Shown here: one piece after another, positions 1-64,000 of the stretch
Position numbering within the stretch: the stretch's first letter is position 1
Layout of the letters: each line of letters begins with the position of its first letter
Origin: an alpha proteobacterium HIMB114
GTDB lineage: Bacteria; Pseudomonadota; Alphaproteobacteria; Pelagibacterales; Pelagibacteraceae
Direction of reading: 5' to 3'
Assembly (NCBI GenBank): GCA_000163555.2
Contig: ADAC02000001.1
Location: 124,001-188,000, forward strand
Length of the DNA: 64,000 bases
Notes under the pieces: generated by a model
Told to the model about the DNA's origin: nothing
What the model saw: the letters and a program-made list of their open reading frames with translations, nothing else
Databases searched by the model: none
Translations under genes and position numbers: made by a program

Positions 1-482
1 TGAATACTTTCGCCAATTTCTCTTTTTGCTAAATCTACATTTAACTCTGACGGAATTTTATCTGCAGGACAATCTAGTTCTACCTTACGTCTCACTATGT
101 TTAAAACCCCTCCCATTTTTAATCCTGGGCAAGTCTCCTCATTTAAAAATTTTACCGGAATCCAAACAACTACTTTAGTATTTGTTGATAGTTTTTGAAA
201 ATCAACATGAATTGGTTGATTAGAGATGTTTTCAAACTCTATATCTCTTGGCAATACCTCGTATTCTTTTCCATCTAAATTAATTTTAAATACTTTACTT
301 TTGAAATTCGTTGTTTTTAAGAAATGGTCTAATGTGCTCTTCTTAACGCTTAAATTAATATTCTTATCAATATCACCATATAATATTCCTGGTACAAATC
401 CTTCAGATCTAAGTTTGTTAAGCTCTGATTTAGTTTTTGTGGACCTTAATACAGCTTCTATAGTGTTGTTTTCTGAACTCAT
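1..482 (-). CDS. rplY: 50S ribosomal protein L25 (CTC/TL5 type), C-terminus cut by window edge
   Basis: Binds 5S rRNA in the large ribosomal subunit. About 160 N-terminal residues are visible, beginning MSSENNTIEAVLRSTKSELN. The segments RSEGFVPGILYGD and then VLPRDIEFENISNQPIHVDF fit the L25 RNA-binding domain, and a following region ending REIGESI fits the longer CTC-type C-terminal domain. The ATG at 482-480 is used because the family begins close to this point. It lies 62 bases downstream of prs on the same strand; prs followed by rplY is a common bacterial order. The stop codon is outside the window. Confidence 0.9.
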   Translation of the reverse strand, partial: MSSENNTIEAVLRSTKTKSELNKLRSEGFVPGILYGDIDKNINLSVKKSTLDHFLKTTNFKSKVFKINLDGKEYEVLPRDIEFENISNQPIHVDFQKLSTNTKVVVWIPVKFLNEETCPGLKMGGVLNIVRRKVELDCPADKIPSELNVDLAKREIGESI

Positions 483-544
483 GATTGGCAGGTTTTTACA
501 ATAAAGTATAAAAAAGACAAGTGAGATTTATTATAAAAAATGAC

Positions 545-1477
545 CTATTTAAACAGTTTTGATACAGATTTTGATATAGAAATACGTTTAATTGCCTCAG
601 CAAGTAAAGTGCCCACATTGATAATTTGAAATTTTGCTGATCGCCCGATTTTTTTATCATTCAAAATTGAATTTGAAATTACAAATTTTTTAATTTTTGA
701 TTTATTTATTTTTTTTACTGCTTCTCCAGTAAGTACTCCATGCACAACGTATGCGTATACATCTTTTGCACCTTTATTTTTTAAAGCAGTAGCTGCATTT
801 ACAATTGTACCGCCACTATCTACTAAATCATCAATAATTATACAGGTTTTATTTTTTACATTTCCAATTACATTCATGACTTCTGATTTTCCAGGGCCTG
901 ACCTTCTCTTGTCAATTATGGCAAGATCTGCAGATAATCTTTTACCTATTGCTCTTGCTCTTTCAACCCCACCCACATCAGGTGCAACACAAACTATATT
1001 TTTTGATTTAACATATTTTTTTATGTGCCCTACAAATGTTGGGGCAGCAAATAAATTATCAACTGGAATATCAAAAAATCCTTGGATTTGATTAGCATGC
1101 AAGTCCATTGTAAGAATACGATTTACACCAGATCCAATTAACAGATTAGCAAATAACTTAGCACTAATTGGCGATCTTGGTGTCACTTTACGATCTTGTC
1201 TCGCATAAGCAAAATAAGGAAGGACTGCAGTAATACTTTTTGCTGATGCTCTTCTCAAAGCATCAACACAAATTAATAATTCCATGATACTATCATTGAC
1301 AGGTGTAGATGTACTTTGAATGACAAAAACATCCTGACCTCTCATATTTTCATTAATTTCAACATAGACTTCACCATCAGCGAATCTTGTAATTTTTGTA
1401 TCAACAAGTTTTTTTCCTAATTTTTTTGCGATATCTTTTGATAGGCTAACGTTATTAGTACAAGATATTATTTTCAT
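545..1477 (-). CDS. prs: Ribose-phosphate pyrophosphokinase
   Basis: Makes PRPP from ribose 5-phosphate and ATP for purine, pyrimidine, histidine, tryptophan and NAD synthesis; cytosolic. The 310-aa length is normal for class I enzymes. Visible motifs are FADGE (about 32-36), the ATP-binding YARQDRK (91-97), DLHANQIQGFF (125-135), the DKRR segment (about 189) and the PRPP loop IIDDLVDSGGTI (214-225). The ATG start is 3 bases after the pgeF stop, so it is probably the last or second-last gene of the marR-to-rplY unit. Confidence 0.97.
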   Translation of the reverse strand: MKIISCTNNVSLSKDIAKKLGKKLVDTKITRFADGEVYVEINENMRGQDVFVIQSTSTPVNDSIMELLICVDALRRASAKSITAVLPYFAYARQDRKVTPRSPISAKLFANLLIGSGVNRILTMDLHANQIQGFFDIPVDNLFAAPTFVGHIKKYVKSKNIVCVAPDVGGVERARAIGKRLSADLAIIDKRRSGPGKSEVMNVIGNVKNKTCIIIDDLVDSGGTIVNAATALKNKGAKDVYAYVVHGVLTGEAVKKINKSKIKKFVISNSILNDKKIGRSAKFQIINVGTLLAEAIKRISISKSVSKLFK

Positions 1478-1480
1478 GGA

Positions 1481-2245
1481 TTACGAATCTTTTACTATGA
1501 CTGAAATGTTTCTTCCATAATCATCTTCTTTTTTATGCACAGATCTCCTAAAACTAAAAAAAAATTTAGGACTTGAGTATGTATCCTTCTCAATTATTTG
1601 AATATTTTTTCTATTTATCTTTTGCTCAATTATTTTTGTAAGTGCGTATTGTTTAATATTAAAGAATATTTTACCTTTTTTTATTTTAAACAATTTTTGA
1701 TATTTGCAATTCTTGTTTATTATTTTGCTTTTAAAATCTGATTTTACCTCATAGCTTTTAAATCCAATACAAGGGCCGATAGCGCAAATGATATCATTTT
1801 TTTTTATTTTATTTTTTATGAATAATTTTAAAGCATTTTTTATGATATTTTTATGCAAACCCTTCCAACCCCCATGTACAGCACAAATAAATTTTCCACA
1901 TCTTGATGACAAAAGTATCGGAACACAGTCTGCAGTTAATACTCCAATAATAATTTTATTTAATGAAGTAAAAATACCATCGGCATATCCAAGTCTTATA
2001 TTTTTATTTTTTCTCTTCAAATGTATTATTTTGTTACTATGGATTTGATTTAATAAATTTATTTTATTACAACTAAATTTTTTTTTAATAACTTCAATAT
2101 TTTTGATAACATGTATTTTTTTATCTTTTGATCCTAAACCACAGTTCAAAGACTCATAAATACCCTTGGAGTAACCTCCCTTTTTTGAAAAAAAACCATG
2201 AGAAATATTTTTAATTTTAGATAATTTTTGAGACTTAATTTGCAT
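1481..2245 (-). CDS. pgeF: Peptidoglycan editing factor / laccase-domain (YfiH) family protein
   Basis: YfiH/PgeF proteins are cytosolic; in E. coli the homologue removes mis-incorporated residues from murein precursors, and other members act as purine nucleosides phosphorylases/deaminases. The metal site is visible: H69 in NQIHSN, C107 in LTADCVP and H124 in AVHGGWKG, with GPCIG at 157-161 and a C-terminal SSPKFFFSFRR. I start at the ATG at 2245 (254 aa); a TTG three codons upstream is possible. The start overlaps the end of midA by 11 bases. Its placement with lgt suits a cell-envelope role, but the substrate cannot be read from sequence. Confidence 0.88.
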   Translation of the reverse strand: MQIKSQKLSKIKNISHGFFSKKGGYSKGIYESLNCGLGSKDKKIHVIKNIEVIKKKFSCNKINLLNQIHSNKIIHLKRKNKNIRLGYADGIFTSLNKIIIGVLTADCVPILLSSRCGKFICAVHGGWKGLHKNIIKNALKLFIKNKIKKNDIICAIGPCIGFKSYEVKSDFKSKIINKNCKYQKLFKIKKGKIFFNIKQYALTKIIEQKINRKNIQIIEKDTYSSPKFFFSFRRSVHKKEDDYGRNISVIVKDS

Positions 2246-3275
2246 TAGTAACAATTAAACATTTAAACAAACTCCCCATTTTCTTAGGATGAATTAGTCT
2301 ATCTACTGACATCTCTAGTTTTAATTTATCTTTTTCAGAAGTTAAAATATTAGTTGCTTGCCTCAACCTTTCAATAATCCCAGCTCTAGTTAAAAACTCT
2401 GATTGAGACATAATTATGTTATTAAAATTGGATTTGTTGTTAAAAATTTTTTTTATTAAATTAAAGTTGATTAGATAGGTTATATCAACATTTCCAGGAT
2501 CTTCAAAAATACTTACTTTTTTATGATTTTTTAGTCCTTGTAGTGTATTTTTAAAATTATTACCTTGGTAACCGTAGTCAAAAGTTAAAAAACAATTATT
2601 TTTATTTTTTTTTAAGACTTTTATAATTTGATTTAAAAATTCAATTACTAATGGTGAAAATTCAATAAAATCATTATTCTTACTTACTAGTTTGAAAATT
2701 TTTTGATTTTTGTTTTTGAGTTTAGCATATTCTGAAATAATCTTATTTTTTTTATTGTCATAGTATACATATTTTTCATACCAATCATTTTTAATTTTTT
2801 TTAAATGCTTGATTGGAAATGCATCTAAAAGTTCATTTGATACTATAAATAAGTTTTTGCATTCTAAATCATCAAGTGATTTTATCCAATTAACTTTGAG
2901 TTTACTTAAATTTTTTTTTTGTTTCTTTTTTAAATTTTCACTTTTTTCTAATATAAAATATGAGAAGTTGATATTTTTAAATTTATTAATAGTATTAATA
3001 GTATTAATAATATCTCTTGCCATTACACCTTCTCCAGCACCAATTTCAAGAATTGAAAAACTATATAATTTTTTTTCTAAAAAATAATTAGTTATATAAA
3101 CTGCTATAATTTCTCCAAATATACTTGAAATATATGGCGATGTAATAAAGTCGCCTCTGGGTCCAAATATTTTTTTCTTTTCGTAGTAACTAGATTTATA
3201 TTTGTATAGACAAGTATTTATGTAATCATCTAATGGTATTTTTTTTTTCTTTATATTATTTATTATTTTTAACAT
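2235..3275 (-). CDS. SAM-dependent methyltransferase, MidA/NDUFAF7 family
   Basis: Class I methyltransferase of the DUF185 family, whose mitochondrial member NDUFAF7 methylates an arginine of the NDUFS2 subunit of complex I. The family signature GPRGDFITSPYIS lies at 38-50, the SAM-binding loop ILEIGAGEGVMARDI at 75-89, and 346 aa is a normal length. It starts 20 bases inside the end of lgt and overlaps pgeF, so translation is probably coupled; lgt-midA-pgeF is a common alphaproteobacterial order. A role in complex I assembly is inference from the eukaryotic homologue. Confidence 0.88.
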   Translation of the reverse strand: MLKIINNIKKKKIPLDDYINTCLYKYKSSYYEKKKIFGPRGDFITSPYISSIFGEIIAVYITNYFLEKKLYSFSILEIGAGEGVMARDIINTINTINKFKNINFSYFILEKSENLKKKQKKNLSKLKVNWIKSLDDLECKNLFIVSNELLDAFPIKHLKKIKNDWYEKYVYYDNKKNKIISEYAKLKNKNQKIFKLVSKNNDFIEFSPLVIEFLNQIIKVLKKNKNNCFLTFDYGYQGNNFKNTLQGLKNHKKVSIFEDPGNVDITYLINFNLIKKIFNNKSNFNNIIMSQSEFLTRAGIIERLRQATNILTSEKDKLKLEMSVDRLIHPKKMGSLFKCLIVTNAN

Positions 3276-4032
3276 TAACTACAAGTATCAAACCTAATGA
3301 TAACATAAATAAACTTAAAATTGTTCCCATACTAAATAATCCAAATATATAGCCCAGATGTTCATCTGGTAATCTAAATTGTTCAGCAAAAATCCTAAAA
3401 CAACTGTAAAAAATTAAGAAAGAGGCGGATACAAAACCTCTAGTTTTTCTAATTTTATAGATTAGATTTAAAATTAAAAATAATACTAACCCCTCAAGAA
3501 TAGCTTCGTAAAGTTGTGATGGGTGTCGAGGTATTTGATCTATTTTTATAAAAATTACAGACCAAGGTAAATTACTGGGTGAACCAATTAGCTCTGAATT
3601 TATAAAATTTGCTATTCTTCCTAAAAAAAGACCAATTGGAGTAACGATGGCTAATAAATCTGTAAAAATTAAAAATGTTAAATTTTTAATTTTTGAAAAA
3701 TAAATTGAAATTAAAATAACTCCAATAAGACCTCCATGAAAAGACATACCACCCCGCCAAACATAGAATATTTCAATTGGATTAGCTAAGTAAAATTGAA
3801 AATCATAAAACAATACATAGCCAATCCTTCCTCCAATAATTATTCCAATAATTGCAAATGGTAGATAGTCGTCCAGTATTTTAGGTTCAAAATTAAAATA
3901 ATTATTATTTTTAATTAAACACTTTCCATATTGAATTGCGAATACTAAACCAAAGATATATGCCAAAGAGTACCATCTAATAGCAAATCCAAAAAATTCA
4001 AAAGCAACTGGATCAAAATTATTAACGAACAT
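3256..4032 (-). CDS. lgt: Prolipoprotein diacylglyceryl transferase
   Basis: Transfers diacylglycerol from phosphatidylglycerol to the lipobox cysteine of prolipoproteins, in the inner membrane. The protein is a 258-aa polytopic membrane protein. It has the conserved MSFHGGLIG (96-104), the Lgt signature GRIANFINSELIG (138-150) and RHPSQLYEA (169-177). The ATG overlaps the kinase stop codon by one base (TAATG). BamD (45903), elsewhere in the window, is an obvious substrate because it has a clear lipobox. Confidence 0.97.
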   Translation of the reverse strand: MFVNNFDPVAFEFFGFAIRWYSLAYIFGLVFAIQYGKCLIKNNNYFNFEPKILDDYLPFAIIGIIIGGRIGYVLFYDFQFYLANPIEIFYVWRGGMSFHGGLIGVILISIYFSKIKNLTFLIFTDLLAIVTPIGLFLGRIANFINSELIGSPSNLPWSVIFIKIDQIPRHPSQLYEAILEGLVLFLILNLIYKIRKTRGFVSASFLIFYSCFRIFAEQFRLPDEHLGYIFGLFSMGTILSLFMLSLGLILVVNVKNNK

Positions 4033-5333
4033 TATGATGGGAATATTAAATTTACTCTTAATCCAGAGCCTTTAGGATTGTCCTGAAGCTCTATTTGTCC
4101 ACCATGAGAATTGACGATATCTTGTACAATTGACAATCCAAGTCCGACACTCCCAGAGCTTGAAGTTCTGCTTTTATCTAATCTATAAAATGGTCTTAAA
4201 ACTCTTTCTTTTTCGCGATCTGGAATTCCTGGACCGTCATCATCGATTATAATTACTACTTTATCTTTAGTATCCTTAACCTTTATTTCTACTGAATTAC
4301 CATATTTCAAAGCATTCTCTACAACATTGAGAATGCATCTTTTAATTAGGTGTTGTCTGCCTATGAGAAAATAATTTTTATTACAATCAAGTTTTATTTT
4401 TGAACCACTAAATTTATGGAAAATTTCATTTAACATAATTGATAAATTAAATTTATTTGAGGATAATTCAGATTGTGATGTTGAGTAATCTAAATAATCA
4501 GTAATCATTTTCTGCATTTCGTTTACGTCTTCTTTTATTTTATTTAATTTGCCATCTTTATTTAAAATTTCTATTTGTAGTTTTAATCTTGTTAATGGTG
4601 TTTTTAAGTCATGACTTATTCCTGAAAGCATAGATGTTCTTTGGCTAATATGCCTTAATATTCGTTGTTTCATTTTTTCAAATTCATTTATTGCTTTTCT
4701 TATTTCTATTGCTCCAGATGGCTTTGTTTCAGCAACATATTGACCTTTTCCAAATTTCTCAGCTGCAGAAGCCAAGTTTGTTATTGGTCTAATTTGGTTT
4801 CTTAAAAATAATAAGGAAATTATAATGAGTAAAAAAGCTGGAACTAGTATCCAGAGTAGAAAAATCCTTCCTGAAGTATTTCTTATTCTTGATTTAGGTA
4901 CAATTAAATCAATTATTTGATTATTAAATTCGACTAAAATTTTAACATAATCTTTATGTATTTTGGTATTAAACCAAAATTTATAATTTAAATTTTTTTG
5001 AAATTCTTCATTTAGCAACCTGTCATAAAAAGCAAATTTGGAATAATTTGATTCTTGGTATATTTTTCCAATCGATACCTTTATTACATAAGGTTGACTA
5101 TCTTGAAATGCTTTTAGAATCATTCTTTTTTTTTCTGTATCTTTTTCATTTTCATATAACTTAATGAAGGTTACAATTTCATCTGATAAAGAATTAACTA
5201 AGCCTTTATTTGTTTTCAGCCATAGACTGTCAAAGAAAACAACAGAAAGCAAAATCTGAAATAAAATTACGGGTGCTATTATGATAAGAAAATATCTAAA
5301 AAATAAAGTTTTAGGTAAAAACTTTTTAATCAT
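4032..5333 (-). CDS. Two-component sensor histidine kinase (EnvZ type)
   Basis: Inner-membrane kinase with two transmembrane helices (about 13-35 and 156-177) around a periplasmic sensor of roughly 120 residues, then a HAMP segment (about 178-232). The dimerisation/phosphoacceptor helix contains SGISHDLKTPLTRL with H241. The ATPase domain has the N box ENALKYG and the G box DDDGPGIP, followed by GLGLSI. 433 aa matches EnvZ. Its ATG follows the regulator's stop with no gap, so the two are a cognate pair. The signal is unknown. SAR11 genomes are known to keep very few two-component systems, one of them called EnvZ/OmpR. Confidence 0.93.
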   Translation of the reverse strand: MIKKFLPKTLFFRYFLIIIAPVILFQILLSVVFFDSLWLKTNKGLVNSLSDEIVTFIKLYENEKDTEKKRMILKAFQDSQPYVIKVSIGKIYQESNYSKFAFYDRLLNEEFQKNLNYKFWFNTKIHKDYVKILVEFNNQIIDLIVPKSRIRNTSGRIFLLWILVPAFLLIIISLLFLRNQIRPITNLASAAEKFGKGQYVAETKPSGAIEIRKAINEFEKMKQRILRHISQRTSMLSGISHDLKTPLTRLKLQIEILNKDGKLNKIKEDVNEMQKMITDYLDYSTSQSELSSNKFNLSIMLNEIFHKFSGSKIKLDCNKNYFLIGRQHLIKRCILNVVENALKYGNSVEIKVKDTKDKVVIIIDDDGPGIPDREKERVLRPFYRLDKSRTSSSGSVGLGLSIVQDIVNSHGGQIELQDNPKGSGLRVNLIFPS

Positions 5334-6014
5334 TTAGTCGGCCCAAAGAACATACCCATTACCCCTAACAGTTTGAAGGTATATTGGATTTTTTGGATCA
5401 GTTTCTATTTTTTGTCTTAATCTGGTTATTACTACATCAACAGCGCGTTCTTTGTTTAAATTAATTATTTTGGATATATCCTCTCTTTGAAATACTTTAC
5501 CCAAAGACATTATCATCTTTTCAAGTAGCAGCTTTTCGGATTGATTAATTTTTTCAACATTTTTTTTAAAAGTTATAGTCATTTTTTTTAAGTCAACTTT
5601 TCTTTCACCAAATTTTATGAGGTGTGTGCCTTCTTTTAAACTTTTAACTCTTTTTAGAATATTTTTAATTCTCAAGACCAATTCTTTTGGCTCAAAAGGT
5701 TTTGGAACATAATCATCTGCTCCAGTTTCTAGCCCATGAATTCTGCTAGCAGACTCACCCATTGCAGTTAAAAAAATTATAGGTGTGTCTTTATCTTTTC
5801 TAATTTCTTTAGTTAACTCTAAACCAGATTGACCAGGCATCATAATATCTACAATTAATAGATCAAATTCTAAAAGTTGAATTTTATTTTTTGCATCTTC
5901 AGCATCTTTTGCGGTAGACACAAAAAAATTTTCACTTTCTAGATATTCTTTTAATGGTTCACGAATACCTTCTTCATCATCAATTATTAATATATGTTTT
6001 TTTTCTTCACTCAT
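5334..6014 (-). CDS. Response regulator, OmpR/PhoB family (PetR-like context)
   Basis: DNA-binding response regulator. The receiver domain shows the acidic pair DDEE (12-15), phosphoacceptor D56 in IVDIMMPG, T83 and K105 in VPKPF. The winged-helix domain ends with VITRLRQKIETDP and TVRGNGYVLW, typical of OmpR-type recognition helix and wing. The start overlaps the marR stop by four bases (ATGA). A MarR-type gene followed by an OmpR-type regulator recalls petP-petR of Rhodobacter capsulatus; that equivalence is inference from gene order. Targets are unknown. Confidence 0.93.
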   Translation of the reverse strand: MSEEKKHILIIDDEEGIREPLKEYLESENFFVSTAKDAEDAKNKIQLLEFDLLIVDIMMPGQSGLELTKEIRKDKDTPIIFLTAMGESASRIHGLETGADDYVPKPFEPKELVLRIKNILKRVKSLKEGTHLIKFGERKVDLKKMTITFKKNVEKINQSEKLLLEKMIMSLGKVFQREDISKIINLNKERAVDVVITRLRQKIETDPKNPIYLQTVRGNGYVLWAD

Positions 6015-6448
6015 CCTATGATTCTTTTTAACACATTTTTAAAGTAATTAACTTCATCTGGTGACGATTTTTTGAATGCATTTAGTATTCTATTTTTTTG
6101 AGAATTAAATAAGCTATTAGTAAGTTCTAAGCCTTTTTCTGATAAATATACTTCTTTTTCTCTTCCATCTTTTTCAGCTTTCTTTTGTAAAATTAAATTT
6201 TTTTTGATTAGATCTTGCAATACTCTGTTTAAACTCTGTTTAGTAACTTTTAAATTATTCAAAATTTCAGTGACCTTAATGCCTGGGTTATTATTAATTA
6301 GAATAATTAATCTGTGGTGAGCTTTACCTAAAGCATTTCTTTTTAATGTTTGTTCGCTGTCAGAAAATGAGGCTGTATAGGCCTTTAATAATAGTTCAAC
6401 AACCTCTTTAAGGTTTTGTTCTTTAAGGTAGAGAGAATCTTTTCGCAT
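6011..6448 (-). CDS. MarR-family transcriptional regulator (PetP-like context)
   Basis: A 145-aa winged-helix regulator. The central segment KVTEILNNLKVTKQSLNRVL (about 78-97) is the helix-turn-helix, and the wing is KKAEKDGREKEVYLSEKG. It heads a minus-strand unit continuing into the response regulator, kinase and lgt. Nine bases upstream of its ATG is a 17-bp imperfect palindrome (6457-6473), a plausible autoregulatory operator. The ligand is unknown. MarR genes next to OmpR-type regulators occur in other alphaproteobacteria (petP-petR). Confidence 0.88.
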   Translation of the reverse strand: MRKDSLYLKEQNLKEVVELLLKAYTASFSDSEQTLKRNALGKAHHRLIILINNNPGIKVTEILNNLKVTKQSLNRVLQDLIKKNLILQKKAEKDGREKEVYLSEKGLELTNSLFNSQKNRILNAFKKSSPDEVNYFKNVLKRIIG

Positions 6449-6456
6449 AAGATATT

Positions 6457-6473
6457 AGTCAGTATTATTGACT
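6457..6473. promoter_or_regulatory. Imperfect palindrome between marR and ilvE, candidate MarR operator
   Basis: AGTCAGTATTATTGACT reads almost the same on both strands: 7 of 8 base pairs match about a central T. MarR proteins bind palindromes of this size, usually next to their own start. It lies 9 bases from the marR ATG and covers the possible ilvE -35 hexamer TTGACT, so one protein could affect both divergent genes. No binding evidence is available. Confidence 0.4.
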
Positions 6474-6494
6474 TATATTACATTCAAATATAAT
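6468..6494 (+). promoter_or_regulatory. Candidate sigma-70 promoter of ilvE
   Basis: TTGACT (6468-6473) and a perfect TATAAT (6489-6494) are separated by 15 bases, slightly shorter than ideal. The -10 ends 16 bases before the ilvE ATG, so the leader would be very short; no clear Shine-Dalgarno sequence is seen. Confidence 0.45.
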
Positions 6495-6510
6495 TTCTAT
6501 CTACTTCAAT

Positions 6511-7401
6511 ATGGAATCTGTCCCGTACGATAAAAGAAATGGAAAAATTTGGTTTAACGGCCAAGTTATAGATTGGAAAGACGCCAAGCTTCATGTCCTT
6601 ACTCATGGATTGCATTATGGCAGCTGTGTATTTGAAGGGGAGAGAGTTTATAATGGAGAAATATTTAAATTAAGAGAACATACTGATCGTTTAATATATT
6701 CAGCTAGAAGAATGGGTTTCGAAATACCCTTCACAGTAGATCAAATTGATGAAGCTTGTAATGAGATTATTAAAATTCAAAATGTTCAAAATGGTTATGT
6801 AAGACCTGTTGCCTGGAGAGGCAGTGAAATGATGGCAATATCCGCACAAAAAAATAAAATTCATTTTGCAATTGCCACTTGGGAATGGGGATCATATTTT
6901 GACCCAAAAATTAAAGAACATGGAATTAAATTAAATGTTTCTAAATGGAGAAGACCAGCTCCAAACACAATACCCTGGGATACAAAAGCTGCAGGATTGT
7001 ATATGATCTGTACACTTTCAAAACATGAAGCAGAAAAAGATGGATTTAATGACTCACTGATGCTTGATCATGAGGACTTTGTAGCTGAAGCAACTGGTGC
7101 AAATATTTTTTTCTTGAATGAAGAAACTAAAGAAATTCACACCCCAATACCTGACTGTTTTTTAGATGGGATTACGAGAAGAACTATAATTGATATTGCA
7201 AAAGAAAAAGGTTTTAAAATTATAGAGAGAAAAATTAAGCTAGAAGAATTGAAAAATTTTGAAGCTTGCTTTTTAACTGGCACAGCAGCTGAAGTAACAC
7301 CTGTTTCTCAAATTGGGGATTATAATTTTAAAGTTACAAACTCTATAGGAAGTTTTTTTGATAAGTACTTAGAAATAGTTAATCGAAAAGTTCTTGCTTA
7401 A
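6511..7401 (+). CDS. ilvE: Branched-chain amino acid aminotransferase
   Basis: PLP enzyme of fold type IV that interconverts Leu, Ile and Val with their 2-oxo acids, using glutamate/2-oxoglutarate. THGLHYGSCVFEG (31-43) is the family's N-terminal signature. The PLP lysine is K159 in PWDTKAAG, and the cofactor-binding motif VAEATGANIF lies at 191-200. Length is 296 aa. Monocistronic as far as can be seen: divergent from marR and converging on pgsA with a 4-base overlap of the 3' ends. Confidence 0.94.
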   Translation: MESVPYDKRNGKIWFNGQVIDWKDAKLHVLTHGLHYGSCVFEGERVYNGEIFKLREHTDRLIYSARRMGFEIPFTVDQIDEACNEIIKIQNVQNGYVRPVAWRGSEMMAISAQKNKIHFAIATWEWGSYFDPKIKEHGIKLNVSKWRRPAPNTIPWDTKAAGLYMICTLSKHEAEKDGFNDSLMLDHEDFVAEATGANIFFLNEETKEIHTPIPDCFLDGITRRTIIDIAKEKGFKIIERKIKLEELKNFEACFLTGTAAEVTPVSQIGDYNFKVTNSIGSFFDKYLEIVNRKVLA

Positions 7402-7955
7402 TCGAGGGCATGATCAATGCCTTTTTTTATATAATCATAACCAGTATAAACAGTAAGAATTGCAGAGAGCCATAACAAAGTAATACCTATTTCCAAACCA
7501 TAACCCCCTAATAATTTATCTCCAGAATTTCCCGCCAGCAAAATTGAGATTGAAAACATTTGAAAAAAAGTTTTAACTTTTGCAAGTTGAGAAACTGGCA
7601 TTTTTAATTTAAATTTAGCAAGGTACTCACGTAAACCTGATACTAAAATTTCTCTGCATAAAATTATTATTGCTGCGATAATGTTGGTATTTGTAATCGT
7701 ATCATTTTTAACTAATAGAATTAAAGCTGTAACTACAATAATTTTGTCTGCAATTGGATCTAGCATCTCTCCAAGCCTAGATTGTTGTTTGAGAAGTCTT
7801 GCAAGAAAACCATCAACAAAATCAGTAAAGCTTGCCAAAACAAAAATTCCGCATGCAAGCCAGTCACCAAGTGTACCGGGTAAAAAAAATACAAAGACTA
7901 ATATGGGAACTAAAATTATTCGTCCTATAGTTAATATATTTGGTATTTTTAACAT
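7398..7955 (-). CDS. pgsA: CDP-diacylglycerol-glycerol-3-phosphate 3-phosphatidyltransferase
   Basis: Inner-membrane enzyme making phosphatidylglycerophosphate, the first committed step to phosphatidylglycerol. The CDP-alcohol phosphotransferase motif is complete: D48, G49, A52, R53, G62, D66 and D70 in DGFLAR...GEMLDPIAD. The rest is hydrophobic helices; 185 aa is normal. The ATG overlaps the uvrC stop by one base (TAATG); uvrC-pgsA adjacency is widespread in alphaproteobacteria. Confidence 0.95.
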   Translation of the reverse strand: MLKIPNILTIGRIILVPILVFVFFLPGTLGDWLACGIFVLASFTDFVDGFLARLLKQQSRLGEMLDPIADKIIVVTALILLVKNDTITNTNIIAAIIILCREILVSGLREYLAKFKLKMPVSQLAKVKTFFQMFSISILLAGNSGDKLLGGYGLEIGITLLWLSAILTVYTGYDYIKKGIDHALD

Positions 7956-9793
7956 TAAAGGATATTTTTCTTTTTATGAAAAAAATTATAAACTTTTTCT
8001 GCTGAACTGTCATTAATTCCATCAATAGATTTGATATCATCTAAACTAGCACCTTCTATCGCTTTTGCAGATCCAAAATGACTTAAAAGTGCCTTTTTTC
8101 TTTTTGATCCAATTCCATCAATTTCATCTAAAGGAGATTTAAACATTTGTTTAGTTTTTTTCTTTCGATGAGTAGTAATTGCAAATCGGTGAGCTTCATC
8201 TCTTATTCTTTGAGTCAAAAATAGCACGGGATCGTTTTTGTCTAACTCTATAACACCATCTTCACTAATAAATTTTTCATTACCTTTATTACGTTCTTTT
8301 CCCTTAGATATTGCGATAATCTTAAGACCATGAAATCCTAAATCATTTAATTTATTTCTCACAACTGAATACTGACCTTTGCCTCCATCAATGAGCAATA
8401 AATCAGGTACATTCTCATCTGTTAGCGAGTCTACTTTTGAGAAACGTCTCTGTATGACTTCGGTCATCATACCATAATCATCGTTTGATTTTATTTTAGT
8501 ATTTTTGATATTAAACTTTCTATATCTATTTTTAATAAATCCATCTTTTCCAAAGGCAATTAATGCACCAATATTACTATCTCCTTGATTATGACTATTA
8601 TCGTATACTTCTATTAAAGATGGGGTAAAACCTAATTTGAATTTTTCACCCATTGAAATAAGTAGATCATTATTTTTTTCCTGTGAAAGTATTTTAATTT
8701 GAAGTTGTTCTTGTGCATTTTTAACAGCATTTTTCACCATTGAATTTTTTGGCGATATTTTAATTAAAATTTTTTTGTTATATTTTTTTTCAAATGCAGA
8801 TTTTATTAACTCATGATTTTCAGGAGTTAAATTTAGAACTAATTCAGACGGAGGTTCTTTGTTTTCGTAAAACTGAGTTAAAAAAGATTTTAGGATATGT
8901 TCATCACTATCCTCATGATCATGTTTTGGGTAAAAATACTGACTGCCCCAGTTTTGTTTAGATCGGTAAAAAAATATTACTACACACGTTATATTTTCTT
9001 TTCTATGACTAACAATTAAATCTGCATCTTTTAAATTATTTTTTTGAATATTTTGAGATGATTGGATGTAAGTTAAGGATTTAATTCTATCTCTTAATAT
9101 AGCTGCTTTTTCAAAATTAAGTCTGTCACTTTCTTTTTCCATTTCTTGTGACATTTTTTTTTGTATATCTCTTGATTTTCCATTTAAAAAACTTGAACAT
9201 TCATCAACAGTTTTAGAATATTCGCTTTTTGTAATTTCTCCAGTGCATGGTCCTGAGCATCTTTTAATTTGATATAAAATACAGGGTCGAGACCTTCCTT
9301 TGAAAGTGTTGTCATCGCAAACCCTTATCTGGAAAACTTTCTGAAGCATTTTAATTGTCCAATTAGCTGACGCGATTGATGCAAAAGGACCAAAATAAAT
9401 ATCCTTATCATTATGTTTACCTCTAAATTTAGTTATCTGAGGATAGTCATGGCTTGATCTAATTTGAATATATGGGAAAGATTTATCATCTTTAAGCAAG
9501 ACATTATATCTGGGTTTATTTTTTTTTATTAAATTTGCTTCTAAAAGGAGTGCTTCAGATTCATTTAAAGTGCTAATTGTATCTATTCTATTTGTAGATG
9601 CTATCATTCTCTCTGTTCTAATTGGCTGTGTAGAACTGGAGGAATAATTCGATAATCGGTTTGGTAAGTTTTTAGCTTTACCCACATAAATGATTTTATT
9701 TTTCTCATCAAATACTTGATAAACCCCAGGACTATTAGAGCATAGTTTAGATTTATTTTTAAATATCTCTTTACCTTGTTCTAAAGAGTTCAT
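7955..9793 (-). CDS. uvrC: Excinuclease ABC subunit C
   Basis: Makes both incisions in nucleotide excision repair. The N-terminal GIY-YIG nuclease shows SPGVYQVFD and IYVGKAKNLPNRL. A Cys-rich stretch with RCSGPC follows at about 170-180, then the UVR motif (RLNFEKAAILRDRI) that contacts UvrB. The RNase H-like nuclease includes VYDNSH and LLIDGGKGQ, and the C-terminus has helix-hairpin-helix repeats (IDGIGSKRKKALLSHFG). 612 aa is full length. It starts 4 bases after folB and shares a probable unit with uvrB. Confidence 0.96.
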   Translation of the reverse strand: MNSLEQGKEIFKNKSKLCSNSPGVYQVFDEKNKIIYVGKAKNLPNRLSNYSSSSTQPIRTERMIASTNRIDTISTLNESEALLLEANLIKKNKPRYNVLLKDDKSFPYIQIRSSHDYPQITKFRGKHNDKDIYFGPFASIASANWTIKMLQKVFQIRVCDDNTFKGRSRPCILYQIKRCSGPCTGEITKSEYSKTVDECSSFLNGKSRDIQKKMSQEMEKESDRLNFEKAAILRDRIKSLTYIQSSQNIQKNNLKDADLIVSHRKENITCVVIFFYRSKQNWGSQYFYPKHDHEDSDEHILKSFLTQFYENKEPPSELVLNLTPENHELIKSAFEKKYNKKILIKISPKNSMVKNAVKNAQEQLQIKILSQEKNNDLLISMGEKFKLGFTPSLIEVYDNSHNQGDSNIGALIAFGKDGFIKNRYRKFNIKNTKIKSNDDYGMMTEVIQRRFSKVDSLTDENVPDLLLIDGGKGQYSVVRNKLNDLGFHGLKIIAISKGKERNKGNEKFISEDGVIELDKNDPVLFLTQRIRDEAHRFAITTHRKKKTKQMFKSPLDEIDGIGSKRKKALLSHFGSAKAIEGASLDDIKSIDGINDSSAEKVYNFFHKKKNIL

Positions 9794-9797
9794 ATTT

Positions 9798-10193
9798 CTA
9801 AATTCTTTTTTTTGTTATCTCATAGCCAACACTTTCGCATTCCTTTACGGCCTGAGTTTTTTCAATTCTAATTTTGACTTTGTTCACTCTTTGATCGTCA
9901 AATATTTTAGTAATAATTTTCTCAGACAAAGTCTCTAGAAAATTAATATCCTCATTCAAAATTTTTTTTATAATTTTTATGATTTGGTCATAATCTATAA
10001 TTTCATTTAAAGAATTATCTTGATACAAATTTTCATTTGTAAAAATTTTTAAATTAAAAACTAGTTCTTGTTTTGTAATTTTTTCATGAGGATAATACCC
10101 AAATTTTGCATTTAATTTTAAGTTTTTAATAATGATTACCTCTTCAGAGGTTTTGATATTATTTTTTATTTTAATTACTTTTTTTTCACTCAT
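9798..10193 (-). CDS. folB: Dihydroneopterin aldolase-like protein
   Basis: FolB converts 7,8-dihydroneopterin to 6-hydroxymethyl-dihydropterin and glycolaldehyde in folate synthesis. The T-fold features are GYYPHEK with the likely catalytic Glu, IDYDQI, FLETLSEKI and a late EKTQAVKECESVGYEI. The 131-aa protein carries about 20 extra N-terminal residues. It overlaps the upstream SDR gene by 8 bases; that partner looks like a pteridine-type reductase, which supports a pterin role. A FolX-like epimerase activity cannot be excluded. Confidence 0.82.
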   Translation of the reverse strand: MSEKKVIKIKNNIKTSEEVIIIKNLKLNAKFGYYPHEKITKQELVFNLKIFTNENLYQDNSLNEIIDYDQIIKIIKKILNEDINFLETLSEKIITKIFDDQRVNKVKIRIEKTQAVKECESVGYEITKKRI

Positions 10194-10935
10194 TTATATT
10201 TATTAAATCTTTAGTTTGCCAATTTAAACTTTGACCGCTATCAATCGCTATTGATTGACCAGTTATAGATTGATTCTGTATAAAAAAATTACAAGCATTA
10301 AAAATTTCTTTTTTATCTACTTGTTTTTTCAACAAGGTATTTAAATACTGTTTTTTAAAATGTTTTGTTGATTGCCTAGTATTTTTAATTACTGGACCTG
10401 GTGCAATAGCATTTACTCTGATTTTTGGCGCCAATCTCATTGCTGCTGTTTTTGTCATATTAAATAATATTAATTTACTTACAGTGTAAGAAAAAAAATA
10501 AGGAGTAAGTTTAAAAACTCTTTGATCAAGTATATTTGTTATTGTCGCATTATCACTTTTATTAAGCTTTTGATTAGCAAAATTAGAAATTAAAATTGCC
10601 GGTGCTTTAGCATTTGTATCTAGATGTTTGTTCCAACTTTTCTCATTAAATTTTAGGATATCGTCATTTTCAAAAACTGAAGCACAATTAATTAAATGAT
10701 GAATTTTACCAACTTTTTTTTTAGCATCATGAAAAAGTTTTTTTACAGATTGATATTTTTCTAAATTCGCTTTTATTAGAATTGCCTTACTATATTTTGA
10801 AATATTTTTTTTTGTATTTTCAGCATCTATTTTTGATTTATTATAATGGAGTATTATATTTGCACCTTTTTTTGCAAATCCAACTGCGATTTCTTTACCA
10901 ATTCTTTTTCCGGCACCTGTAATCAGTATATTCAT
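10186..10935 (-). CDS. Short-chain dehydrogenase/reductase, possibly FolM-like pteridine reductase
   Basis: Rossmann-fold NAD(P)H oxidoreductase. The cofactor motif is [12 protein letters not shown] (6-17), the NAG-equivalent is INCAS, and the catalytic YxxxK is [15 protein letters not shown] is the usual SDR segment before the substrate lid. The G-x-x-K/R-R-I-G form of the glycine loop is seen in pteridine reductases, and the gene overlaps folB, so reduction of a dihydropterin (FolM/PTR1-like) is the best inference. A generic fabG-type reductase is the alternative. It overlaps uvrB by four bases (ATGA). Confidence 0.8.
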
Positions 10936-13079
10936 TTTTTTTTGTACCTTTTGCCTGCTCTTGTACCAGCTCTTCCTTGTGTGGATCTACCAGCATTTTT
11001 AGATTTATAGTTCTTGGTAAATGAATTTACGGTTAGACCCATATCAGACTGCTCTAATTTTCTAATCTCATCCCTTATTTCAGCTGCCTTTTCAAACTCT
11101 AAATTATCAGCAGCGCCTTGCATATCTTTTTTCAATGCCTTCATATGTTTTTTTAAATTATGTCCAGGTTTAGTGAATTTATCTGTATTTAAATAATCTT
11201 TTTCATAAACACTCTCTAATATATCCCCAATTTCTTTTTTAATTGATGATGCACAAATATTATTTTTTTTATTATATTCCTGTTGTTTTGTTCTCCTTCT
11301 GTCAGTCTCTTCAATTGCTTTAGTTATACTTTTTGTTTTCTTATCCGCATATAAAATGACTTTTCCTTCAACATTCCTAGCCGCTCTTCCGATTGTTTGA
11401 ACTAATGAAGTTTCTGATCTAAGAAAACCCTCTTTATCTGCATCTAAGATAGCAACTAACGAACATTCAGGAATATCAAGCCCTTCTCTTAAAAGATTTA
11501 TGCCAACTAAAACATCAAAGTGACCAAGCCTTAAATCTCTGATTATTTCTATTCTTTCTAGTGTATCTATGTCCGAGTGCATATATCTAACTTTAATACC
11601 ATTTTCGTCAAAGTACTCTGTTAAATCTTCAGCCATTTTTTTTGTGAGTGTAGTAACCAAAACTCTTTGCTCTTTTTTTATTATTCCCTGACATTCATTT
11701 AAAAGATCATCCACTTGATTTTTTGCGGGTCGTATTTCAACTTCGGGATCAGTTAAACCAGTTGGTCTAATAATCTGTTCTGCAAAAACACCTTTTGTTT
11801 GTTCCATTTCCCAATGACCTGGGGTAGCAGATACAAATACTGTTTGTGGCCTCATCAAATCCCACTCCTCAAACTTTAATGGTCGATTATCCATACATGA
11901 TGGCAATCTAAAACCATAATCAGATAAAGTTTTTTTTCTTGTATAGTCACCTTTATACATTCCGTTCAATTGAGGTACAGTAACATGACTTTCGTCAACA
12001 AATACAAGTGCATTATCAGGTAGGTATTCAAATAATGTTGGTGGTGGCTCCCCTTTATTTCTTCCTGATAAAAATCTTGAATAGTTTTCAATTCCTGAAC
12101 AAGATCCTGTTGCCTCTATCATCTCTAGATCAAATCTTGTTCTTTCCTCAATTCTTTGTGCTTCTAAAAGTTTATTTTCTCCTCTAAATTTATCAATGGT
12201 TAGTCTTAATTCTTCTCTAATTTGTTTTATTGCTTGATTTACTGTAGGGCGAGGGGTGATGTAGTGGCTATTAGCGTATACTTTAATTATATTTAAATTT
12301 TCAGTTTTATCTCCAGTGAGTGGATCAAATTCTTTAATAGAAACTAATTTACCTTCATCTAAGCTAAGTTTCCAGGCTCTATCCTCAAGGTGAGATGGAA
12401 AAATTTCTATGTTTTCCCCCCTGACCCTAAATGTTCCTCTTTGAAAGTTTTGATCATTTCTTTTATACTGAAGTTCTATTAAACCTTTGATTATATTTTC
12501 TCTTTCATAATTTTCATTTTTGATAAATGTAAATGTCATTTTGCTGTATGACTCTGCTGATCCAAGACCATAGATGCAAGAAACACTTGATACGATGATT
12601 ACATCATCTTTTTCTAAAAGAGATCTTGTAGCTGAGTGCCTCATTCTATCTATTTGCTCATTAATAGATGACTCCTTTTCAATATAAGTATCTGATCTTG
12701 GAACATAAGCTTCTGGGGTATAGTAGTCATAATAAGATACGAAATACTCAACAGAGTTATTTGCAAAAAAACTCTTCATTTCACCATAAAGTTGAGCTGC
12801 TAAAGTTTTATTGGGAGCCAAAATGATCGCTGGTCTATTTAATGTTTCTATAATTTTAGCCATAGTGAAAGTTTTGCCTGATCCAGTGACTCCTAAAAGC
12901 ACTTGATTTTTTTGTTGATCATTGAGACCAGAACAAAGCTCTTTTATAGCCATAGGTTGATCACCCGATGGTTTAAAGTTACTTGTTATTTTAAAATCTT
13001 TTCCACCCTCAAGTTTGTTCAAGGATAATTTATTTGTATCCTTGCTTTCTGATTTATTAATTGTATTTAATACTGACAT
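10932..13079 (-). CDS. uvrB: Excinuclease ABC subunit B
   Basis: DNA-damage verification helicase of nucleotide excision repair. It has Walker A GVTGSGKT (63-70), the beta-hairpin segment [26 protein letters not shown] as the DEAD-like box, helicase motifs V-VI ending TIGRAARN, and a C-terminal UVR motif ([14 protein letters not shown]) that binds UvrC. At 715 aa it carries about 25 poorly conserved N-terminal residues, so an internal TTG start is possible. As annotated, its ATG is only 5 bases from the divergent aspartate aminotransferase start. Confidence 0.96.
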
Positions 13080-13084
13080 ATTTT

Positions 13085-14284
13085 ATGAGCATCTTATCAA
13101 GTTCTTTATCAAGAATAAAACCTTCTCCAACAATAGCTGTTACTCAAAAAGCTAGAGAGTTAAAGGAAAAAGGTGTTGATGTGATTTCTTTAGGAGCAGG
13201 AGAACCTGATTTTGACACTCCTGATAATGTGAAAGAAGCCGCAATCAGAGCAATTAATAGCGGTGACACAAAATATACTGCTGTTGATGGAACTCCTAAG
13301 CTTAAAGAAGCTATAATAAAAAAATTTAAAAAGGAAAATGGTCTAGAGTTTTCAAAAGATCAAATTAATGTCGGCGCAGGTGGTAAACAAGTAATTTTTA
13401 ATGCTATTTTATCTACTATAAACCCAGAAGACGAAGTATTAATTCCAGCACCTTACTGGGTATCTTATCCAGACATTGTATTATTAGCAGGTGGTACTCC
13501 TAAGATTGTTATTTGTGATGAGAAAGATAAATTCAAAATCACACCTCAAAAACTGAAGAAAAACTTAAACAGTAAAACGAAATGGATTATTTTAAATTCT
13601 CCATCAAACCCAACTGGATCGTGCTATTCAAAAGATGAAATTGATGCAATAGCAGATATTTTAAAAGACTATCCAGAAGTTATGGTAATGAGCGACGATA
13701 TTTATGAGCATGTAGTTTATGATAATTTTAAATTTTATACTATTGCTCAAAATAAAAATGTTACTGATAGAACGTTAACCATCAACGGTGTTAGCAAATC
13801 ATATGCAATGACGGGTTGGAGAATTGGATATGCTGGTGGTCCAAAAGATTTAATTAAAGCTATGGCAAAGATACAATCTCAATCTACAACTAACCCTTCA
13901 TCAATTAGCCAGGCTGCAGCAGTTGAAGCCTTGAGTGGAGATCAATCTTTTATTAAAGATAGATCTGATGCATTTAAAGAGAGAAGAGATTTTGTTGTTT
14001 CTAAATTGAATAAAATTAATGGAATTGAATGTTTAAATCCACAAGGTGCATTTTATGTATTTCCAAGCTGCAAAGATTGTATAGGTAAAGCTCACTCTAA
14101 GCTTGGAGAAATCAAAAACGATACTGATTTTGTAAGTAAATTACTAGAGTCAACTGGGGTTGCAGTTGTTCAAGGGTCAGCTTTTGGCTTAGAAGGTTTT
14201 TTTAGAATTTCATATGCTACATCAATGACAAACCTTGAAAAGGCAGTCGAAAGAATATCTGATTTCTGTTCTAAATTAAGTTAA
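13085..14284 (+). CDS. aspC: Aspartate aminotransferase, class I/II
   Basis: PLP fold-type I transaminase interconverting aspartate and oxaloacetate with glutamate/2-oxoglutarate; members of this subgroup may also act on prephenate. Motifs include GAGEPDFDTP (38-47), NSPSNPTG (171-178), the PLP lysine K238 in GVSKSYAMTGWRIGY, and the C-terminal substrate arginine in FFRISYA. I use the ATG at 13085 (399 aa) because the family begins near this point; an upstream in-frame TTG at 13061 would lie inside uvrB. It converges on trxB with a 4-base overlap. Confidence 0.94.
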   Translation: MSILSSSLSRIKPSPTIAVTQKARELKEKGVDVISLGAGEPDFDTPDNVKEAAIRAINSGDTKYTAVDGTPKLKEAIIKKFKKENGLEFSKDQINVGAGGKQVIFNAILSTINPEDEVLIPAPYWVSYPDIVLLAGGTPKIVICDEKDKFKITPQKLKKNLNSKTKWIILNSPSNPTGSCYSKDEIDAIADILKDYPEVMVMSDDIYEHVVYDNFKFYTIAQNKNVTDRTLTINGVSKSYAMTGWRIGYAGGPKDLIKAMAKIQSQSTTNPSSISQAAAVEALSGDQSFIKDRSDAFKERRDFVVSKLNKINGIECLNPQGAFYVFPSCKDCIGKAHSKLGEIKNDTDFVSKLLESTGVAVVQGSAFGLEGFFRISYATSMTNLEKAVERISDFCSKLS

Positions 14285-15225
14285 TGATTTAATAATTTTT
14301 CTGCTTCTAGTGCAGCCATACATCCCATGCCTGCTGCTGTAATTGCTTGTCTAAAAATTTTATCCTTAACATCACCTGCTGCAAAAACACCTTCTATATT
14401 TGTTGCTGTAGAGTCTGGATTTGTAATGATATATCCCTCATCATCCATTTTAATTTGATTTTTAAAAATACTTGTTGCTGGATTGTGTCCGATGGCAACA
14501 AAAAAACCATGAATTTTTAATTCTTTTGTTAGATTATCTTTTACGTTTTTAATCGTAATGGACTCTAAATTTTTTGGATTATCGGTTCCGTTTACTTTTT
14601 CTACAACGGTGTTCCAAATAATTTCAATTTTTTTATTTTTAAATATTTTTTCTTGCAACATTTTTTCTGCACGTAATTCATCTCTTCGGTGAATTAAATA
14701 TACTTTTGACGCTATACCAGATAGGTAGATCGCCTCTTCGACAGCTGCATTTCCCCCTCCGACTACCGCTACTTCTTTGCCTTTATAAAAAAAACCATCG
14801 CACGTAGCACATGAACTTACACCAAAACCTTTGAAGCTTTCCTCGTTTTCAATTCCAAGCCATCTGGCCTGGGCGCCAGTAGAGATTATTACTGTATCAG
14901 ATATAAATGTATTTCCATTTTGCCCTTTGCAAACAAATGGTCTTTTTGAAAAATCAACATCACTAATTATATCTGTTACAAATTCAGTACCAACATTTTC
15001 GGCCTGTTTCTTCATTTCTTCCATCAACCATGGACCTTGAATAGCTTTTGCAAATCCAGGATAGTTTTCAACATCAGTGGTCGTAGTTAACTGACCACCA
15101 GGCTCCATACCAGTAACCATTATAGGTTTTAGCATTGCTCTTGATGTATAAACAGCAGCACTATAACCTGCAGGACCCGATCCTATAATTAGTACTTTAG
15201 TTTTAAACTCTTTATTTTGACTCAT
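14281..15225 (-). CDS. trxB: Thioredoxin reductase (NADPH)
   Basis: Flavoprotein that reduces thioredoxin with NADPH. The FAD loop is IGSGPAGYSAAVY (14-26), the redox-active disulfide is C139-C142 in SSCATCDGFFY, the NADPH loop is VVGGGNAAVEEA (about 154-165), and the C-terminal FAD contact is AAGDVKDKIFRQ. 314 aa is normal for the low-molecular-weight type. Divergent from the ELM1-family gene across 45 bases. Confidence 0.97.
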   Translation of the reverse strand: MSQNKEFKTKVLIIGSGPAGYSAAVYTSRAMLKPIMVTGMEPGGQLTTTTDVENYPGFAKAIQGPWLMEEMKKQAENVGTEFVTDIISDVDFSKRPFVCKGQNGNTFISDTVIISTGAQARWLGIENEESFKGFGVSSCATCDGFFYKGKEVAVVGGGNAAVEEAIYLSGIASKVYLIHRRDELRAEKMLQEKIFKNKKIEIIWNTVVEKVNGTDNPKNLESITIKNVKDNLTKELKIHGFFVAIGHNPATSIFKNQIKMDDEGYIITNPDSTATNIEGVFAAGDVKDKIFRQAITAAGMGCMAALEAEKLLNH

Positions 15226-15270
15226 TTGATTAATTTATAGAAACAATCTAATAAAATATAATTTATTATA

Positions 15271-16221
15271 ATGAAAGCATTACACTGCTGGTTATTAACA
15301 GAGGGCGCCCATGGCATGATTAGTCAAGTTGAGGGTTTAGCAAAATCTTTAAATACAACTTTCGATCATCATACAATTGATCTGCCAGTTTTATTTAAAT
15401 TTTTACCCCCATTCTTAACTCCAAAAATTCAACAATGTTTTAATTTTAATGAAATAGTTAAAGATGACAGCCCAGTTCCAGACATCATTATATCCTGTGG
15501 ACGAAAGAGTGTAATTCCAAATATTGTTTTAAAAAAATATTTTAAAAAAAAATTTAATAAAGATTTAAAAAATATTCATATTCAAGACCCAAAGATATCA
15601 CCTAAAAACTTTGACCTTATTATCACTCCACAGCACGATAATAAAATTAACTCTGAAAATATAATACGATCAGTTGGGGCATTGCATTACCTAAATGAAG
15701 AAGAGGTTATAAATAAAAATAATGGAGAAAATGTTATTACATTTGTACTAGGTGGACCAAATAAATATTATAATTTTAAAAAAGAAGATTTAGAAGTTCA
15801 TTTTGAAAAAATTAATAATAATAAAAATTTAAAAAAAATTAATGTTATAGCATCAAGAAGAACACCCAAATCTGTCTTTAATTTTTTAAGTTCAAAATTT
15901 AATCGCCTAGAATTTTGTTATGATTTTAGTTTAAATAAAAAAAATTATACAAATGCTTATGCTGAGGCTTCTCACATAGTAGTAACTTGTGACTCAACTT
16001 CAATGATTTCTGAAGCGGCTATAACTGGAAAACCATTATATGTAGCTAAATTACCCAATTTTAGGAATGACTACCGTTTTGAAAAATTTTTACAAAGCTT
16101 TAAAGATTTAAACATCATAAAGGAGTTCAATGGTAACTTAGAACACTGGACTTATGAAAAATTATATGAGAGTAAAAGAATAGCTAAAATAATTATAGAA
16201 AAATTTAATTTAGATAAATGA
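15271..16221 (+). CDS. ELM1-family (DUF1022) protein
   Basis: The N-terminus WLLTEGAHGMISQVEGLA and the later ISCGRKSVIPN, IHIQDPKISP and VVTCDSTSMISEA match the family founded on the plant mitochondrial-fission factor ELM1 and its many alphaproteobacterial homologues. The fold is thought to resemble GT-B glycosyltransferases, but the bacterial function is unknown. It has 316 aa, no signal peptide and no membrane segment. Its stop overlaps the next gene's start (ATGA), implying joint expression with a 2OG-oxygenase-like protein. Confidence 0.82.
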   Translation: MKALHCWLLTEGAHGMISQVEGLAKSLNTTFDHHTIDLPVLFKFLPPFLTPKIQQCFNFNEIVKDDSPVPDIIISCGRKSVIPNIVLKKYFKKKFNKDLKNIHIQDPKISPKNFDLIITPQHDNKINSENIIRSVGALHYLNEEEVINKNNGENVITFVLGGPNKYYNFKKEDLEVHFEKINNNKNLKKINVIASRRTPKSVFNFLSSKFNRLEFCYDFSLNKKNYTNAYAEASHIVVTCDSTSMISEAAITGKPLYVAKLPNFRNDYRFEKFLQSFKDLNIIKEFNGNLEHWTYEKLYESKRIAKIIIEKFNLDK

Positions 16222-16880
16222 GCATTTTAAATTCTTTGAAAACAAGCAAACATGGTGTCAAACCATTTAGATATTGGGAATTTGATAAACCATTGACCGA
16301 AGATATGATCAAAGAACTTTACGATGCCAAACTTGATGATCCAACGGCTCATGACATCGAATATGATGGTACTCGAGCAATTGATGGCGGAGATGGAAAA
16401 TTAAGAGAGGGAATAAAGTCTGGCGGAAAAGCTTTAAAATTTCGATGTTTTATAAGTAAAGAAAATGAACAAAACTATCCTGAATTGTTAAAATTAGTAA
16501 AAGATCTTCAAAAAAAAGAAACTCATCAATTTATAGGTGAAATGATAGAAAAAGATTTATCAAAATCTTTTGTAAGAGTAGAAATTTGTTGTGATAGAAA
16601 AGGTTTTTGGCTTAAGCCTCATTGCGATATCAAAGAAAAATTAATGTCTTCGATGTTATTTGTAAATAGAAATGGAGAGTCAGAAGAACTTGGAACTGAT
16701 TTTTATAATGAGAAATTGGAAAAAGTTTATACTGTTCCGTATAAAGATAACTATGGTTATATATTTACAACTGATGAGAATAGTTGGCATGGTCTGGATA
16801 AAAAAGTAATTAAAGATGAAAGACGTTGTCTACAAGTCAATTACGTAACTTTTGAAACTGATTATCCTGTTCAAAAATAA
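16218..16880 (+). CDS. 2-oxoglutarate/Fe(II)-dependent oxygenase-like protein
   Basis: A 220-aa protein with a probable double-stranded beta-helix iron site: H135 and D137 in LKPHCDIKEK, H191 in NSWHGLDKK, and R202/R203 in ERRCLQVNY as the 2-oxoglutarate anchor. The order HxD...H...R with about 55 residues between the metal ligands is typical of prolyl-4-hydroxylase-like enzymes. The substrate is unknown. Translationally coupled to the ELM1-family gene, and its stop codon abuts the carB stop on the other strand. Confidence 0.72.
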   Translation: MSILNSLKTSKHGVKPFRYWEFDKPLTEDMIKELYDAKLDDPTAHDIEYDGTRAIDGGDGKLREGIKSGGKALKFRCFISKENEQNYPELLKLVKDLQKKETHQFIGEMIEKDLSKSFVRVEICCDRKGFWLKPHCDIKEKLMSSMLFVNRNGESEELGTDFYNEKLEKVYTVPYKDNYGYIFTTDENSWHGLDKKVIKDERRCLQVNYVTFETDYPVQK

Positions 16881-19800
16881 TTATAATTCCTGAATTCTTT
16901 TAATTTTTAAGGAATTCTTTTTTAAAGAGTTTATTGCTTGAGTACATACTTTTGCGCCTGCAAGAGTTGTAAAATAAGGGATTTTATTATTCAGAGCTGC
17001 TCTACGTAGTGACCATGAGTCTTCAATAGACTTTTTTTCCGATGTAGTGTTGATGACGAGAGAGATTTTTTTATCATCTAAATACTCAACAATATGAGGA
17101 CTTCCTTGGTTTACTTTGTTGATTTTTGTACATTCAATTCCATGTTTATTTAAAGTATCAGCAGTGCGGCCTGTTCCAAAAATTTTAAATCCAATATCAA
17201 AAAGATTTTTTGCATATTCACAAACCTTTTCTTTATCTTCATCTTTTACAGATATGAATGCAGATCCTTCTGTTGGAAGGTCATTTCCAGCTGACATTTG
17301 ACTTTTTGCAAATGCCATTCCAAAATCACTATCAATTCCCATTGCTTCTCCTGTTGATTTCATTTCAGGACCCAAAATCGTATCCACTTCTGGGAATTTA
17401 TTGAAAGGGAATACAGCTTCTTTGATTGCAAATATATCTAGCTTTTTGTCTAAATTTTTAAATTCTTTTAATTTTTTACCCGCCATAACTTGCGAAGCAA
17501 TTTTTGCAACTGGAATGTTAAGAGCTTTTGAGACGTAAGGAACAGTTCGACTAGCTCTTGGATTTACTTCAAGAATATAAATATCACTTCCTCTAATTGC
17601 AAATTGAATATTGATGAGACCAATTACATTTAATTTTTTAGCAAGAGATGTTGTTTGTTGTTTTAATTCTTGAATTAATTTTTCATCTAATGAAAATGGA
17701 GGAATGCAACACGCTGAGTCACCAGAGTGAATTCCAGCTTCTTCAATATGCTCCATAATGCCTGCGATAAATACATCCTGACCATCACAAACAGCATCAA
17801 CATCAATCTCAATTGCGTCATTTAAAAACTTATCAATTAATACTGGACTATCACCAGAGACTTGGACAGCTTCTTCAATATATGTATTAAATTGTTCATC
17901 ATCGTGAACAATTTCCATAGCACGACCACCTAATACGTAAGAAGGCCTAATTACTATCGGGTAGCCAATTTTCTCAACAATAGTTTTTGCTTCTTCCTTG
18001 CCTCTTGCCAGGCCGCTTTCTGCTTGTTTTAAATTTAGTTCACTAACGATTTGATTAAATTTTTCTCTATCTTCAGCAGTATCAATTGACTCGAGTTGTG
18101 TTCCTAAAATAGGAAAACCAGATTCATGAATTTTTTTAGCTAATTTGATTGGTGTTTGTCCACCAAACTGAACAATTACACCTTTTATTTTTCCAGACGA
18201 ACTTTCTTTTTTAAGTATTTCAATAATATATTCATCAATAAGAGGTTCAAAATAAAGTCTGTCACTAGTGTCATAATCTGTTGAAACAGTCTCTGGATTA
18301 CAATTAATCATAACTGTTTCAAATCCCATTTCTTTTAATGAGAAACTTGCCTGACAACAACAATAATCAAATTCAATACCTTGGCCAATTCTATTAGGTC
18401 CGCCACCAATTATTATGACTTTTTCTTTATCAGATGGATTAGCTTCACATTCTCCATCTGACATTAAACCATGATCATAAGTTGAATACATATATGGTGT
18501 TAATGAGGAAAATTCAGCAGCACATGTATCAACTTTTTTATATGTAATATTAATTTTGTTATCTTTTTTATATTTTTCAACTTGATCTAAAGTTTTATTT
18601 GATAACTCAGAAATTTTTTGATCTGAAAAACCATTTGATTTAATTAATTTAAATGTATCTTTTTGGAATGGACTTTTAATAATTTCATTTTCAGTATCTA
18701 CAATTTCTTTTATTTGTCTTAAAAACCATGGATCAATTTTACAGAGTTGATGAATAGATTCTAAGTTTAGTCCTTTTCTAAATCCTTCAGCAACATATAA
18801 AATTCTTAAAGGTATATTTTTTTTCAATTGATCTTTTATAGTATTTAAATCACAGTCAATACCATCAAGACCGGATAGGCCAACTTCAAGCGAGATCAGC
18901 GCCTTTTGCAAAGACTCTTTAAAATTTCTTCCAATCGACATACTTTCGCCAACTGATTTCATTGCAGTTCCTAGTTCTGCTTTACTTTTTTTAAACTTTT
19001 CAAATGCAAATCTTGGAATTTTAGTAACAACATAATCGATAGTTGGTTCAAATGACGCCGGTGTTACCTTTGTGATATCATTTTGTATCTCGTCTAATGT
19101 ATATCCAACTGCTAACTTGGCTGCGACTTTTGCAATAGGAAAACCAGTAGCTTTTGACGCCAATGCAGATGATCTTGAAACTCTTGGGTTCATTTCGATT
19201 ACAATCATTCTTCCATCTTTTGGATTAATGGCAAACTGAACATTTGAACCTCCTGTTTCAACTCCAATTTTTCTAAGACATGCAATTGATGCGTTTCTCA
19301 TGACTTGGTACTCTTTATCCGTAAGAGTTAGGGCAGGGGCTACTGTAATCGAGTCACCCGTATGTATTCCCATTGGATCCAAGTTTTCAATTGAACAAAC
19401 AATAATTGCATTATCTTTTTTGTCCCTTACAACTTCCATTTCAAATTCTTTCCAACCAACCAAAGACTCTTCAACTAAAACTTCGTTAGTTGGAGATAAA
19501 TCTAGACCGTTTTTTATAATTTGAAAAAATTCTTGTTCTGTGTTTGCTACACCTCCACCTGTACCACCGAGTGTAAATGAAGGTCTAATGATGGAAGGAA
19601 CTCCAATATTTTTGTACGCTTCTTTTGCATCTTCTTCATTTCTGCATATGTATGATCTTGCCGACTCAAGACCAATTTCATTCATATTTTTTTTAAATTT
19701 TTCTCTATTTTCTGCATTATCAATTGCTTCAGCATTGGCTCCAATTAATTCAACATTATATTTTTTTAATATTCCTTTTTGATCTAAACTCATTGCAGCA

Positions 19801-20090
19801 TTAAGCCCAGTTTGACCACCCATAGTTGGCAGTATCGCATCAGGCTTTTCCTTTTTTATAATTTCTTCTAGAACCTGATCGTTTATAGGTTCAATATAAG
19901 TAATGTCTGCAACATTTGGATCGGTCATTATGGTTGCAGGATTAGAATTAACTAAAATAATTTTATATCCTTCTTGTCTTAATGCTTTGCATGCTTGTGA
20001 TCCAGAGTAATCAAATTCGCAAGCTTGTCCTATCACAATAGGACCAGCACCAATAATCATGATTTTATTAATATCAGTTCTTTTTGGCAT
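16881..20090 (-). CDS. carB: Carbamoyl-phosphate synthase large subunit
   Basis: Uses glutamine-derived ammonia, bicarbonate and two ATP to make carbamoyl phosphate for pyrimidines and arginine. At 1069 aa it has two ATP-grasp halves. The first begins [20 protein letters not shown], with [12 protein letters not shown] and [15 protein letters not shown]; the second begins [18 protein letters not shown], with [11 protein letters not shown] and [15 protein letters not shown]. The C-terminal allosteric (MGS-like) domain includes [11 protein letters not shown]. It starts 17 bases inside the end of carA. Confidence 0.98.
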
Positions 20091-21258
20091 TTTTTTCTAC
20101 TTCTTTAATAAACTCTAAAAATAAATAATGACTATCATGAGGACCAGGACTTGCTTCTGGATGATATTGTACTGAAAAAGCTTTATATTTTTTTGATTTA
20201 ATTCCTTCGATAGATTGATCAAACAAGGATATATGAGTTACCTCTACATCATTAGGAATATTACCCTTATCAACTTCGAAACCATGATTTTGTGATGTAA
20301 TTTCAACAAGGTTATTATTTAAATTTTTTACAGGATGATTTGCTCCTCTATGTCCTTGATGCATTTTTTTTGTTTTACAGTTTAAAGCATGTGCAAGTAA
20401 TTGATGACCTAAGCAAATACCAAAGGTTGGAATATTGCTCTCTAATATTTTTTTTATAGTTTCATTTGCAAATTTTGAGGTAGCGGCAGGGTCTCCTGGT
20501 CCATTTGACAGAAAAACTCCATCAGGTTTTAACTCTGATATTTTATTAAAGTTTGTATCAGCTGGCACAACTGTTAATTTTGTTTTTAAATTTGAGAAAT
20601 TTCTTAAAATATTTTTTTTACAACCAAAGTCTAAAACTACAACATGGTATTTATGTTCATTATTTTTATTATAACCTTTTTCTTTTGACCATAATCCTTC
20701 ATCATTCCAATTATAAATTTGTTGCGTTGTAACTTTCTTAGTAAGTTCCATTCCTTTTAAACCAGGCCAGCTTTTGCATTCTTCAAGATATTTTTTTGTT
20801 TCATTGATATCACCATTTACAATTGTAGCTTTTAAAGCACCATTATTTCTAATTAAATTTGTAATAGCCCTGGTGTCGACACCTGCAATTCCTACAACTT
20901 CATTTTTTTTTAACCAATGATTTAGTTTTTCAAATGATCTATAATTTGAAGGTTCAGTTATTTCCTTTGCAAATATAACTCCTTTTAGCCAAACTTTTTC
21001 TGACTCTATATCTTCAAAGTTTGTCCCAACATTTCCAATATGAGGAAAGGTGAAGTTTATGATTTGATCAGAATAAGATGGGTCAGTTATAATTTCCTGG
21101 TAGCCAGTCATTGAAGTATTAAAACAAACCTCTCCAACAGAATGGCCTTCATGACCTATGCCTATTGCAGGAATAGATAATCCATTTTCGAAAACTAAAA
21201 TACCTGTGGGTTGTGATGATAAAAAATTTAAATCTGCCTTTTTTTCCTTATTAAACAA
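20074..21258 (-). CDS. carA: Carbamoyl-phosphate synthase small (glutaminase) subunit
   Basis: Hydrolyses glutamine and channels ammonia to CarB. The N-terminal domain has the signature [13 protein letters not shown] (44-56). The class I glutamine amidotransferase domain has SNGPGDP (251-257), nucleophile C282 in [10 protein letters not shown], and the catalytic His-Glu in YHPEASPG. 394 aa is normal. It has its own promoter (21309-21337) and a 5' hairpin, and is followed by an overlapping carB. Confidence 0.98.
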
Positions 21259-21282
21259 AAATACAACTCATAGGTTAAGAAT

Positions 21283-21304
21283 CAAAGTTTACAAAAAAAC
21301 TTTG
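21283..21304 (-). promoter_or_regulatory. Perfect inverted repeat at the 5' end of the carA transcript
   Basis: CAAAGTTT and AAACTTTG are exact 8-bp complements separated by 6 bases. If the carA promoter start is right, transcription begins at about 21302, so this would form a stem-loop at the very 5' end of the mRNA, or serve as a dyad operator over the start site. It has no long U tract, so it is not a standard terminator. Confidence 0.45.
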
Positions 21305-21308
21305 GCGT

Positions 21309-21337
21309 TAATTATGAAAAAGTCTTACACTCGTCAA
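21309..21337 (-). promoter_or_regulatory. Sigma-70 type promoter of carAB
   Basis: On the minus strand TTGACG (21337-21332) and TAATTA (21314-21309) are separated by exactly 17 bases, 50 bases before the carA ATG. This is the best promoter match in the carA-yqeY gap. A plus-strand promoter for yqeY must overlap it, but none is convincing. Confidence 0.5.
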
Positions 21338-21359
21338 GAAACTAAATTAAATAATCGTC

Positions 21360-21818
21360 ATGACAATTTTTGAAAATGTGAACAACGCTTTAAGTGAATC
21401 GCTAAAAAGCAAGCAAAGTGATCGAGTGCTTACTTTAAGGGCAATAGTATCAGCAAAAAAAGACAAAGAAATCGAAAAAAGAACTCAGGATAAGAAAGAA
21501 GTTACAGATGAAGATATGATTTCTATTTTAAATAAAATGCTAAAACAAAGAAAAGAGTCAATAGAAATGTATCAAAAAGCAAGCAGACAAGATTTAGTTG
21601 ATAAAGAAAATGCTGAAATAAAAATCATAGAAGAATTTTTACCACAACAACTCAGCCAAGAAGAAGTTGAGAAAATTTGCAATGAAGCAATATCAAATGT
21701 TGGCGCATCAAGCCTTAAAGATATGGGAAAGGTAATGGCAGTATTAAAAGAAAAATATTTGGGCAAAATGGATTTTTCTTTAGCCGGTAAGATATTAAAG
21801 GATAAGCTCAAAGGTTAA
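21360..21818 (+). CDS. yqeY: GatB/YqeY domain protein
   Basis: A 152-aa helical protein of the YqeY family, related to the tRNA-binding tail domain of the GatB amidotransferase subunit. RVLTLRAIVSAKKDKEI, MLKQRKESIEMY and EEFLPQQLS are typical family segments, ending with the helical domain around LKDMGKVMAVLKEK. The molecular role is not established, but the gene commonly precedes dnaG and rpoD. Its stop overlaps the dnaG ATG (TAATG). Confidence 0.93.
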   Translation: MTIFENVNNALSESLKSKQSDRVLTLRAIVSAKKDKEIEKRTQDKKEVTDEDMISILNKMLKQRKESIEMYQKASRQDLVDKENAEIKIIEEFLPQQLSQEEVEKICNEAISNVGASSLKDMGKVMAVLKEKYLGKMDFSLAGKILKDKLKG

Positions 21819-23563
21819 TGAAGTATCCAAAAACTTACATTGATGAAATTAGAAATAGGTTAAAAGTTTCTGATGTAGTTAGATTAAAAGTTAATTTAAA
21901 AAAAAGAGGAAAAGAATTTATTGGGCTCTCTCCCTTTAAAAATGAAAAAACTCCCTCCTTTACTGTTAATGATGAAAAAGGGTTTTATCATTGTTTCAGT
22001 ACAGCGGAACATGGGAATATTTTTGATTTCATTATGAAATTAGAAAATTTAAATTTTGGAGAAGCGGTTAAAATGCTTGCTCAAAGAGCTGGAATGCAAC
22101 CATATCGTTTTACAAAAGAAGATGAAAAAATTGAAAAAGAAAATTTGAGAATTCAAAAATTATTTGAAATCTATTTTAACCAATGCAAAGAAGATTTATT
22201 TTCTCAATATAAAGATACCCATCTTAAATATTTGATTGATAGAGGTTTAAAAATCGAAACTATAAATTATTTTAAATTAGGTTTTTGTGAAAATAGCAAA
22301 AAGATACAAAATAAACTTTTTGAAAACGGTTTTACTTCAGATGAATTAATAAAATCTGGAATGTATTATAAAAAAGACGGCACAGATGAATTAGTTAACC
22401 GTTTTAAAAATAGAATTACTTTTCCGATACAAAATTATTACAATAATTTTATTGGTTGCGGAGGCCGAACAGTTTTAGCCAATGCTTTGGCAAAATATAT
22501 AAATTCTCCTGAAACAAATTTTTTTAAAAAAGGTTTTAATTTGTTTAATTTAAATAATGCAAAAAAAGAAAGTTTAAATTCAAATAACCTAATTCTTGTT
22601 GAAGGGTATATGGATGTAGTGTCTTTATTTAATAAAGGAATAAAAAATGTTTCTGCCACTTTAGGTACTGCAATGACAACTTCCCAGATAAGCTTAGCTT
22701 GGAAGAACTTTGATAAAATTATTATTTGCTTTGATGGTGATCAAAGTGGAATAGATGCTTCTTATCGTGCCGCAGAAAGAATTTTAAAAATATTAAAACC
22801 AGGAAAAGATATTTATTTTGCAAAAATACCTAACAGCCAAGATCCAGATGATTTTGTAAATCAATTTGGTAAAGAAGGTTTCAATTCTTTAATAAGTCAA
22901 AGTAAAGATTTAGTAGATGTTATTTTTAACCATCATGCATTAGGTGTTAATAAATCAAAACCTTCAGATATTGCTTTGTTAGAAAAAAAGTTATTTAATA
23001 TAGCTGATGAAATTGAAGATCAAATTTCAAAAAAATATATAAAAAGTGCATTTAAAAATAAAATTTTTGAAAATATTATTAAGAAGAAAAATTATAATTC
23101 TCAAAGTCAGGAAGAGATAAAAAAGGCAAGTTTGCGATTAATGCTTTCTAAAGAAGAAATAGTAGAGTTATCTTTCATTAATTTAATATTAAATTATCCA
23201 GAATTTAGTGAAAGTAAAATCGAAGATATATCGCTTTTGGAATTTAATTTTAAAGAAAGTAATATTTTTATATCTGAACTTATCAATTCATTAGTAAATG
23301 AAAATATAAAAACTAAAGAAGATTTAAAAAAAAAATTAACAATAAACTTTGCCTCTTTTATTAAAAAAATTGAAATGTATTCAAATAACAAAAGTATTAT
23401 TGTTAATCTTAATGATGAGTCTTACTTAAACTTTTTCAATGACTATGTTGACGAATTAAATGTTGCCAAAAAAAATAAACAGATTTCTAGTCTTGAGTCG
23501 GAGCTACTAAAGAACCCTGATGAGGCTAGTTATAATCACTACTTATCTCTAAAAAATAGCTAA
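21818..23563 (+). CDS. dnaG: DNA primase with degenerate zinc-binding domain
   Basis: Synthesises RNA primers at replication forks. The Toprim core shows LVEGYMDVVSLF (E of the metal site) and CFDGDQSGIDA. The N-terminal CHC2 domain keeps its framework (SPF..EKTPSFTVND and YHCF), but the usual Cys-His-Cys-Cys zinc ligands read S38, K41, C59 and T62, so only one is present. The remainder is a helicase-binding region without strong motifs. 581 aa. Encoded between yqeY and rpoD, like the macromolecular-synthesis operon. The reading frame is intact, so the zinc-site loss is not a frameshift. Confidence 0.96.
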   Translation: MKYPKTYIDEIRNRLKVSDVVRLKVNLKKRGKEFIGLSPFKNEKTPSFTVNDEKGFYHCFSTAEHGNIFDFIMKLENLNFGEAVKMLAQRAGMQPYRFTKEDEKIEKENLRIQKLFEIYFNQCKEDLFSQYKDTHLKYLIDRGLKIETINYFKLGFCENSKKIQNKLFENGFTSDELIKSGMYYKKDGTDELVNRFKNRITFPIQNYYNNFIGCGGRTVLANALAKYINSPETNFFKKGFNLFNLNNAKKESLNSNNLILVEGYMDVVSLFNKGIKNVSATLGTAMTTSQISLAWKNFDKIIICFDGDQSGIDASYRAAERILKILKPGKDIYFAKIPNSQDPDDFVNQFGKEGFNSLISQSKDLVDVIFNHHALGVNKSKPSDIALLEKKLFNIADEIEDQISKKYIKSAFKNKIFENIIKKKNYNSQSQEEIKKASLRLMLSKEEIVELSFINLILNYPEFSESKIEDISLLEFNFKESNIFISELINSLVNENIKTKEDLKKKLTINFASFIKKIEMYSNNKSIIVNLNDESYLNFFNDYVDELNVAKKNKQISSLESELLKNPDEASYNHYLSLKNS

Positions 23564-23622
23564 AAATGTTAAAAATCTTCCGTTTATTTTTTATTAAAAA
23601 AATATAAATTCCAGCAACTATT

Positions 23623-25464
23623 GTGGAAAAATTAATATCAAAATCCTTTGAAAGACTTGTTGAGAAAGGCCTGAATAGAGGTTTTATAACTTATGAAGAA
23701 TTGCAAAAATCTTTAGGTAAAAGAAACAGCAATGTAGAAAGTTTGGACACTGCATTAGTTCATATTTTTGATCAAGCAATCACTTTAGTCCAAAATAAAT
23801 CTGATTTTAAGGTAAAAAAACAAGAGTCTGAAACTGCGAAGCAAACAAAGACAGTTGAAAGAAGCGATGACCCAATAAGAATGTATCTAAGAGAAATGGG
23901 TGGCGTAGAGCTTCTTTCGCGTGAAGGTGAAACAGCAATTGCTAAGAGAATAGAGTCTGGTCGATATGTAATGATCAGTTCATTATCAGAAAGTCCAATC
24001 ACTGCAAAAAAAATATTCGATTGGGAAGAGAAATTAATTAACAATGAAATGCTTGTAAGAGATATTATTGATCTCGATACAAATTTTATTGATGATGAAA
24101 AATTAGCAAAGTCAATTAAAGAGAAGAGCAAAAAAGAAGCTAAAGAAAAAAATCCAAATATAGACACTGAGTCAGAAGATAGTAATGAAGATGATGAATT
24201 TAATATATCTCTTGCGTCATTGGAAATTGAGTTAAAACCAAAAATTTTAGAAGCTTTTAGCAGGATTACAAAAAACTATAAAAAACTAATTTCTTACCAA
24301 AGAGATAAGCTTGAATGTGTTTTAAAAAATCAAGCATTAAGTGACAGTAAAAAGAAAAGTTACGAAAAGGTAAAAAAAGAAATTATGGAAGAACTTTTGA
24401 AGCTTCAGCTTAACCAAGTTACCCAAGAAGATTTGGTTGCTTTAAATTATGCTGAAAATAAAAAAATCCTTTCTTATGATGGTGAACTAATGAGAGCGGC
24501 AAATAAACATGGTATTTCAAGAGACGATTTTATTAAATTTTATGTAGGCAATGAACTTAATCCAAATTTTGAAAAATTTTTAAGTGAAGAAAAAAGTTGG
24601 TTAGCTTTCTTTACTAAAGAAAAAAAACTTTTTGCAAATTTAAAAGATAAACTTATTGAGCTAAGTGACAATATTGGAATGTCAATTTCTGATTTTAGAA
24701 TTTTAGTGAATAAAATTAAAAAAGGGGAAAGAGAGTCTAGAATTGCAAAAAAAGAAATGATCGAAGCCAATCTTAGATTGGTTATTTCGATTGCAAAAAA
24801 ATATACAAATAGAGGTTTGCAGTTTTTAGATTTAATTCAAGAAGGCAACATTGGTTTAATGAAAGCAGTAGATAAGTTTGAGTATAGAAGGGGATATAAA
24901 TTTTCAACATATGCAACATGGTGGATAAGACAAGCCATCACAAGATCCATTGCTGATCAAGCTAGAACGATTAGAATTCCAGTTCATATGATAGAAACAA
25001 TAAATAAAATTGTAAGAACACAAAGACAAATGATGAGTGAGTTTGGAAGAGAACCTACGCCAGAAGAGTTATCAAAAAAACTGGCAATGCCACTTGAAAA
25101 AGTTAGAAAAGTTTTAAAGATAGCAAAAGAGCCTGTATCACTAGAAACTCCTGTTGGGGATGAAGAGGATAGTACTCTTGGTGACTTTATTGAAGACTCA
25201 AATGCATTAATACCTGTAGATGCTGCAGTCCAAACTGCATTAAAAAACACAACGACTAAAGTTTTGGCTTCTTTAACTCCAAGAGAAGAAAGAGTATTGA
25301 GAATGAGATTTGGTATTGGTATGAATACAGATCATACCCTAGAGGAAGTTGGCCAGCAGTTTTCAGTTACTAGAGAAAGGATTAGACAGATTGAAGCAAA
25401 GGCATTAAGAAAACTAAAACACCCAAGTAGATCTAGGCAATTAAAAAGTTTCTTAGATAACTAA
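23623..25464 (+). CDS. rpoD: RNA polymerase primary sigma factor (RpoD, sigma-70)
   Basis: Housekeeping sigma factor. Region 1.1 is at the N-terminus ([16 protein letters not shown]), region 1.2 is [20 protein letters not shown], and there is a long acidic non-conserved region. Region 2 includes [31 protein letters not shown] and [13 protein letters not shown]. Region 4 ends with [20 protein letters not shown]. 613 aa. The start is GTG at 23623; no in-frame ATG lies nearby and region 1.1 begins directly after it. Preceded by dnaG with a 59-base gap. Confidence 0.97.
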
Positions 25465-25512
25465 AATAATTTATTTATTTTTGATAACATTAGTGTAAAA
25501 TTAATATTTTCC

Positions 25513-25589
25513 GGGCCTGTAGCTCAGTTGGTTAGAGCCCCCCGCTCATAACGGGGTTGTCGGGGGTTCAAATCCCTCCGGGCCCACCA
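25513..25589 (+). tRNA. tRNA with CAU anticodon, probably tRNA-Ile2 (lysidine type)
   Basis: A full cloverleaf of 77 nt including an encoded CCA. The acceptor is GGGCCTG with CGGGCCC (one G-U), the D-arm is GCTC/GAGC, the anticodon stem is CCCCG/CGGGG with loop CTCATAA, and the T-arm is GGGGG/CCCTC with loop TTCAAAT. CAU can be Met or Ile2. The acceptor has C4-G69 and C5-G68, the pairs reported as positive determinants for TilS, which favours Ile2; it lacks initiator features such as an unpaired position 1. It lies between rpoD and an EamA gene that starts 8 bases later. Confidence 0.9.
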
Positions 25590-25596
25590 TTAAATA

Positions 25597-26496
25597 ATGA
25601 CAAAACCAAATATTAAAAGCTATATCCTTCTTTTTATATTAGCTTCAATTTGGGGGTCTGCTTTTTTTAATTATAAAATTGTTTTAGAAAGTTTTGATTT
25701 TTATATTCTAACTGCAGGTAGGTTATTTTTTGCGGCTATATTTTTATGTTTAATCTCTATTTTGCACAAAAAAATTGATTACAGCCCAATTTTTACAAAA
25801 GATTTTTATGTATTTTTTTTAATTGGAATAGTTAATTATATTATACCATTTTCATTAATAGCTCTTGGTATTGACGGTATGAGCAGTGGCCTCGCCGCAT
25901 TATTGATGGGGGCGGGCCCTTTTTATGCAATTATTTTATCTAATTTATTAGGACACGATAAATTTAATAAATTTAAAATTCTAGGAACAGTTACTGGTTT
26001 TTTTAGTGTTTTTATTTTGGTTTATGACCAAGTTTATTTAAATCAATCGAGTAGCTTTTATTCAGTCTTTTTAGTAATGATGGCGTCTCTTAGCTATGTA
26101 ATCGGCGCGGTATTTATACAAAGATATAATAAATTTAAAAATCAGACAATTTCCCTATTATCAATGTCCTGTGGAACTTTAATTCTAGCTCCATTCTGCA
26201 TTTATGAAATGGCTACTTATGATTATAGTCAATTCAAATTAAAAAGTTTAATAAGTCTAATTTATTTGGGTATTTTTAGTACTGCGTTGGCTTTTATGAT
26301 AAGAATAAAATTAATTTTCGATAATGGAATTGTATTCATGTCCCAAGTTTCATTATTAATTCCAATATTTGGAGTATATTTTAGTTGGATATTTTTAAAT
26401 GAAAGTTTTACTGAAAATATGATTTTATCTCTAGTAATTACAGTACTAGGGTTAATGATTTTGCAAAAAGGCTATAATGCTAATTCTTTGAAATAA
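25597..26496 (+). CDS. EamA/DMT-superfamily transporter (RhaT-type permease)
   Basis: A 299-aa membrane protein with ten predicted hydrophobic segments arranged as two EamA repeats. The first begins LASIWGSAFFNYKIVLE, the family hallmark; the second includes VMMASLSYVIGAVF and ends VSLLIPIFGVYFSWIFLNE. Drug/metabolite exporters of this family move small metabolites, but the substrate cannot be predicted. It begins 8 bases after the tRNA and converges on mlaC with a 17-base overlap. Confidence 0.9.
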   Translation: MTKPNIKSYILLFILASIWGSAFFNYKIVLESFDFYILTAGRLFFAAIFLCLISILHKKIDYSPIFTKDFYVFFLIGIVNYIIPFSLIALGIDGMSSGLAALLMGAGPFYAIILSNLLGHDKFNKFKILGTVTGFFSVFILVYDQVYLNQSSSFYSVFLVMMASLSYVIGAVFIQRYNKFKNQTISLLSMSCGTLILAPFCIYEMATYDYSQFKLKSLISLIYLGIFSTALAFMIRIKLIFDNGIVFMSQVSLLIPIFGVYFSWIFLNESFTENMILSLVITVLGLMILQKGYNANSLK

Positions 26497-27073
26497 AATC
26501 GTTCAGATTAGCTATTAAACCATCAAAGCCTTTACTAGCTAATATTGACGAAAACTCTTCTCTTTGGGTTTTTGCTAAGCTTAGACCTTCTACAACCAAG
26601 TCTCTAATAACTAACTTATTTTTTATATTAAAAACTCTCCAGTCAATTTTTATTTCTTGGTTGTCTTTTTTAGATATCATTTTTGAATTTACTAAAACAT
26701 AATTATCACTAATTTTTTTTGATCCAGTAACTTTTATATTTTGGTCACTATAATTTTGTAATCTACTTGAGATGTTCTTTGCAAAAAAAACTCTAAAAAT
26801 CTCTGCATATTCTTTTAATTGAGTTTCGTTCAAATCTTTTCTTGAAGATCCTAAGGTAAATCGACCTAAACCATCAACATCAACGACATCTAAAGCAATA
26901 GCTTCAATTTTTTTTTTTTTATCAGCTATTTTAATATTTGAGTCTAAGATAATTTTTTTAGCATTATCAGTTGTTGATTGAATAAGTTGTTCCGCCTCTT
27001 TTTCAAATGAGTAACTATTAAAAGTTAGAGTGATAAAGAAAAATATATTTAAAAAAAAGATTTTTCTTAGCAT
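26480..27073 (-). CDS. mlaC: Phospholipid-transport periplasmic protein, MlaC/Ttg2D family
   Basis: A 197-aa protein with an N-terminal signal peptide (about 1-22, LRKIFFLNIFFFITLTFNSYSF). The mature MlaC fold is suggested by DVDGLGRFTLGSSRKDL, by YAEIFRVFFAKNISSRLQNY, and by the late WRVFNIKNKLVIRDLVVEG and LAKTQREEFSSIL. MlaC shuttles phospholipids between the outer-membrane MlaA complex and the inner-membrane MlaFEDB transporter. It follows mlaA by 12 bases; mlaDEF are not in this window. Confidence 0.92.
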   Translation of the reverse strand: MLRKIFFLNIFFFITLTFNSYSFEKEAEQLIQSTTDNAKKIILDSNIKIADKKKKIEAIALDVVDVDGLGRFTLGSSRKDLNETQLKEYAEIFRVFFAKNISSRLQNYSDQNIKVTGSKKISDNYVLVNSKMISKKDNQEIKIDWRVFNIKNKLVIRDLVVEGLSLAKTQREEFSSILASKGFDGLIANLNDFISKN

Positions 27074-27085
27074 TTATTTTAAAAA

Positions 27086-27829
27086 CTATTTGAAATCTTT
27101 CCATTGATCTTCATCAGAAGAATTACCATCATTGGTTAAATAGTCTCTTCTTTGAAGGTATAAACTTCTAACCGATGCATATAGATCTACAGAATTTTTT
27201 TCTAAATTATCTAGTGTATTTAAATTTTCAGCTCGCCAATTTGTTTTATCAAGAGCTGTTTCACCCCAGTAGGTTCCATCTCCCAGGTTATTTCCAAGTA
27301 ACATTTCTTTATCTCCAACTGTGCTTAAATAAAAAGGATCAAGTATTGCATTACCAATTTTACCAACACCATCTCTTAAAGTTGCAGGCCCCAGAACAGG
27401 CAACATTACATAACATCCGTGTCCAATGCCCCAGGCTCCAAGCGTTTGGCTATAGTCTTCATTTTCATTTTTTTTAAGCCCCAGTTTTGATGCTGGATCA
27501 AATATTCCAAATATTCCAACAGTTGTGTTAATTATAAATCTTCCAGTATCATTTATGCCTTGTTTATATTTACCTTGAAGAAATTGATTTGGAATTTGAA
27601 CAAAGTAGGAAACATTATTGGTTGCATTTTTCACTCCAGTTTTCAATGGATCAGGTAGGTATGAGTAACCTTTTGCAACTGGTTTAAAAATAATATTATC
27701 TAAACCCATATTAAAAGAAAAAATAGCTCTGTTAACTGGTTCAAAACAATCCTCAGTTTTTGAAAACGAAATAGTAGATGTCAGTGTTATTAAAGATGTA
27801 ACTAATAAAGTGTTTAAAAATTTTTTCAT
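27086..27829 (-). CDS. mlaA: Outer-membrane phospholipid-removal protein MlaA (VacJ), no obvious lipobox
   Basis: Removes mislocalised phospholipids from the outer leaflet of the outer membrane. The family signature appears as CFEPVNRAIFSFN, followed by VSYFVQIPNQFLQGKY, GRFIINTTVGIFGIFDPA, the DYSQTLGAWGIGHGCYVMLP block and LRDGVGKIG. I choose the ATG at 27829 (247 aa), which begins a normal signal peptide (MKKFLNTLLVTSLITLTSTI); the longer in-frame form adds 21 non-family residues. Unlike E. coli MlaA, no L-x-G/A-C lipobox is seen. Upstream of mlaC on the same strand. Confidence 0.92.
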   Translation of the reverse strand: MKKFLNTLLVTSLITLTSTISFSKTEDCFEPVNRAIFSFNMGLDNIIFKPVAKGYSYLPDPLKTGVKNATNNVSYFVQIPNQFLQGKYKQGINDTGRFIINTTVGIFGIFDPASKLGLKKNENEDYSQTLGAWGIGHGCYVMLPVLGPATLRDGVGKIGNAILDPFYLSTVGDKEMLLGNNLGDGTYWGETALDKTNWRAENLNTLDNLEKNSVDLYASVRSLYLQRRDYLTNDGNSSDEDQWKDFK

Positions 27830-27895
27830 TTTTTTATATTTGAGCGAGTATATAGTGATATTTGTAGCTAAAACTAGAGTAAAAAAAGGCAATTA

Positions 27896-28375
27896 ATGCA
27901 TTTAAAAATAACGCAAAAACCCAGTGAAAACTTTGACAAATTAAAAGATAGAAGGATTAAGTATGTAATAATTCACTATACGGGCATGAGGGACCAGAAA
28001 TCTGCGATAAAAAGATTGCAATCAAAAGTTGCAAAAGTTAGCTGCCATTATCTAATTAGCAGAGGAGGTAAAGTCTATCAAATGGTTCAAGACCTAGATG
28101 TTGCTTGGCACGCTGGAAAATCAAAATGGGGTAAAGACATTAATTTAAATTCTAAATCAATTGGAATTGAATTAGTAAACAAAGGGTTTGAAAGTTTTCC
28201 TAACAAACAGATTTTGGCGTTAATAAAAATTTTAAAAATCCTAAAAAAAAAATACAAAATCAAACCCAGTTATGTTCTTGGACACGAAGATATATCTCCT
28301 GGTAGAAAAACCGATCCAGGTCCAAAATTTCCCTGGAAAATATTGTATAATCACAAAATTACAAAAAAGCATTGA
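27896..28375 (+). CDS. N-acetylmuramoyl-L-alanine amidase, Amidase_2 family
   Basis: Zinc amidase cleaving the bond between muramic acid and the stem peptide. YVIIHYTGM (about 22-30) holds the first zinc His, followed by CHYLISRGGKVYQMVQD and WHAGKSKWG. SIGIELVN and LGHEDISPGRKTDPGPKFPW carry the remaining metal and catalytic residues. At 159 aa and without a signal peptide, an AmpD-like cytosolic role in murein recycling is possible, though AmiD-like enzymes are similar. Divergent from mlaA; followed 30 bases later by rnpB. Confidence 0.9.
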   Translation: MHLKITQKPSENFDKLKDRRIKYVIIHYTGMRDQKSAIKRLQSKVAKVSCHYLISRGGKVYQMVQDLDVAWHAGKSKWGKDINLNSKSIGIELVNKGFESFPNKQILALIKILKILKKKYKIKPSYVLGHEDISPGRKTDPGPKFPWKILYNHKITKKH

Positions 28376-28399
28376 TTTTACTTGTTTTTTGACTATAAG
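28372..28399 (+). promoter_or_regulatory. Promoter of rnpB
   Basis: TTGATT (28372-28377) and TATAAG (28394-28399) are separated by 16 bases. The expected start, about 7 bases after the -10, falls at 28406, exactly the first base of the RNase P RNA P1 helix. The -35 overlaps the end of the amidase gene. Confidence 0.65.
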
Positions 28400-28405
28400 C
28401 ATTAT

Positions 28406-28753
28406 GCTAGTTGGTTGAATGGTAGCTCTATTGTAATAGAGAGGAAAGTCTGGGCTCCATAGGAAAAAGTACCAGGTAACTCCTGGCAGGAGAAATCCTA
28501 GAGATAGTGCCACAGAGAATAGACCGCCTAATCAAGGCAAGGGTGAAACGGTGAGGTAAGAGCTCACCGCCTTTTTAGTAATAAAAAGGGCAAGGAAAAC
28601 CTTACTTGGAGCAAGACCAAATAGGGATAGCACGATCTTTGATCAAACATCCTAAGTTTGCTATCCGGGTTGGTTGCTGGAGCTGTTTAGAAATAATCAG
28701 CCAAGATAAATTACCATTTTAAATGACAGAACCCAGCTTATAGACCAACTAGC
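28406..28753 (+). ncRNA. rnpB: RNase P RNA, bacterial type A
   Basis: Catalytic RNA that matures tRNA 5' ends. The ends pair perfectly: GCTAGTTGG (28406-28414) with CCAACTAGC (28745-28753), forming P1. The conserved GAGGAAAGTCTGGGCTCC core follows near 28440, then ACAGAGAATAGACCGCC, AGGGTGAAACGGTGAG, and near the 3' end ACAGAACCCAGCTTATAGA. Length is about 348 nt. No convincing terminator follows. This explains most of the protein-free gap 28376-28873. Confidence 0.95.
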
Positions 28754-28805
28754 AAATTCAATTATAAATAGAACAATATAAGAACAACTAATAGTTGAAT
28801 ATAAA

Positions 28806-28834
28806 TTGACTATTTATTAAAAACCATATATTCC
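28806..28834 (+). promoter_or_regulatory. Candidate promoter of mraZ and the division cluster
   Basis: TTGACT (28806-28811) with a weak -10 at 28829-28834 (TATTCC) after 17 bases, or TATATT at 28827-28832 after 15. The -10 region lies inside the MraZ-like repeats, so repressor binding would block it. About 40 bases precede the mraZ ATG. Confidence 0.45.
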
Positions 28835-28846
28835 CATGAAATCCCA
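28822..28846 (-). promoter_or_regulatory. MraZ operator-like triple repeat
   Basis: On the minus strand the region reads TGGGA-5 nt-TGGGA-5 nt-TGGTT, with repeat units at 28846-28842, 28836-28832 and 28826-28822, an exact 10-base period. In E. coli MraZ binds three TGGGN repeats separated by 5 bases upstream of its own gene. The third unit is degenerate here. The repeats overlap the probable -10 of mraZ, suiting autorepression of the whole cluster including ftsZ. Confidence 0.7.
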
Positions 28847-28873
28847 TAAAAGGGAATTTGATGAATAAATTAT

Positions 28874-29323
28874 ATGTTTATTTCTACTTACGAAAACAAA
28901 CTAGACAAAAAAGGAAGGGTGTCCGTGCCTGCAGCTTATAGGTCTCATTTATCTACCCTTGGTTATAATGGAGTTGTTTGTTACCCATCTTTTACAAATT
29001 CATCTATTGAGTTTTGCCCTCAAGACAGACTAGAAAAAATTATTGAAACAATTGAAACACTAAATCCTTTTGAAGAAAATAGAGATATCTTTTCTACATC
29101 AATCTTAGCAAACAGTTCTCAACTTAATTTTGATGGCGATGGAAGAATTACTTTAAATGAAAAATTATTAGAGCACTCTAAAATAAAAGAAAAAGTTTTA
29201 TTTGTTGGTCAAGGAAAAACATTTCAGATGTGGGAGCCAACTTTATTTAAAAAATTCAGTGATGATGCAAGAAAAAAAGCAAATTTAAAAAGATCAGAAC
29301 TGAAATGGAAACAATCAAACTAA
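28874..29323 (+). CDS. mraZ: Transcriptional regulator MraZ
   Basis: A 149-aa AbrB-like double-repeat DNA-binding protein that represses its own division-cell-wall operon. The first repeat begins [20 protein letters not shown], and the second has [20 protein letters not shown], each with the AbrB-type beta core. It is first in the cluster, with operator-like repeats directly upstream. The ftsZ start is only 14 bases downstream, so MraZ may control ftsZ more directly here than in species with the usual gene order. Confidence 0.94.
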
Positions 29324-29337
29324 AAAAGGAGAAAACG

Positions 29338-30891
29338 ATGGCAATAAATATAACAGCACCTGAATTAAGAGAATTAAAACCAAGAATAGTAGTTTTAGGA
29401 GTTGGAGGAGCAGGAGGAAACGCAATCAATAATATGATTGACTCTGGTATCCAAGGTGTCGAGTTTGTTGCCGCAAATACAGATGCACAAGATTTAAAAA
29501 AGAATAAAGCTGATTGTAAAATTCAACTAGGTGCTAATTTGACAAGAGGTTTAGGTGCTGGTGCAAAAGCTGATATTGGACAAGCAGCTGCCGATGAGTC
29601 AATGAATGAAATAATAAATTTATTACAAGGTGCAAATATGGTTTTTGTAACTGCTGGAATGGGAGGTGGCACGGGAACAGGTGCAGCACCAGTAATTGCA
29701 AAGGCTGCAAAGGATTTAAATATTTTAACCGTAGCGGTTGTTACTAAACCTTTTATGTTTGAAGGACCTGGTAGAATAAGAGTTGCCGAAGCAGGTTTAG
29801 AAAATCTTTTTAAAGTTGTTGATACGAGCATAATTATTCCAAACCAGAATTTATTTAAAATCGCAGATGATAAAACAACATTTCCTCAAGCATTTAGAAT
29901 GGCTGATAATGTTTTAATGCACGGCGTAAGAGGAATAACAGATTTGATTGTACAACCTGGATTAATGAATTTGGATTTTGCTGACATTGAAACTATCATG
30001 AGCGGAATGGGAAAAGCTATGATGGGAACTGGAGAGGCAGAAGGAGAAAAAAGAGCAGAGCTTGCTTCTGAAGCTGCTATAAATAATCCTTTGATTGACG
30101 ATTATACTCTTAAAGGAGCTAAAGGTTTACTAGTAAATATAACTGGTGGAAATGATATTACTTTATTTGAAGTAGATGAAGCGGCAAATAAAATTAGAGC
30201 TGAGGTAGATCCTACTGCAGATATTTTAATCGGTTCAACTATTGATGAATCTATGAATGGCAAAGTAAGAGTTTCAATTGTTGTTACAGGATTAGGTGGA
30301 GAAGTTGTAAAAAACAAACCAACTTTAAGTGTTGTTCAAAATAGAAATCATGGTTATTCTAGACCAAATCTATTTAATGATGCACACACACCATATTCAA
30401 ATTATAGCCAACAAGCGTTTACACAAAATGGTCATCAAGCTAATTTAAGTAACGCCCCTATGGCCAGTGCAACAACTAATCATTCAGCACCTATTTCAGG
30501 CTCAAATGCATTGGATGTTAACTCTATCTATAAAACAGAGCAGAATGTTACTCATGAAATCAACACAAATTATGAGAAGTTACAAAAAAGCGCTCCTGTA
30601 GACAATTCTGTAACGGAGGATTTTATTAGTGAGGATCAAAATTTTGATAGTCTTGATGCAAGCTCCATTGAGGAACAGTCTTCACTAAACATAGAAGAAA
30701 ATACAATTGAAAATAATAATGTAGAAACTGAAAATGCTGCTCCACAGCTATTCACTGGAGACGAAGAGATAAGAGATCATGATCAAGAAAAATCATTAGC
30801 CGATGAAATTGATACGGATTTGTCTGATATTAATTTTGACGATAAGGATGATCTTGAAATTCCTGCATTTTTAAGAAGACAAACTAATTAG
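29338..30891 (+). CDS. ftsZ: Cell division protein FtsZ
   Basis: Tubulin-like GTPase that forms the Z ring. The start at 29338 ([20 protein letters not shown], 517 aa) is preceded by a strong Shine-Dalgarno AAGGAG at 29326-29331; an upstream in-frame ATG lies in the end of mraZ. The GTP loop GGGTGTG is at 109-115, the T7 catalytic loop is [11 protein letters not shown], and the C-terminal tail IPAFLRRQ binds FtsA and other partners. The linker between the core (ends near 325) and the tail is long and polar, about 180 residues. Its location after mraZ is unusual. Confidence 0.97.
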
Positions 30892-30903
30892 AGATTATGC
30901 TCA

Positions 30904-31893
30904 ATGTCACTGGATACAATAAAACATTATCCAGTGATGTTGAGAGAAGTTACTAATTTTCTTTCAGACAATAAATTAATATTAGACTGTACTTTTGGAG
31001 GAGGCGGGTATTCTTCTGAAATTTTAAAAAACTATTCGAATTCAAAAGTCATCGCTATAGATAGAGATATTGAAATTATTCAATTTGCAAAAAAGTTAGA
31101 AAAAAAATATTTAAAACGTTTTGTTTTTAAAAATCTTAAATTTTCTGAAATACATAAAGTAAAAGAAATAAATCAAATAGATTATTTTATTTTTGACCTT
31201 GGTGTTTCGCACTTTCAATTGAAAGATATGAAGCGTGGGTTCTCATTCAGTTCAGATGACAGTTTAAGCATGAGTATGGGTTTAACAGACCTGGATGCAG
31301 AGGAGTTAATTAGAAAAGTTTCTGAAAAGGATTTAAAAAATATTTTAAAATTTTTTGGAGAAGAAAAATTCGCTTCAAAAATTGCAAATAAAATTATTAA
31401 TGTAAGAAAAAACAAAAATATATCATCTGGTAAAAAATTAGCTGAAATTATAGAAACTGTTAAATTTAAAAAAAACAAGACTCACCCTTCAACAAAATCT
31501 TTCCAAGCATTAAGAATGATTGTAAATCAAGAATTATTAGAAATATACAAATCATTAAAATTTATAATTGAAAACTGTAAAGAAAACTCAACAATTATAA
31601 TTGTTACATTTCATTCTCTTGAAGATCTTCTTGTTAAAAAAATAATAAATTTTTATGGAAAAAAAACTTCAACTTCGAGATACTTACCACAAGACTCGGA
31701 TATTAAAAAAATGCCTATAAAAATTTTAACTAACAAAGCTATTAAACCAAATTCAGAGGAAGTTAATGTAAATCCAAGCTCTCGTTCAGCAAAACTTAGA
31801 GCCTTTACTAAAATTTGCAAACCTGATTTTATTTTAAATAGATCAGATTTAGATATGGAAAAATATTTTTCTTTAGAAGAGTTATATGTTTAA
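30904..31893 (+). CDS. rsmH: 16S rRNA (cytosine-1402-N4)-methyltransferase
   Basis: MraW/RsmH methylates C1402 in the ribosomal P site using SAM. The N-terminus HYPVMLREVTNFL is characteristic, followed by the SAM loop DCTFGGGGYSSEIL and IDRD. FDLGVSHFQL and MKRGFSF are the substrate segments, and TFHSLEDLLVKK is the late catalytic motif. 329 aa. Follows ftsZ by 12 bases instead of mraZ, which is its usual partner. Confidence 0.96.
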   Translation: MSLDTIKHYPVMLREVTNFLSDNKLILDCTFGGGGYSSEILKNYSNSKVIAIDRDIEIIQFAKKLEKKYLKRFVFKNLKFSEIHKVKEINQIDYFIFDLGVSHFQLKDMKRGFSFSSDDSLSMSMGLTDLDAEELIRKVSEKDLKNILKFFGEEKFASKIANKIINVRKNKNISSGKKLAEIIETVKFKKNKTHPSTKSFQALRMIVNQELLEIYKSLKFIIENCKENSTIIIVTFHSLEDLLVKKIINFYGKKTSTSRYLPQDSDIKKMPIKILTNKAIKPNSEEVNVNPSSRSAKLRAFTKICKPDFILNRSDLDMEKYFSLEELYV

Positions 31894-32164
31894 AAATTTT
31901 ATTATACCGTTGATTTTATTAGTTTTTGGAGTTTCTTTTACAAATTTCTATAAAAATAAATCTAAAAATTTAGAGGAAAAAATAGCTAAAAAAAAAGAAT
32001 TTATTTACAAACTACGAAAAAGTAATGAATTAGAGTTAAAAGAAAATATATTTTTAAAATCACCAGAAAATATAAAAAAATTAGCAAACGAATATCTTGG
32101 TAAAGATTATATTTTTTTTGAAAAAAAAAATATTGAATATTTAGAACTTAATGAAAAAAAATAA
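31886..32164 (+). CDS. Small single-pass membrane protein, positional FtsL
   Basis: A 92-aa protein with one N-terminal transmembrane helix (about 4-20, IIPLILLVFGVSFTNFY), then a Lys/Glu-rich helix likely to form a coiled coil, and a short C-terminal part with a SPENIKKLANEYLG segment. The size, topology and place between rsmH and ftsI are those of FtsL, a divisome scaffold that pairs with FtsB. Sequence conservation in FtsL is too low to be sure. It overlaps rsmH by 8 bases and ftsI by 14. Confidence 0.65.
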   Translation: MFKNFIIPLILLVFGVSFTNFYKNKSKNLEEKIAKKKEFIYKLRKSNELELKENIFLKSPENIKKLANEYLGKDYIFFEKKNIEYLELNEKK

Positions 32165-33821
32165 TCAACTTAATTTATATTTTGATGAAAGTATTTATCA
32201 AAAAAAGGAAAATAAAAATTTAGATACTAGAATAAACGTTATTATTTCATTTTTTCTTCTTTTAAGCTTTTTGACATTGTCTAAGCTTATTTTTTTAGGC
32301 TTTGATAAAAAAGAATTAAGTTTAAAGGATAATTATATAAAGCAGGAACTAAAAAGACGATCAATAGTCGATCAAAATAATAATTTATTGGCTTATTCTA
32401 TTAAAACACATGATCTTTTGATTAGAACAAAAAAAATTAAAAATTTTAATAATTTAAATTTAAAATTACGTATTAAATTTCCTGAGGTTGATCTTAAAAA
32501 AATTAAAAATTTTAACAAAAGATCATTTCATGTAATTAAGAAAAATTTAAGTCCTGCAGAGTATAATAATGCATTAAGTTTAGGAGAACCGTCTCTAGAA
32601 CTTGTTGAAAATGAAACTAGAATTTATCCAGATAAAAACTTATTTTCCCACATCCTTGGAAATATTGATATAGATCAACAGGGTATATCTGGTATTGAAT
32701 TGTTTTTAAATGATGAAATATTAGATAAAAAAAAAATTAATATTCCTATAGTTCTTTCAGTTGATCAGAGTGTCCAATTCATAATTCGTGAAACTTTATT
32801 AGATAGTATAAATATTTTTAGCGCCAAGGGTGCATCAGCAGTTTTGATGGAGGCAGGCAGCGGAAAAATTTTATCAATGGTATCTCTGCCAGATTATAAT
32901 CCAAATGATAGATCTGAATTAAAAAATAAGGAGAATTTATTTAATAAAAACTCAAAAGGTCTATATGAACTAGGATCTGTATTTAAAACTTTTGTAATAG
33001 CAAATGCCTTAGAACTAAAAAAAGTAACTAGAGATAAAGTTTATAAAAATTTACCAAGCCAAGTTACATGCGGAAAATTTTTTATTAAAGAGTATAAATA
33101 TTCAAAAGATAAAAAAAATTTATCTGTAAATGATATTTTAGTTGAGTCATCAAATATAGGTACAATTAGAATAATCCAGGATTCTGGATTGGAGACTTAT
33201 CAAAATTTCTTAGAAAAACTTGAGATTTTTGATTATTCTGGAATTGAATTACCAGAGGTTTCTGCTTCTACAAAAAAAAGGTGGGGAATGTGCAGAACGC
33301 TTACTGCCGGATATGGACATGGAATAAATACCACTCCCTTACAGTTAACTAGGGCATATGCCTCAATAATTAACGGCGGGAATCTTCTAGAGCCAACTTT
33401 GCTAAAAAATAAAAAAACTAAAATTAAAAATAAAATAATTTCAAAAGAAAATAGCAAGATAATAAAAAAAATTTTAAGAACAAACGTTGATAATAATTAC
33501 ATCAGAGGAGGCAGTGGAAGAAAAGCAGATATTAATGGATATAACGTGATGGGAAAAACAGGTACTGCAGAAAAACCTTCAAAAATAGACAAAGGATATT
33601 CCAATGAAATAATGAATGTTTTTGTGTCTGCGTTTGACGTAGATAAAAATTTATATGTTTTAACAGTAATTATGGATGAACCAAAAGGGGCGCCAGAACT
33701 ATGGGGTCATAATAGAAGAGAATCTGGATGGAATGCAGGTTTTATAAATGGGCAAATTATAAAAAAAATAGGTCCAATTTTGAACACATTAAAAATTAAT
33801 GATTATGCAAAATTAAATTAA
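32151..33821 (+). CDS. ftsI: Division transpeptidase FtsI (penicillin-binding protein 3)
   Basis: Class B PBP that cross-links septal peptidoglycan. There is one transmembrane helix (about 29-48). The pedestal includes RRSIVDQNNNLLAYS, and the transpeptidase domain has the nucleophile S276 in LGSVFK, SSN at 333-335 and GKTGTAEK near 455-462. The usual YEPGS is YELGS here. 556 aa. It starts within the ftsL-like gene and its stop overlaps the murE ATG (TAATG). Confidence 0.95.
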   Translation: MKKNNQLNLYFDESIYQKKENKNLDTRINVIISFFLLLSFLTLSKLIFLGFDKKELSLKDNYIKQELKRRSIVDQNNNLLAYSIKTHDLLIRTKKIKNFNNLNLKLRIKFPEVDLKKIKNFNKRSFHVIKKNLSPAEYNNALSLGEPSLELVENETRIYPDKNLFSHILGNIDIDQQGISGIELFLNDEILDKKKINIPIVLSVDQSVQFIIRETLLDSINIFSAKGASAVLMEAGSGKILSMVSLPDYNPNDRSELKNKENLFNKNSKGLYELGSVFKTFVIANALELKKVTRDKVYKNLPSQVTCGKFFIKEYKYSKDKKNLSVNDILVESSNIGTIRIIQDSGLETYQNFLEKLEIFDYSGIELPEVSASTKKRWGMCRTLTAGYGHGINTTPLQLTRAYASIINGGNLLEPTLLKNKKTKIKNKIISKENSKIIKKILRTNVDNNYIRGGSGRKADINGYNVMGKTGTAEKPSKIDKGYSNEIMNVFVSAFDVDKNLYVLTVIMDEPKGAPELWGHNRRESGWNAGFINGQIIKKIGPILNTLKINDYAKLN

Positions 33822-35203
33822 TGAAGATAAAAGAAATTATAAATAGAAACTTTTGTACAGATTCTAGACTTTTAAAAAGAAATGACGTTTTTTTTGATTT
33901 TTTATCTAATTCAAAAAAAATAAACCCATTTTTAAAAAGTATAATTAAAAAAAAACCAAGTTTAATTTTTTCATCTATAAAAGTAAATTACCGCAATTCA
34001 GTTATCTCTAAAAATATAAGAAATTTATATTTATCATTAATAAAAAAAAAATATAAAAAAATACCTAAAAATATTTTTGCTGTAACTGGTACAAATGGAA
34101 AAACATCTGTTGCTAATTTTTTTTATCAATTACATATTTTAAATAAAAAACCTTGCGCAAACATTGGAACCCTTGGATATTTCTATAACAAAAAAAGAAA
34201 AAAAAATAATTTAACAACACCCAGCAACCTGGATATTTATAATTTTTTAAATTTTATTAATAAAAAAAAAATTAGAACAGTTATTTTAGAAGCGTCAAGT
34301 CACGGTCTAGATCAAGATCGATTAAATGGATTAAAATTCAAGGGAGTTGTATTTACAAATTTTTCTCAAGATCATCTAGATTATCATAAATCAATGAAAG
34401 CTTATTTAAATTCAAAGTTAAAACTTTTTAGACAAAACTTGAAAAAAAAAGGAAATATAGTTTGTAATGATAATATAAAAAAAATACTTATTAAAAATAA
34501 AATTTCTAAAATTTCTTTTAAATATGTTTTGGATAATAAAATTAAATATCCTGTTAAAATAATTAATGTTAAAAAAAATAATAGTAAAACTTTAATAAAA
34601 TTAAATTTTAAAAATAATATTTATACCTTTAACATTAATTTAATAGGACAATTTCAAATTGAAAATTTATACCAATCCATAATATTGGCATTATCATCAG
34701 GCTTAAAAATTAAAGAAATTTTTAAAGTTTTAGAAAAGGTTAAGCCTATTGAAGGACGACTCAATATAATTAAGAATAAAAAAAAAACGATCTGTATCGA
34801 CTATGCTCATACTCCCGATGGTTTAAAAAAAGTGTTAGAAACTTTAAAAAATCATTATAACAAAAAAGTTAATATTGTTTTTGGATGCGGTGGAAACAGA
34901 GATACAGATAAGAGAAAAAAAATGGGTCAAATTGCTAATAAATTATGTAACAAAGTTATTTTAACAAATGATAATCCAAGAGAAGAAGACCCAAAAAATA
35001 TAACAAAACAAATATTTAAATCAGTTAAAAAGGCAGAAGTTATTCATAATAGAAAACTAGCAATAAAAAAAGCCATTAAAATTACAAAAGAGAAAGAAGT
35101 GCTATTGATTGCTGGGAAGGGTCACGAAAATTATCAAATATTTAAAAATAGAATTATTTATTTTTCAGATTTTGATGTTGCAAAAAAAAATCTATTTATA
35201 TGA
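33821..35203 (+). CDS. murE: UDP-MurNAc-tripeptide ligase MurE (meso-diaminopimelate adding)
   Basis: Adds the third residue to the murein stem peptide. The Mur ligase ATP loop is FAVTGTNGKTSVANF (about 86-100), with LEASSHGLDQDRL in the middle domain, and the C-terminal domain has YAHTPDGL. NDNPREEDP is the meso-DAP-specifying form, rather than the lysine type. 460 aa, rich in Lys and Asn. Overlaps murF by four bases (ATGA). Confidence 0.95.
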   Translation: MKIKEIINRNFCTDSRLLKRNDVFFDFLSNSKKINPFLKSIIKKKPSLIFSSIKVNYRNSVISKNIRNLYLSLIKKKYKKIPKNIFAVTGTNGKTSVANFFYQLHILNKKPCANIGTLGYFYNKKRKKNNLTTPSNLDIYNFLNFINKKKIRTVILEASSHGLDQDRLNGLKFKGVVFTNFSQDHLDYHKSMKAYLNSKLKLFRQNLKKKGNIVCNDNIKKILIKNKISKISFKYVLDNKIKYPVKIINVKKNNSKTLIKLNFKNNIYTFNINLIGQFQIENLYQSIILALSSGLKIKEIFKVLEKVKPIEGRLNIIKNKKKTICIDYAHTPDGLKKVLETLKNHYNKKVNIVFGCGGNRDTDKRKKMGQIANKLCNKVILTNDNPREEDPKNITKQIFKSVKKAEVIHNRKLAIKKAIKITKEKEVLLIAGKGHENYQIFKNRIIYFSDFDVAKKNLFI

Positions 35204-36531
35204 AATTTAATATTACTAATAAAATATTAAAAAAAAAATTCTATATTGACAGTAGACTAGTAAAAGAAAATTCAGTTTTTCTTTGCATTAAAGGACCAAA
35301 TAATGACGGGCATAAATATGCAAAATTAGTTTTAGATAGATTTAAAAGAACAATTATAATTTGTGAAAAAAATTCTATATATTTAAAAAATTTAAAAAAC
35401 AGTAATAGAGTAATTTTTTGCAATTCCACAAAAGATTTTTTAATTAATTTAGCTAGAATTAAGAGATATCTTTTAAATTCAAAAAATTTTATTGGGATTA
35501 CTGGTAGTTCAGGAAAGACAAGTTTAAAAGATCTTTTATTTACAGTCTTAAATAAATATAAAAAATCTTATAAATCGCAAAAATCATATAATAATAATAT
35601 TGGTCTTCCATACACTTTAGTAAATCAAAATATCAATTCTGAATTTAATATTTATGAGCTTGGAATGAATAATTTTGGTGAAATAGATTCTTTATCAAAT
35701 ATTTTAAAACCAAATCTTGCAATAATCACAAATATTGGAGAAGCTCATTTAGGAAACCTCGGAAGTATAAAAAATATAGCCAAAGCAAAAGCTGAAATAA
35801 TTAAAAATATTACAAAACAAGGTACGATAATTTTAAATCATGATTGTAAATTTTTTAATCAACTAAAAAAAATATCAAAAAAAAATAAAATTAAAGTTTT
35901 AAGTTTTGGATCAACTTCAAAAGCAACAGTAAGTTATAAAGTGATTTCATTAAATGAAATAGAAATTAAATTAAATAATCTAAAATTTAAGTTAAAACTG
36001 AATGATATAAATCCAAATATGATTAATAACATGCTTGTTTGTATTTTGGTTTTAAGTTTTTTTAAGTTAAATATTAGAAAATCTAAAAATTATTTTAATA
36101 AAATTAAAAATACTAGAGGAAGGGGAAACATAGTAAAATTTAGAAAAGAAATAATAATTATTGATGATAGTTATAATTCTAATCCGTCTTCATTAAAGAG
36201 CTCTATTAATCAATTCGAAAAATTATCTACGAAAAAGAAAAAAATTTTAGTAATTGGAGATATGTTAGAATTAGGTAAATTTTCGAAAAAAAAACATGGA
36301 GAGATTGGCAATTATTTATCTAAAATGGGATTTAACCGAATCTTATTAGTTGGAAAAGATTCAAAAGAAATTTATAAAAAAATAAAATCCACATTTTGGT
36401 GCAAGTATTTTGAAAATATTAATATTTTTTCAAAATATTTTAAAAATGTTTTAATAGAAAACTCTATTATAATGTTTAAAGCTTCAAATGGAGTTGGATT
36501 AAATAAACTTTTAAATAAAAAAATTTATTAA
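35200..36531 (+). CDS. murF: UDP-MurNAc-tripeptide:D-Ala-D-Ala ligase MurF
   Basis: Adds the D-Ala-D-Ala dipeptide, completing the pentapeptide. The N-terminal substrate domain has FYIDSRLVKENSVFLCIKG. The ATP loop is IGITGSSGKTSLKDLL (about 98-113), followed by YNNNIGLPYTL and ELGMNNFGEIDSLS, and DDSYNSNPSSLKS in the C-terminal domain. 443 aa. Its last base is the first base of the mraY ATG. Confidence 0.95.
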   Translation: MKFNITNKILKKKFYIDSRLVKENSVFLCIKGPNNDGHKYAKLVLDRFKRTIIICEKNSIYLKNLKNSNRVIFCNSTKDFLINLARIKRYLLNSKNFIGITGSSGKTSLKDLLFTVLNKYKKSYKSQKSYNNNIGLPYTLVNQNINSEFNIYELGMNNFGEIDSLSNILKPNLAIITNIGEAHLGNLGSIKNIAKAKAEIIKNITKQGTIILNHDCKFFNQLKKISKKNKIKVLSFGSTSKATVSYKVISLNEIEIKLNNLKFKLKLNDINPNMINNMLVCILVLSFFKLNIRKSKNYFNKIKNTRGRGNIVKFRKEIIIIDDSYNSNPSSLKSSINQFEKLSTKKKKILVIGDMLELGKFSKKKHGEIGNYLSKMGFNRILLVGKDSKEIYKKIKSTFWCKYFENINIFSKYFKNVLIENSIIMFKASNGVGLNKLLNKKIY

Positions 36532-37619
36532 TGTTAAATTATATTTTTCAAGAGCTATCGTCAAATTTTTCTTTTTTAAATGTTTTTTCTTACATAACTT
36601 TTAGGACTGGAATTGCAGTTTTTACTTCTTTGTTTATTGTACTTCTTTTTGGACCAATTTTTATAAGATATTTAAAAAAATCAGCACATTTTAATCAACC
36701 TATAAGAAATGATGGTCCTGTCTCACATATAATAAAAAAAGCTGGGACACCAACTTTTGGCGGGATATTAATTATATTCGGAATATTAATTTCTACTCTG
36801 TTGTGGTCTGATATTAAAAATATTTTTGTTTTAATTTGTTTATTTTCATTATTATCTTTTGCATTGATTGGATTTTTCGATGATTTTTTAAAAATTAAAT
36901 TTAAAAATTCTAGAGGAATTTCTGCACTTTCAAAAATAATTTTTCAATTATTTTTTAGTTTGATGATTTTTTATTTAATCTCTATCTCAATTAATAGTGA
37001 ACAAAGATTTTTATTAAACTTACCTTTTTATAAAAATTTGATTTTTGATATAGGGTATTTTTATTTTCCTTTTGCTGCCATAGTTATTATCGGTTCATCT
37101 AATGCTGTTAACTTAACCGATGGTCTTGACGGTTTAGCAACTGTACCATTGATATTAGTTGCTTTGACTTTTACTTTAATTGTTTATTTATCTGGAAATG
37201 TAATTTTTTCAGAATATTTAAAAATTATTAATATTAAAAATATATCTGAAGTATGTATTTTGCTTGGAGCGACAATTGGATCATGTTTAGGGTTTTTGTG
37301 GTTTAACGCACCTCCAGCTAAAATATTTATGGGCGACACAGGTTCTTTGGCGCTAGGATCATTATTAGGAACTGTAAGTTTAATTTCAAAACATGAAATT
37401 GTATTGTTAATTGCTGGCGGAGTATTCGTTTTAGAAGCAATGTCAGTTATTATTCAGGTATTTTCTTTTAAATTATTCGGGAAGAGAGTGTTTAGAATGG
37501 CGCCATTGCATCACCATTTTGAAAAAAAAGGCTGGGAAGAGTCAACCATAGTAATTAGATTTTGGATAATTTCTATAATTTTAGTTTTAATTGCATTATC
37601 TAGTTTGAAGTTAAGATAG
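36531..37619 (+). CDS. mraY: Phospho-MurNAc-pentapeptide transferase MraY
   Basis: Inner-membrane enzyme that makes lipid I from UDP-MurNAc-pentapeptide and undecaprenyl phosphate. The polytopic 362-aa protein has GTPTFGGILI (about 72-81), GFFDDFLKIKF with the Asp pair, NAVNLTDGLDGLA, GDTGSLALGS, and the cytosolic HHHFEKKGWEE loop. All catalytic Asp and His residues appear present. Followed directly by murD. Confidence 0.97.
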   Translation: MLNYIFQELSSNFSFLNVFSYITFRTGIAVFTSLFIVLLFGPIFIRYLKKSAHFNQPIRNDGPVSHIIKKAGTPTFGGILIIFGILISTLLWSDIKNIFVLICLFSLLSFALIGFFDDFLKIKFKNSRGISALSKIIFQLFFSLMIFYLISISINSEQRFLLNLPFYKNLIFDIGYFYFPFAAIVIIGSSNAVNLTDGLDGLATVPLILVALTFTLIVYLSGNVIFSEYLKIINIKNISEVCILLGATIGSCLGFLWFNAPPAKIFMGDTGSLALGSLLGTVSLISKHEIVLLIAGGVFVLEAMSVIIQVFSFKLFGKRVFRMAPLHHHFEKKGWEESTIVIRFWIISIILVLIALSSLKLR

Positions 37620-38825
37620 ATGCAGTTTCCAAGAGATTTTTTTAATAAAAAAATTTTAATTTTTGGTTACGGAAAAACAGGAAAATCCGCAGCGAAGTTA
37701 TTAGATAAATTTAAATTAAATTATTCAATTTATGATGATAATATAAATAAAAAAGAAAAATTATTTGATAAAGAGTTTTACAAAAATAATTATGATTTTA
37801 TAATTTTAAGCCCAGGTATAAATATTTATAATCATAAAAAAAAAAATTTTTTTCGGAGAAACAAAAAAAGAATTATTACTGATTTAGATATTTTTTTTTC
37901 TTTTCAAAAAAAATATAAATATACAATAGGTATTACTGGTACTAATGGCAAATCAGGTTTTTGTAATTTGCTAAAAGATATTTTAGATAGAAACAATATA
38001 AAGTCTAAAATTTTAGGAAATTTTGGTATACCAGTATTAGATAAAAGAGTTTCGAGTGATGAAATTTGTATCATTGAATTATCCTCATATCAAATTGATT
38101 ATTCAAGAAATTTAAAATTAGACAAAGCTTGTATTTTAAATATTTCACCCGATCATTTGGAAAGGCATAATTCATTATCAAATTATAAAAAAATAAAACT
38201 AAAAATATTTAACTTTCTGAAAGAAAATGGACGGGGCTACTATCATCAAAAATCATTTCCAAAATTAAAAAATAAAAACAAAATTAAAAGCTTTTCCAAT
38301 TTGAATAAAATTTTTTTAAGAAATATTTTGGGAAAAAATGTAAAAATTCATAAAAATTATCATAATCAAATTAAAAATAAACTTTCACATCGCGTTGAAT
38401 TTTTTTATAAAAAAAATAATTTCAAATTTATAAATGACTCAAAATCTACAAATTTTGATGCAACTAAATTTGCTATACAGCAATATAAAAATATTATTCT
38501 TATAATTGGAGGTCTGTTAAAAAAAGGAGATAGTTATAATCTTAAAAATTTAAGTAATAATTTGGTAGAGATCTATATATTTGGAAATAAAAGTAATATT
38601 ATTCAAAAAAGTTTAACAAAACAAAAAATACGATTTATTTGCTTTTATAACTTAAGAACTGTTTTAAAGAATATCTACAAAAAACACTACTTGGAAAATA
38701 GAAACAGTAAAAAAAACTTTACAGTATTATTTAGTCCTGGAGCCGCATCTTTTGATCAATTCAAGAATTTTGAAGACAGAGGTAATAAATTTAAAAAATA
38801 TACTTATGAGTTTTTTAAAAATTAG
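37620..38825 (+). CDS. murD: UDP-MurNAc-L-alanine:D-glutamate ligase MurD
   Basis: Adds D-glutamate to UDP-MurNAc-Ala. The N-terminal Rossmann-like domain has ILIFGYGKTGKSAAKLL and LSPGI. The ATP loop is IGITGTNGKSGFCNLL, then ELSSYQID and LNISPDHLERH. The C-terminal domain has NDSKSTNFDATKFAI and LFSPGAASFDQF. At 401 aa it is shorter than the E. coli enzyme (438), in line with compact SAR11 proteins. Overlaps ftsW by 20 bases. Confidence 0.95.
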   Translation: MQFPRDFFNKKILIFGYGKTGKSAAKLLDKFKLNYSIYDDNINKKEKLFDKEFYKNNYDFIILSPGINIYNHKKKNFFRRNKKRIITDLDIFFSFQKKYKYTIGITGTNGKSGFCNLLKDILDRNNIKSKILGNFGIPVLDKRVSSDEICIIELSSYQIDYSRNLKLDKACILNISPDHLERHNSLSNYKKIKLKIFNFLKENGRGYYHQKSFPKLKNKNKIKSFSNLNKIFLRNILGKNVKIHKNYHNQIKNKLSHRVEFFYKKNNFKFINDSKSTNFDATKFAIQQYKNIILIIGGLLKKGDSYNLKNLSNNLVEIYIFGNKSNIIQKSLTKQKIRFICFYNLRTVLKNIYKKHYLENRNSKKNFTVLFSPGAASFDQFKNFEDRGNKFKKYTYEFFKN

Positions 38826-39915
38826 TAACACTTTTTTATTTAAGTGGTTTTTAAGTATCGATAAGATTATTTTGTTTTTACTGATTACATGGATTACCCT
38901 GGGAGTAATTTTTAATTCAAATTCAACTTTGGGTTTTGTATCTTCTAAATTATATGATGATCCAAAAATTTTAGTTAACAAATTTTATTTATTTGTATTT
39001 TTGGGATCATTAGTAATTTTTTTTTCTTCTCTATTTAATGAAAATTTTTATAAGCAATCTGGAAAAATTTTTTTTTTAATATCTTTTTTTCTTTTATTTT
39101 TGACATTAACAATAGGTGTAGAAGTAAAGGGGTCAAAAAGATGGTTAAATTTTATTTTTTTAAATCTTCAACCAGTTGAGCTTTTGAAACCGTCTTTAAT
39201 AATTTATTTATCAAGTGTATTTTCTAGTAATATTAAGTTTTCTTATAAATTTTTATTATCTGGTTTCATTTCATTTACTTGTGTATTGATACTTCTTTTA
39301 CAGCCCGATTATACGCAGTCATTAATTATATTAGTCATCTGGTTTACTTTAATATTTATGTCTGGAGTAAACTTAGCCATATTTTTTTCTTTATTATTCT
39401 TACTTATAGGGTTTATGACTTCGGTCTTAATAATTTTTAAAAAAAAATTTTCGTATATAATTTCAAGGTTCGAAAAATGGATTAATGTAAATGATATTTC
39501 CTATCAATCAGAAAAATCTTTAGATGCAATTCAACATGGTGGTTTCTTTGGCCAAGGTATTGGAGAGGGCATTTTAAAAGAGAGAATACCCGAGTCTCAT
39601 ACTGATTATGTATTGGCGTCTATAAGTGAAGAATATGGTATTATTATAATAATATTAATTTTAATAATTATTTTTTCTTTATTTATGAGAGTTTTTGCAA
39701 TTTGTCAGAAAGAAATTTCAAACTTCAAAAAATATACATTAGTTACTTTATCCACCATTATACTATTGCAAATATTTATTAATATTGGGGTTACAATTAA
39801 TTTATTACCATCAACAGGTATGACTTTTGCTTTTATAAGTTATGGAGGCTCATCAATTATTACTAGTTCCTTTATTATGGGAATAATTTTAGCGTTAACA
39901 AAAATTAAGAATTAA
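38806..39915 (+). CDS. ftsW: Septal peptidoglycan polymerase FtsW
   Basis: SEDS-family glycosyltransferase partner of FtsI; a multi-pass inner-membrane protein. I take the ATG at 38806 (369 aa), directly ahead of the first hydrophobic segment; a longer form would need a TTG in murD. Family motifs include VKGSKRWLNF, QPVELLKPSLIIYLS, QPDYTQSLII with the catalytic Asp, the ISEEYG segment, and the late LPSTGMTFAFISYGGSSI. 39 bases separate it from murC, leaving no room for the murG that usually sits here. Confidence 0.95.
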   Translation: MSFLKISNTFLFKWFLSIDKIILFLLITWITLGVIFNSNSTLGFVSSKLYDDPKILVNKFYLFVFLGSLVIFFSSLFNENFYKQSGKIFFLISFFLLFLTLTIGVEVKGSKRWLNFIFLNLQPVELLKPSLIIYLSSVFSSNIKFSYKFLLSGFISFTCVLILLLQPDYTQSLIILVIWFTLIFMSGVNLAIFFSLLFLLIGFMTSVLIIFKKKFSYIISRFEKWINVNDISYQSEKSLDAIQHGGFFGQGIGEGILKERIPESHTDYVLASISEEYGIIIIILILIIIFSLFMRVFAICQKEISNFKKYTLVTLSTIILLQIFINIGVTINLLPSTGMTFAFISYGGSSIITSSFIMGIILALTKIKN

Positions 39916-39954
39916 AATAAACAAACGTTAAATAATTTATTTAAAAATAATTAT

Positions 39955-41346
39955 ATGAAAATTCAAATTAATAAAAAAAGTACAATATATTTTGTAGGCA
40001 TTGGCGGAATTGGTATGAGCGGGATAGCATTGATTATGAAAAATTTAGGCTATAACATTTGTGGCAGTGATCTAACTAGTTCAAACAAAGTAATAGAAGA
40101 ATTAAAAAAAAATAAAGTTAAAATTGTCAAAGGTCACGAGTCTAAATCAATTTTAAAAGCAGATATTGTTGTAATATCTACCGCAATAAAACCTAATAAT
40201 AAAGAATTCAACTTAGCGAAAAAAAGTAATAAATTAATAATCAAAAGAGCCGATATGTTAGCTCATTTAATAAACTTGAAAAAAAATATAATAATTTCAG
40301 GTTCACATGGAAAAACTACAATTACATCTTTGGTTTCACACTTACTAAAAGATAATAAATTTTTCCCAACTATTGTTAACGGAGGAATAATAAATTCTAT
40401 TAAATCCAATGCTAAACTTGGAAAAGGTGAATGGTCTGTCGTTGAAGCAGACGAGTCAGATGGTAGTTTTTTAAAATTTAAAAGTATTTTTTCAATAGTC
40501 AGCAATATTGATATTGAGCATATGGATTATTATAAAACTACTCAAAATCTAATTAATAGTTTTAAATTTTTTTTAAATAAAACACCATTATTAGGAAAAA
40601 ATATTGTTTGTATTGATGATTTAAACATTAAAAAATTAATCAAAGAAATAGATAAAAAAAATTTTTTAACATATGGCTTTGCAAAGAACGCTAATTTACA
40701 ATGTAAAAATATCAGAAATGTCGATATGGGGATGAAATTTGATATTTCTATAAACTCTTCAGGTAAAAAAAAATTAGTAAAAAATATATTCATTAATCTT
40801 TTAGGAAAACACAATGTTCTCAATGCAACCGCAACTTTTGCTATAGGTTTGCTTTTGAATATTAAAATTGAAAGAATTAAAAAATCATTATCTAGCTTTT
40901 CTGGTGTTCAGAGAAGGCTTACATTAATTTATGAGAATAAAAAATCATTGATTTATGATGATTATGCACATCATCCAACAGAAATTAAAGCTGTATTAAG
41001 TGCTTGTAAAAATAATTTTAAAAATAAAAAAATAATAGCAATTTTTCAACCGCATAGATTTTCAAGAATTATATCTTTGTATAAAGATTTTATAAAATCA
41101 TTCATTTATGCAGATCAGGTTTTAGTATCTCCGGTATATTCAGCGGGCGAAAAAGTAAAAAACTTCAATCATTATAAATTCTGCAAAGATATACTTTTAA
41201 AATCTAAAACTAAAGTTATTCGAATAAATTCAAAGGATGATATAGAAAATTTTTTGAAAAAAAATTTTCAAAATAATCAAGTAGTGATTGCTATGGGAGC
41301 AGGAAATATTAGTAATTGGATAAGAGATATTTCAAAAAAAATTTGA
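39955..41346 (+). CDS. murC: UDP-MurNAc:L-alanine ligase MurC
   Basis: Adds L-alanine to UDP-MurNAc. The N-terminal domain has FVGIGGIGMSGIALIM (15-30), the ATP loop is IISGSHGKTTITSLV, EADESDGSFL is the middle-domain motif, and YDDYAHHPTEIKAVL with FQPHRFSR is in the C-terminal domain. 463 aa. Its TGA overlaps the murB ATG (TGATG context). Confidence 0.96.
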   Translation: MKIQINKKSTIYFVGIGGIGMSGIALIMKNLGYNICGSDLTSSNKVIEELKKNKVKIVKGHESKSILKADIVVISTAIKPNNKEFNLAKKSNKLIIKRADMLAHLINLKKNIIISGSHGKTTITSLVSHLLKDNKFFPTIVNGGIINSIKSNAKLGKGEWSVVEADESDGSFLKFKSIFSIVSNIDIEHMDYYKTTQNLINSFKFFLNKTPLLGKNIVCIDDLNIKKLIKEIDKKNFLTYGFAKNANLQCKNIRNVDMGMKFDISINSSGKKKLVKNIFINLLGKHNVLNATATFAIGLLLNIKIERIKKSLSSFSGVQRRLTLIYENKKSLIYDDYAHHPTEIKAVLSACKNNFKNKKIIAIFQPHRFSRIISLYKDFIKSFIYADQVLVSPVYSAGEKVKNFNHYKFCKDILLKSKTKVIRINSKDDIENFLKKNFQNNQVVIAMGAGNISNWIRDISKKI

Positions 41347-42209
41347 TGAACAATATAAAGTTAAATTATAGTTTATCCAAAAATAGCTGGTTTGGACTTG
41401 GTGGAAAAGCAAATAAGTTTTTTACGCCTGATGATGTAAATGAATTATCTAATTATATAAAAAAAAATACTAATGAAAAATATTATTCTATTGGATCAGG
41501 ATCTAATATTTTATTTAGGGATAAAGGTTGCAAAGAGACTATTATAAAATTAGGCAAAAGTTTTAGAAATATCTATATAAAAAATAATAAAATTTTTTGT
41601 GGTTCTGCAGTTTTAAAAAAACAATTATCAAAATTTGCATTAGACAATGAAATTATTAATTTTGAATTCTTGAGTTGCATTCCCGGAACTATTGGAGGTG
41701 GAGTTATAATGAACGCAGGGTGTTTTCAAAGTGAATTTAAAGATATTATAGACGAGGTAAGTGGATTTAGTAAGAAAAATTTAAAATTTGTAAGATATAA
41801 AAAAAAAGAAATAAAATTCGATTATCGCAAAACAGATCTACCAGACGATTTAATAATAACAGAGGTAGTATTTCAAATAAATTACGGTTCTAAAGAAAAA
41901 ATTAAAAATAAAATTGAACTATTTAAAAAAAAAAAAGAAGCAGCCCAACCCTCAAAAATAAAAACTGGTGGAAGCACATTTAAAAATCCAGACTCAAAAA
42001 ATAAAGCGTGGGAATTAATTAAAAAAAGTGGCTGTGATAGAAAAAAATTTAGTAAAGTTAAATTTTCAAAAATGCATTGTAATTTTATAGAAAATGATGG
42101 AAACTCTAGTGCAGATATTGAAAGATTAATTAATTTCACAATTGATGAAGTCAAAAAAAAATTTAATATAATTTTAGAACCTGAAATCAAAATTATTGGT
42201 GAAAAATAA
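41346..42209 (+). CDS. murB: UDP-N-acetylenolpyruvoylglucosamine reductase MurB
   Basis: FAD enzyme that reduces UDP-GlcNAc-enolpyruvate to UDP-MurNAc with NADPH. NSWFGLGGKA lies near the N-terminus, the FAD loop is SIGSGSNILFRD, followed by CIPGTIGGGVIMNAG, and KTGGSTFKNP carries the catalytic Ser region. The C-terminus has EPEIKIIGE. I use the ATG at 41346 (287 aa), overlapping the murC stop, rather than an upstream non-ATG start. The ddlB start lies inside its 3' end. Confidence 0.95.
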   Translation: MNNIKLNYSLSKNSWFGLGGKANKFFTPDDVNELSNYIKKNTNEKYYSIGSGSNILFRDKGCKETIIKLGKSFRNIYIKNNKIFCGSAVLKKQLSKFALDNEIINFEFLSCIPGTIGGGVIMNAGCFQSEFKDIIDEVSGFSKKNLKFVRYKKKEIKFDYRKTDLPDDLIITEVVFQINYGSKEKIKNKIELFKKKKEAAQPSKIKTGGSTFKNPDSKNKAWELIKKSGCDRKKFSKVKFSKMHCNFIENDGNSSADIERLINFTIDEVKKKFNIILEPEIKIIGEK

Positions 42210-43116
42210 AAAAAAAATACTTATTTTAATGGGCGGTAGGTCTAAAGAAAGATCCGTAAGTATTGATTCTGGAAAAGCATGTTATCAAGCAATTAAAAAA
42301 ATTGGTTATGAAGTATATAAATATGATCCAATTAAAAATATTAAAAATAATATAAAAAAAATTAATCCAGATATTGTATTTAATTGTCTGCATGGAAAAT
42401 ATGGAGAGGATGGCAAAATTCAAAAAATTTTGGAAAAATTGAAAATTCCCTATACTCACTCTGGAGTAAAAGCTTCAGAAGTAGCCATGGATAAAATTAA
42501 ATCTAAAAAAATTTTTTTTAAAAAAAAAATTATTACACCAAATTTCAAGATTATTAAAAAAATTTCTGATATTAAAAATAAAATTTCTAAATCTAAATTT
42601 ATTTTAAAACCCATAAATGAAGGCTCGAGTTTAGGAGTACAAATTTTTCCAGAATACCCTACATCAAAAAATTTTAAAAAAATTAAAAAGCTTATAAAAA
42701 AATATAAAATATTGATCCAGGAGCCATATATAGAGGGAAGAGAAATTCAAACTGCAGTACTAGGTAACAAGGCAATAGGATCTGTCGAGATTATTCCTAA
42801 AAGAAATTTTTATGATTACAAGGCAAAGTATTCTCTATCTGCGAAAACTAAACATATAATTCCTCCAAAAATACCAAAGAGACTTGATAATAAAATTAAA
42901 AGAATTGCTCTTATCGCTCACAAATCTCTAAAATGCAGAGGTGTAACGAGATCTGATTTTAGAGTTATGCCAAATAACAAAATATATATACTAGAAATAA
43001 ATACGCAACCTGGGATGACAAATTTATCTTTAGTTCCTGAGATTGCTCAAAATTTTGGTTTAAGTTTTACTGAATTAGTGGATTGGATGATTAAAGATGC
43101 CAGTATTAATAGGTAA
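42199..43116 (+). CDS. ddlB: D-alanine-D-alanine ligase
   Basis: ATP-grasp enzyme making the D-Ala-D-Ala dipeptide used by MurF. Motifs include LMGGRSKERSVSIDSG near the N-terminus, FNCLHGKYGEDG, KPINEGSSLGVQI in the ATP-grasp core, and EINTQPGMTNLSL at the metal site. No ATG is available upstream of the first motif, so the start must be GTG 42199 (305 aa) or TTG 42196, both inside the murB end. Overlaps ftsQ by 20 bases. Confidence 0.94.
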   Translation: MKNKKKILILMGGRSKERSVSIDSGKACYQAIKKIGYEVYKYDPIKNIKNNIKKINPDIVFNCLHGKYGEDGKIQKILEKLKIPYTHSGVKASEVAMDKIKSKKIFFKKKIITPNFKIIKKISDIKNKISKSKFILKPINEGSSLGVQIFPEYPTSKNFKKIKKLIKKYKILIQEPYIEGREIQTAVLGNKAIGSVEIIPKRNFYDYKAKYSLSAKTKHIIPPKIPKRLDNKIKRIALIAHKSLKCRGVTRSDFRVMPNNKIYILEINTQPGMTNLSLVPEIAQNFGLSFTELVDWMIKDASINR

Positions 43117-43765
43117 AAAAAAATTTTTATTTGTAATTTTTATTTTTTTTTTTCTTACAACATATCATTTTAAAAAAAATTATTTCTTACCAATACTTAA
43201 AGTAAAAACAGTTAATTTTATTGGAAGTAATAATTTTGAAGAAAATATTAAAGGTGAAATTATAAATTTCTTATTAAAAAAAAATATTTTCAATTTAGAA
43301 GATAAAAAATTATTAAAATTATTTCATAAGAGTAAATGGGTAAAAATTTATAAAATTAAGAAAAAATATCCAGATCATATTGATATTATTATTAAAGAGC
43401 ATAAGCCTGTAGCAATATTACAAAATAGTTTTTTTTTAATTAATGATGATTATGTTGTTACGAATAAAATCTATAATAAAGAATATCCAAATTTAATTTA
43501 TATTAGGGGTATTTTTGACAGAGAAAAGTTTAAAAAAGTTTTTACCAACTTAAAAAATTCTCAAATATTCAATGAAATAACAGAGTTGCATTTTTTAAAA
43601 CTTGGAAGGTTGGATATATATCTTAAGAATAAGGCTCATGTAAAAATGGGAGATTATAATATTGCAAAACAAGTTAATATATTAGTTGAAGTTTTAAATA
43701 AAAAAAAAAATTTAACAAATATTGATTTAAGAGTTGAAGGAATAATTATCATAAATGAAAAATGA
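43097..43765 (+). CDS. ftsQ: Cell division protein FtsQ
   Basis: Bitopic divisome protein with a short cytosolic N-terminus, a transmembrane helix (about 9-23, FLFVIFIFFFLTTYH), and a periplasmic POTRA domain starting near LKVKTVNFIGSNNFEENI. The following KSKWVKIYKIKKKYPDHIDIIIKEHKPVA matches the FtsQ/DivIB core. 222 aa, shorter than many homologues because the cytosolic part is nearly absent. Overlaps ftsA by 11 bases. Confidence 0.9.
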   Translation: MPVLIGKKKFLFVIFIFFFLTTYHFKKNYFLPILKVKTVNFIGSNNFEENIKGEIINFLLKKNIFNLEDKKLLKLFHKSKWVKIYKIKKKYPDHIDIIIKEHKPVAILQNSFFLINDDYVVTNKIYNKEYPNLIYIRGIFDREKFKKVFTNLKNSQIFNEITELHFLKLGRLDIYLKNKAHVKMGDYNIAKQVNILVEVLNKKKNLTNIDLRVEGIIIINEK

Positions 43766-44957
43766 AAAAATTTGTATTTTGGATTTAGGATCTTATAAAA
43801 TAAAATTATTGGTCATATCTTTAAATAACAATAACTATATAGATATTCATGCAAAATGTTCAATTAATGCTTCAGGTATTAAAAAGGGAGACATAGTAGA
43901 TATAGATAAACTTAGAATTAATATTAAATCAATAATTGATATAGTTGAAAAAGAATTAGATTTTAAAATTAAAAATATTTATGTTGGTATCAATTCAATT
44001 AATTTTAATTTTTTAACATTTGGTCTGAGTAGAAATATTGGTTCGTACGAAATTGAAGAAAAAAAAGATTTACAAAATTTAATAGACCAAGCGGCTGGAA
44101 TTTTTTATCAAAATTTTCCGAATAATAAAATTGTTCATTTTTTTAATTCTGGTTTTTATCTTGATAAAATAAATCATGTAGAAAATCCACTCGGATTGAA
44201 ATCTAAAACTCTTGATGTAAACTTTAGTTTTTTAAGTTTAGAAAAAAATACTATTGCAAATTTTGATAAATTATTTTCAATACAAGACTTAAAAGTAAAC
44301 CGATATTTTTATTCTCCTTTGGCAAGTAGTATTTTATCTGCTGATCAATCATTTTTGGAAAAGGGGTTTGTGAATATTGATTTTGGTTTTGACAAAACAT
44401 CAATAACTTTGTTTGAAAATTCAAAAATTTTATTTGCTAAAACTGTACCCATTGGATCAATTCATATAAATAATGATCTTATTAAGGCAATCGATATTGA
44501 CAAAAGTTTAGCAGAAAAAATAAAAATTAACTTTGATAAAATTTTAAAAGGTCAAATCGATAATTCAATCAAATTAGAAATTGAAAATAAAAAAGTTTCA
44601 ATGGAAATGATAATTAAAATAGTAGAGGCTAGAGTTGATGAAATTATAGATCATATTTATAATAATATTATTTATTGTAAATCTTTAAATAAAGCGGCAA
44701 GAAAAGTTATTATCAATGGTGGAGGCTCTGAATTAAATTTTTTATCACATAGGCTATCTAAAAAATTAAAAATTCCGGTTGAGTATGCGAAACAATCTTT
44801 TCCAATAAAGAATACTGAGTTTAATGTTTTTTCAGAATTTATGGTTTGCTTAGGAATAGCAAAATTAATATTTTTTCCATTAAGTGATGAAATTAAAAAG
44901 CAAAGCTATCAGAAAAAAGGTTTTTTTAATAAATTTTATTCCATGTTTTTGAAATAA
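43755..44957 (+). CDS. ftsA: Cell division protein FtsA
   Basis: Actin-like ATPase that tethers FtsZ to the membrane. CILDLGSYKIKLLV is the phosphate-1 motif, GDIVDIDKL opens the 1C domain region, NIDFGFDKTSITLFENSKI is phosphate 2, and INGGGSELNFLSHRLSKKL is the adenosine motif. The C-terminus GFFNKFYSMFLK is a plausible amphipathic membrane-targeting helix. 400 aa. Unusually, the next gene is lpxC rather than ftsZ. Confidence 0.94.
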   Translation: MKNEKICILDLGSYKIKLLVISLNNNNYIDIHAKCSINASGIKKGDIVDIDKLRINIKSIIDIVEKELDFKIKNIYVGINSINFNFLTFGLSRNIGSYEIEEKKDLQNLIDQAAGIFYQNFPNNKIVHFFNSGFYLDKINHVENPLGLKSKTLDVNFSFLSLEKNTIANFDKLFSIQDLKVNRYFYSPLASSILSADQSFLEKGFVNIDFGFDKTSITLFENSKILFAKTVPIGSIHINNDLIKAIDIDKSLAEKIKINFDKILKGQIDNSIKLEIENKKVSMEMIIKIVEARVDEIIDHIYNNIIYCKSLNKAARKVIINGGGSELNFLSHRLSKKLKIPVEYAKQSFPIKNTEFNVFSEFMVCLGIAKLIFFPLSDEIKKQSYQKKGFFNKFYSMFLK

Positions 44958-45009
44958 ATGAAATAATTATTGAGTAGATATTAAGCTTTTTTTTTGAAAT
45001 CAAGATGAT

Positions 45010-45852
45010 GTGTTTTCAAATCAAAAAACAATTCTGAAAGAAGTCAGCTTTTCTGGAATTGGGTTGCATAGTGGTGAACTTGTTAATATTACATTATTAC
45101 CTGATGATATTGATACTGGAATAAATTTTTTTTATAAAAAAAAAAAAATTAAAGCATCTTGGAAAAATGCTGAAATTAGCCAGCTCTGTACAAAAATAAA
45201 AAAGGATAATGTATATCTTTCCACTATTGAACATTTAATGTCAGCACTTTGTGGCCTAGGTGTTACAAATTTATTAATTAAAATTTCATCTGGAGAAGTT
45301 CCTATATTAGATGGAAGTGCAAAGGATTTTGTAAATAATATTTTAAAAATTGGATTTAAAGAACAAAAAAAAAAAAGAAAATTTATCAAATTAAAAAAAA
45401 CCATAACATTTGAAGATAAAAAAAAATTTATTAAAATAGTACCAACTAATGAAAATAAATTTACAATAGATTATACAATAGACTATAAAGATGAATTAAT
45501 TAAAAAACAACAATTCTTGTATAATCATAGTTATGAGGATTATAAAAAAATTTATCTAGCGAGAACATTTTGCCTACAACAAGATCTTGAAAAAATATTT
45601 GCCATGGGTTTAGCTAAAGGCGGATCTTTGGAAAATGCAATAGTCGTATCTGGAAATAAAATTTTAAATCAAGGAGGTTTAAGATATAAAGATGAATTTG
45701 TGAGGCATAAAGTTCTAGATTGTATTGGAGATCTATATTTGTCTGAGCATCAAATTTTAGGTGAAGTAACTACATCTGGAGGAGGTCATGAGCTCAATTT
45801 AATGTTATTAAAAAAAATTTTTGAAGATAAAGACAATTTTGATGTTATATAA
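45010..45852 (+). CDS. lpxC: UDP-3-O-acyl-N-acetylglucosamine deacetylase
   Basis: Zinc enzyme of the committed step of lipid A synthesis. VSFSGIGLHSGE (13-24), STIEHLMSALCGLG with a zinc His, ILDGSAKDFV, and RHKVLDCIGDLYL with the second His and Asp are present, with GGGHELNL at the C-terminus. 280 aa. The start is GTG at 45010: an in-frame stop lies just upstream and nearby ATGs are out of frame. Its presence shows that the cell makes lipid A. Confidence 0.94.
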   Translation: MFSNQKTILKEVSFSGIGLHSGELVNITLLPDDIDTGINFFYKKKKIKASWKNAEISQLCTKIKKDNVYLSTIEHLMSALCGLGVTNLLIKISSGEVPILDGSAKDFVNNILKIGFKEQKKKRKFIKLKKTITFEDKKKFIKIVPTNENKFTIDYTIDYKDELIKKQQFLYNHSYEDYKKIYLARTFCLQQDLEKIFAMGLAKGGSLENAIVVSGNKILNQGGLRYKDEFVRHKVLDCIGDLYLSEHQILGEVTTSGGGHELNLMLLKKIFEDKDNFDVI

Positions 45853-45902
45853 TTGTATTAAAATAATTAATAATAATTAATTAAATATTTAATATAAATA
45901 AA

Positions 45903-46736
45903 ATGTTCAAAAAATATCATGAATTAATATTTATTTTTCTTGTATTAGTTTTGTTGGGATGTTCAAAAAAAGCAAATTTAGTAAAAAAACCAGAAACAAT
46001 TCCACCATTAAATATTTTGTACACTAATGCATATAAAGAGTTTGAAAAGGGAAATTGGACTGAGTCAGTTGAACTTTTTCAAAAAGTTGAAACAAGGTAT
46101 TCTTACTCCGAGTGGGCTCCACGCGCTACTTTGATGATACTTTATATTCATTACGATAGTAACGATAGTATTCAAACGCTAAGATATGTTGAAAAATTTA
46201 AAAAACTATATTCTGGTAGAGAAGAAATTAGTTACGTTGATTTTATTAGAGCAATGACTTTTTATGAACAAATAAACGTGGTTTCCAAAGATCAAACTTA
46301 TACTGAGGTAGCCTTAAAAGAATTTAGAGAAATAATAAAAAAATATCCTAATTCGATATATGCCAAAGAGTCAAAGCTTAAAATTGATTTAATTTTAGAA
46401 CAATTGGCTGGGAAAGAAATGTATTTAGCCAGGTATTATATGAATAAAAATAAATGGATATCTGCCTTAAAAAGACTCAACATTGTATTATCAAAATATG
46501 AAACAACAATTTATTCAACAGAAGCATTACATCGATTGGTAGAAATTTATTATAGATTGGGAAATGTTAATGAGGCAAAAAAATATGCTGCTTTATTAGG
46601 ATATAATTTTAATGATAGTGACTGGTATAAAAAAACATATAGAATTGTTAAAGATAAAAATTATATAATAGAAAATAAAAAACAAAATAGAAAGCTTAAG
46701 GATAAAATAAAAAAAATTTTTAAGTTTTCAAAATGA
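45903..46736 (+). CDS. bamD: Outer-membrane assembly lipoprotein BamD
   Basis: TPR-type lipoprotein of the beta-barrel assembly machine. The signal peptide ends in lipobox LLGC with C20. The body has helical TPR-like repeats (YTNAYKEFEKGNWTESVELF, ALKEFREIIKKYPNSIYAKE, WISALKRLNIVLSKYETT), matching the YfiO/ComL family. 277 aa. Substrate for Lgt. Its stop overlaps the ligA start (ATGA); recN, often found here in other alphaproteobacteria, is missing. Confidence 0.93.
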   Translation: MFKKYHELIFIFLVLVLLGCSKKANLVKKPETIPPLNILYTNAYKEFEKGNWTESVELFQKVETRYSYSEWAPRATLMILYIHYDSNDSIQTLRYVEKFKKLYSGREEISYVDFIRAMTFYEQINVVSKDQTYTEVALKEFREIIKKYPNSIYAKESKLKIDLILEQLAGKEMYLARYYMNKNKWISALKRLNIVLSKYETTIYSTEALHRLVEIYYRLGNVNEAKKYAALLGYNFNDSDWYKKTYRIVKDKNYIIENKKQNRKLKDKIKKIFKFSK

Positions 46737-48751
46737 TAAAAAATTTTAAAGAGTATCAAGAAAAGAAAAATAAATTATTTGAGTATAATAAATTCTATTA
46801 TGATAAAAACTCACCAAAAATTGATGATGCAACTTATGATAGGCTTAAAAAACAACTCATTTTTTACGAAAAAACTAATCAAATTTCAGAAAAAGAAAAA
46901 AAAGTATCAGATACAATAGGTTTTAGTCCTTCAAAAAAATTTTCTAAAGTAAAGCATGCTGAAAGTATGCTATCTCTGGAAAACGCTTTCGATCAAGAAG
47001 ATATTTTCGAATTTTATAAGAAAATTAATAATTATTTAAACTTTAAAAGTAGTCATAGAGAAGAATTGTTTGCTGAGCCTAAAATAGATGGAATTTCTGC
47101 AAGTTTAAAGTACGTAAACGGTTATTTAATTCAAGGTTTATCGAGGGGAGATGGCCAATTTGGTGAAGATATTACAGAAAATTTGAGAACTATAGACGAT
47201 GTACCAAAGAGATTAAAAAAATTTAATTCAGGTGAACTAATAGTCAGAGGCGAAGTTTATATTCCTAAATCTGAATTTAAAAACATTTCAGATAAATTTG
47301 CAAATCCGAGAAACGCAGCTTCAGGGTCATTAAGACAAAAAAATGCAACTAATACAGCCAAAATTCCATTAAGATTTTTTGCCTATGGTACGATTTTCAT
47401 GAACCATAATCTTCAGAGTAAGCAATCTAAATTTTTAGATTTTTTAAAGTTAGAAGGATTTAAAATAAACCCTTTGGGTATAATAATTAAAGATGAAAAA
47501 GATTTATTTGCAAATTATACTAAAATTGAAAATAAAAGATCAGAACTAGACTACGATATAGATGGTATTGTTTACAAAGTAGATAACTTTAAATTACAGC
47601 AAAGGCTAGGTAATTTAACTAATTCTCCACGTTGGGCAATAGCACATAAATTTTCTGCTGAAAGAGGAATTTCAAAAATTAAAAATATAGAAATTCAAGT
47701 TGGAAGAACTGGTGCCCTTACTCCTGTAGCAAAAATCAACCCTATAAATATTGGAGGAGTAATAGTATCAAATGCTACATTACATAATGAAGATGAAATA
47801 GAGAGAAAAGATATTAGAATTGGAGATACTATAGTTGTTCAAAGGGCTGGAGATGTCATTCCCCAAGTTGTTGAGGTAGATAAATCTAAAAGAGACAAGA
47901 GCTCTAAGAAATTTATTTTTCCAAAAAAATGTCCTTGTGGTTTTGAAACAATAAAAGAATTTAATAAATTAACAAAAAAATATGATGCTGTTAGAAGGTG
48001 TCCAGATAAAGGTTATGAATGTAATTTAATTACCAAAGAAAAAATAAAACACTATGTTTCAAAAGATGCCATGAACATAGAAGGCTTGGGTAAAAAAGTA
48101 GTTGAAAATTTTTGGGACTTAAATTTAGTAAAACTACCACATGATATATATAAATTAAATTTTGAAAAAATTTCACAACTAGAAGGATGGGGCAAAATTT
48201 CTGCAAATAACTTAAAAAAGTCGATTAACAAAACAAAAAAAATTAGTCTAGAAAAATTTATTTATTCACTTGGCATAAGACATATTGGACAAGAAAATGC
48301 AAAAATTTTAGCCAAATTCTTTCAGTCTATAAAAATTTTCAAAAAACTTGTATTTGAAAAAAATAATTTATTTAAAGATTTATTAGAACTTGATGGTATT
48401 GGAGAAACGCAAATAAACTCGTTAAGAAACTTCTTTTCAAATAATACTAATAAAAAAGTTTTTGAAGAACTAATTAAGAATTTATCTATTTTAGACTTTA
48501 TAATTCAAAGTAAAGGTAAGTTTATAAATAAAACATTTATGTTTACTGGTGGTATGGAGAAGATGAGTAGATCTGAAGCAAAACAAATCGTAGAGAATGA
48601 AGGTGGAAAAGTTTTAGGTTCTCTATCAAAAAAATTGGATTATTTAGTCGCAGGAGACTCAAAGCCAACTCTAAAAAAAATAAATCAGGCTAAGGATTTA
48701 GGTACTAAAATTTTAAAAGAAAAAGATTGGTATAAATTAATTAATTTTTAA
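46733..48751 (+). CDS. ligA: NAD-dependent DNA ligase
   Basis: Seals nicks during replication and repair. The N-terminal Ia and adenylation domains hold the lysine nucleophile K117 in AEPKIDGISA, then GDGQFGEDITENLRTI. The OB domain has VQVGRTGALTPVAKI, the four-Cys zinc site is C400, C402, C423 and C430, then come HhH repeats and a C-terminal BRCT domain (KTFMFTGGMEKMSRSEAKQI). 672 aa. The first zinc pair is CxC rather than the usual CxxC. Converges on the peptidase gene. Confidence 0.96.
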   Translation: MIKNFKEYQEKKNKLFEYNKFYYDKNSPKIDDATYDRLKKQLIFYEKTNQISEKEKKVSDTIGFSPSKKFSKVKHAESMLSLENAFDQEDIFEFYKKINNYLNFKSSHREELFAEPKIDGISASLKYVNGYLIQGLSRGDGQFGEDITENLRTIDDVPKRLKKFNSGELIVRGEVYIPKSEFKNISDKFANPRNAASGSLRQKNATNTAKIPLRFFAYGTIFMNHNLQSKQSKFLDFLKLEGFKINPLGIIIKDEKDLFANYTKIENKRSELDYDIDGIVYKVDNFKLQQRLGNLTNSPRWAIAHKFSAERGISKIKNIEIQVGRTGALTPVAKINPINIGGVIVSNATLHNEDEIERKDIRIGDTIVVQRAGDVIPQVVEVDKSKRDKSSKKFIFPKKCPCGFETIKEFNKLTKKYDAVRRCPDKGYECNLITKEKIKHYVSKDAMNIEGLGKKVVENFWDLNLVKLPHDIYKLNFEKISQLEGWGKISANNLKKSINKTKKISLEKFIYSLGIRHIGQENAKILAKFFQSIKIFKKLVFEKNNLFKDLLELDGIGETQINSLRNFFSNNTNKKVFEELIKNLSILDFIIQSKGKFINKTFMFTGGMEKMSRSEAKQIVENEGGKVLGSLSKKLDYLVAGDSKPTLKKINQAKDLGTKILKEKDWYKLINF

Positions 48752-50389
48752 ACAATTTTTTTTTAAAAATGCTTTTTCTCTAGAACTTAGAAATTTGTGA
48801 ATTTTTTCGTAGACTTCACCGTGATAATGATTAATCCAATTTTTTTCATTTTTAGTTAGCATAGATTTAAGTATCATTTCTTGTTCGAATGGAACTAATG
48901 TAAGATTTTCAAATTTATTTTTATGATTTTTAAAAATTAAATTTTCTAATCTAATTCCAAAATCATTTTCTTTATAATAACCAGGTTCATTAGACATTAC
49001 TTGATTTACTAAAAATTTCTTATTATAAAGTTTTGATATTGAAGGTGGCGCTTCATGTACATTTGATAGATAACCTACACCATGGCCTGTACCATGATTA
49101 TAATTATATCCAAACTTAATAAGATTTTTTCTCGCTATTTGATCCAATTTTTTTCCTGTCATATTTTTTAAATTAGCAACAGAAACCGCAATATGTGATT
49201 TTAAAACTAATGTATAAATTTTTTTTCTAAATTGATTTTGTTTACCCAGTGAAAAACTTCTAGTCATATCTGTAGTTCCATACAAATATTGTGAACCGGA
49301 ATCTAAAAGATAAAGATGTTTCTTTTTTAAATTTGCTTTTTTATAGTCTTTAGCATTATAATGAATTATAGATGCATTTTTTTCTGTTGCAGAAATAGTC
49401 TCAAAGCTTGGTCCAAGATAAAATTTATTTTTCTTTTTAAAAAATTCAATTTTTTTTTGGCATTCAATTTCGCTAGTATTTTTTAAATTATTATTTTTAA
49501 GCCAATATAAAAATTTACAATAGGCTATACCATCAAAAATATGTGAAATTTTTAAATTTAAAATTTCTGTATTATTCTTTATACTTTTAAATTGATCAAT
49601 CGGATCATTAATGAATTTAATTTTTATTTTATTTTTTATAAAAAAATTATGATAATAAAGAGACAGGTACTTTTTATCTGTATAAATTTTTTTTATATTT
49701 AAGAGGTTTTTTTTAAATTCACTGTTTTTTTTAAACATTATTTTATTTAGTTTTAAATTAATTTTTTGATCTGAATAAATATAAATTCTTTTATTTTTAA
49801 CTAATGCAATACAATTAAAAATTTTACTAAATTTTTTATCATAAGATCTGATATTACTTAACCATGCAATATTTTCAGGTGACGTAATTAGAAAAACTTC
49901 ATTTTTTTTTAAAGTGAGTTTCTTATTAACTTTCTTCAATTTTTCAAAAGAGTCCTGCCCACTATAATTTTTTGAAAGGTAAAAGAGTTTTTCTTTTTTT
50001 TTTAAATTTTTATTTGAGTTAAAAAAGTGAAGGTTTTTATAATTGAATTTACCAAAAAAACTGAATGTAAAAGTTTTCGGATCAACAAGTAATTTTTTAT
50101 TATAATTTGTTATTTTGCCAATATCATTTTTTAGTAAAGATATATCTTTAATTATAAAATTTTTTGTTTGTATCTTGGCTTGTTGGGTATATCGACCATC
50201 AACATATAAATTTTGCTTATTTTTATATATGATTGCATACCCTAGTGATCCTGTAAAATTTGTAATTTTTAATAAAAAATTATCTCTATCTTGTACAAAT
50301 TCATTTAAAAAAGTATTATTTTTTGAAATCAAACAAGCTTCTATATTATTTTTTTTTAAGTAATTTTTAATTTTTAATACGCTATTCAT
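48737..50389 (-). CDS. pepP: Xaa-Pro aminopeptidase (aminopeptidase P, M24 family)
   Basis: Metallopeptidase removing an N-terminal residue before proline. It has two creatinase-like N-terminal domains and a C-terminal pita-bread domain. The metal ligands are visible in LDSGSQYLYGTTDMTRSFS, GTGHGVGYLSNVHEAP, MSNEPGYY and RLENLI. At 550 aa it fits the long, three-domain form. It overlaps the end of the upstream helicase gene by 8 bases, so the two are probably cotranscribed. Confidence 0.92.
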   Translation of the reverse strand: MNSVLKIKNYLKKNNIEACLISKNNTFLNEFVQDRDNFLLKITNFTGSLGYAIIYKNKQNLYVDGRYTQQAKIQTKNFIIKDISLLKNDIGKITNYNKKLLVDPKTFTFSFFGKFNYKNLHFFNSNKNLKKKEKLFYLSKNYSGQDSFEKLKKVNKKLTLKKNEVFLITSPENIAWLSNIRSYDKKFSKIFNCIALVKNKRIYIYSDQKINLKLNKIMFKKNSEFKKNLLNIKKIYTDKKYLSLYYHNFFIKNKIKIKFINDPIDQFKSIKNNTEILNLKISHIFDGIAYCKFLYWLKNNNLKNTSEIECQKKIEFFKKKNKFYLGPSFETISATEKNASIIHYNAKDYKKANLKKKHLYLLDSGSQYLYGTTDMTRSFSLGKQNQFRKKIYTLVLKSHIAVSVANLKNMTGKKLDQIARKNLIKFGYNYNHGTGHGVGYLSNVHEAPPSISKLYNKKFLVNQVMSNEPGYYKENDFGIRLENLIFKNHKNKFENLTLVPFEQEMILKSMLTKNEKNWINHYHGEVYEKIHKFLSSREKAFLKKNCLKIN

Positions 50390-52610
50390 TAGATGTTTTT
50401 TGAATAAATTTATCTATTACCTTTTTTTCACCTTGCTCGTTAAAGTTTATAAGTAATTTGTTTCCATCTATATGAATAATTTTTCCTAAACCAAAACCTT
50501 CATGTTTTACAGTTTCACCTACAGTAAAATCTGTGAAATTTTCAGTGTAAGAAATAGTTTTTATATTTTCCTCATTTTTATTTGCAAAGCTGCTCTTTAA
50601 TCTGTTCCAACCTGGGCTATTTTTTTTCCCCTCAATATTGAAATCTTGATCAAATATAAATTCATCCTCTGTAGAATCATCAATTGATATTTTAGTATAT
50701 TTATCGTCTATTTCGTCGATAAAGCGTGATTGCAATGAAGAATAAAAGTCATAATTATCATTTTGTCTTCCATAAAATTTTCTTTGATTTGCAAAAGAAA
50801 TAAATAATTCTTTTTTTGCCCTTGTAATAGCTACATACGCTAATCTTCTTTCCTCTTCTATACCGTCTGCTCCTTTTTCATCAATTGACTTTTGATGTGG
50901 AAACAAACCTTCCTCCCAACCAGGTAAAAAGACTGCATCAAATTCTAAACCTTTAGCTGAATGAATAGTCATAATATTGATTTTTTCACCATCCCATTCT
51001 TCATCTATTGCAGTCTGAAGAGAAATGTTTTCTAAGAACTCATTCAAAGATGAATAGTTTTTCATTGAAGATTTTAATTCTTTTAGATTTTCTAATCTTG
51101 CATCAGCTTCAGGCGTTCTTTCATTTTTTAGCATAGAGGAGTAACCCGATTCATCTAGGACAATTTCAAGTAATGAAATGTGATCAATATCTTTACATTT
51201 TTGCTTCCAGGAAATCATATTTACTAAAAAAGATTTAAGATTTTGTATTGTTTTTGGTTTAAGTATATTTTCTTTTAATATTTCTTTAGAAGCATCAAAA
51301 AGTGATAAATCCTTTTCTCTAGCAAAGTCATGAATTTTTTTTATTGAGCTGTCACCTATAGATCTTTTTGGGTTATTAATTATTCTTTCAAATGAAATGT
51401 CGTCAGATGACTGATTGATTAGTCTTAAATAACCTAAGGCATCTTTAATTTCTGACCTTTCATAAAATTTCAAACCTCCAATAATTCTATATGGCAGTCC
51501 AATTTTTATAAACCTTTCTTCAAATTCTCTTGTTTGAAATGCAGCTCTAACTAAAATTGAAATTTCATTAAGTTTAAATTTTTTTGATAAATTTTGCTCA
51601 ATGATATCTGAGACACCTGTTGCTTCACTTATACCATCAAAATAAGATTTTATTTTTACCTTTTCTCCATCACCTAATTCTGACCAAATATTTTTTTCCA
51701 GTCTATCTTCATTATTTGAAATTAGAGAAGTTGCACTATTAAGTATATTTTCTGTAGATCTATAGTTTTGTTCTAATTTTATTGTTTGAGTATTTTGATA
51801 ATTATTTTTAAATTCTAATATATTTTTTACCTCAGCACCTCTCCAACTATAAATTGATTGATCATCATCACCCACAACACAAATATTTTTTTTTTCAGAA
51901 GTTAATAACTGAAGCCAAAAATTTTGAACATAATTAGTATCTTGAAATTCATCTACAAGAATATATTTAAAGTTTCTTTGATATATTTTTTTTATATCTT
52001 CAAATTTTTTTAAAATTGTTACAACATGTAAAATTAAGTCACCAAAATCTACACAGTTCATCACTAACAATTTCTTTTGATAGATTTTGTATACCTTAAG
52101 TGCATTTACTAAATTAAATTCTTGATTTTTTAACTTTACTTGCTCAGGTAACAAAGCTTTGTTTTTCCATTGATCAATATAAAATGCAATTTGCTTAGGT
52201 GGATTTTTTTTAATATCTATATTTTCTGCACTTAAAATATTCTTGATTAACTTAATCTGATCTAAGGTATCAATAATTGTAAAATTTGGTTTTAAACCAA
52301 CTGCTTCAGAATTTTTTCTTAACATTTTATTGCAAATTGAATGAAAAGTTCCAAGCCACGGAAATGCTACTGATTTAGAATTAACTAATTTTAAAACCCG
52401 TTCACGCATCTCACTTGCGGCTTTATTTGTAAAAGTCACACAAAGTATTTGTTGTCCAAAACATTTTTTTTGTTGAATTAAATAAGCAATTCTTGAAGTT
52501 AGAACTTTAGTTTTTCCTGAGCCAGCGCCAGCCAATACTTGTAATGGCCCCTCTGTGTTTGAGACGGCCAATTTTTGTTGATTATTCAATGAATTTAAAT
52601 AACTACTCAT
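50382..52610 (-). CDS. uvrD: UvrD/PcrA-family superfamily 1 DNA helicase
   Basis: 3'-5' ATP-dependent helicase for repair and conflict resolution. Motifs in order are QKLAVSNTEGPLQVLAGAGS, the Walker A GSGKT (about 30-34), CVTFTNKAASEMRERV, DEFQDTN, VGDDDQSIYSWRGA, LEQNYRST, MTIHSAKGLEFDAVFLPG and VAITRAKKEL. The C-terminal Tudor-like domain is suggested by GETVKHEGFGLGKI. 742 aa. Divergent from the AsmA-like gene across 30 bases, so promoters must be compact. Confidence 0.93.
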   Translation of the reverse strand: MSSYLNSLNNQQKLAVSNTEGPLQVLAGAGSGKTKVLTSRIAYLIQQKKCFGQQILCVTFTNKAASEMRERVLKLVNSKSVAFPWLGTFHSICNKMLRKNSEAVGLKPNFTIIDTLDQIKLIKNILSAENIDIKKNPPKQIAFYIDQWKNKALLPEQVKLKNQEFNLVNALKVYKIYQKKLLVMNCVDFGDLILHVVTILKKFEDIKKIYQRNFKYILVDEFQDTNYVQNFWLQLLTSEKKNICVVGDDDQSIYSWRGAEVKNILEFKNNYQNTQTIKLEQNYRSTENILNSATSLISNNEDRLEKNIWSELGDGEKVKIKSYFDGISEATGVSDIIEQNLSKKFKLNEISILVRAAFQTREFEERFIKIGLPYRIIGGLKFYERSEIKDALGYLRLINQSSDDISFERIINNPKRSIGDSSIKKIHDFAREKDLSLFDASKEILKENILKPKTIQNLKSFLVNMISWKQKCKDIDHISLLEIVLDESGYSSMLKNERTPEADARLENLKELKSSMKNYSSLNEFLENISLQTAIDEEWDGEKINIMTIHSAKGLEFDAVFLPGWEEGLFPHQKSIDEKGADGIEEERRLAYVAITRAKKELFISFANQRKFYGRQNDNYDFYSSLQSRFIDEIDDKYTKISIDDSTEDEFIFDQDFNIEGKKNSPGWNRLKSSFANKNEENIKTISYTENFTDFTVGETVKHEGFGLGKIIHIDGNKLLINFNEQGEKKVIDKFIQKTSNE

Positions 52611-52640
52611 CTAATAATTAAATTAGCACAACAAAAATAA

Positions 52641-54011
52641 ATGTTAAAAAAAAATGCAAAAAAGCTGTTAATATCAATTTTATTTTTAGTTTTTTCTGTA
52701 ACAGCCTATGTCTGCTCACCTTTTTTAATTAATTTCAATTATGATAAGAAAACCGGAATTGAAAATTTAATATCTGAGTTAATACTTTATAAAGTTAACA
52801 TTAAGGGCAATATTCAATATAAATTATATCCTCTACCTAGTTTGGAAATTTCTGAAGTTCATATAACGAATGATGAAGAAAACAGTATTCTGAATAAAAT
52901 TGTTCTAAATGTATCTATTTTTGATTTATTAAAAAATAAATTCTCATACAAAAATATTCTTATTAATAGTGGAGAATTTATAATTAATCTGAATAATTTG
53001 GAAGTTTTATCGAGTATTGAAGAATTTGATAATAAAAAAATTAATTTTGAAAAGGTTAATATTAAGTTTTTTGATAATAAGCATTCTTTCAGCATAAACG
53101 AATTTTCAGGTAATATTTTATATAAAAATAAGAAAATAGATAAAATAAATGGAAAATTTTATGTTGGTGAGATTTTGTTTAAAATTAAATTTAAAGAAAA
53201 TCAGTTAAGTTTAAAATCTCCCGAAATAAATTTCAAAGCTAGCATTGAAAATTTTCTAAACCCAAAAAAATTGATAAAATTAGATTACAATAATAGTTCT
53301 ATTTTTCCAGGAGTTGATAGTATTTTTGCCTCTTTTACTTATGAGCAAAATAAAAATAAATTTAGTTTGATTACTAAAGAATTTGAAACAAATATATTTA
53401 GTGGATTAATCAATATAAATAATAATAATGACAAAAATATAATTGTACTCGATGGATATTTTGAAGATTCTAAATTTAAAAAAATTAGTAATACAGACTT
53501 GGCAACTTTTTTATCACAAAACCTTAATTTATTGGCCAATCTTTTCGATGGTAGGGTAAAATTAAGCTTTAATAATTTCAAGAGTGATAAAGAAATTTTT
53601 GAAAATATTAAGTTTAATGTCTTATTTCAAAATGGAGATGTTTTTTTTGAAGATATAAATATTTATTCAGATAATAATACAATTAATATTAAGGGAAGAA
53701 ATGTAACTTATCAAAAAGACAATCTTTTTTTTTATGATGTTATATTTTCAACAAAAAATTTAAAAAGACTTTGTAAGCAAATTTGTGATGACAAATTTTT
53801 AATTGATAAAGCTATAGATGGTGAATTTAAATTACAATCAAAAGGAATTTTAAATATTAATAAATCAAAAATAACTGTCCAAGAAAATTTTGTAAATAGG
53901 GAATTTAATGATAATGAGATTCAAAAATTAAATACACATCTAAATTCGATTGTAATCTTCGGAAAACTTGAAAATTTATTTGATCTACCAAGATACTTTA
54001 CTTTGCTATAA
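52641..54011 (+). CDS. AsmA-like envelope protein
   Basis: A 456-aa protein with an N-terminal membrane anchor (about 8-30, KLLISILFLVFSVTAYVCSP), then a beta-rich periplasmic part. YPLPSLEISEVHITND and IVLNVSIFDLLKNKFSYKNI resemble the AsmA N-terminal region, and repeated short beta segments (LDGYFEDSKFKKI, INIKGRNVTYQK) suit the AsmA/TamB-like groove that is thought to move lipids to the outer membrane. Only weakly conserved, so the family call rests on architecture. Converges on fumC. Confidence 0.68.
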   Translation: MLKKNAKKLLISILFLVFSVTAYVCSPFLINFNYDKKTGIENLISELILYKVNIKGNIQYKLYPLPSLEISEVHITNDEENSILNKIVLNVSIFDLLKNKFSYKNILINSGEFIINLNNLEVLSSIEEFDNKKINFEKVNIKFFDNKHSFSINEFSGNILYKNKKIDKINGKFYVGEILFKIKFKENQLSLKSPEINFKASIENFLNPKKLIKLDYNNSSIFPGVDSIFASFTYEQNKNKFSLITKEFETNIFSGLININNNNDKNIIVLDGYFEDSKFKKISNTDLATFLSQNLNLLANLFDGRVKLSFNNFKSDKEIFENIKFNVLFQNGDVFFEDINIYSDNNTINIKGRNVTYQKDNLFFYDVIFSTKNLKRLCKQICDDKFLIDKAIDGEFKLQSKGILNINKSKITVQENFVNREFNDNEIQKLNTHLNSIVIFGKLENLFDLPRYFTLL

Positions 54012-54012
54012 A

Positions 54013-55401
54013 TTATTTTGGCCTTACCATCTTTTTGGGATCAACTATCTTATTATAATCTGCTTCTGTTACTAAGCCAGTTTTTAAAGTTTCTTCTTTA
54101 AGAGTTGTTCCGTTTTTATGTGCTGTTTTTGCAATTTTGCTTGCATTATCATATCCAATTTTTGGTGATAGAGCTGTTACAAGCATTAAAGAGTTATTTA
54201 AAAGTTCATTTATCTTTTTCTTATTTGGTTTTATTCCATTTACACAATAATCAACAAAGCAATTTACAGAGTCAGCTATGAGGTCAATCGATTGAATTAT
54301 ATTATGTGCGATCATTGGTTTGAAAACATTAAGCTCAAAGTGTCCATGAGTTCCAGCAATAGTTATTCCTGTGTGATTACCTATTACTTTAGTACAAACC
54401 ATTGTTATAGCCTCACATTGAGTTGGATTAACTTTTCCAGGCATAATAGATGAACCAGGTTCATTTTCAGGAAGCTCAAGTTCTGAATAACCTGCTCTTG
54501 GACCAGATCCTAAAAATCTAATATCGTTAGCTATTTTTGTTAGTGCTACAGCTGTTGTGTTTAAGCTCGCAGAAAAATTGACCACTGGATCATGACTTGC
54601 GAGTGCTTCAAATTTATTTTTCGCTGTTTTGAATGGAAGTTTAGTAATTTTTTTGACTTCATTAGCAATTTTTTTATCCCAACCTCTTCTTGTGTTGATT
54701 CCTGTGCCTACAGCTGTTCCTCCTTGAGCAAGATAATATATTTCTTTTAATGCTATACGCACTCTTTCTAAAGAGTTTTTAATCTGCATATGATAACCTG
54801 AAAATTCTTGACCCAAGGTTAATGGAGTTGCATCCTGCAAATGAGTTCTTCCAATTTTAAAAATGTCTTTAAATTGCTTAGCTTTCTTTGAAAGAGCTTT
54901 CTCCAATTTTAAAAGGGAAGGTATTAATTTTTTATTTGTTTGTATTGCAATGGCTATATGCATTGCAGTTGGAAATGTATCATTTGTAGATTGAGCCATA
55001 TTTACATGGTCATTTGGGTGAACTGGTTTTTTTGATCCTAATTTGCCGCCAAGCATCTCGATTGCTCTATTTGCAATTACCTCATTAACATTCATGTTTG
55101 TTTGTGTACCAGAACCTGTTTGCCAAACTTTTAAAGGAAAATGATCGTCTAGTTTTCCCACTATAACTTCATCAGCAGCTTTTTGAATATATTTAGATAA
55201 ATTACTATCTAAGTCTTTAAATTTAGCATTAACTATTGCTGCAGATTTTTTAACTACTCCGATCGCATGAATTAGTTCAAGAGGCACATTTACTTTGCCA
55301 ATTTTAAAATTTTTTATAGATCTTTGTGTTTGAGCTCCCCAGTATTTATCTGAAGGAACTTTTATTTTACCAAAACTATCAAATTCAGTTCTTGAAGACA
55401 T
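54013..55401 (-). CDS. fumC: Fumarate hydratase, class II
   Basis: Hydrates fumarate to malate in the TCA cycle. The fumarase/aspartase signature [13 protein letters not shown] is complete. [20 protein letters not shown] (about 92-111), the [20 protein letters not shown] segment and [17 protein letters not shown] hold substrate-binding and catalytic residues. 462 aa; iron-independent class. Divergent from an SDR gene; an alternating TA run lies in the gap. Confidence 0.96.
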
Positions 55402-55444
55402 ATTTGATTATAATTTATATATATATATTAAATTAATAAAAACA

Positions 55445-56200
55445 ATGAACACATTAATAATAGGTGGAACTTTTGGTATAGGCTTTGAACTTGGAAAGAT
55501 TTATTTAAAAAATTCTAAAAATTTGATCATTTTTGGAAGAAATGAAGATAAATTAGAACAAATATCTGAAGATTTTCTTAACGAAAATTGCAAAGTAATT
55601 ACAAAAAAACTTGATGTAACTTCAGCAAGTGAATGTAGAGGAGTTTTAACTTCAGTTATAGATGAAGTAAAAAATATTGATTTAGTAATTTATTCTAGTG
55701 GTTTTTATAAACCCAATAATACTTTTGATGTAGATTTAGATCTTTATAGAAAAACTATAGAGGTAAATTTTATGGGTTTAATTAATGTGATGTCCGTAAT
55801 TTTGCCTGTTATGAAAAATCAACAAAAAGGTCATATTGCTATGATTAGTTCTTTAGCAGGATTTTTTGGTTTACCAAATTCATCCGGTTATGGACCAAGT
55901 AAAGCTGCTATGATGAACTATTCAGAATCTATTTATAATGACTGTAAAAAAAACAATATATATGTGAGCTTAATCAATCCTGGTTTTGTTAAAACAAGAC
56001 TTACTGATCAGAATAAATTTGAAATGCCTTTTTTAATGTCTGCTGAAAAGGCTGCACAAATTATTCACAAAGGACTAGAGAAAAAGAAATATGATATTAC
56101 ATTTCCTTTTATGATGAGTTTAATATTTAAAACTCTTAAAATTTTACCAAAAACAATTTTTTTATTTTTAATAAGATTTATGGTAAAAACTGACAATTAG
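55445..56200 (+). CDS. Short-chain dehydrogenase/reductase of unknown substrate
   Basis: A 251-aa Rossmann oxidoreductase. GGTFGIGFELG (7-17) is the cofactor loop, IYSSGFY replaces the usual NNAG, MISSLAGFFGLPNSSGYGPS carries the catalytic Ser and Tyr, and K follows in SKAAM. SLINPGFVKT is the family PG motif. The C-terminus is hydrophobic (FKTLKILPKTIFLFLIRFM), suggesting membrane association. It stands alone between fumC and two small minus-strand genes; the substrate is unknown. Confidence 0.87.
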   Translation: MNTLIIGGTFGIGFELGKIYLKNSKNLIIFGRNEDKLEQISEDFLNENCKVITKKLDVTSASECRGVLTSVIDEVKNIDLVIYSSGFYKPNNTFDVDLDLYRKTIEVNFMGLINVMSVILPVMKNQQKGHIAMISSLAGFFGLPNSSGYGPSKAAMMNYSESIYNDCKKNNIYVSLINPGFVKTRLTDQNKFEMPFLMSAEKAAQIIHKGLEKKKYDITFPFMMSLIFKTLKILPKTIFLFLIRFMVKTDN

Positions 56201-56343
56201 TAAATAACTAAATAAATCATTACCATTACAACTAAATTTGCCCCTAATAGTAGTTGTGTTCCTTTATTAAAAAAAGAATTGGTTTTTTGATCAATCTCAA
56301 TTGGATCAACTTGAGCTAGTTTTATTAAATTATTTTTTTTCAT
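56197..56343 (-). CDS. Small putative membrane protein, 48 aa
   Basis: An open frame from ATG (56343) to TAA, starting MKKNNLIKLAQVDPIEIDQK, with a polar N-terminal half and a C-terminal hydrophobic helix (about 30-48, QLLLGANLVVMVMIYLVIY). It fills the gap after the SDR gene and overlaps its last four bases on the opposite strand. The topology suggests a tail-anchored micro-protein. No family is recognised; coding is inferred from the single clean frame and organised hydrophobicity only. Confidence 0.45.
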   Translation of the reverse strand: MKKNNLIKLAQVDPIEIDQKTNSFFNKGTQLLLGANLVVMVMIYLVIY

Positions 56344-56409
56344 ATGTCATATGTATATAAGTTTTAAATGTGACTGAGTTTTTGGGTAAATTTGACTTTT
56401 TTTTGACCG

Positions 56410-56652
56410 CTAACCATCAAGCAAATCTAAGGCTTGTTTGAGCATTTCTTCAGATTCTTTATGATCACCAGACTTGTGGGCCTGTTCACCTTGAGCTCTT
56501 AATTGTCTAATCTCTGATAGTTGATCTTTTGATAATTGTTTAGTCTCTAATAATAAATTATCAATTTCTTTCATTAAGTTCAGACAATTACCCGCGTAAG
56601 TATTAAAAGGGAAAAGCAATAAGCAAATTAAAATTACAGATGTCTTAAACAT
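56410..56652 (-). CDS. Small secreted helical protein, 80 aa
   Basis: The signal peptide is clear: FKTSVILICLLLFPFNTYAG, with cleavage probably after TYA. The mature part is about 60 residues, mostly charged amphipathic helix (LMKEIDNLLLETKQLSKDQL, then RAQGEQAHKSGDHKESEEML), ending ALDLLDG. The last part looks like one TPR hairpin. It could be a small periplasmic protein or adaptor. Unrecognised family. It lies alone, downstream of the 48-aa frame and upstream of nothing on its own strand. Confidence 0.7.
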   Translation of the reverse strand: MFKTSVILICLLLFPFNTYAGNCLNLMKEIDNLLLETKQLSKDQLSEIRQLRAQGEQAHKSGDHKESEEMLKQALDLLDG

Positions 56653-56694
56653 GTAATTACAAATAATAATTGAATTTGTCTAAATTAAGATTTT

Positions 56695-57864
56695 TTATGA
56701 TTTTGATAGCGATTGATATAAATCTTGTTTTAAATCCTCAATATTTTCAAGTCCAATTGATATTCTGACTAAGTTATTAGTAATATCTAAATTGGCCCTT
56801 TCTTCTTCGCTCAAAACTCTATGAGTAGTTGTTGCAGGGTGAGTAACAAGTGATTTGGTATCTCCAATGTTGTTTGTAATATCAAAAATCTTCAGATTAT
56901 TAATAAACTTATATGTTTTCTCTTTATCACCTTTAATCTTAAAGCTCATTATTGTTCCACCTTTGCTCATAAATTTTCTCGCTAAATCATTTTGTTTGAA
57001 GCTTTCTAAAAATGGATAATTTACTTTTTCGATATTCGAATCACTTTCTAAAAATTTTGCAATTTCAAAAGCATTGTCTGATTGAGAATTAACTCTAAGC
57101 TGAATTGTCTCCAAACTTTTTAATAAAATCCACGCATTAAAAGGACTTATACATGGACCTGTATGTCTAAGGAAAGGTTTTAACGTTTCTTCTTTGAATT
57201 TTTTTGATGTAAGTATTGCACCTCCTAAAACTCTTCCTTGGCCATCAATATGCTTTGTTCCAGAATACACCACGATATCTGCGCCATATTTAATTGGACT
57301 TTGTAATACTGGAGTAGCAAAAATATTATCGACAATAGTTAAGATATTATTATCTTTTGCAAGATCACAAACACTCTTTAAATCTATAATCTCACAACAT
57401 GGGTTAGATGGAGTTTCTAAGAAAAATATTTTTGTATTTTTTTTAATTTTATTTTTCCATTGTTCAAGATCTCTGCCATCAATAAAGTCTACCTCAATTC
57501 CAAACTTAGGAAGTATTTCCTTCAATATATATCTACAAGAACCAAAGAGTGCTGATGCTGATATAACATGATCTCCTGTTCTAAGTTGGCACATCATGGA
57601 ACCAAAAACAGCTGACATGCCGCTAGCAGTTGCAAAACAATCTTCATATCCATCTAGGAGTGCCAATCTTTTTTCAAAAGTATCAATTGTGGGATTGGCA
57701 TATCTTGAATATTGATAGCCAGTTTCTTCTCCTTTAAAAATAGCTTCAGCTTGCTCAGCACTATCATAAACAAATCCTGAATTTAAAAATAGTGCCTCAG
57801 ACGTTTCTTTAAATTGAGATCTTTGCAAACCCCCTCTTACGAGATTTGTTTCCTTGTTTTTCAA
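56695..57864 (-). CDS. metZ: O-succinylhomoserine sulfhydrylase / trans-sulfuration-type PLP enzyme
   Basis: Cys/Met-metabolism PLP enzyme of about 389 aa. NSGFVYDSAEQAE, GYQYSRYANPTIDTFEKRLA, ATASGMSAVFG and the PLP lysine in YSGTKHIDGQGRVLGGAIL identify it; the HIDGQGR form is typical of MetZ, which makes homocysteine directly from an activated homoserine and sulfide. The start appears to be TTG at 57864 with GGGGA just before it, because an in-frame stop lies close upstream and no nearby ATG exists. Third gene of the SAM-II-controlled metF-metE-metZ unit. MetB/MetY activity cannot be excluded. Confidence 0.87.
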   Translation of the reverse strand: MKNKETNLVRGGLQRSQFKETSEALFLNSGFVYDSAEQAEAIFKGEETGYQYSRYANPTIDTFEKRLALLDGYEDCFATASGMSAVFGSMMCQLRTGDHVISASALFGSCRYILKEILPKFGIEVDFIDGRDLEQWKNKIKKNTKIFFLETPSNPCCEIIDLKSVCDLAKDNNILTIVDNIFATPVLQSPIKYGADIVVYSGTKHIDGQGRVLGGAILTSKKFKEETLKPFLRHTGPCISPFNAWILLKSLETIQLRVNSQSDNAFEIAKFLESDSNIEKVNYPFLESFKQNDLARKFMSKGGTIMSFKIKGDKEKTYKFINNLKIFDITNNIGDTKSLVTHPATTTHRVLSEEERANLDITNNLVRISIGLENIEDLKQDLYQSLSKS

Positions 57865-57865
57865 T

Positions 57866-60118
57866 TTATCCCCTTAGTTCTTTTGCAGCAGCGACCATTT
57901 CTTTCAAAGCATCTATAGTTTCCGGCCAACCTCTTGTCTTTAGACCACAATCAGGATTAACCCATAATCTTTTTGGATCAATTTGTTTAGAAGCTTTTTT
58001 GATAAGCTCAACCATCTCTGATTTATTTGGAACTCTTGGAGAATGAATATCATAAACTCCTGGTCCAATTTCATTTGGATATTTGAACTGTTCAAAAGTT
58101 TTTAATAATTCCATTCTTGATCTTGATGTTTCTATCGAAATGACGTCAGCATCAAGTGCTGCAATGGACTCAATAATATCTTCAAACTCAGCATAACACA
58201 TATGAGTATGAATTTGAGTTTCATCCTTAACTACAGCGGCAGAAATTCTAAATGCATTTACAGACCATTTTAGATATTGGTTCCAATCAGCTCGCTTTAA
58301 TGGAAGACCTTCTCTCAAAGCAGGTTCATCAATTTGTATCATTCTAATTCCATTTTTTTCAAGATCTTCAACCTCATCTCTAATTGCAAACGCAATTTGT
58401 TCAGCGGTTGTTTGTCTTGGCTGATCATCTCTTACAAATGACCATTGTAGAATTGTAATTGGGCCTGTTAACATTCCTTTTATAATTGATGAAGTTTGTT
58501 CTTGAGCAAATTTTGACCACCGTACAGTCATTGAATTTGGTCTTGATACATCTCCAAAAATAATTGGTGGTTTCACACATCTTGATCCATAACTTTGGAC
58601 AAATCCACTTGATGTAAAAGTAAACCCTTTTAAGTTTTCACCAAAGTATTCAACCATATCATTTCGTTCAAATTCACCATGAACGATAACATCAATTCCC
58701 AACTCTTCTTGTTGTCTTATTGTTTCAATAGTTTTTTCTTCTAAAAACTTTTCATATTCTTCATTAGAAAGTTCACCTCTTCTATTTTTAGCTCTAGCTT
58801 GCCTTACATCTTTTGTTTGAGGGAAAGATCCAATTGTAGTTGTTGGGTATAAAGGAAGATTAAAAATTTCTCTTTGAATATTTGCTCTTTCTTCATACTT
58901 TGAAACTCGGTTTAAAACACTATCATTAATTGTTTTAATTCTTGTTTTAACAGCTTCATCATGAATAAGTTTAGATTTTTTTCTATCTTCAATATCAGCT
59001 TTATTTTCTGAGAGCTGATCTTTAGCTTTACCATCATTAATATTCTCTTTTAAAATATTTAACTCTTGTAATTTTTGTTTTGCAAAAGCTAACCATTTTT
59101 TTATCTCTCCTGGGACTTTTGTTTCTAAATCTAAGTCATAAGGTGTATGGAGCAATGGACATGAGCTAGATATGATAAAATCATTACTTACTTTTTTGAG
59201 CTCATCAATAATTTTTGATAAATCAGATTTCCATATATTTCTTCCATTTACCACTCCAAGGGATAATGTTTTGTTAGAGTTTTTTATGTAATCTTTATTT
59301 TTTTCTCCTCTAACCAAATCAAGGTGAACAGCATCAATATTTGATGCAAAAACTTCATCTTTTACTTTTTTATTAATACTTTCAAAATAAGTAGTTAAAA
59401 GAATTTTCGAGTCACCTGCTGATAATTTTATTTCATTTAATGTATTTTTAATTTTTGAAACAACATCATCATTTAAATCTTTTACAAAAATTGGTTCATC
59501 AATTTGAATCCATTTTGCGCCAAGTTCATTTAGTTTTTTTACAATCTCTATATAAACTGGAAGAATTTTATCTAACAGATCAATTGTATTAGACCCATCT
59601 ATGGATTTAGCTAGAAGCAAGAATGTAATTGGCCCTAGTATTACTGGCTTAGTTTCAAAACCTGCATTTTTAGCCTCATTAAATTCATCGAAAGGTTTTT
59701 GAGAACTAATTTTGAAATTTTGATCTTTTTTTAGTTCTGGAACTAAATAGTGATAGTTTGTATCAAACCATTTAGTCATCTCTAATGCACCAACATCAAG
59801 ATCTTTTGTTTGAGATCCTCTAGCCATTGCAAAATAAGTATTTAAATTTACATCATCTCCATTCCATCTGTATCTCTCCGGAACAGCGCCTAATAAGCAG
59901 ATCATGTCTAAGACTTGGTCATAAAATGAAAAGTCATTAGAAGTAATTAAATCAATTCCGTTATCTTTTTGAACTTGCCAAACATTTTTTCTTAGTTCTG
60001 CAGCAGTTTTCTGTAGCTCGGCTTCTGAAACATCTCCCTTCCAAAAACTTTCTAATGCTTTTTTAAGCTCTCTTTTTGGTCCAATTCTTGGGTAGCCAAT
60101 AGTTGCAGTTGTGATCAT
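57866..60118 (-). CDS. metE: Cobalamin-independent methionine synthase
   Basis: Methylates homocysteine with 5-methyl-tetrahydropteroyl-polyglutamate and zinc, needing no vitamin B12. The N-terminal domain begins ATIGYPRIGPKRELKKALES. The C-terminal catalytic barrel starts LPLYPTTTIGSFPQTKDVRQ; the zinc ligands are in IHTHMCYAEF (His, Cys) and VNPDCGLKTR (second Cys), with QIDEPALREG. At 750 aa both domains are complete. It overlaps the metF stop by four bases (ATGA). Confidence 0.97.
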   Translation of the reverse strand: MITTATIGYPRIGPKRELKKALESFWKGDVSEAELQKTAAELRKNVWQVQKDNGIDLITSNDFSFYDQVLDMICLLGAVPERYRWNGDDVNLNTYFAMARGSQTKDLDVGALEMTKWFDTNYHYLVPELKKDQNFKISSQKPFDEFNEAKNAGFETKPVILGPITFLLLAKSIDGSNTIDLLDKILPVYIEIVKKLNELGAKWIQIDEPIFVKDLNDDVVSKIKNTLNEIKLSAGDSKILLTTYFESINKKVKDEVFASNIDAVHLDLVRGEKNKDYIKNSNKTLSLGVVNGRNIWKSDLSKIIDELKKVSNDFIISSSCPLLHTPYDLDLETKVPGEIKKWLAFAKQKLQELNILKENINDGKAKDQLSENKADIEDRKKSKLIHDEAVKTRIKTINDSVLNRVSKYEERANIQREIFNLPLYPTTTIGSFPQTKDVRQARAKNRRGELSNEEYEKFLEEKTIETIRQQEELGIDVIVHGEFERNDMVEYFGENLKGFTFTSSGFVQSYGSRCVKPPIIFGDVSRPNSMTVRWSKFAQEQTSSIIKGMLTGPITILQWSFVRDDQPRQTTAEQIAFAIRDEVEDLEKNGIRMIQIDEPALREGLPLKRADWNQYLKWSVNAFRISAAVVKDETQIHTHMCYAEFEDIIESIAALDADVISIETSRSRMELLKTFEQFKYPNEIGPGVYDIHSPRVPNKSEMVELIKKASKQIDPKRLWVNPDCGLKTRGWPETIDALKEMVAAAKELRG

Positions 60119-61011
60119 ATTCTTATTTCTCCTTTTTCTTTTTCTTTCTTTATTTTTAAAAAATTTTTGTAAGATTTTAGTCTCGAACAGACCGCGTAAC
60201 TTAATTCATATTTATTTAAAGTATAAAAATGAAATTCATTAACACCTTCTTTTTGAAGTTTCTTTACCAAGTCAGTTGCAATGCTAGAACCTATCATTTT
60301 TTGAACATCTGGATTATCTTCAGATCCTTCAAATTCTTTTTCTATCCAGGCAGGTACAGAAGTTCCGCATTTATTACTGAAATTTTTAACTCTCTTATAA
60401 TTTTGAATGGGCATGATACCTGGTAATAATTGAATTTTAATTCCTTGTTTTGCAATATCATCTCTAAATTTTAAAAATATATTTTCATCAAAGAAAAATT
60501 GAGTAATGATTCTATCAGCACCTGCATCTACTTTTCTTTTTAGGTTATCTAAATCTAATTCTTTATTTTTTGAGTCTGGATGTATCTCTGGATATCCTGC
60601 AACTGAAATATCAAAATTTGCTAACTTTTTTAAACCAGCGGTCATATCAGCTGCATTTTTATATCCATCAGGATGAGGTTTGTACTGTTCACCTGGCTTA
60701 CGAACATCTCCTCTTAAGGCGACAATTCTTTTTATTCCTTTTTCAAACCAGTTAACAGCGATATCATTGATTTCATCTTTCGACATATCAACGCATGTTA
60801 AATGACCCGCCACTGGAACATTACTTTCTTTTTTAATTTTTTTAACAAAACTGTCAGTTTTTATTCTTTCGCCACCACCAGCACCAAAAGTAACAGAGTA
60901 AAATTGCGGATCAAAGCTTTCAAGTTTTTTTAAACTTTTCCACGCAGCAACTTCATCCTCTGCGTTTTTGGATGGAAAAAATTCAAAACTAAATTTTAAT
61001 TCTTCTTTCAT
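60115..61011 (-). CDS. metF: 5,10-methylenetetrahydrofolate reductase
   Basis: FAD enzyme supplying the methyl-folate used by MetE. The TIM-barrel features are FSFEFFPSKNAEDE (7-20), YSVTFGAGGG, GHLTCVDMS, IVALRGDVRKPG, GADRIITQFFFD and LPGIMPIQNYK. 298 aa. First gene of a three-gene methionine unit. The 114 bases before its ATG form a SAM-II riboswitch and terminator, so the whole unit should be shut down when SAM is plentiful. Confidence 0.96.
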   Translation of the reverse strand: MKEELKFSFEFFPSKNAEDEVAAWKSLKKLESFDPQFYSVTFGAGGGERIKTDSFVKKIKKESNVPVAGHLTCVDMSKDEINDIAVNWFEKGIKRIVALRGDVRKPGEQYKPHPDGYKNAADMTAGLKKLANFDISVAGYPEIHPDSKNKELDLDNLKRKVDAGADRIITQFFFDENIFLKFRDDIAKQGIKIQLLPGIMPIQNYKRVKNFSNKCGTSVPAWIEKEFEGSEDNPDVQKMIGSSIATDLVKKLQKEGVNEFHFYTLNKYELSYAVCSRLKSYKNFLKIKKEKEKGEIRI

Positions 61012-61040
61012 AATTTTAGTTTCAAATTTGCCGGGGAGTA

Positions 61041-61068
61041 AAAAAAAACCACCGGCTAAAGCGGTGGT
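61041..61068 (-). terminator. Intrinsic terminator of the metF leader (riboswitch expression platform)
   Basis: On the minus strand ACCACCG pairs with CGGTGGT around a 7-base loop, followed by a run of T. It lies 30 bases before the metF ATG, so it attenuates metF rather than ending another gene. The segment CGCTTTAGC, spanning its ascending stem and loop, is the exact complement of GCTAAAGCG at the 3' end of the aptamer, so terminator and antiterminator are mutually exclusive. Confidence 0.85.
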
Positions 61069-61075
61069 CTAAATC

Positions 61076-61125
61076 GCTTTAGCAGATTTTATATAGCGCC
61101 CGCAATTTGATATAAATCAGCGCTT
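61076..61125 (-). promoter_or_regulatory. SAM-II (SAM-alpha) riboswitch aptamer
   Basis: The minus strand holds the conserved SAM-II pieces in order: P1 strand AGCGC, GATTTA, ATTGC, the P1 return GGCGCT, ATAAAA and finally GCTAAAG. AGCGC/GCGCT gives a 5-bp P1, and GATTTATAT can form the pseudoknot with ATATAAAATC. The class is common upstream of methionine genes in alphaproteobacteria and marine metagenomes. Here it precedes metF-metE-metZ. Confidence 0.88.
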
Positions 61126-61162
61126 AAGATTGTTTATAATTAAATATTATCTTATGTAAATA

Positions 61163-61330
61163 CTAATTATCTTTGAATTCAGGTTTTTTTTTAGGTAGAT
61201 CTCTTAATGTTGCTATAGCCACAAACCAGTAGAACCTTAGCTTATTAAAAAAACCTTTTCTTGCTTTTAGCAAGTAATACTCAGATAACCCGCACTCTGT
61301 TTTGATGTATTTAGTGATATCTTTGCTCAT
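61163..61330 (-). CDS. Small basic protein, 55 aa, coupled to the TVP38 gene
   Basis: Begins MSKDITKYIKTECGLSEYYL and ends with a Lys-rich tail (DLPKKKPEFKDN). The middle (GFFNKLRFYWFVAIATL) is amphipathic/aromatic and could touch a membrane. The ATG overlaps the stop of the membrane-protein gene in an ATGA arrangement, a strong sign of real, coupled translation. No family recognised. It ends 37 bases before the SAM-II aptamer of the metF leader. Confidence 0.65.
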   Translation of the reverse strand: MSKDITKYIKTECGLSEYYLLKARKGFFNKLRFYWFVAIATLRDLPKKKPEFKDN

Positions 61331-62004
61331 TTTTTTAATTTTTCTATCAATTTCTTTATAATTAATGGAACTAAACCTATCAATATAAATGAAATAATTA
61401 TCTCGATACTCAGTATATCCTCAGTTTTGCTAATTTTTGATAATTGAACACCCGCATTTACAAAAATTATAGTTCCAAGAAACATGCCGATTTGAGACAC
61501 CAAATAGAAAGTCAGTGCTTTCATCTTAGTCAGGCCAAATACCAAGTTTATAATAAAGAATGGAAATATCGGACTTAATCTTAAGAAAAATAAATAATAA
61601 ATTCCATCTTTTTTAATTCCTTCATTTATTTTTTCTAAATATTTGGAATACTTTTTTTCTACATAATCTCTTAAAACAAACCTGGACATTAATAAGCATA
61701 AAGTTGAACCAATCGAGCTTGCAAATGACGTTAGTATCACACCTGGAATTAAGCCGAAAAGAGCTCCAGCCAAGATTGTTTTCAATGCTCCAAAAGGTAA
61801 CGCAAATGCTGTCACTATTACGTAAATAATAAAGAATACCACTACAGATAAAGAATAATTTAATTTGATAAATTCATTTAATTTATCATGTTGGCTTTTA
61901 ATCGTTTCAAAAGAAAAGTATTGGCTATAATCAAAAAGTAATCCAAACGAAATGGTTCCTACAAAGATTAAAATAATAAAAATTTTAAAAATTTTATTAG
62001 TCAT
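61327..62004 (-). CDS. TVP38/TMEM64 (VTT-domain) family membrane protein
   Basis: A 225-aa polytopic inner-membrane protein of the DedA-related SNARE-associated group. ALPFGALKTILAGALFGLIP followed by SFASSIGSTLCLLMSRFVLR gives the F/G-x-x-x-G pattern of the VTT domain, then YLFFLRLSPIFPFFIINLVF matches the second conserved re-entrant part. DedA-type proteins are linked to lipid flipping. It is coupled to the radical SAM gene (TAATG) and to the 55-aa gene (ATGA). Confidence 0.9.
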   Translation of the reverse strand: MTNKIFKIFIILIFVGTISFGLLFDYSQYFSFETIKSQHDKLNEFIKLNYSLSVVVFFIIYVIVTAFALPFGALKTILAGALFGLIPGVILTSFASSIGSTLCLLMSRFVLRDYVEKKYSKYLEKINEGIKKDGIYYLFFLRLSPIFPFFIINLVFGLTKMKALTFYLVSQIGMFLGTIIFVNAGVQLSKISKTEDILSIEIIISFILIGLVPLIIKKLIEKLKK

Positions 62005-62912
62005 TAACTACAACTAGAACCGCCTAAAACGCAAAATTTTGAACAGTGCGGATGATTAAGGTAGATTTTTTTCATCGATTCTTTCAGGCTGTCGCCCAAG
62101 TCAAACTCTTGTTTATAAGGAAGCAAAGTACATGCAATTACACTTGGGTTTTTATTTCCTTTTTTCTTAACAATCATTCGAGAAGTTGAACACATTACAG
62201 TATCCGGACTTTTGTTTAAAATTCCCCAACATTCAGTTGTTATTTCTGGAGTATCTTGTTTTTCATCCATTTCTGCAAAAGTCACTAGTTGGTTTTTATT
62301 CGCCACATCCAAAGTAAGTTGATATTGATCAATAAATTTTTTAAAATTTCTTCTTGTTGTTTCTTCGTCCTCATTCCACATTAACCGAGTTGCCAAACAA
62401 TAATTAAATTTATTCTCAGACAACCATTTTAATCCTTCAATCATAGGACCCCAGCTATTTGGACCTCTGATTTGTTCATGCTTATCTTTATTATAATGAT
62501 CAATTGAAACTCTTATTGATAGGTTTAAATGATTTAATTTATTCAAATCATTATTGTTATTCATCATTGGTTTCATTGCATTAGTAAGCACTAAAGTTTT
62601 TAACCCGTTATCAAGAGAATATTTAATCATCTTAAAAATATCTTTATTCATAAATGGCTCACCACCAGTAAATCCAATTTCTTCAGTTCCCATTTCATTT
62701 TGAATACTTTCATTTACAAACATCTTAAATTCATCAAAAGAAAGATAAGATAAGCGATCATTTTTAGGGCTTGATTCAATGTAACAATTTTTACAAGTTA
62801 GATTGCAAAGTGTTCCTGTATTGAACCATAAAGTTTTTAATTTTTTAGACTCTATAAAAGCTCTAGCTTTATTATCAGCAGTAAAATTTTTATTTTCAAA
62901 TTTTTTGTACAT
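62004..62912 (-). CDS. Radical SAM enzyme with Cys-rich C-terminus, function unknown
   Basis: TLCNLTCKNCYIES holds the CxxxCxxC motif that binds the 4Fe-4S cluster, and GFTGGEPFMNKD is the GGE SAM-binding motif. The C-terminal third has several more cysteines (ECWGIL, VMCSTSR, VIACTLLPY, then HPHCSKFCVLGGSSCS), suggesting an auxiliary SPASM-like cluster. Start taken at ATG 62912 (302 aa); a TTG two codons upstream is less likely. Substrate unknown. First of a coupled set with the TVP38 and 55-aa proteins; divergent from a LysE-type exporter. Confidence 0.87.
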   Translation of the reverse strand: MYKKFENKNFTADNKARAFIESKKLKTLWFNTGTLCNLTCKNCYIESSPKNDRLSYLSFDEFKMFVNESIQNEMGTEEIGFTGGEPFMNKDIFKMIKYSLDNGLKTLVLTNAMKPMMNNNNDLNKLNHLNLSIRVSIDHYNKDKHEQIRGPNSWGPMIEGLKWLSENKFNYCLATRLMWNEDEETTRRNFKKFIDQYQLTLDVANKNQLVTFAEMDEKQDTPEITTECWGILNKSPDTVMCSTSRMIVKKKGNKNPSVIACTLLPYKQEFDLGDSLKESMKKIYLNHPHCSKFCVLGGSSCS

Positions 62913-62941
62913 TTTCAATTCTTTTAAACTAAATAACTTTA

Positions 62942-63562
62942 ATGTATATTATTGAAATGCTCCCAGAAAACTACTTGCTTTTTTTACAAATAATTATTGT
63001 GATGTTTGTTACTCCGGGAGGACCTAGAGTTCTAATCATGTCTCAGTCAATAAATTATGGGTTTAAAAAAAGTTTATGGACAGCTTTTGGTGATGTTACA
63101 GCAAATTCTGTACAGATGTTACTTGTTCTTTTTGGCTTAAGTGCATTGATAGAAATATTTCCAAATATTGTTTCAGTTTTTAAGTGGGTTGGTATTTCAT
63201 ACATATTATATGTTGCTTATGGTTTTTTTAAATCTAAAGCAAACTTAGATATTAAAACTGGAAAACAAATTAAATCTAATACTGCTTTATTTAGAGATGG
63301 ATTTTTTATTGCTTTTTTTAGTCCAAAGGCCATCGTTTTTTTTGCCGCTGTGTTTCCAACTTTTTTAACTGGTGAAAATTATATTACTCACTTTATTGTT
63401 ATGCTAATCAGTTGGGTAACTTTAGATTTTTTAACACTAGCAATTTACTCAAAGGTAGCTGAAAAAATTATTGATCAATTAAAGTCAAATCCAAAAACAT
63501 TAAATTATGTTTCTGCTGCAGCGCTTACTGTAATTGCAATTTTTATTGCCATAAAAGTATAA
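62942..63562 (+). CDS. LysE/RhtB-family amino-acid exporter
   Basis: A 206-aa membrane protein with about six hydrophobic segments. FVTPGGPRVLIMSQSINYGFK (about 22-42) is a variant of the family's PGP signature, followed by SLWTAFGDVTANSVQMLLVL. The middle has WVGISYILYVAYGFFKSK and then FRDGFFIAFFSPKAIVFFAA, both typical. Substrates of the family are amino acids or derivatives; the specific one is unknown. Only 29 bases from the radical SAM gene, transcribed the other way. Confidence 0.88.
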   Translation: MYIIEMLPENYLLFLQIIIVMFVTPGGPRVLIMSQSINYGFKKSLWTAFGDVTANSVQMLLVLFGLSALIEIFPNIVSVFKWVGISYILYVAYGFFKSKANLDIKTGKQIKSNTALFRDGFFIAFFSPKAIVFFAAVFPTFLTGENYITHFIVMLISWVTLDFLTLAIYSKVAEKIIDQLKSNPKTLNYVSAAALTVIAIFIAIKV

Positions 63563-63604
63563 TTCAATCAAAAGTTGTTTTTTTAATTTAGCTTTTTCAA
63601 GTTG

Positions 63605-63628
63605 ATTACAATTATTTTTAAATGTAAT
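63605..63628. promoter_or_regulatory. Short inverted repeat upstream of the binding-protein gene
   Basis: ATTACA and TGTAAT are 6-bp inverted repeats separated by 12 A/T-rich bases, with a TTGATT just before that could serve as a -35. It is the only organised signal in the 104-base gap 63563-63666, which otherwise shows nothing but the downstream Shine-Dalgarno. Chance is a real alternative in such A+T-rich DNA. Confidence 0.28.
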
Positions 63629-63666
63629 TCTCTAAGGTTAATTAACAAAAACAAACAGGGGAGAAT

Positions 63667-64000
63667 ATGAAAAATCTATATAGATCTATCTTAACTTTTA
63701 TCTCTGTACTTGCATTAGTTTTTAGTTTTGGAACTGCAAATGCAAAAGTTGAGGGCGATACAATTGTTCTTGGCGCAGCAGTATCTTTAACTGGAAAATA
63801 TTCTACAAATGGTGAGCATACTAAAAATGGTTACAACCTTGCCGTTGATAGAATTAATAGTATGGGTGGAGTAAAGGTTGGAGGAAAAAGCTATAAGTTT
63901 AAAATCATTTATTATGATGATGAGTCTAACTCAAAAAGAGCTGCTCAGTTAGCAGAGAGACTTATCAAACAAGATGGTGTTAAATATATGCTTGGACCTT
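63667..64000 (+). CDS. ABC-transporter periplasmic substrate-binding protein (LivK/branched-chain amino acid type), 3' end outside window
   Basis: The first 111 residues are present. The signal peptide (YRSILTFISVLALVFSFGTA) is followed by AKVEGDTIVLGAAVSLTGKY, then YNLAVDRINSMGGVKVGG, the typical start of type I periplasmic binding proteins for branched-chain or related amino acids. A strong Shine-Dalgarno GGGGAG lies 3 bases before the ATG, stronger than most here, consistent with the very high expression of binding proteins in SAR11. The ligand cannot be told from this part. Confidence 0.9.
   Translation, partial: MKNLYRSILTFISVLALVFSFGTANAKVEGDTIVLGAAVSLTGKYSTNGEHTKNGYNLAVDRINSMGGVKVGGKSYKFKIIYYDDESNSKRAAQLAERLIKQDGVKYMLGP

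Follow-up and report, generated by a model that had tools for sequence, protein, structure and literature searches.

A probable SAM-II riboswitch with a co-evolving, loop-centred antiterminator upstream of metF-metE-metZ in the SAR11 bacterium HIMB114

Genes and features of the metF leader

The window, meaning the whole stretch of 64,000 nucleotides that was analysed, carries metF, metE and metZ on its minus strand, with the leader AAGCGCTGATTTATATCAAATTGCGGGCGCTATATAAAATCTGCTAAAGCGATTTAGACCACCGCTTTAGCCGGTGGTTTTTTTTT lying 5′ of this operon (Table 1). The initial annotation had named the operon metF-metE-metZ, and each gene exceeds its NCBIfam cut-off, which places methionine and SAM biosynthesis genes 3′ of the putative aptamer. 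A metF like that of HIMB114 is found in only 20 of the 197 genomes of the family, in four genera; the regulated metF-metE route is therefore a minority trait in the SAR11 family.

A strong intrinsic terminator, ACCACCG-CTTTAGC-CGGTGGT followed by a run of 9 T, lies just 5′ of metF-metE-metZ. It sits between the aptamer and the start codon, the arrangement of a riboswitch that turns genes off by termination. The 1.1-kb stretch contains 4 terminator-like matches, with 0.3 expected from shuffles. On the minus strand GCTAAAGCG (61083-61075) and CGCTTTAGC (61063-61055) are perfect complements over 9 bases, and both 9-mers stand where the initial annotation had placed them. The C and G that begin CGCTTTAGC end the terminator 5′ arm, and the other seven bases of CGCTTTAGC are the terminator loop, so that the claimed overlap with both stem and loop also holds. 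The same palindrome read as a plus-strand terminator (61055-61083, plus) was rejected, since no plus-strand gene of note ends nearby.

The promoter-like site in Table 1 was recognized by eye and is absent from the scanner's list for the 1.1-kb stretch; a similar sequence also lies upstream in the closest relative, L129. An RNA start near 61126 would place P1 at the 5′ end of the transcript. A SAM-II RNA starting at the foot of P1 has been described before (PMC1273637).

Table 1. Features of the leader and operon in window coordinates
Feature	Position	Strand	Basis
Promoter-like TTTACA (61160-61155), 16 nt, TATAAA (61138-61133)	61133..61160	minus	by eye
Putative SAM-II aptamer	61074..61124	minus	RF00521 match 61133-61058; P1+P2 98.7% paired, 61 leaders
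P1 5′ strand AGCGC, partner 61099-61095	61120..61124	minus	helix 98.0% paired, two pairs changed on both sides
P1 3′ strand GCGCU	61095..61099	minus	alignment of 61 leaders
P2 5′ strand: UC (61110-61109) with 61075-61074; UUGC (61105-61102) with GC.AA in 61083-61079	61102..61110	minus	
P2 3′ strand GCUAAAGCGA; first 9 bases double as putative antiterminator 5′ strand	61074..61083	minus	
AUC, predicted antiterminator extension with GGU (61053-61051) of terminator 3′ arm, across a U.C mismatch	61085..61087	minus	76-nt prefix fold
Putative antiterminator 3′ strand CGCUUUAGC: last two terminator 5′-arm bases and entire 7-nt loop	61055..61063	minus	
Terminator 5′ arm ACCACCG	61062..61068	minus	
Terminator 3′ arm CGGUGGU	61048..61054	minus	
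Terminator U tract (9 T)	61040..61048	minus	
CCGGC, possible partner of GCCGG (61056-61052)	61030..61034	minus	predicted from 97 nt on
metF, methylenetetrahydrofolate reductase	60115..61011	minus	TIGR00676 308 bits, cut-off 293.7
metE, B12-independent methionine synthase	57866..60118	minus	TIGR01371 1098 bits, cut-off 929.95
metZ, O-succinylhomoserine sulfhydrylase	56695..57864	minus	TIGR01325 536.6 bits, cut-off 510.05

Assignment of the aptamer to the SAM-II class

The best match to the leader among 4227 Rfam families is RF00521 (SAM_alpha), with 24.7 bits and E 0.001. The search with the SAM-II model, which the initial annotation had proposed, thus yielded a match, but at a score under the gathering cut-off of 36 bits. 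No RF00521 match above the cut-off occurs in any of 197 SAR11-family genomes, and the published bhmT SAM-II leader (L140) has no match to this model at E up to 0.1. The cut-off, a curators' threshold and not a structural feature, is therefore insensitive for SAR11. Annotation of SAR11 SAM-II would need a SAR11-specific model.

The structure was followed in an alignment of 61 SAR11 leaders ending in one kind of terminator. P1, a hairpin with a long loop, and the P2 pseudoknot have 98.7% of their cells paired (98.0% for P1, where two pairs have both sides changed), and doubly changed pairs occur in both helices. UUGC/GC.AA of P2 is invariant, and the P2b pair UA has become AU or GC in 12 sequences, both sides having changed. 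The HIMB114 leader contains the core sequence, that is a GAUUU-type L1, UUGC and GCUAAA, and is homologous to the published SAR11 bhmT SAM-II leader. The conservation and covariation of P1 and P2, this homology and the Rfam match below the cut-off together support assignment of the aptamer to the SAM-II riboswitch class, in line with the identity first proposed. By family membership SAM would be the ligand, and this SAR11 bacterium most likely senses S-adenosylmethionine by a small RNA switch before its methionine genes.

A score under the Rfam cut-off would also fit an aptamer that has degenerated in HIMB114, leaving the hairpins to set a basal level of expression by constitutive attenuation. 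However, the core aptamer bases common to all 61 aligned leaders, those of P2 included, are intact in HIMB114, and in the related genomes L032-L034 the leader still accompanies metF. Loss of sensing is the least probable of the alternatives weighed here.

A SAM-V aptamer downstream of the SAM-II one was rejected, RF01826 matching nowhere in the window at its gathering score and nowhere in the HIMB114 genome at E up to 1. The genome holds a second, weaker SAM-II candidate (L176; G000:C1:1151478-1151546, minus strand; 19.6 bits) 5′ of metX. It is followed by the short hairpin AAATCGC-TAA-GCGATTT, and its platform differs from the metF one.

Conservation, covariation and folding of the antiterminator pairing

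A pattern in which TTGC, GCTAAA and the terminator 3′ arm were fixed, and aptamer positions 7-9 and the terminator loop were left free, matches in 200 of 397 genomes; reversed as a control, it does not appear among the matches listed. In most matches GCTAAAGCG stands with CGCTTTAGC. The aptamer variant GCTAAAACG pairs with CGTTTTAGC, CGTTCTAGC, CGTTGTAGC or CGTAATAGT, GCTAAATAG with CTATTTATC or CTATTTTTC, and GCTAAAGCA with TGCTTTAGA, and a partial case is GCTAAATCG with CGTATTAGC. Where the aptamer strand varies in these matches, the terminator mostly varies to match.

Loss of complementarity in relatives had been named beforehand as evidence against the pairing. It was not seen, for 93.6% of the cells of the antiterminator helix are paired across the 61 leaders. 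Three antiterminator pairs have changed on both sides, in 11 cells, and none of 500 shuffles equals any of these measures, a count that overstates independence because the sequences are related. The double changes convert GCG/CGC to ACG/CGT, TAG/CTA or GCA/TGC at three positions, and given this relatedness we count no fewer than three kinds of compensatory change rather than 11 separate events. When the sequences were crudely clustered into 8 groups, the permutation p was 0.006. Sliding the partner by 1-3 columns in the same alignment left at most 1 pair, with 2 cells, doubly changed. Among the covarying columns are 62 and 88 (position 7), and there the partner base is unpaired in the terminator loop; therefore the terminator cannot explain the covariation. 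In L141 three bases have changed together: aptamer position 8, the terminator 5′-arm base with which it pairs, and the 3′-arm base opposite the latter in the terminator. A base that alternates between two partners should behave in this way.

Not every leader pairs perfectly. L094 is weak, with 6 contiguous pairs and 7 of 9 positions paired; the core of L135 and that of L154 each contain 2 mismatches, and the change in L146 is only partly compensated. A flanking pair, formed by the base before GCTAAA and the base before GGTGG, is present in 17 of 28 leaders with a core mismatch and in 1 of the 33 whose core has none (Fisher 5.5e-7, uncorrected for relatedness), and its types over all leaders are TA 10, AT 7 and TG 1. 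In almost every leader, the CC before the flanking base lies opposite GG in the 3′ arm of the terminator. Since the flanking pair occurs where the core is mismatched, leaders appear to maintain the strength of the antiterminator in more than one way. The retained complementarity and its compensatory changes lend evolutionary support to the antiterminator role that the initial annotation gave to the aptamer 3′ strand.

The complement is common among terminators linked to SAM-II: in 19 of 29, an unbroken run of at least 6 bases complementary to GCTAAAGCG lies within the loop or next to it, whereas none of the 32 other terminator-like hairpins from some 298 kb of SAR11 DNA has such a run. A search of 41 genomes located the stem pattern ACCACC..GGTGGTTTTTT in 13, one copy each and always behind a SAM-II aptamer. 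Could the match of GCTAAAGCG to CGCTTTAGC nevertheless be incidental to a genuine SAM-II aptamer and terminator, SAM acting otherwise, perhaps by way of another antiterminator? The aptamer hardly varies in GCTAAA, hence most of the helix is unable to show two-sided changes, and HIMB114 has a local alternative hairpin, CUAAA-GCGA-UUUAG. The aptamer and terminator loop covary at three positions, however, the control terminators are without the complement, and the CUAAA/UUUAG pairing is already gone in the closest relative, L129 (GCGATTTTG), so that this hairpin was rejected as a general antiterminator. An incidental match is very improbable.

The pairing might also form with the terminator still folded, its loop contacting GCUAAA in a loop pseudoknot, in which case the terminator would block SAM binding and not the reverse. 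Guanidine-IV riboswitches are thought to use a terminator-loop pseudoknot (PMC10907184), and abolition of the SAM-II response by the bhmT linker fits either geometry (PMC11508383). On the other side, the 7-nt loop is flanked directly by both arms, which on geometric grounds would leave no connector across a helix of 7-9 bp. The covarying columns 63 and 87 use terminator stem bases and so exclude the stem, and the extension onto the terminator 3′ arm likewise uses stem bases and excludes it. We consider a loop pseudoknot less probable still than an incidental match, and prefer an antiterminator that replaces the terminator.

In nested ViennaRNA folds, which ignore pseudoknots and SAM, the 9-bp antiterminator helix has -12.2 kcal/mol and the terminator with its extension -12.4. 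The median gap over 79 leaders is 1.3 kcal/mol in favour of the terminator, as computed from nested folds with SAM ignored and the upstream extension excluded. In prefix folds (nested; pseudoknots and polymerase ignored) the antiterminator is predicted at 70-76 nt, then the terminator at 79-91 nt; beyond the U tract the antiterminator is predicted again, joined by GCCGG/CCGGC. As covariation and prefix folding indicate, the antiterminator shares bases with both the aptamer and the terminator, and the structures are mutually exclusive.

GCCGG/CCGGC had been put forward as a stabiliser of the open form. Both sequences are present on the minus strand, but the pair is predicted only once the polymerase is past the terminator, and its register is lost in L128, the third member of the genus. 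A part for it in the termination decision was therefore rejected; because it forms beyond the terminator it can act only after the decision, and it would be a secondary lock at most.

We propose, with a probability of about 0.86, that a SAM-II riboswitch shuts metF-metE-metZ at the level of transcription and that pairing of GCUAAAGCG with CGCUUUAGC is its antiterminator. When SAM is bound, GCUAAAGCGA would be held in the P2 pseudoknot, the terminator hairpin would form without a competitor and RNA polymerase would stop at the U tract. When SAM is absent, GCUAAAGCG, aided by the upstream AUC, would pair with the bases of the terminator loop and stem edge, CGCUUUAGC. Because this 9-bp helix would take up two 5′-arm bases of the terminator, with the remainder of the arm in its own loop, the terminator could not form and transcription would run into metF. 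The antiterminator forms earlier in the predicted order and, without SAM, would win unless displaced. The complementarity, conservation, covariation and predicted energy balance are observed for the metF leader, and SAM-dependent termination and its kinetics are what we infer. The leader would thus be an OFF switch that acts on transcription, and its co-evolving expression platform would be unusually economical. The initial annotation was right in its observation and, as far as sequence evidence goes, its mechanism is supported.

Relation to other SAM-II leaders

Poiata et al. (2009) is reportedly the primary paper on the tandem bhmT riboswitch. Exact targets for the published primers of the tandem bhmT riboswitch of 'Candidatus Pelagibacter ubique' HTCC1062 are present in the genome G026 (L140), with the same numbering (83 and 98). 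Like the HIMB114 leader, this one has the same aptamer type, GCTAAAGCG, a terminator of the same family with CGCTTTAG in its loop and a strong predicted antiterminator. It differs in being a SAM-II/SAM-V tandem, whereas the HIMB114 leader is without SAM-V and controls a different operon.

The SAM-II half of the bhmT tandem RNA loses its SAM response once the linker is attached, and Feng et al., in the portion of their paper available, ascribe the loss to the linker without naming an antiterminator pairing (PMC11508383). The linker of L140 contains CGCUUUAG, and CUAAAGCG of the apo RNA is predicted, in a nested fold, to be in the antiterminator with a probability near 1. Since the linker supplies the antiterminator strand and, in the prediction, sequesters the whole P2 strand, this pairing could explain the otherwise unexplained SAM-II silence (PMC11508383). 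The explanation is incomplete, because antisense primers 2 and 3 rescued SAM binding of the bhmT RNA in the same study (PMC11508383), and nested folds of L140 with the primer 2 and 3 regions blocked still predict the antiterminator. In vivo, bhmT mRNA rises about 34-fold under sulfur limitation (PMC5069961), consistent with transcriptional control of such leaders.

Other SAR11 leaders vary in their platforms. In genus g4 the SAM-II leaders of metX (L018, L020, L021, L023, L028, L030, L083, L084) are without a hairpin terminator. They contain CTCACAATTCA, which is nearly complementary to TGAATTGCGAG in the aptamer, the inner part of this match being AAAAAAAC with GTTTTTTT. Possibly these leaders have another alternative fold, one that would disrupt the aptamer from the 5′ side. 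L135, L136, L148, L151 and L154 have SAM-II and the HIMB114 kind of terminator, and then a sequence that by eye is SAM-V-like. The genes that follow are not the usual methionine genes: they resemble genes for a sulfurtransferase (L135, L148), a CysH-like reductase (L136) or a peroxiredoxin (L151, L154). L096, L099, L108 and L118 carry a translational-looking SAM-II variant that has a long loop as well as GCTAAAGGAGGCAAATG or similar, and a Shine-Dalgarno sequence directly after the P2 strand.

As of 2007, experiments had not yet shown how SAM-II aptamers act on their terminators (PMC2258182). For SAR11, which ranks among the most abundant ocean bacteria, the covariation now points to a definite switch helix that can be mutated. 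On balance, we favour a platform common to SAR11 SAM-II riboswitches: the antiterminator would be the P2 strand that contacts the ligand, and not an extension at the periphery, its partner would be the terminator apical loop, so that aptamer and loop co-evolve, and the same pairing would shut SAM binding in the bhmT tandem. The point of interest is this loop-centred, co-evolving antiterminator, and the claim to novelty is modest.

The SAM-II riboswitch of Sinorhizobium meliloti metZ has P1 and a P2 pseudoknot, GCUAAA and a downstream terminator, and is a predicted OFF switch (PMC1273637, PMC9373788). Other alphaproteobacterial SAM-II leaders (RF00521) share with HIMB114 the P1 and P2 pseudoknot, the GCUAAA 3′ strand and the downstream terminator; the HIMB114 switch would target metF-metE-metZ, unlike the S. 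meliloti metZ example. Within SAR11, the metX SAM-II leaders resemble that of HIMB114 in that the loop of their terminator, GCCCAGTTTAGCTGGGC, is complementary to the aptamer 3′ strand, but the terminator stem is unrelated and the complement covers GCUAAA and the preceding bases, not GCG. At non-SAR11 loci the P2 3′ strand can also serve as antiterminator, as in HIMB114. In the terminator-bearing leaders of those other alphaproteobacterial families, however, an extension of P2 (AGGUCGG and variants) pairs mainly with the terminator 5′ arm, whereas in HIMB114 the partner of the GCUAAAGCG core is the loop together with the edge of each arm. The loop-centred antiterminator therefore looks like a SAR11 variant.
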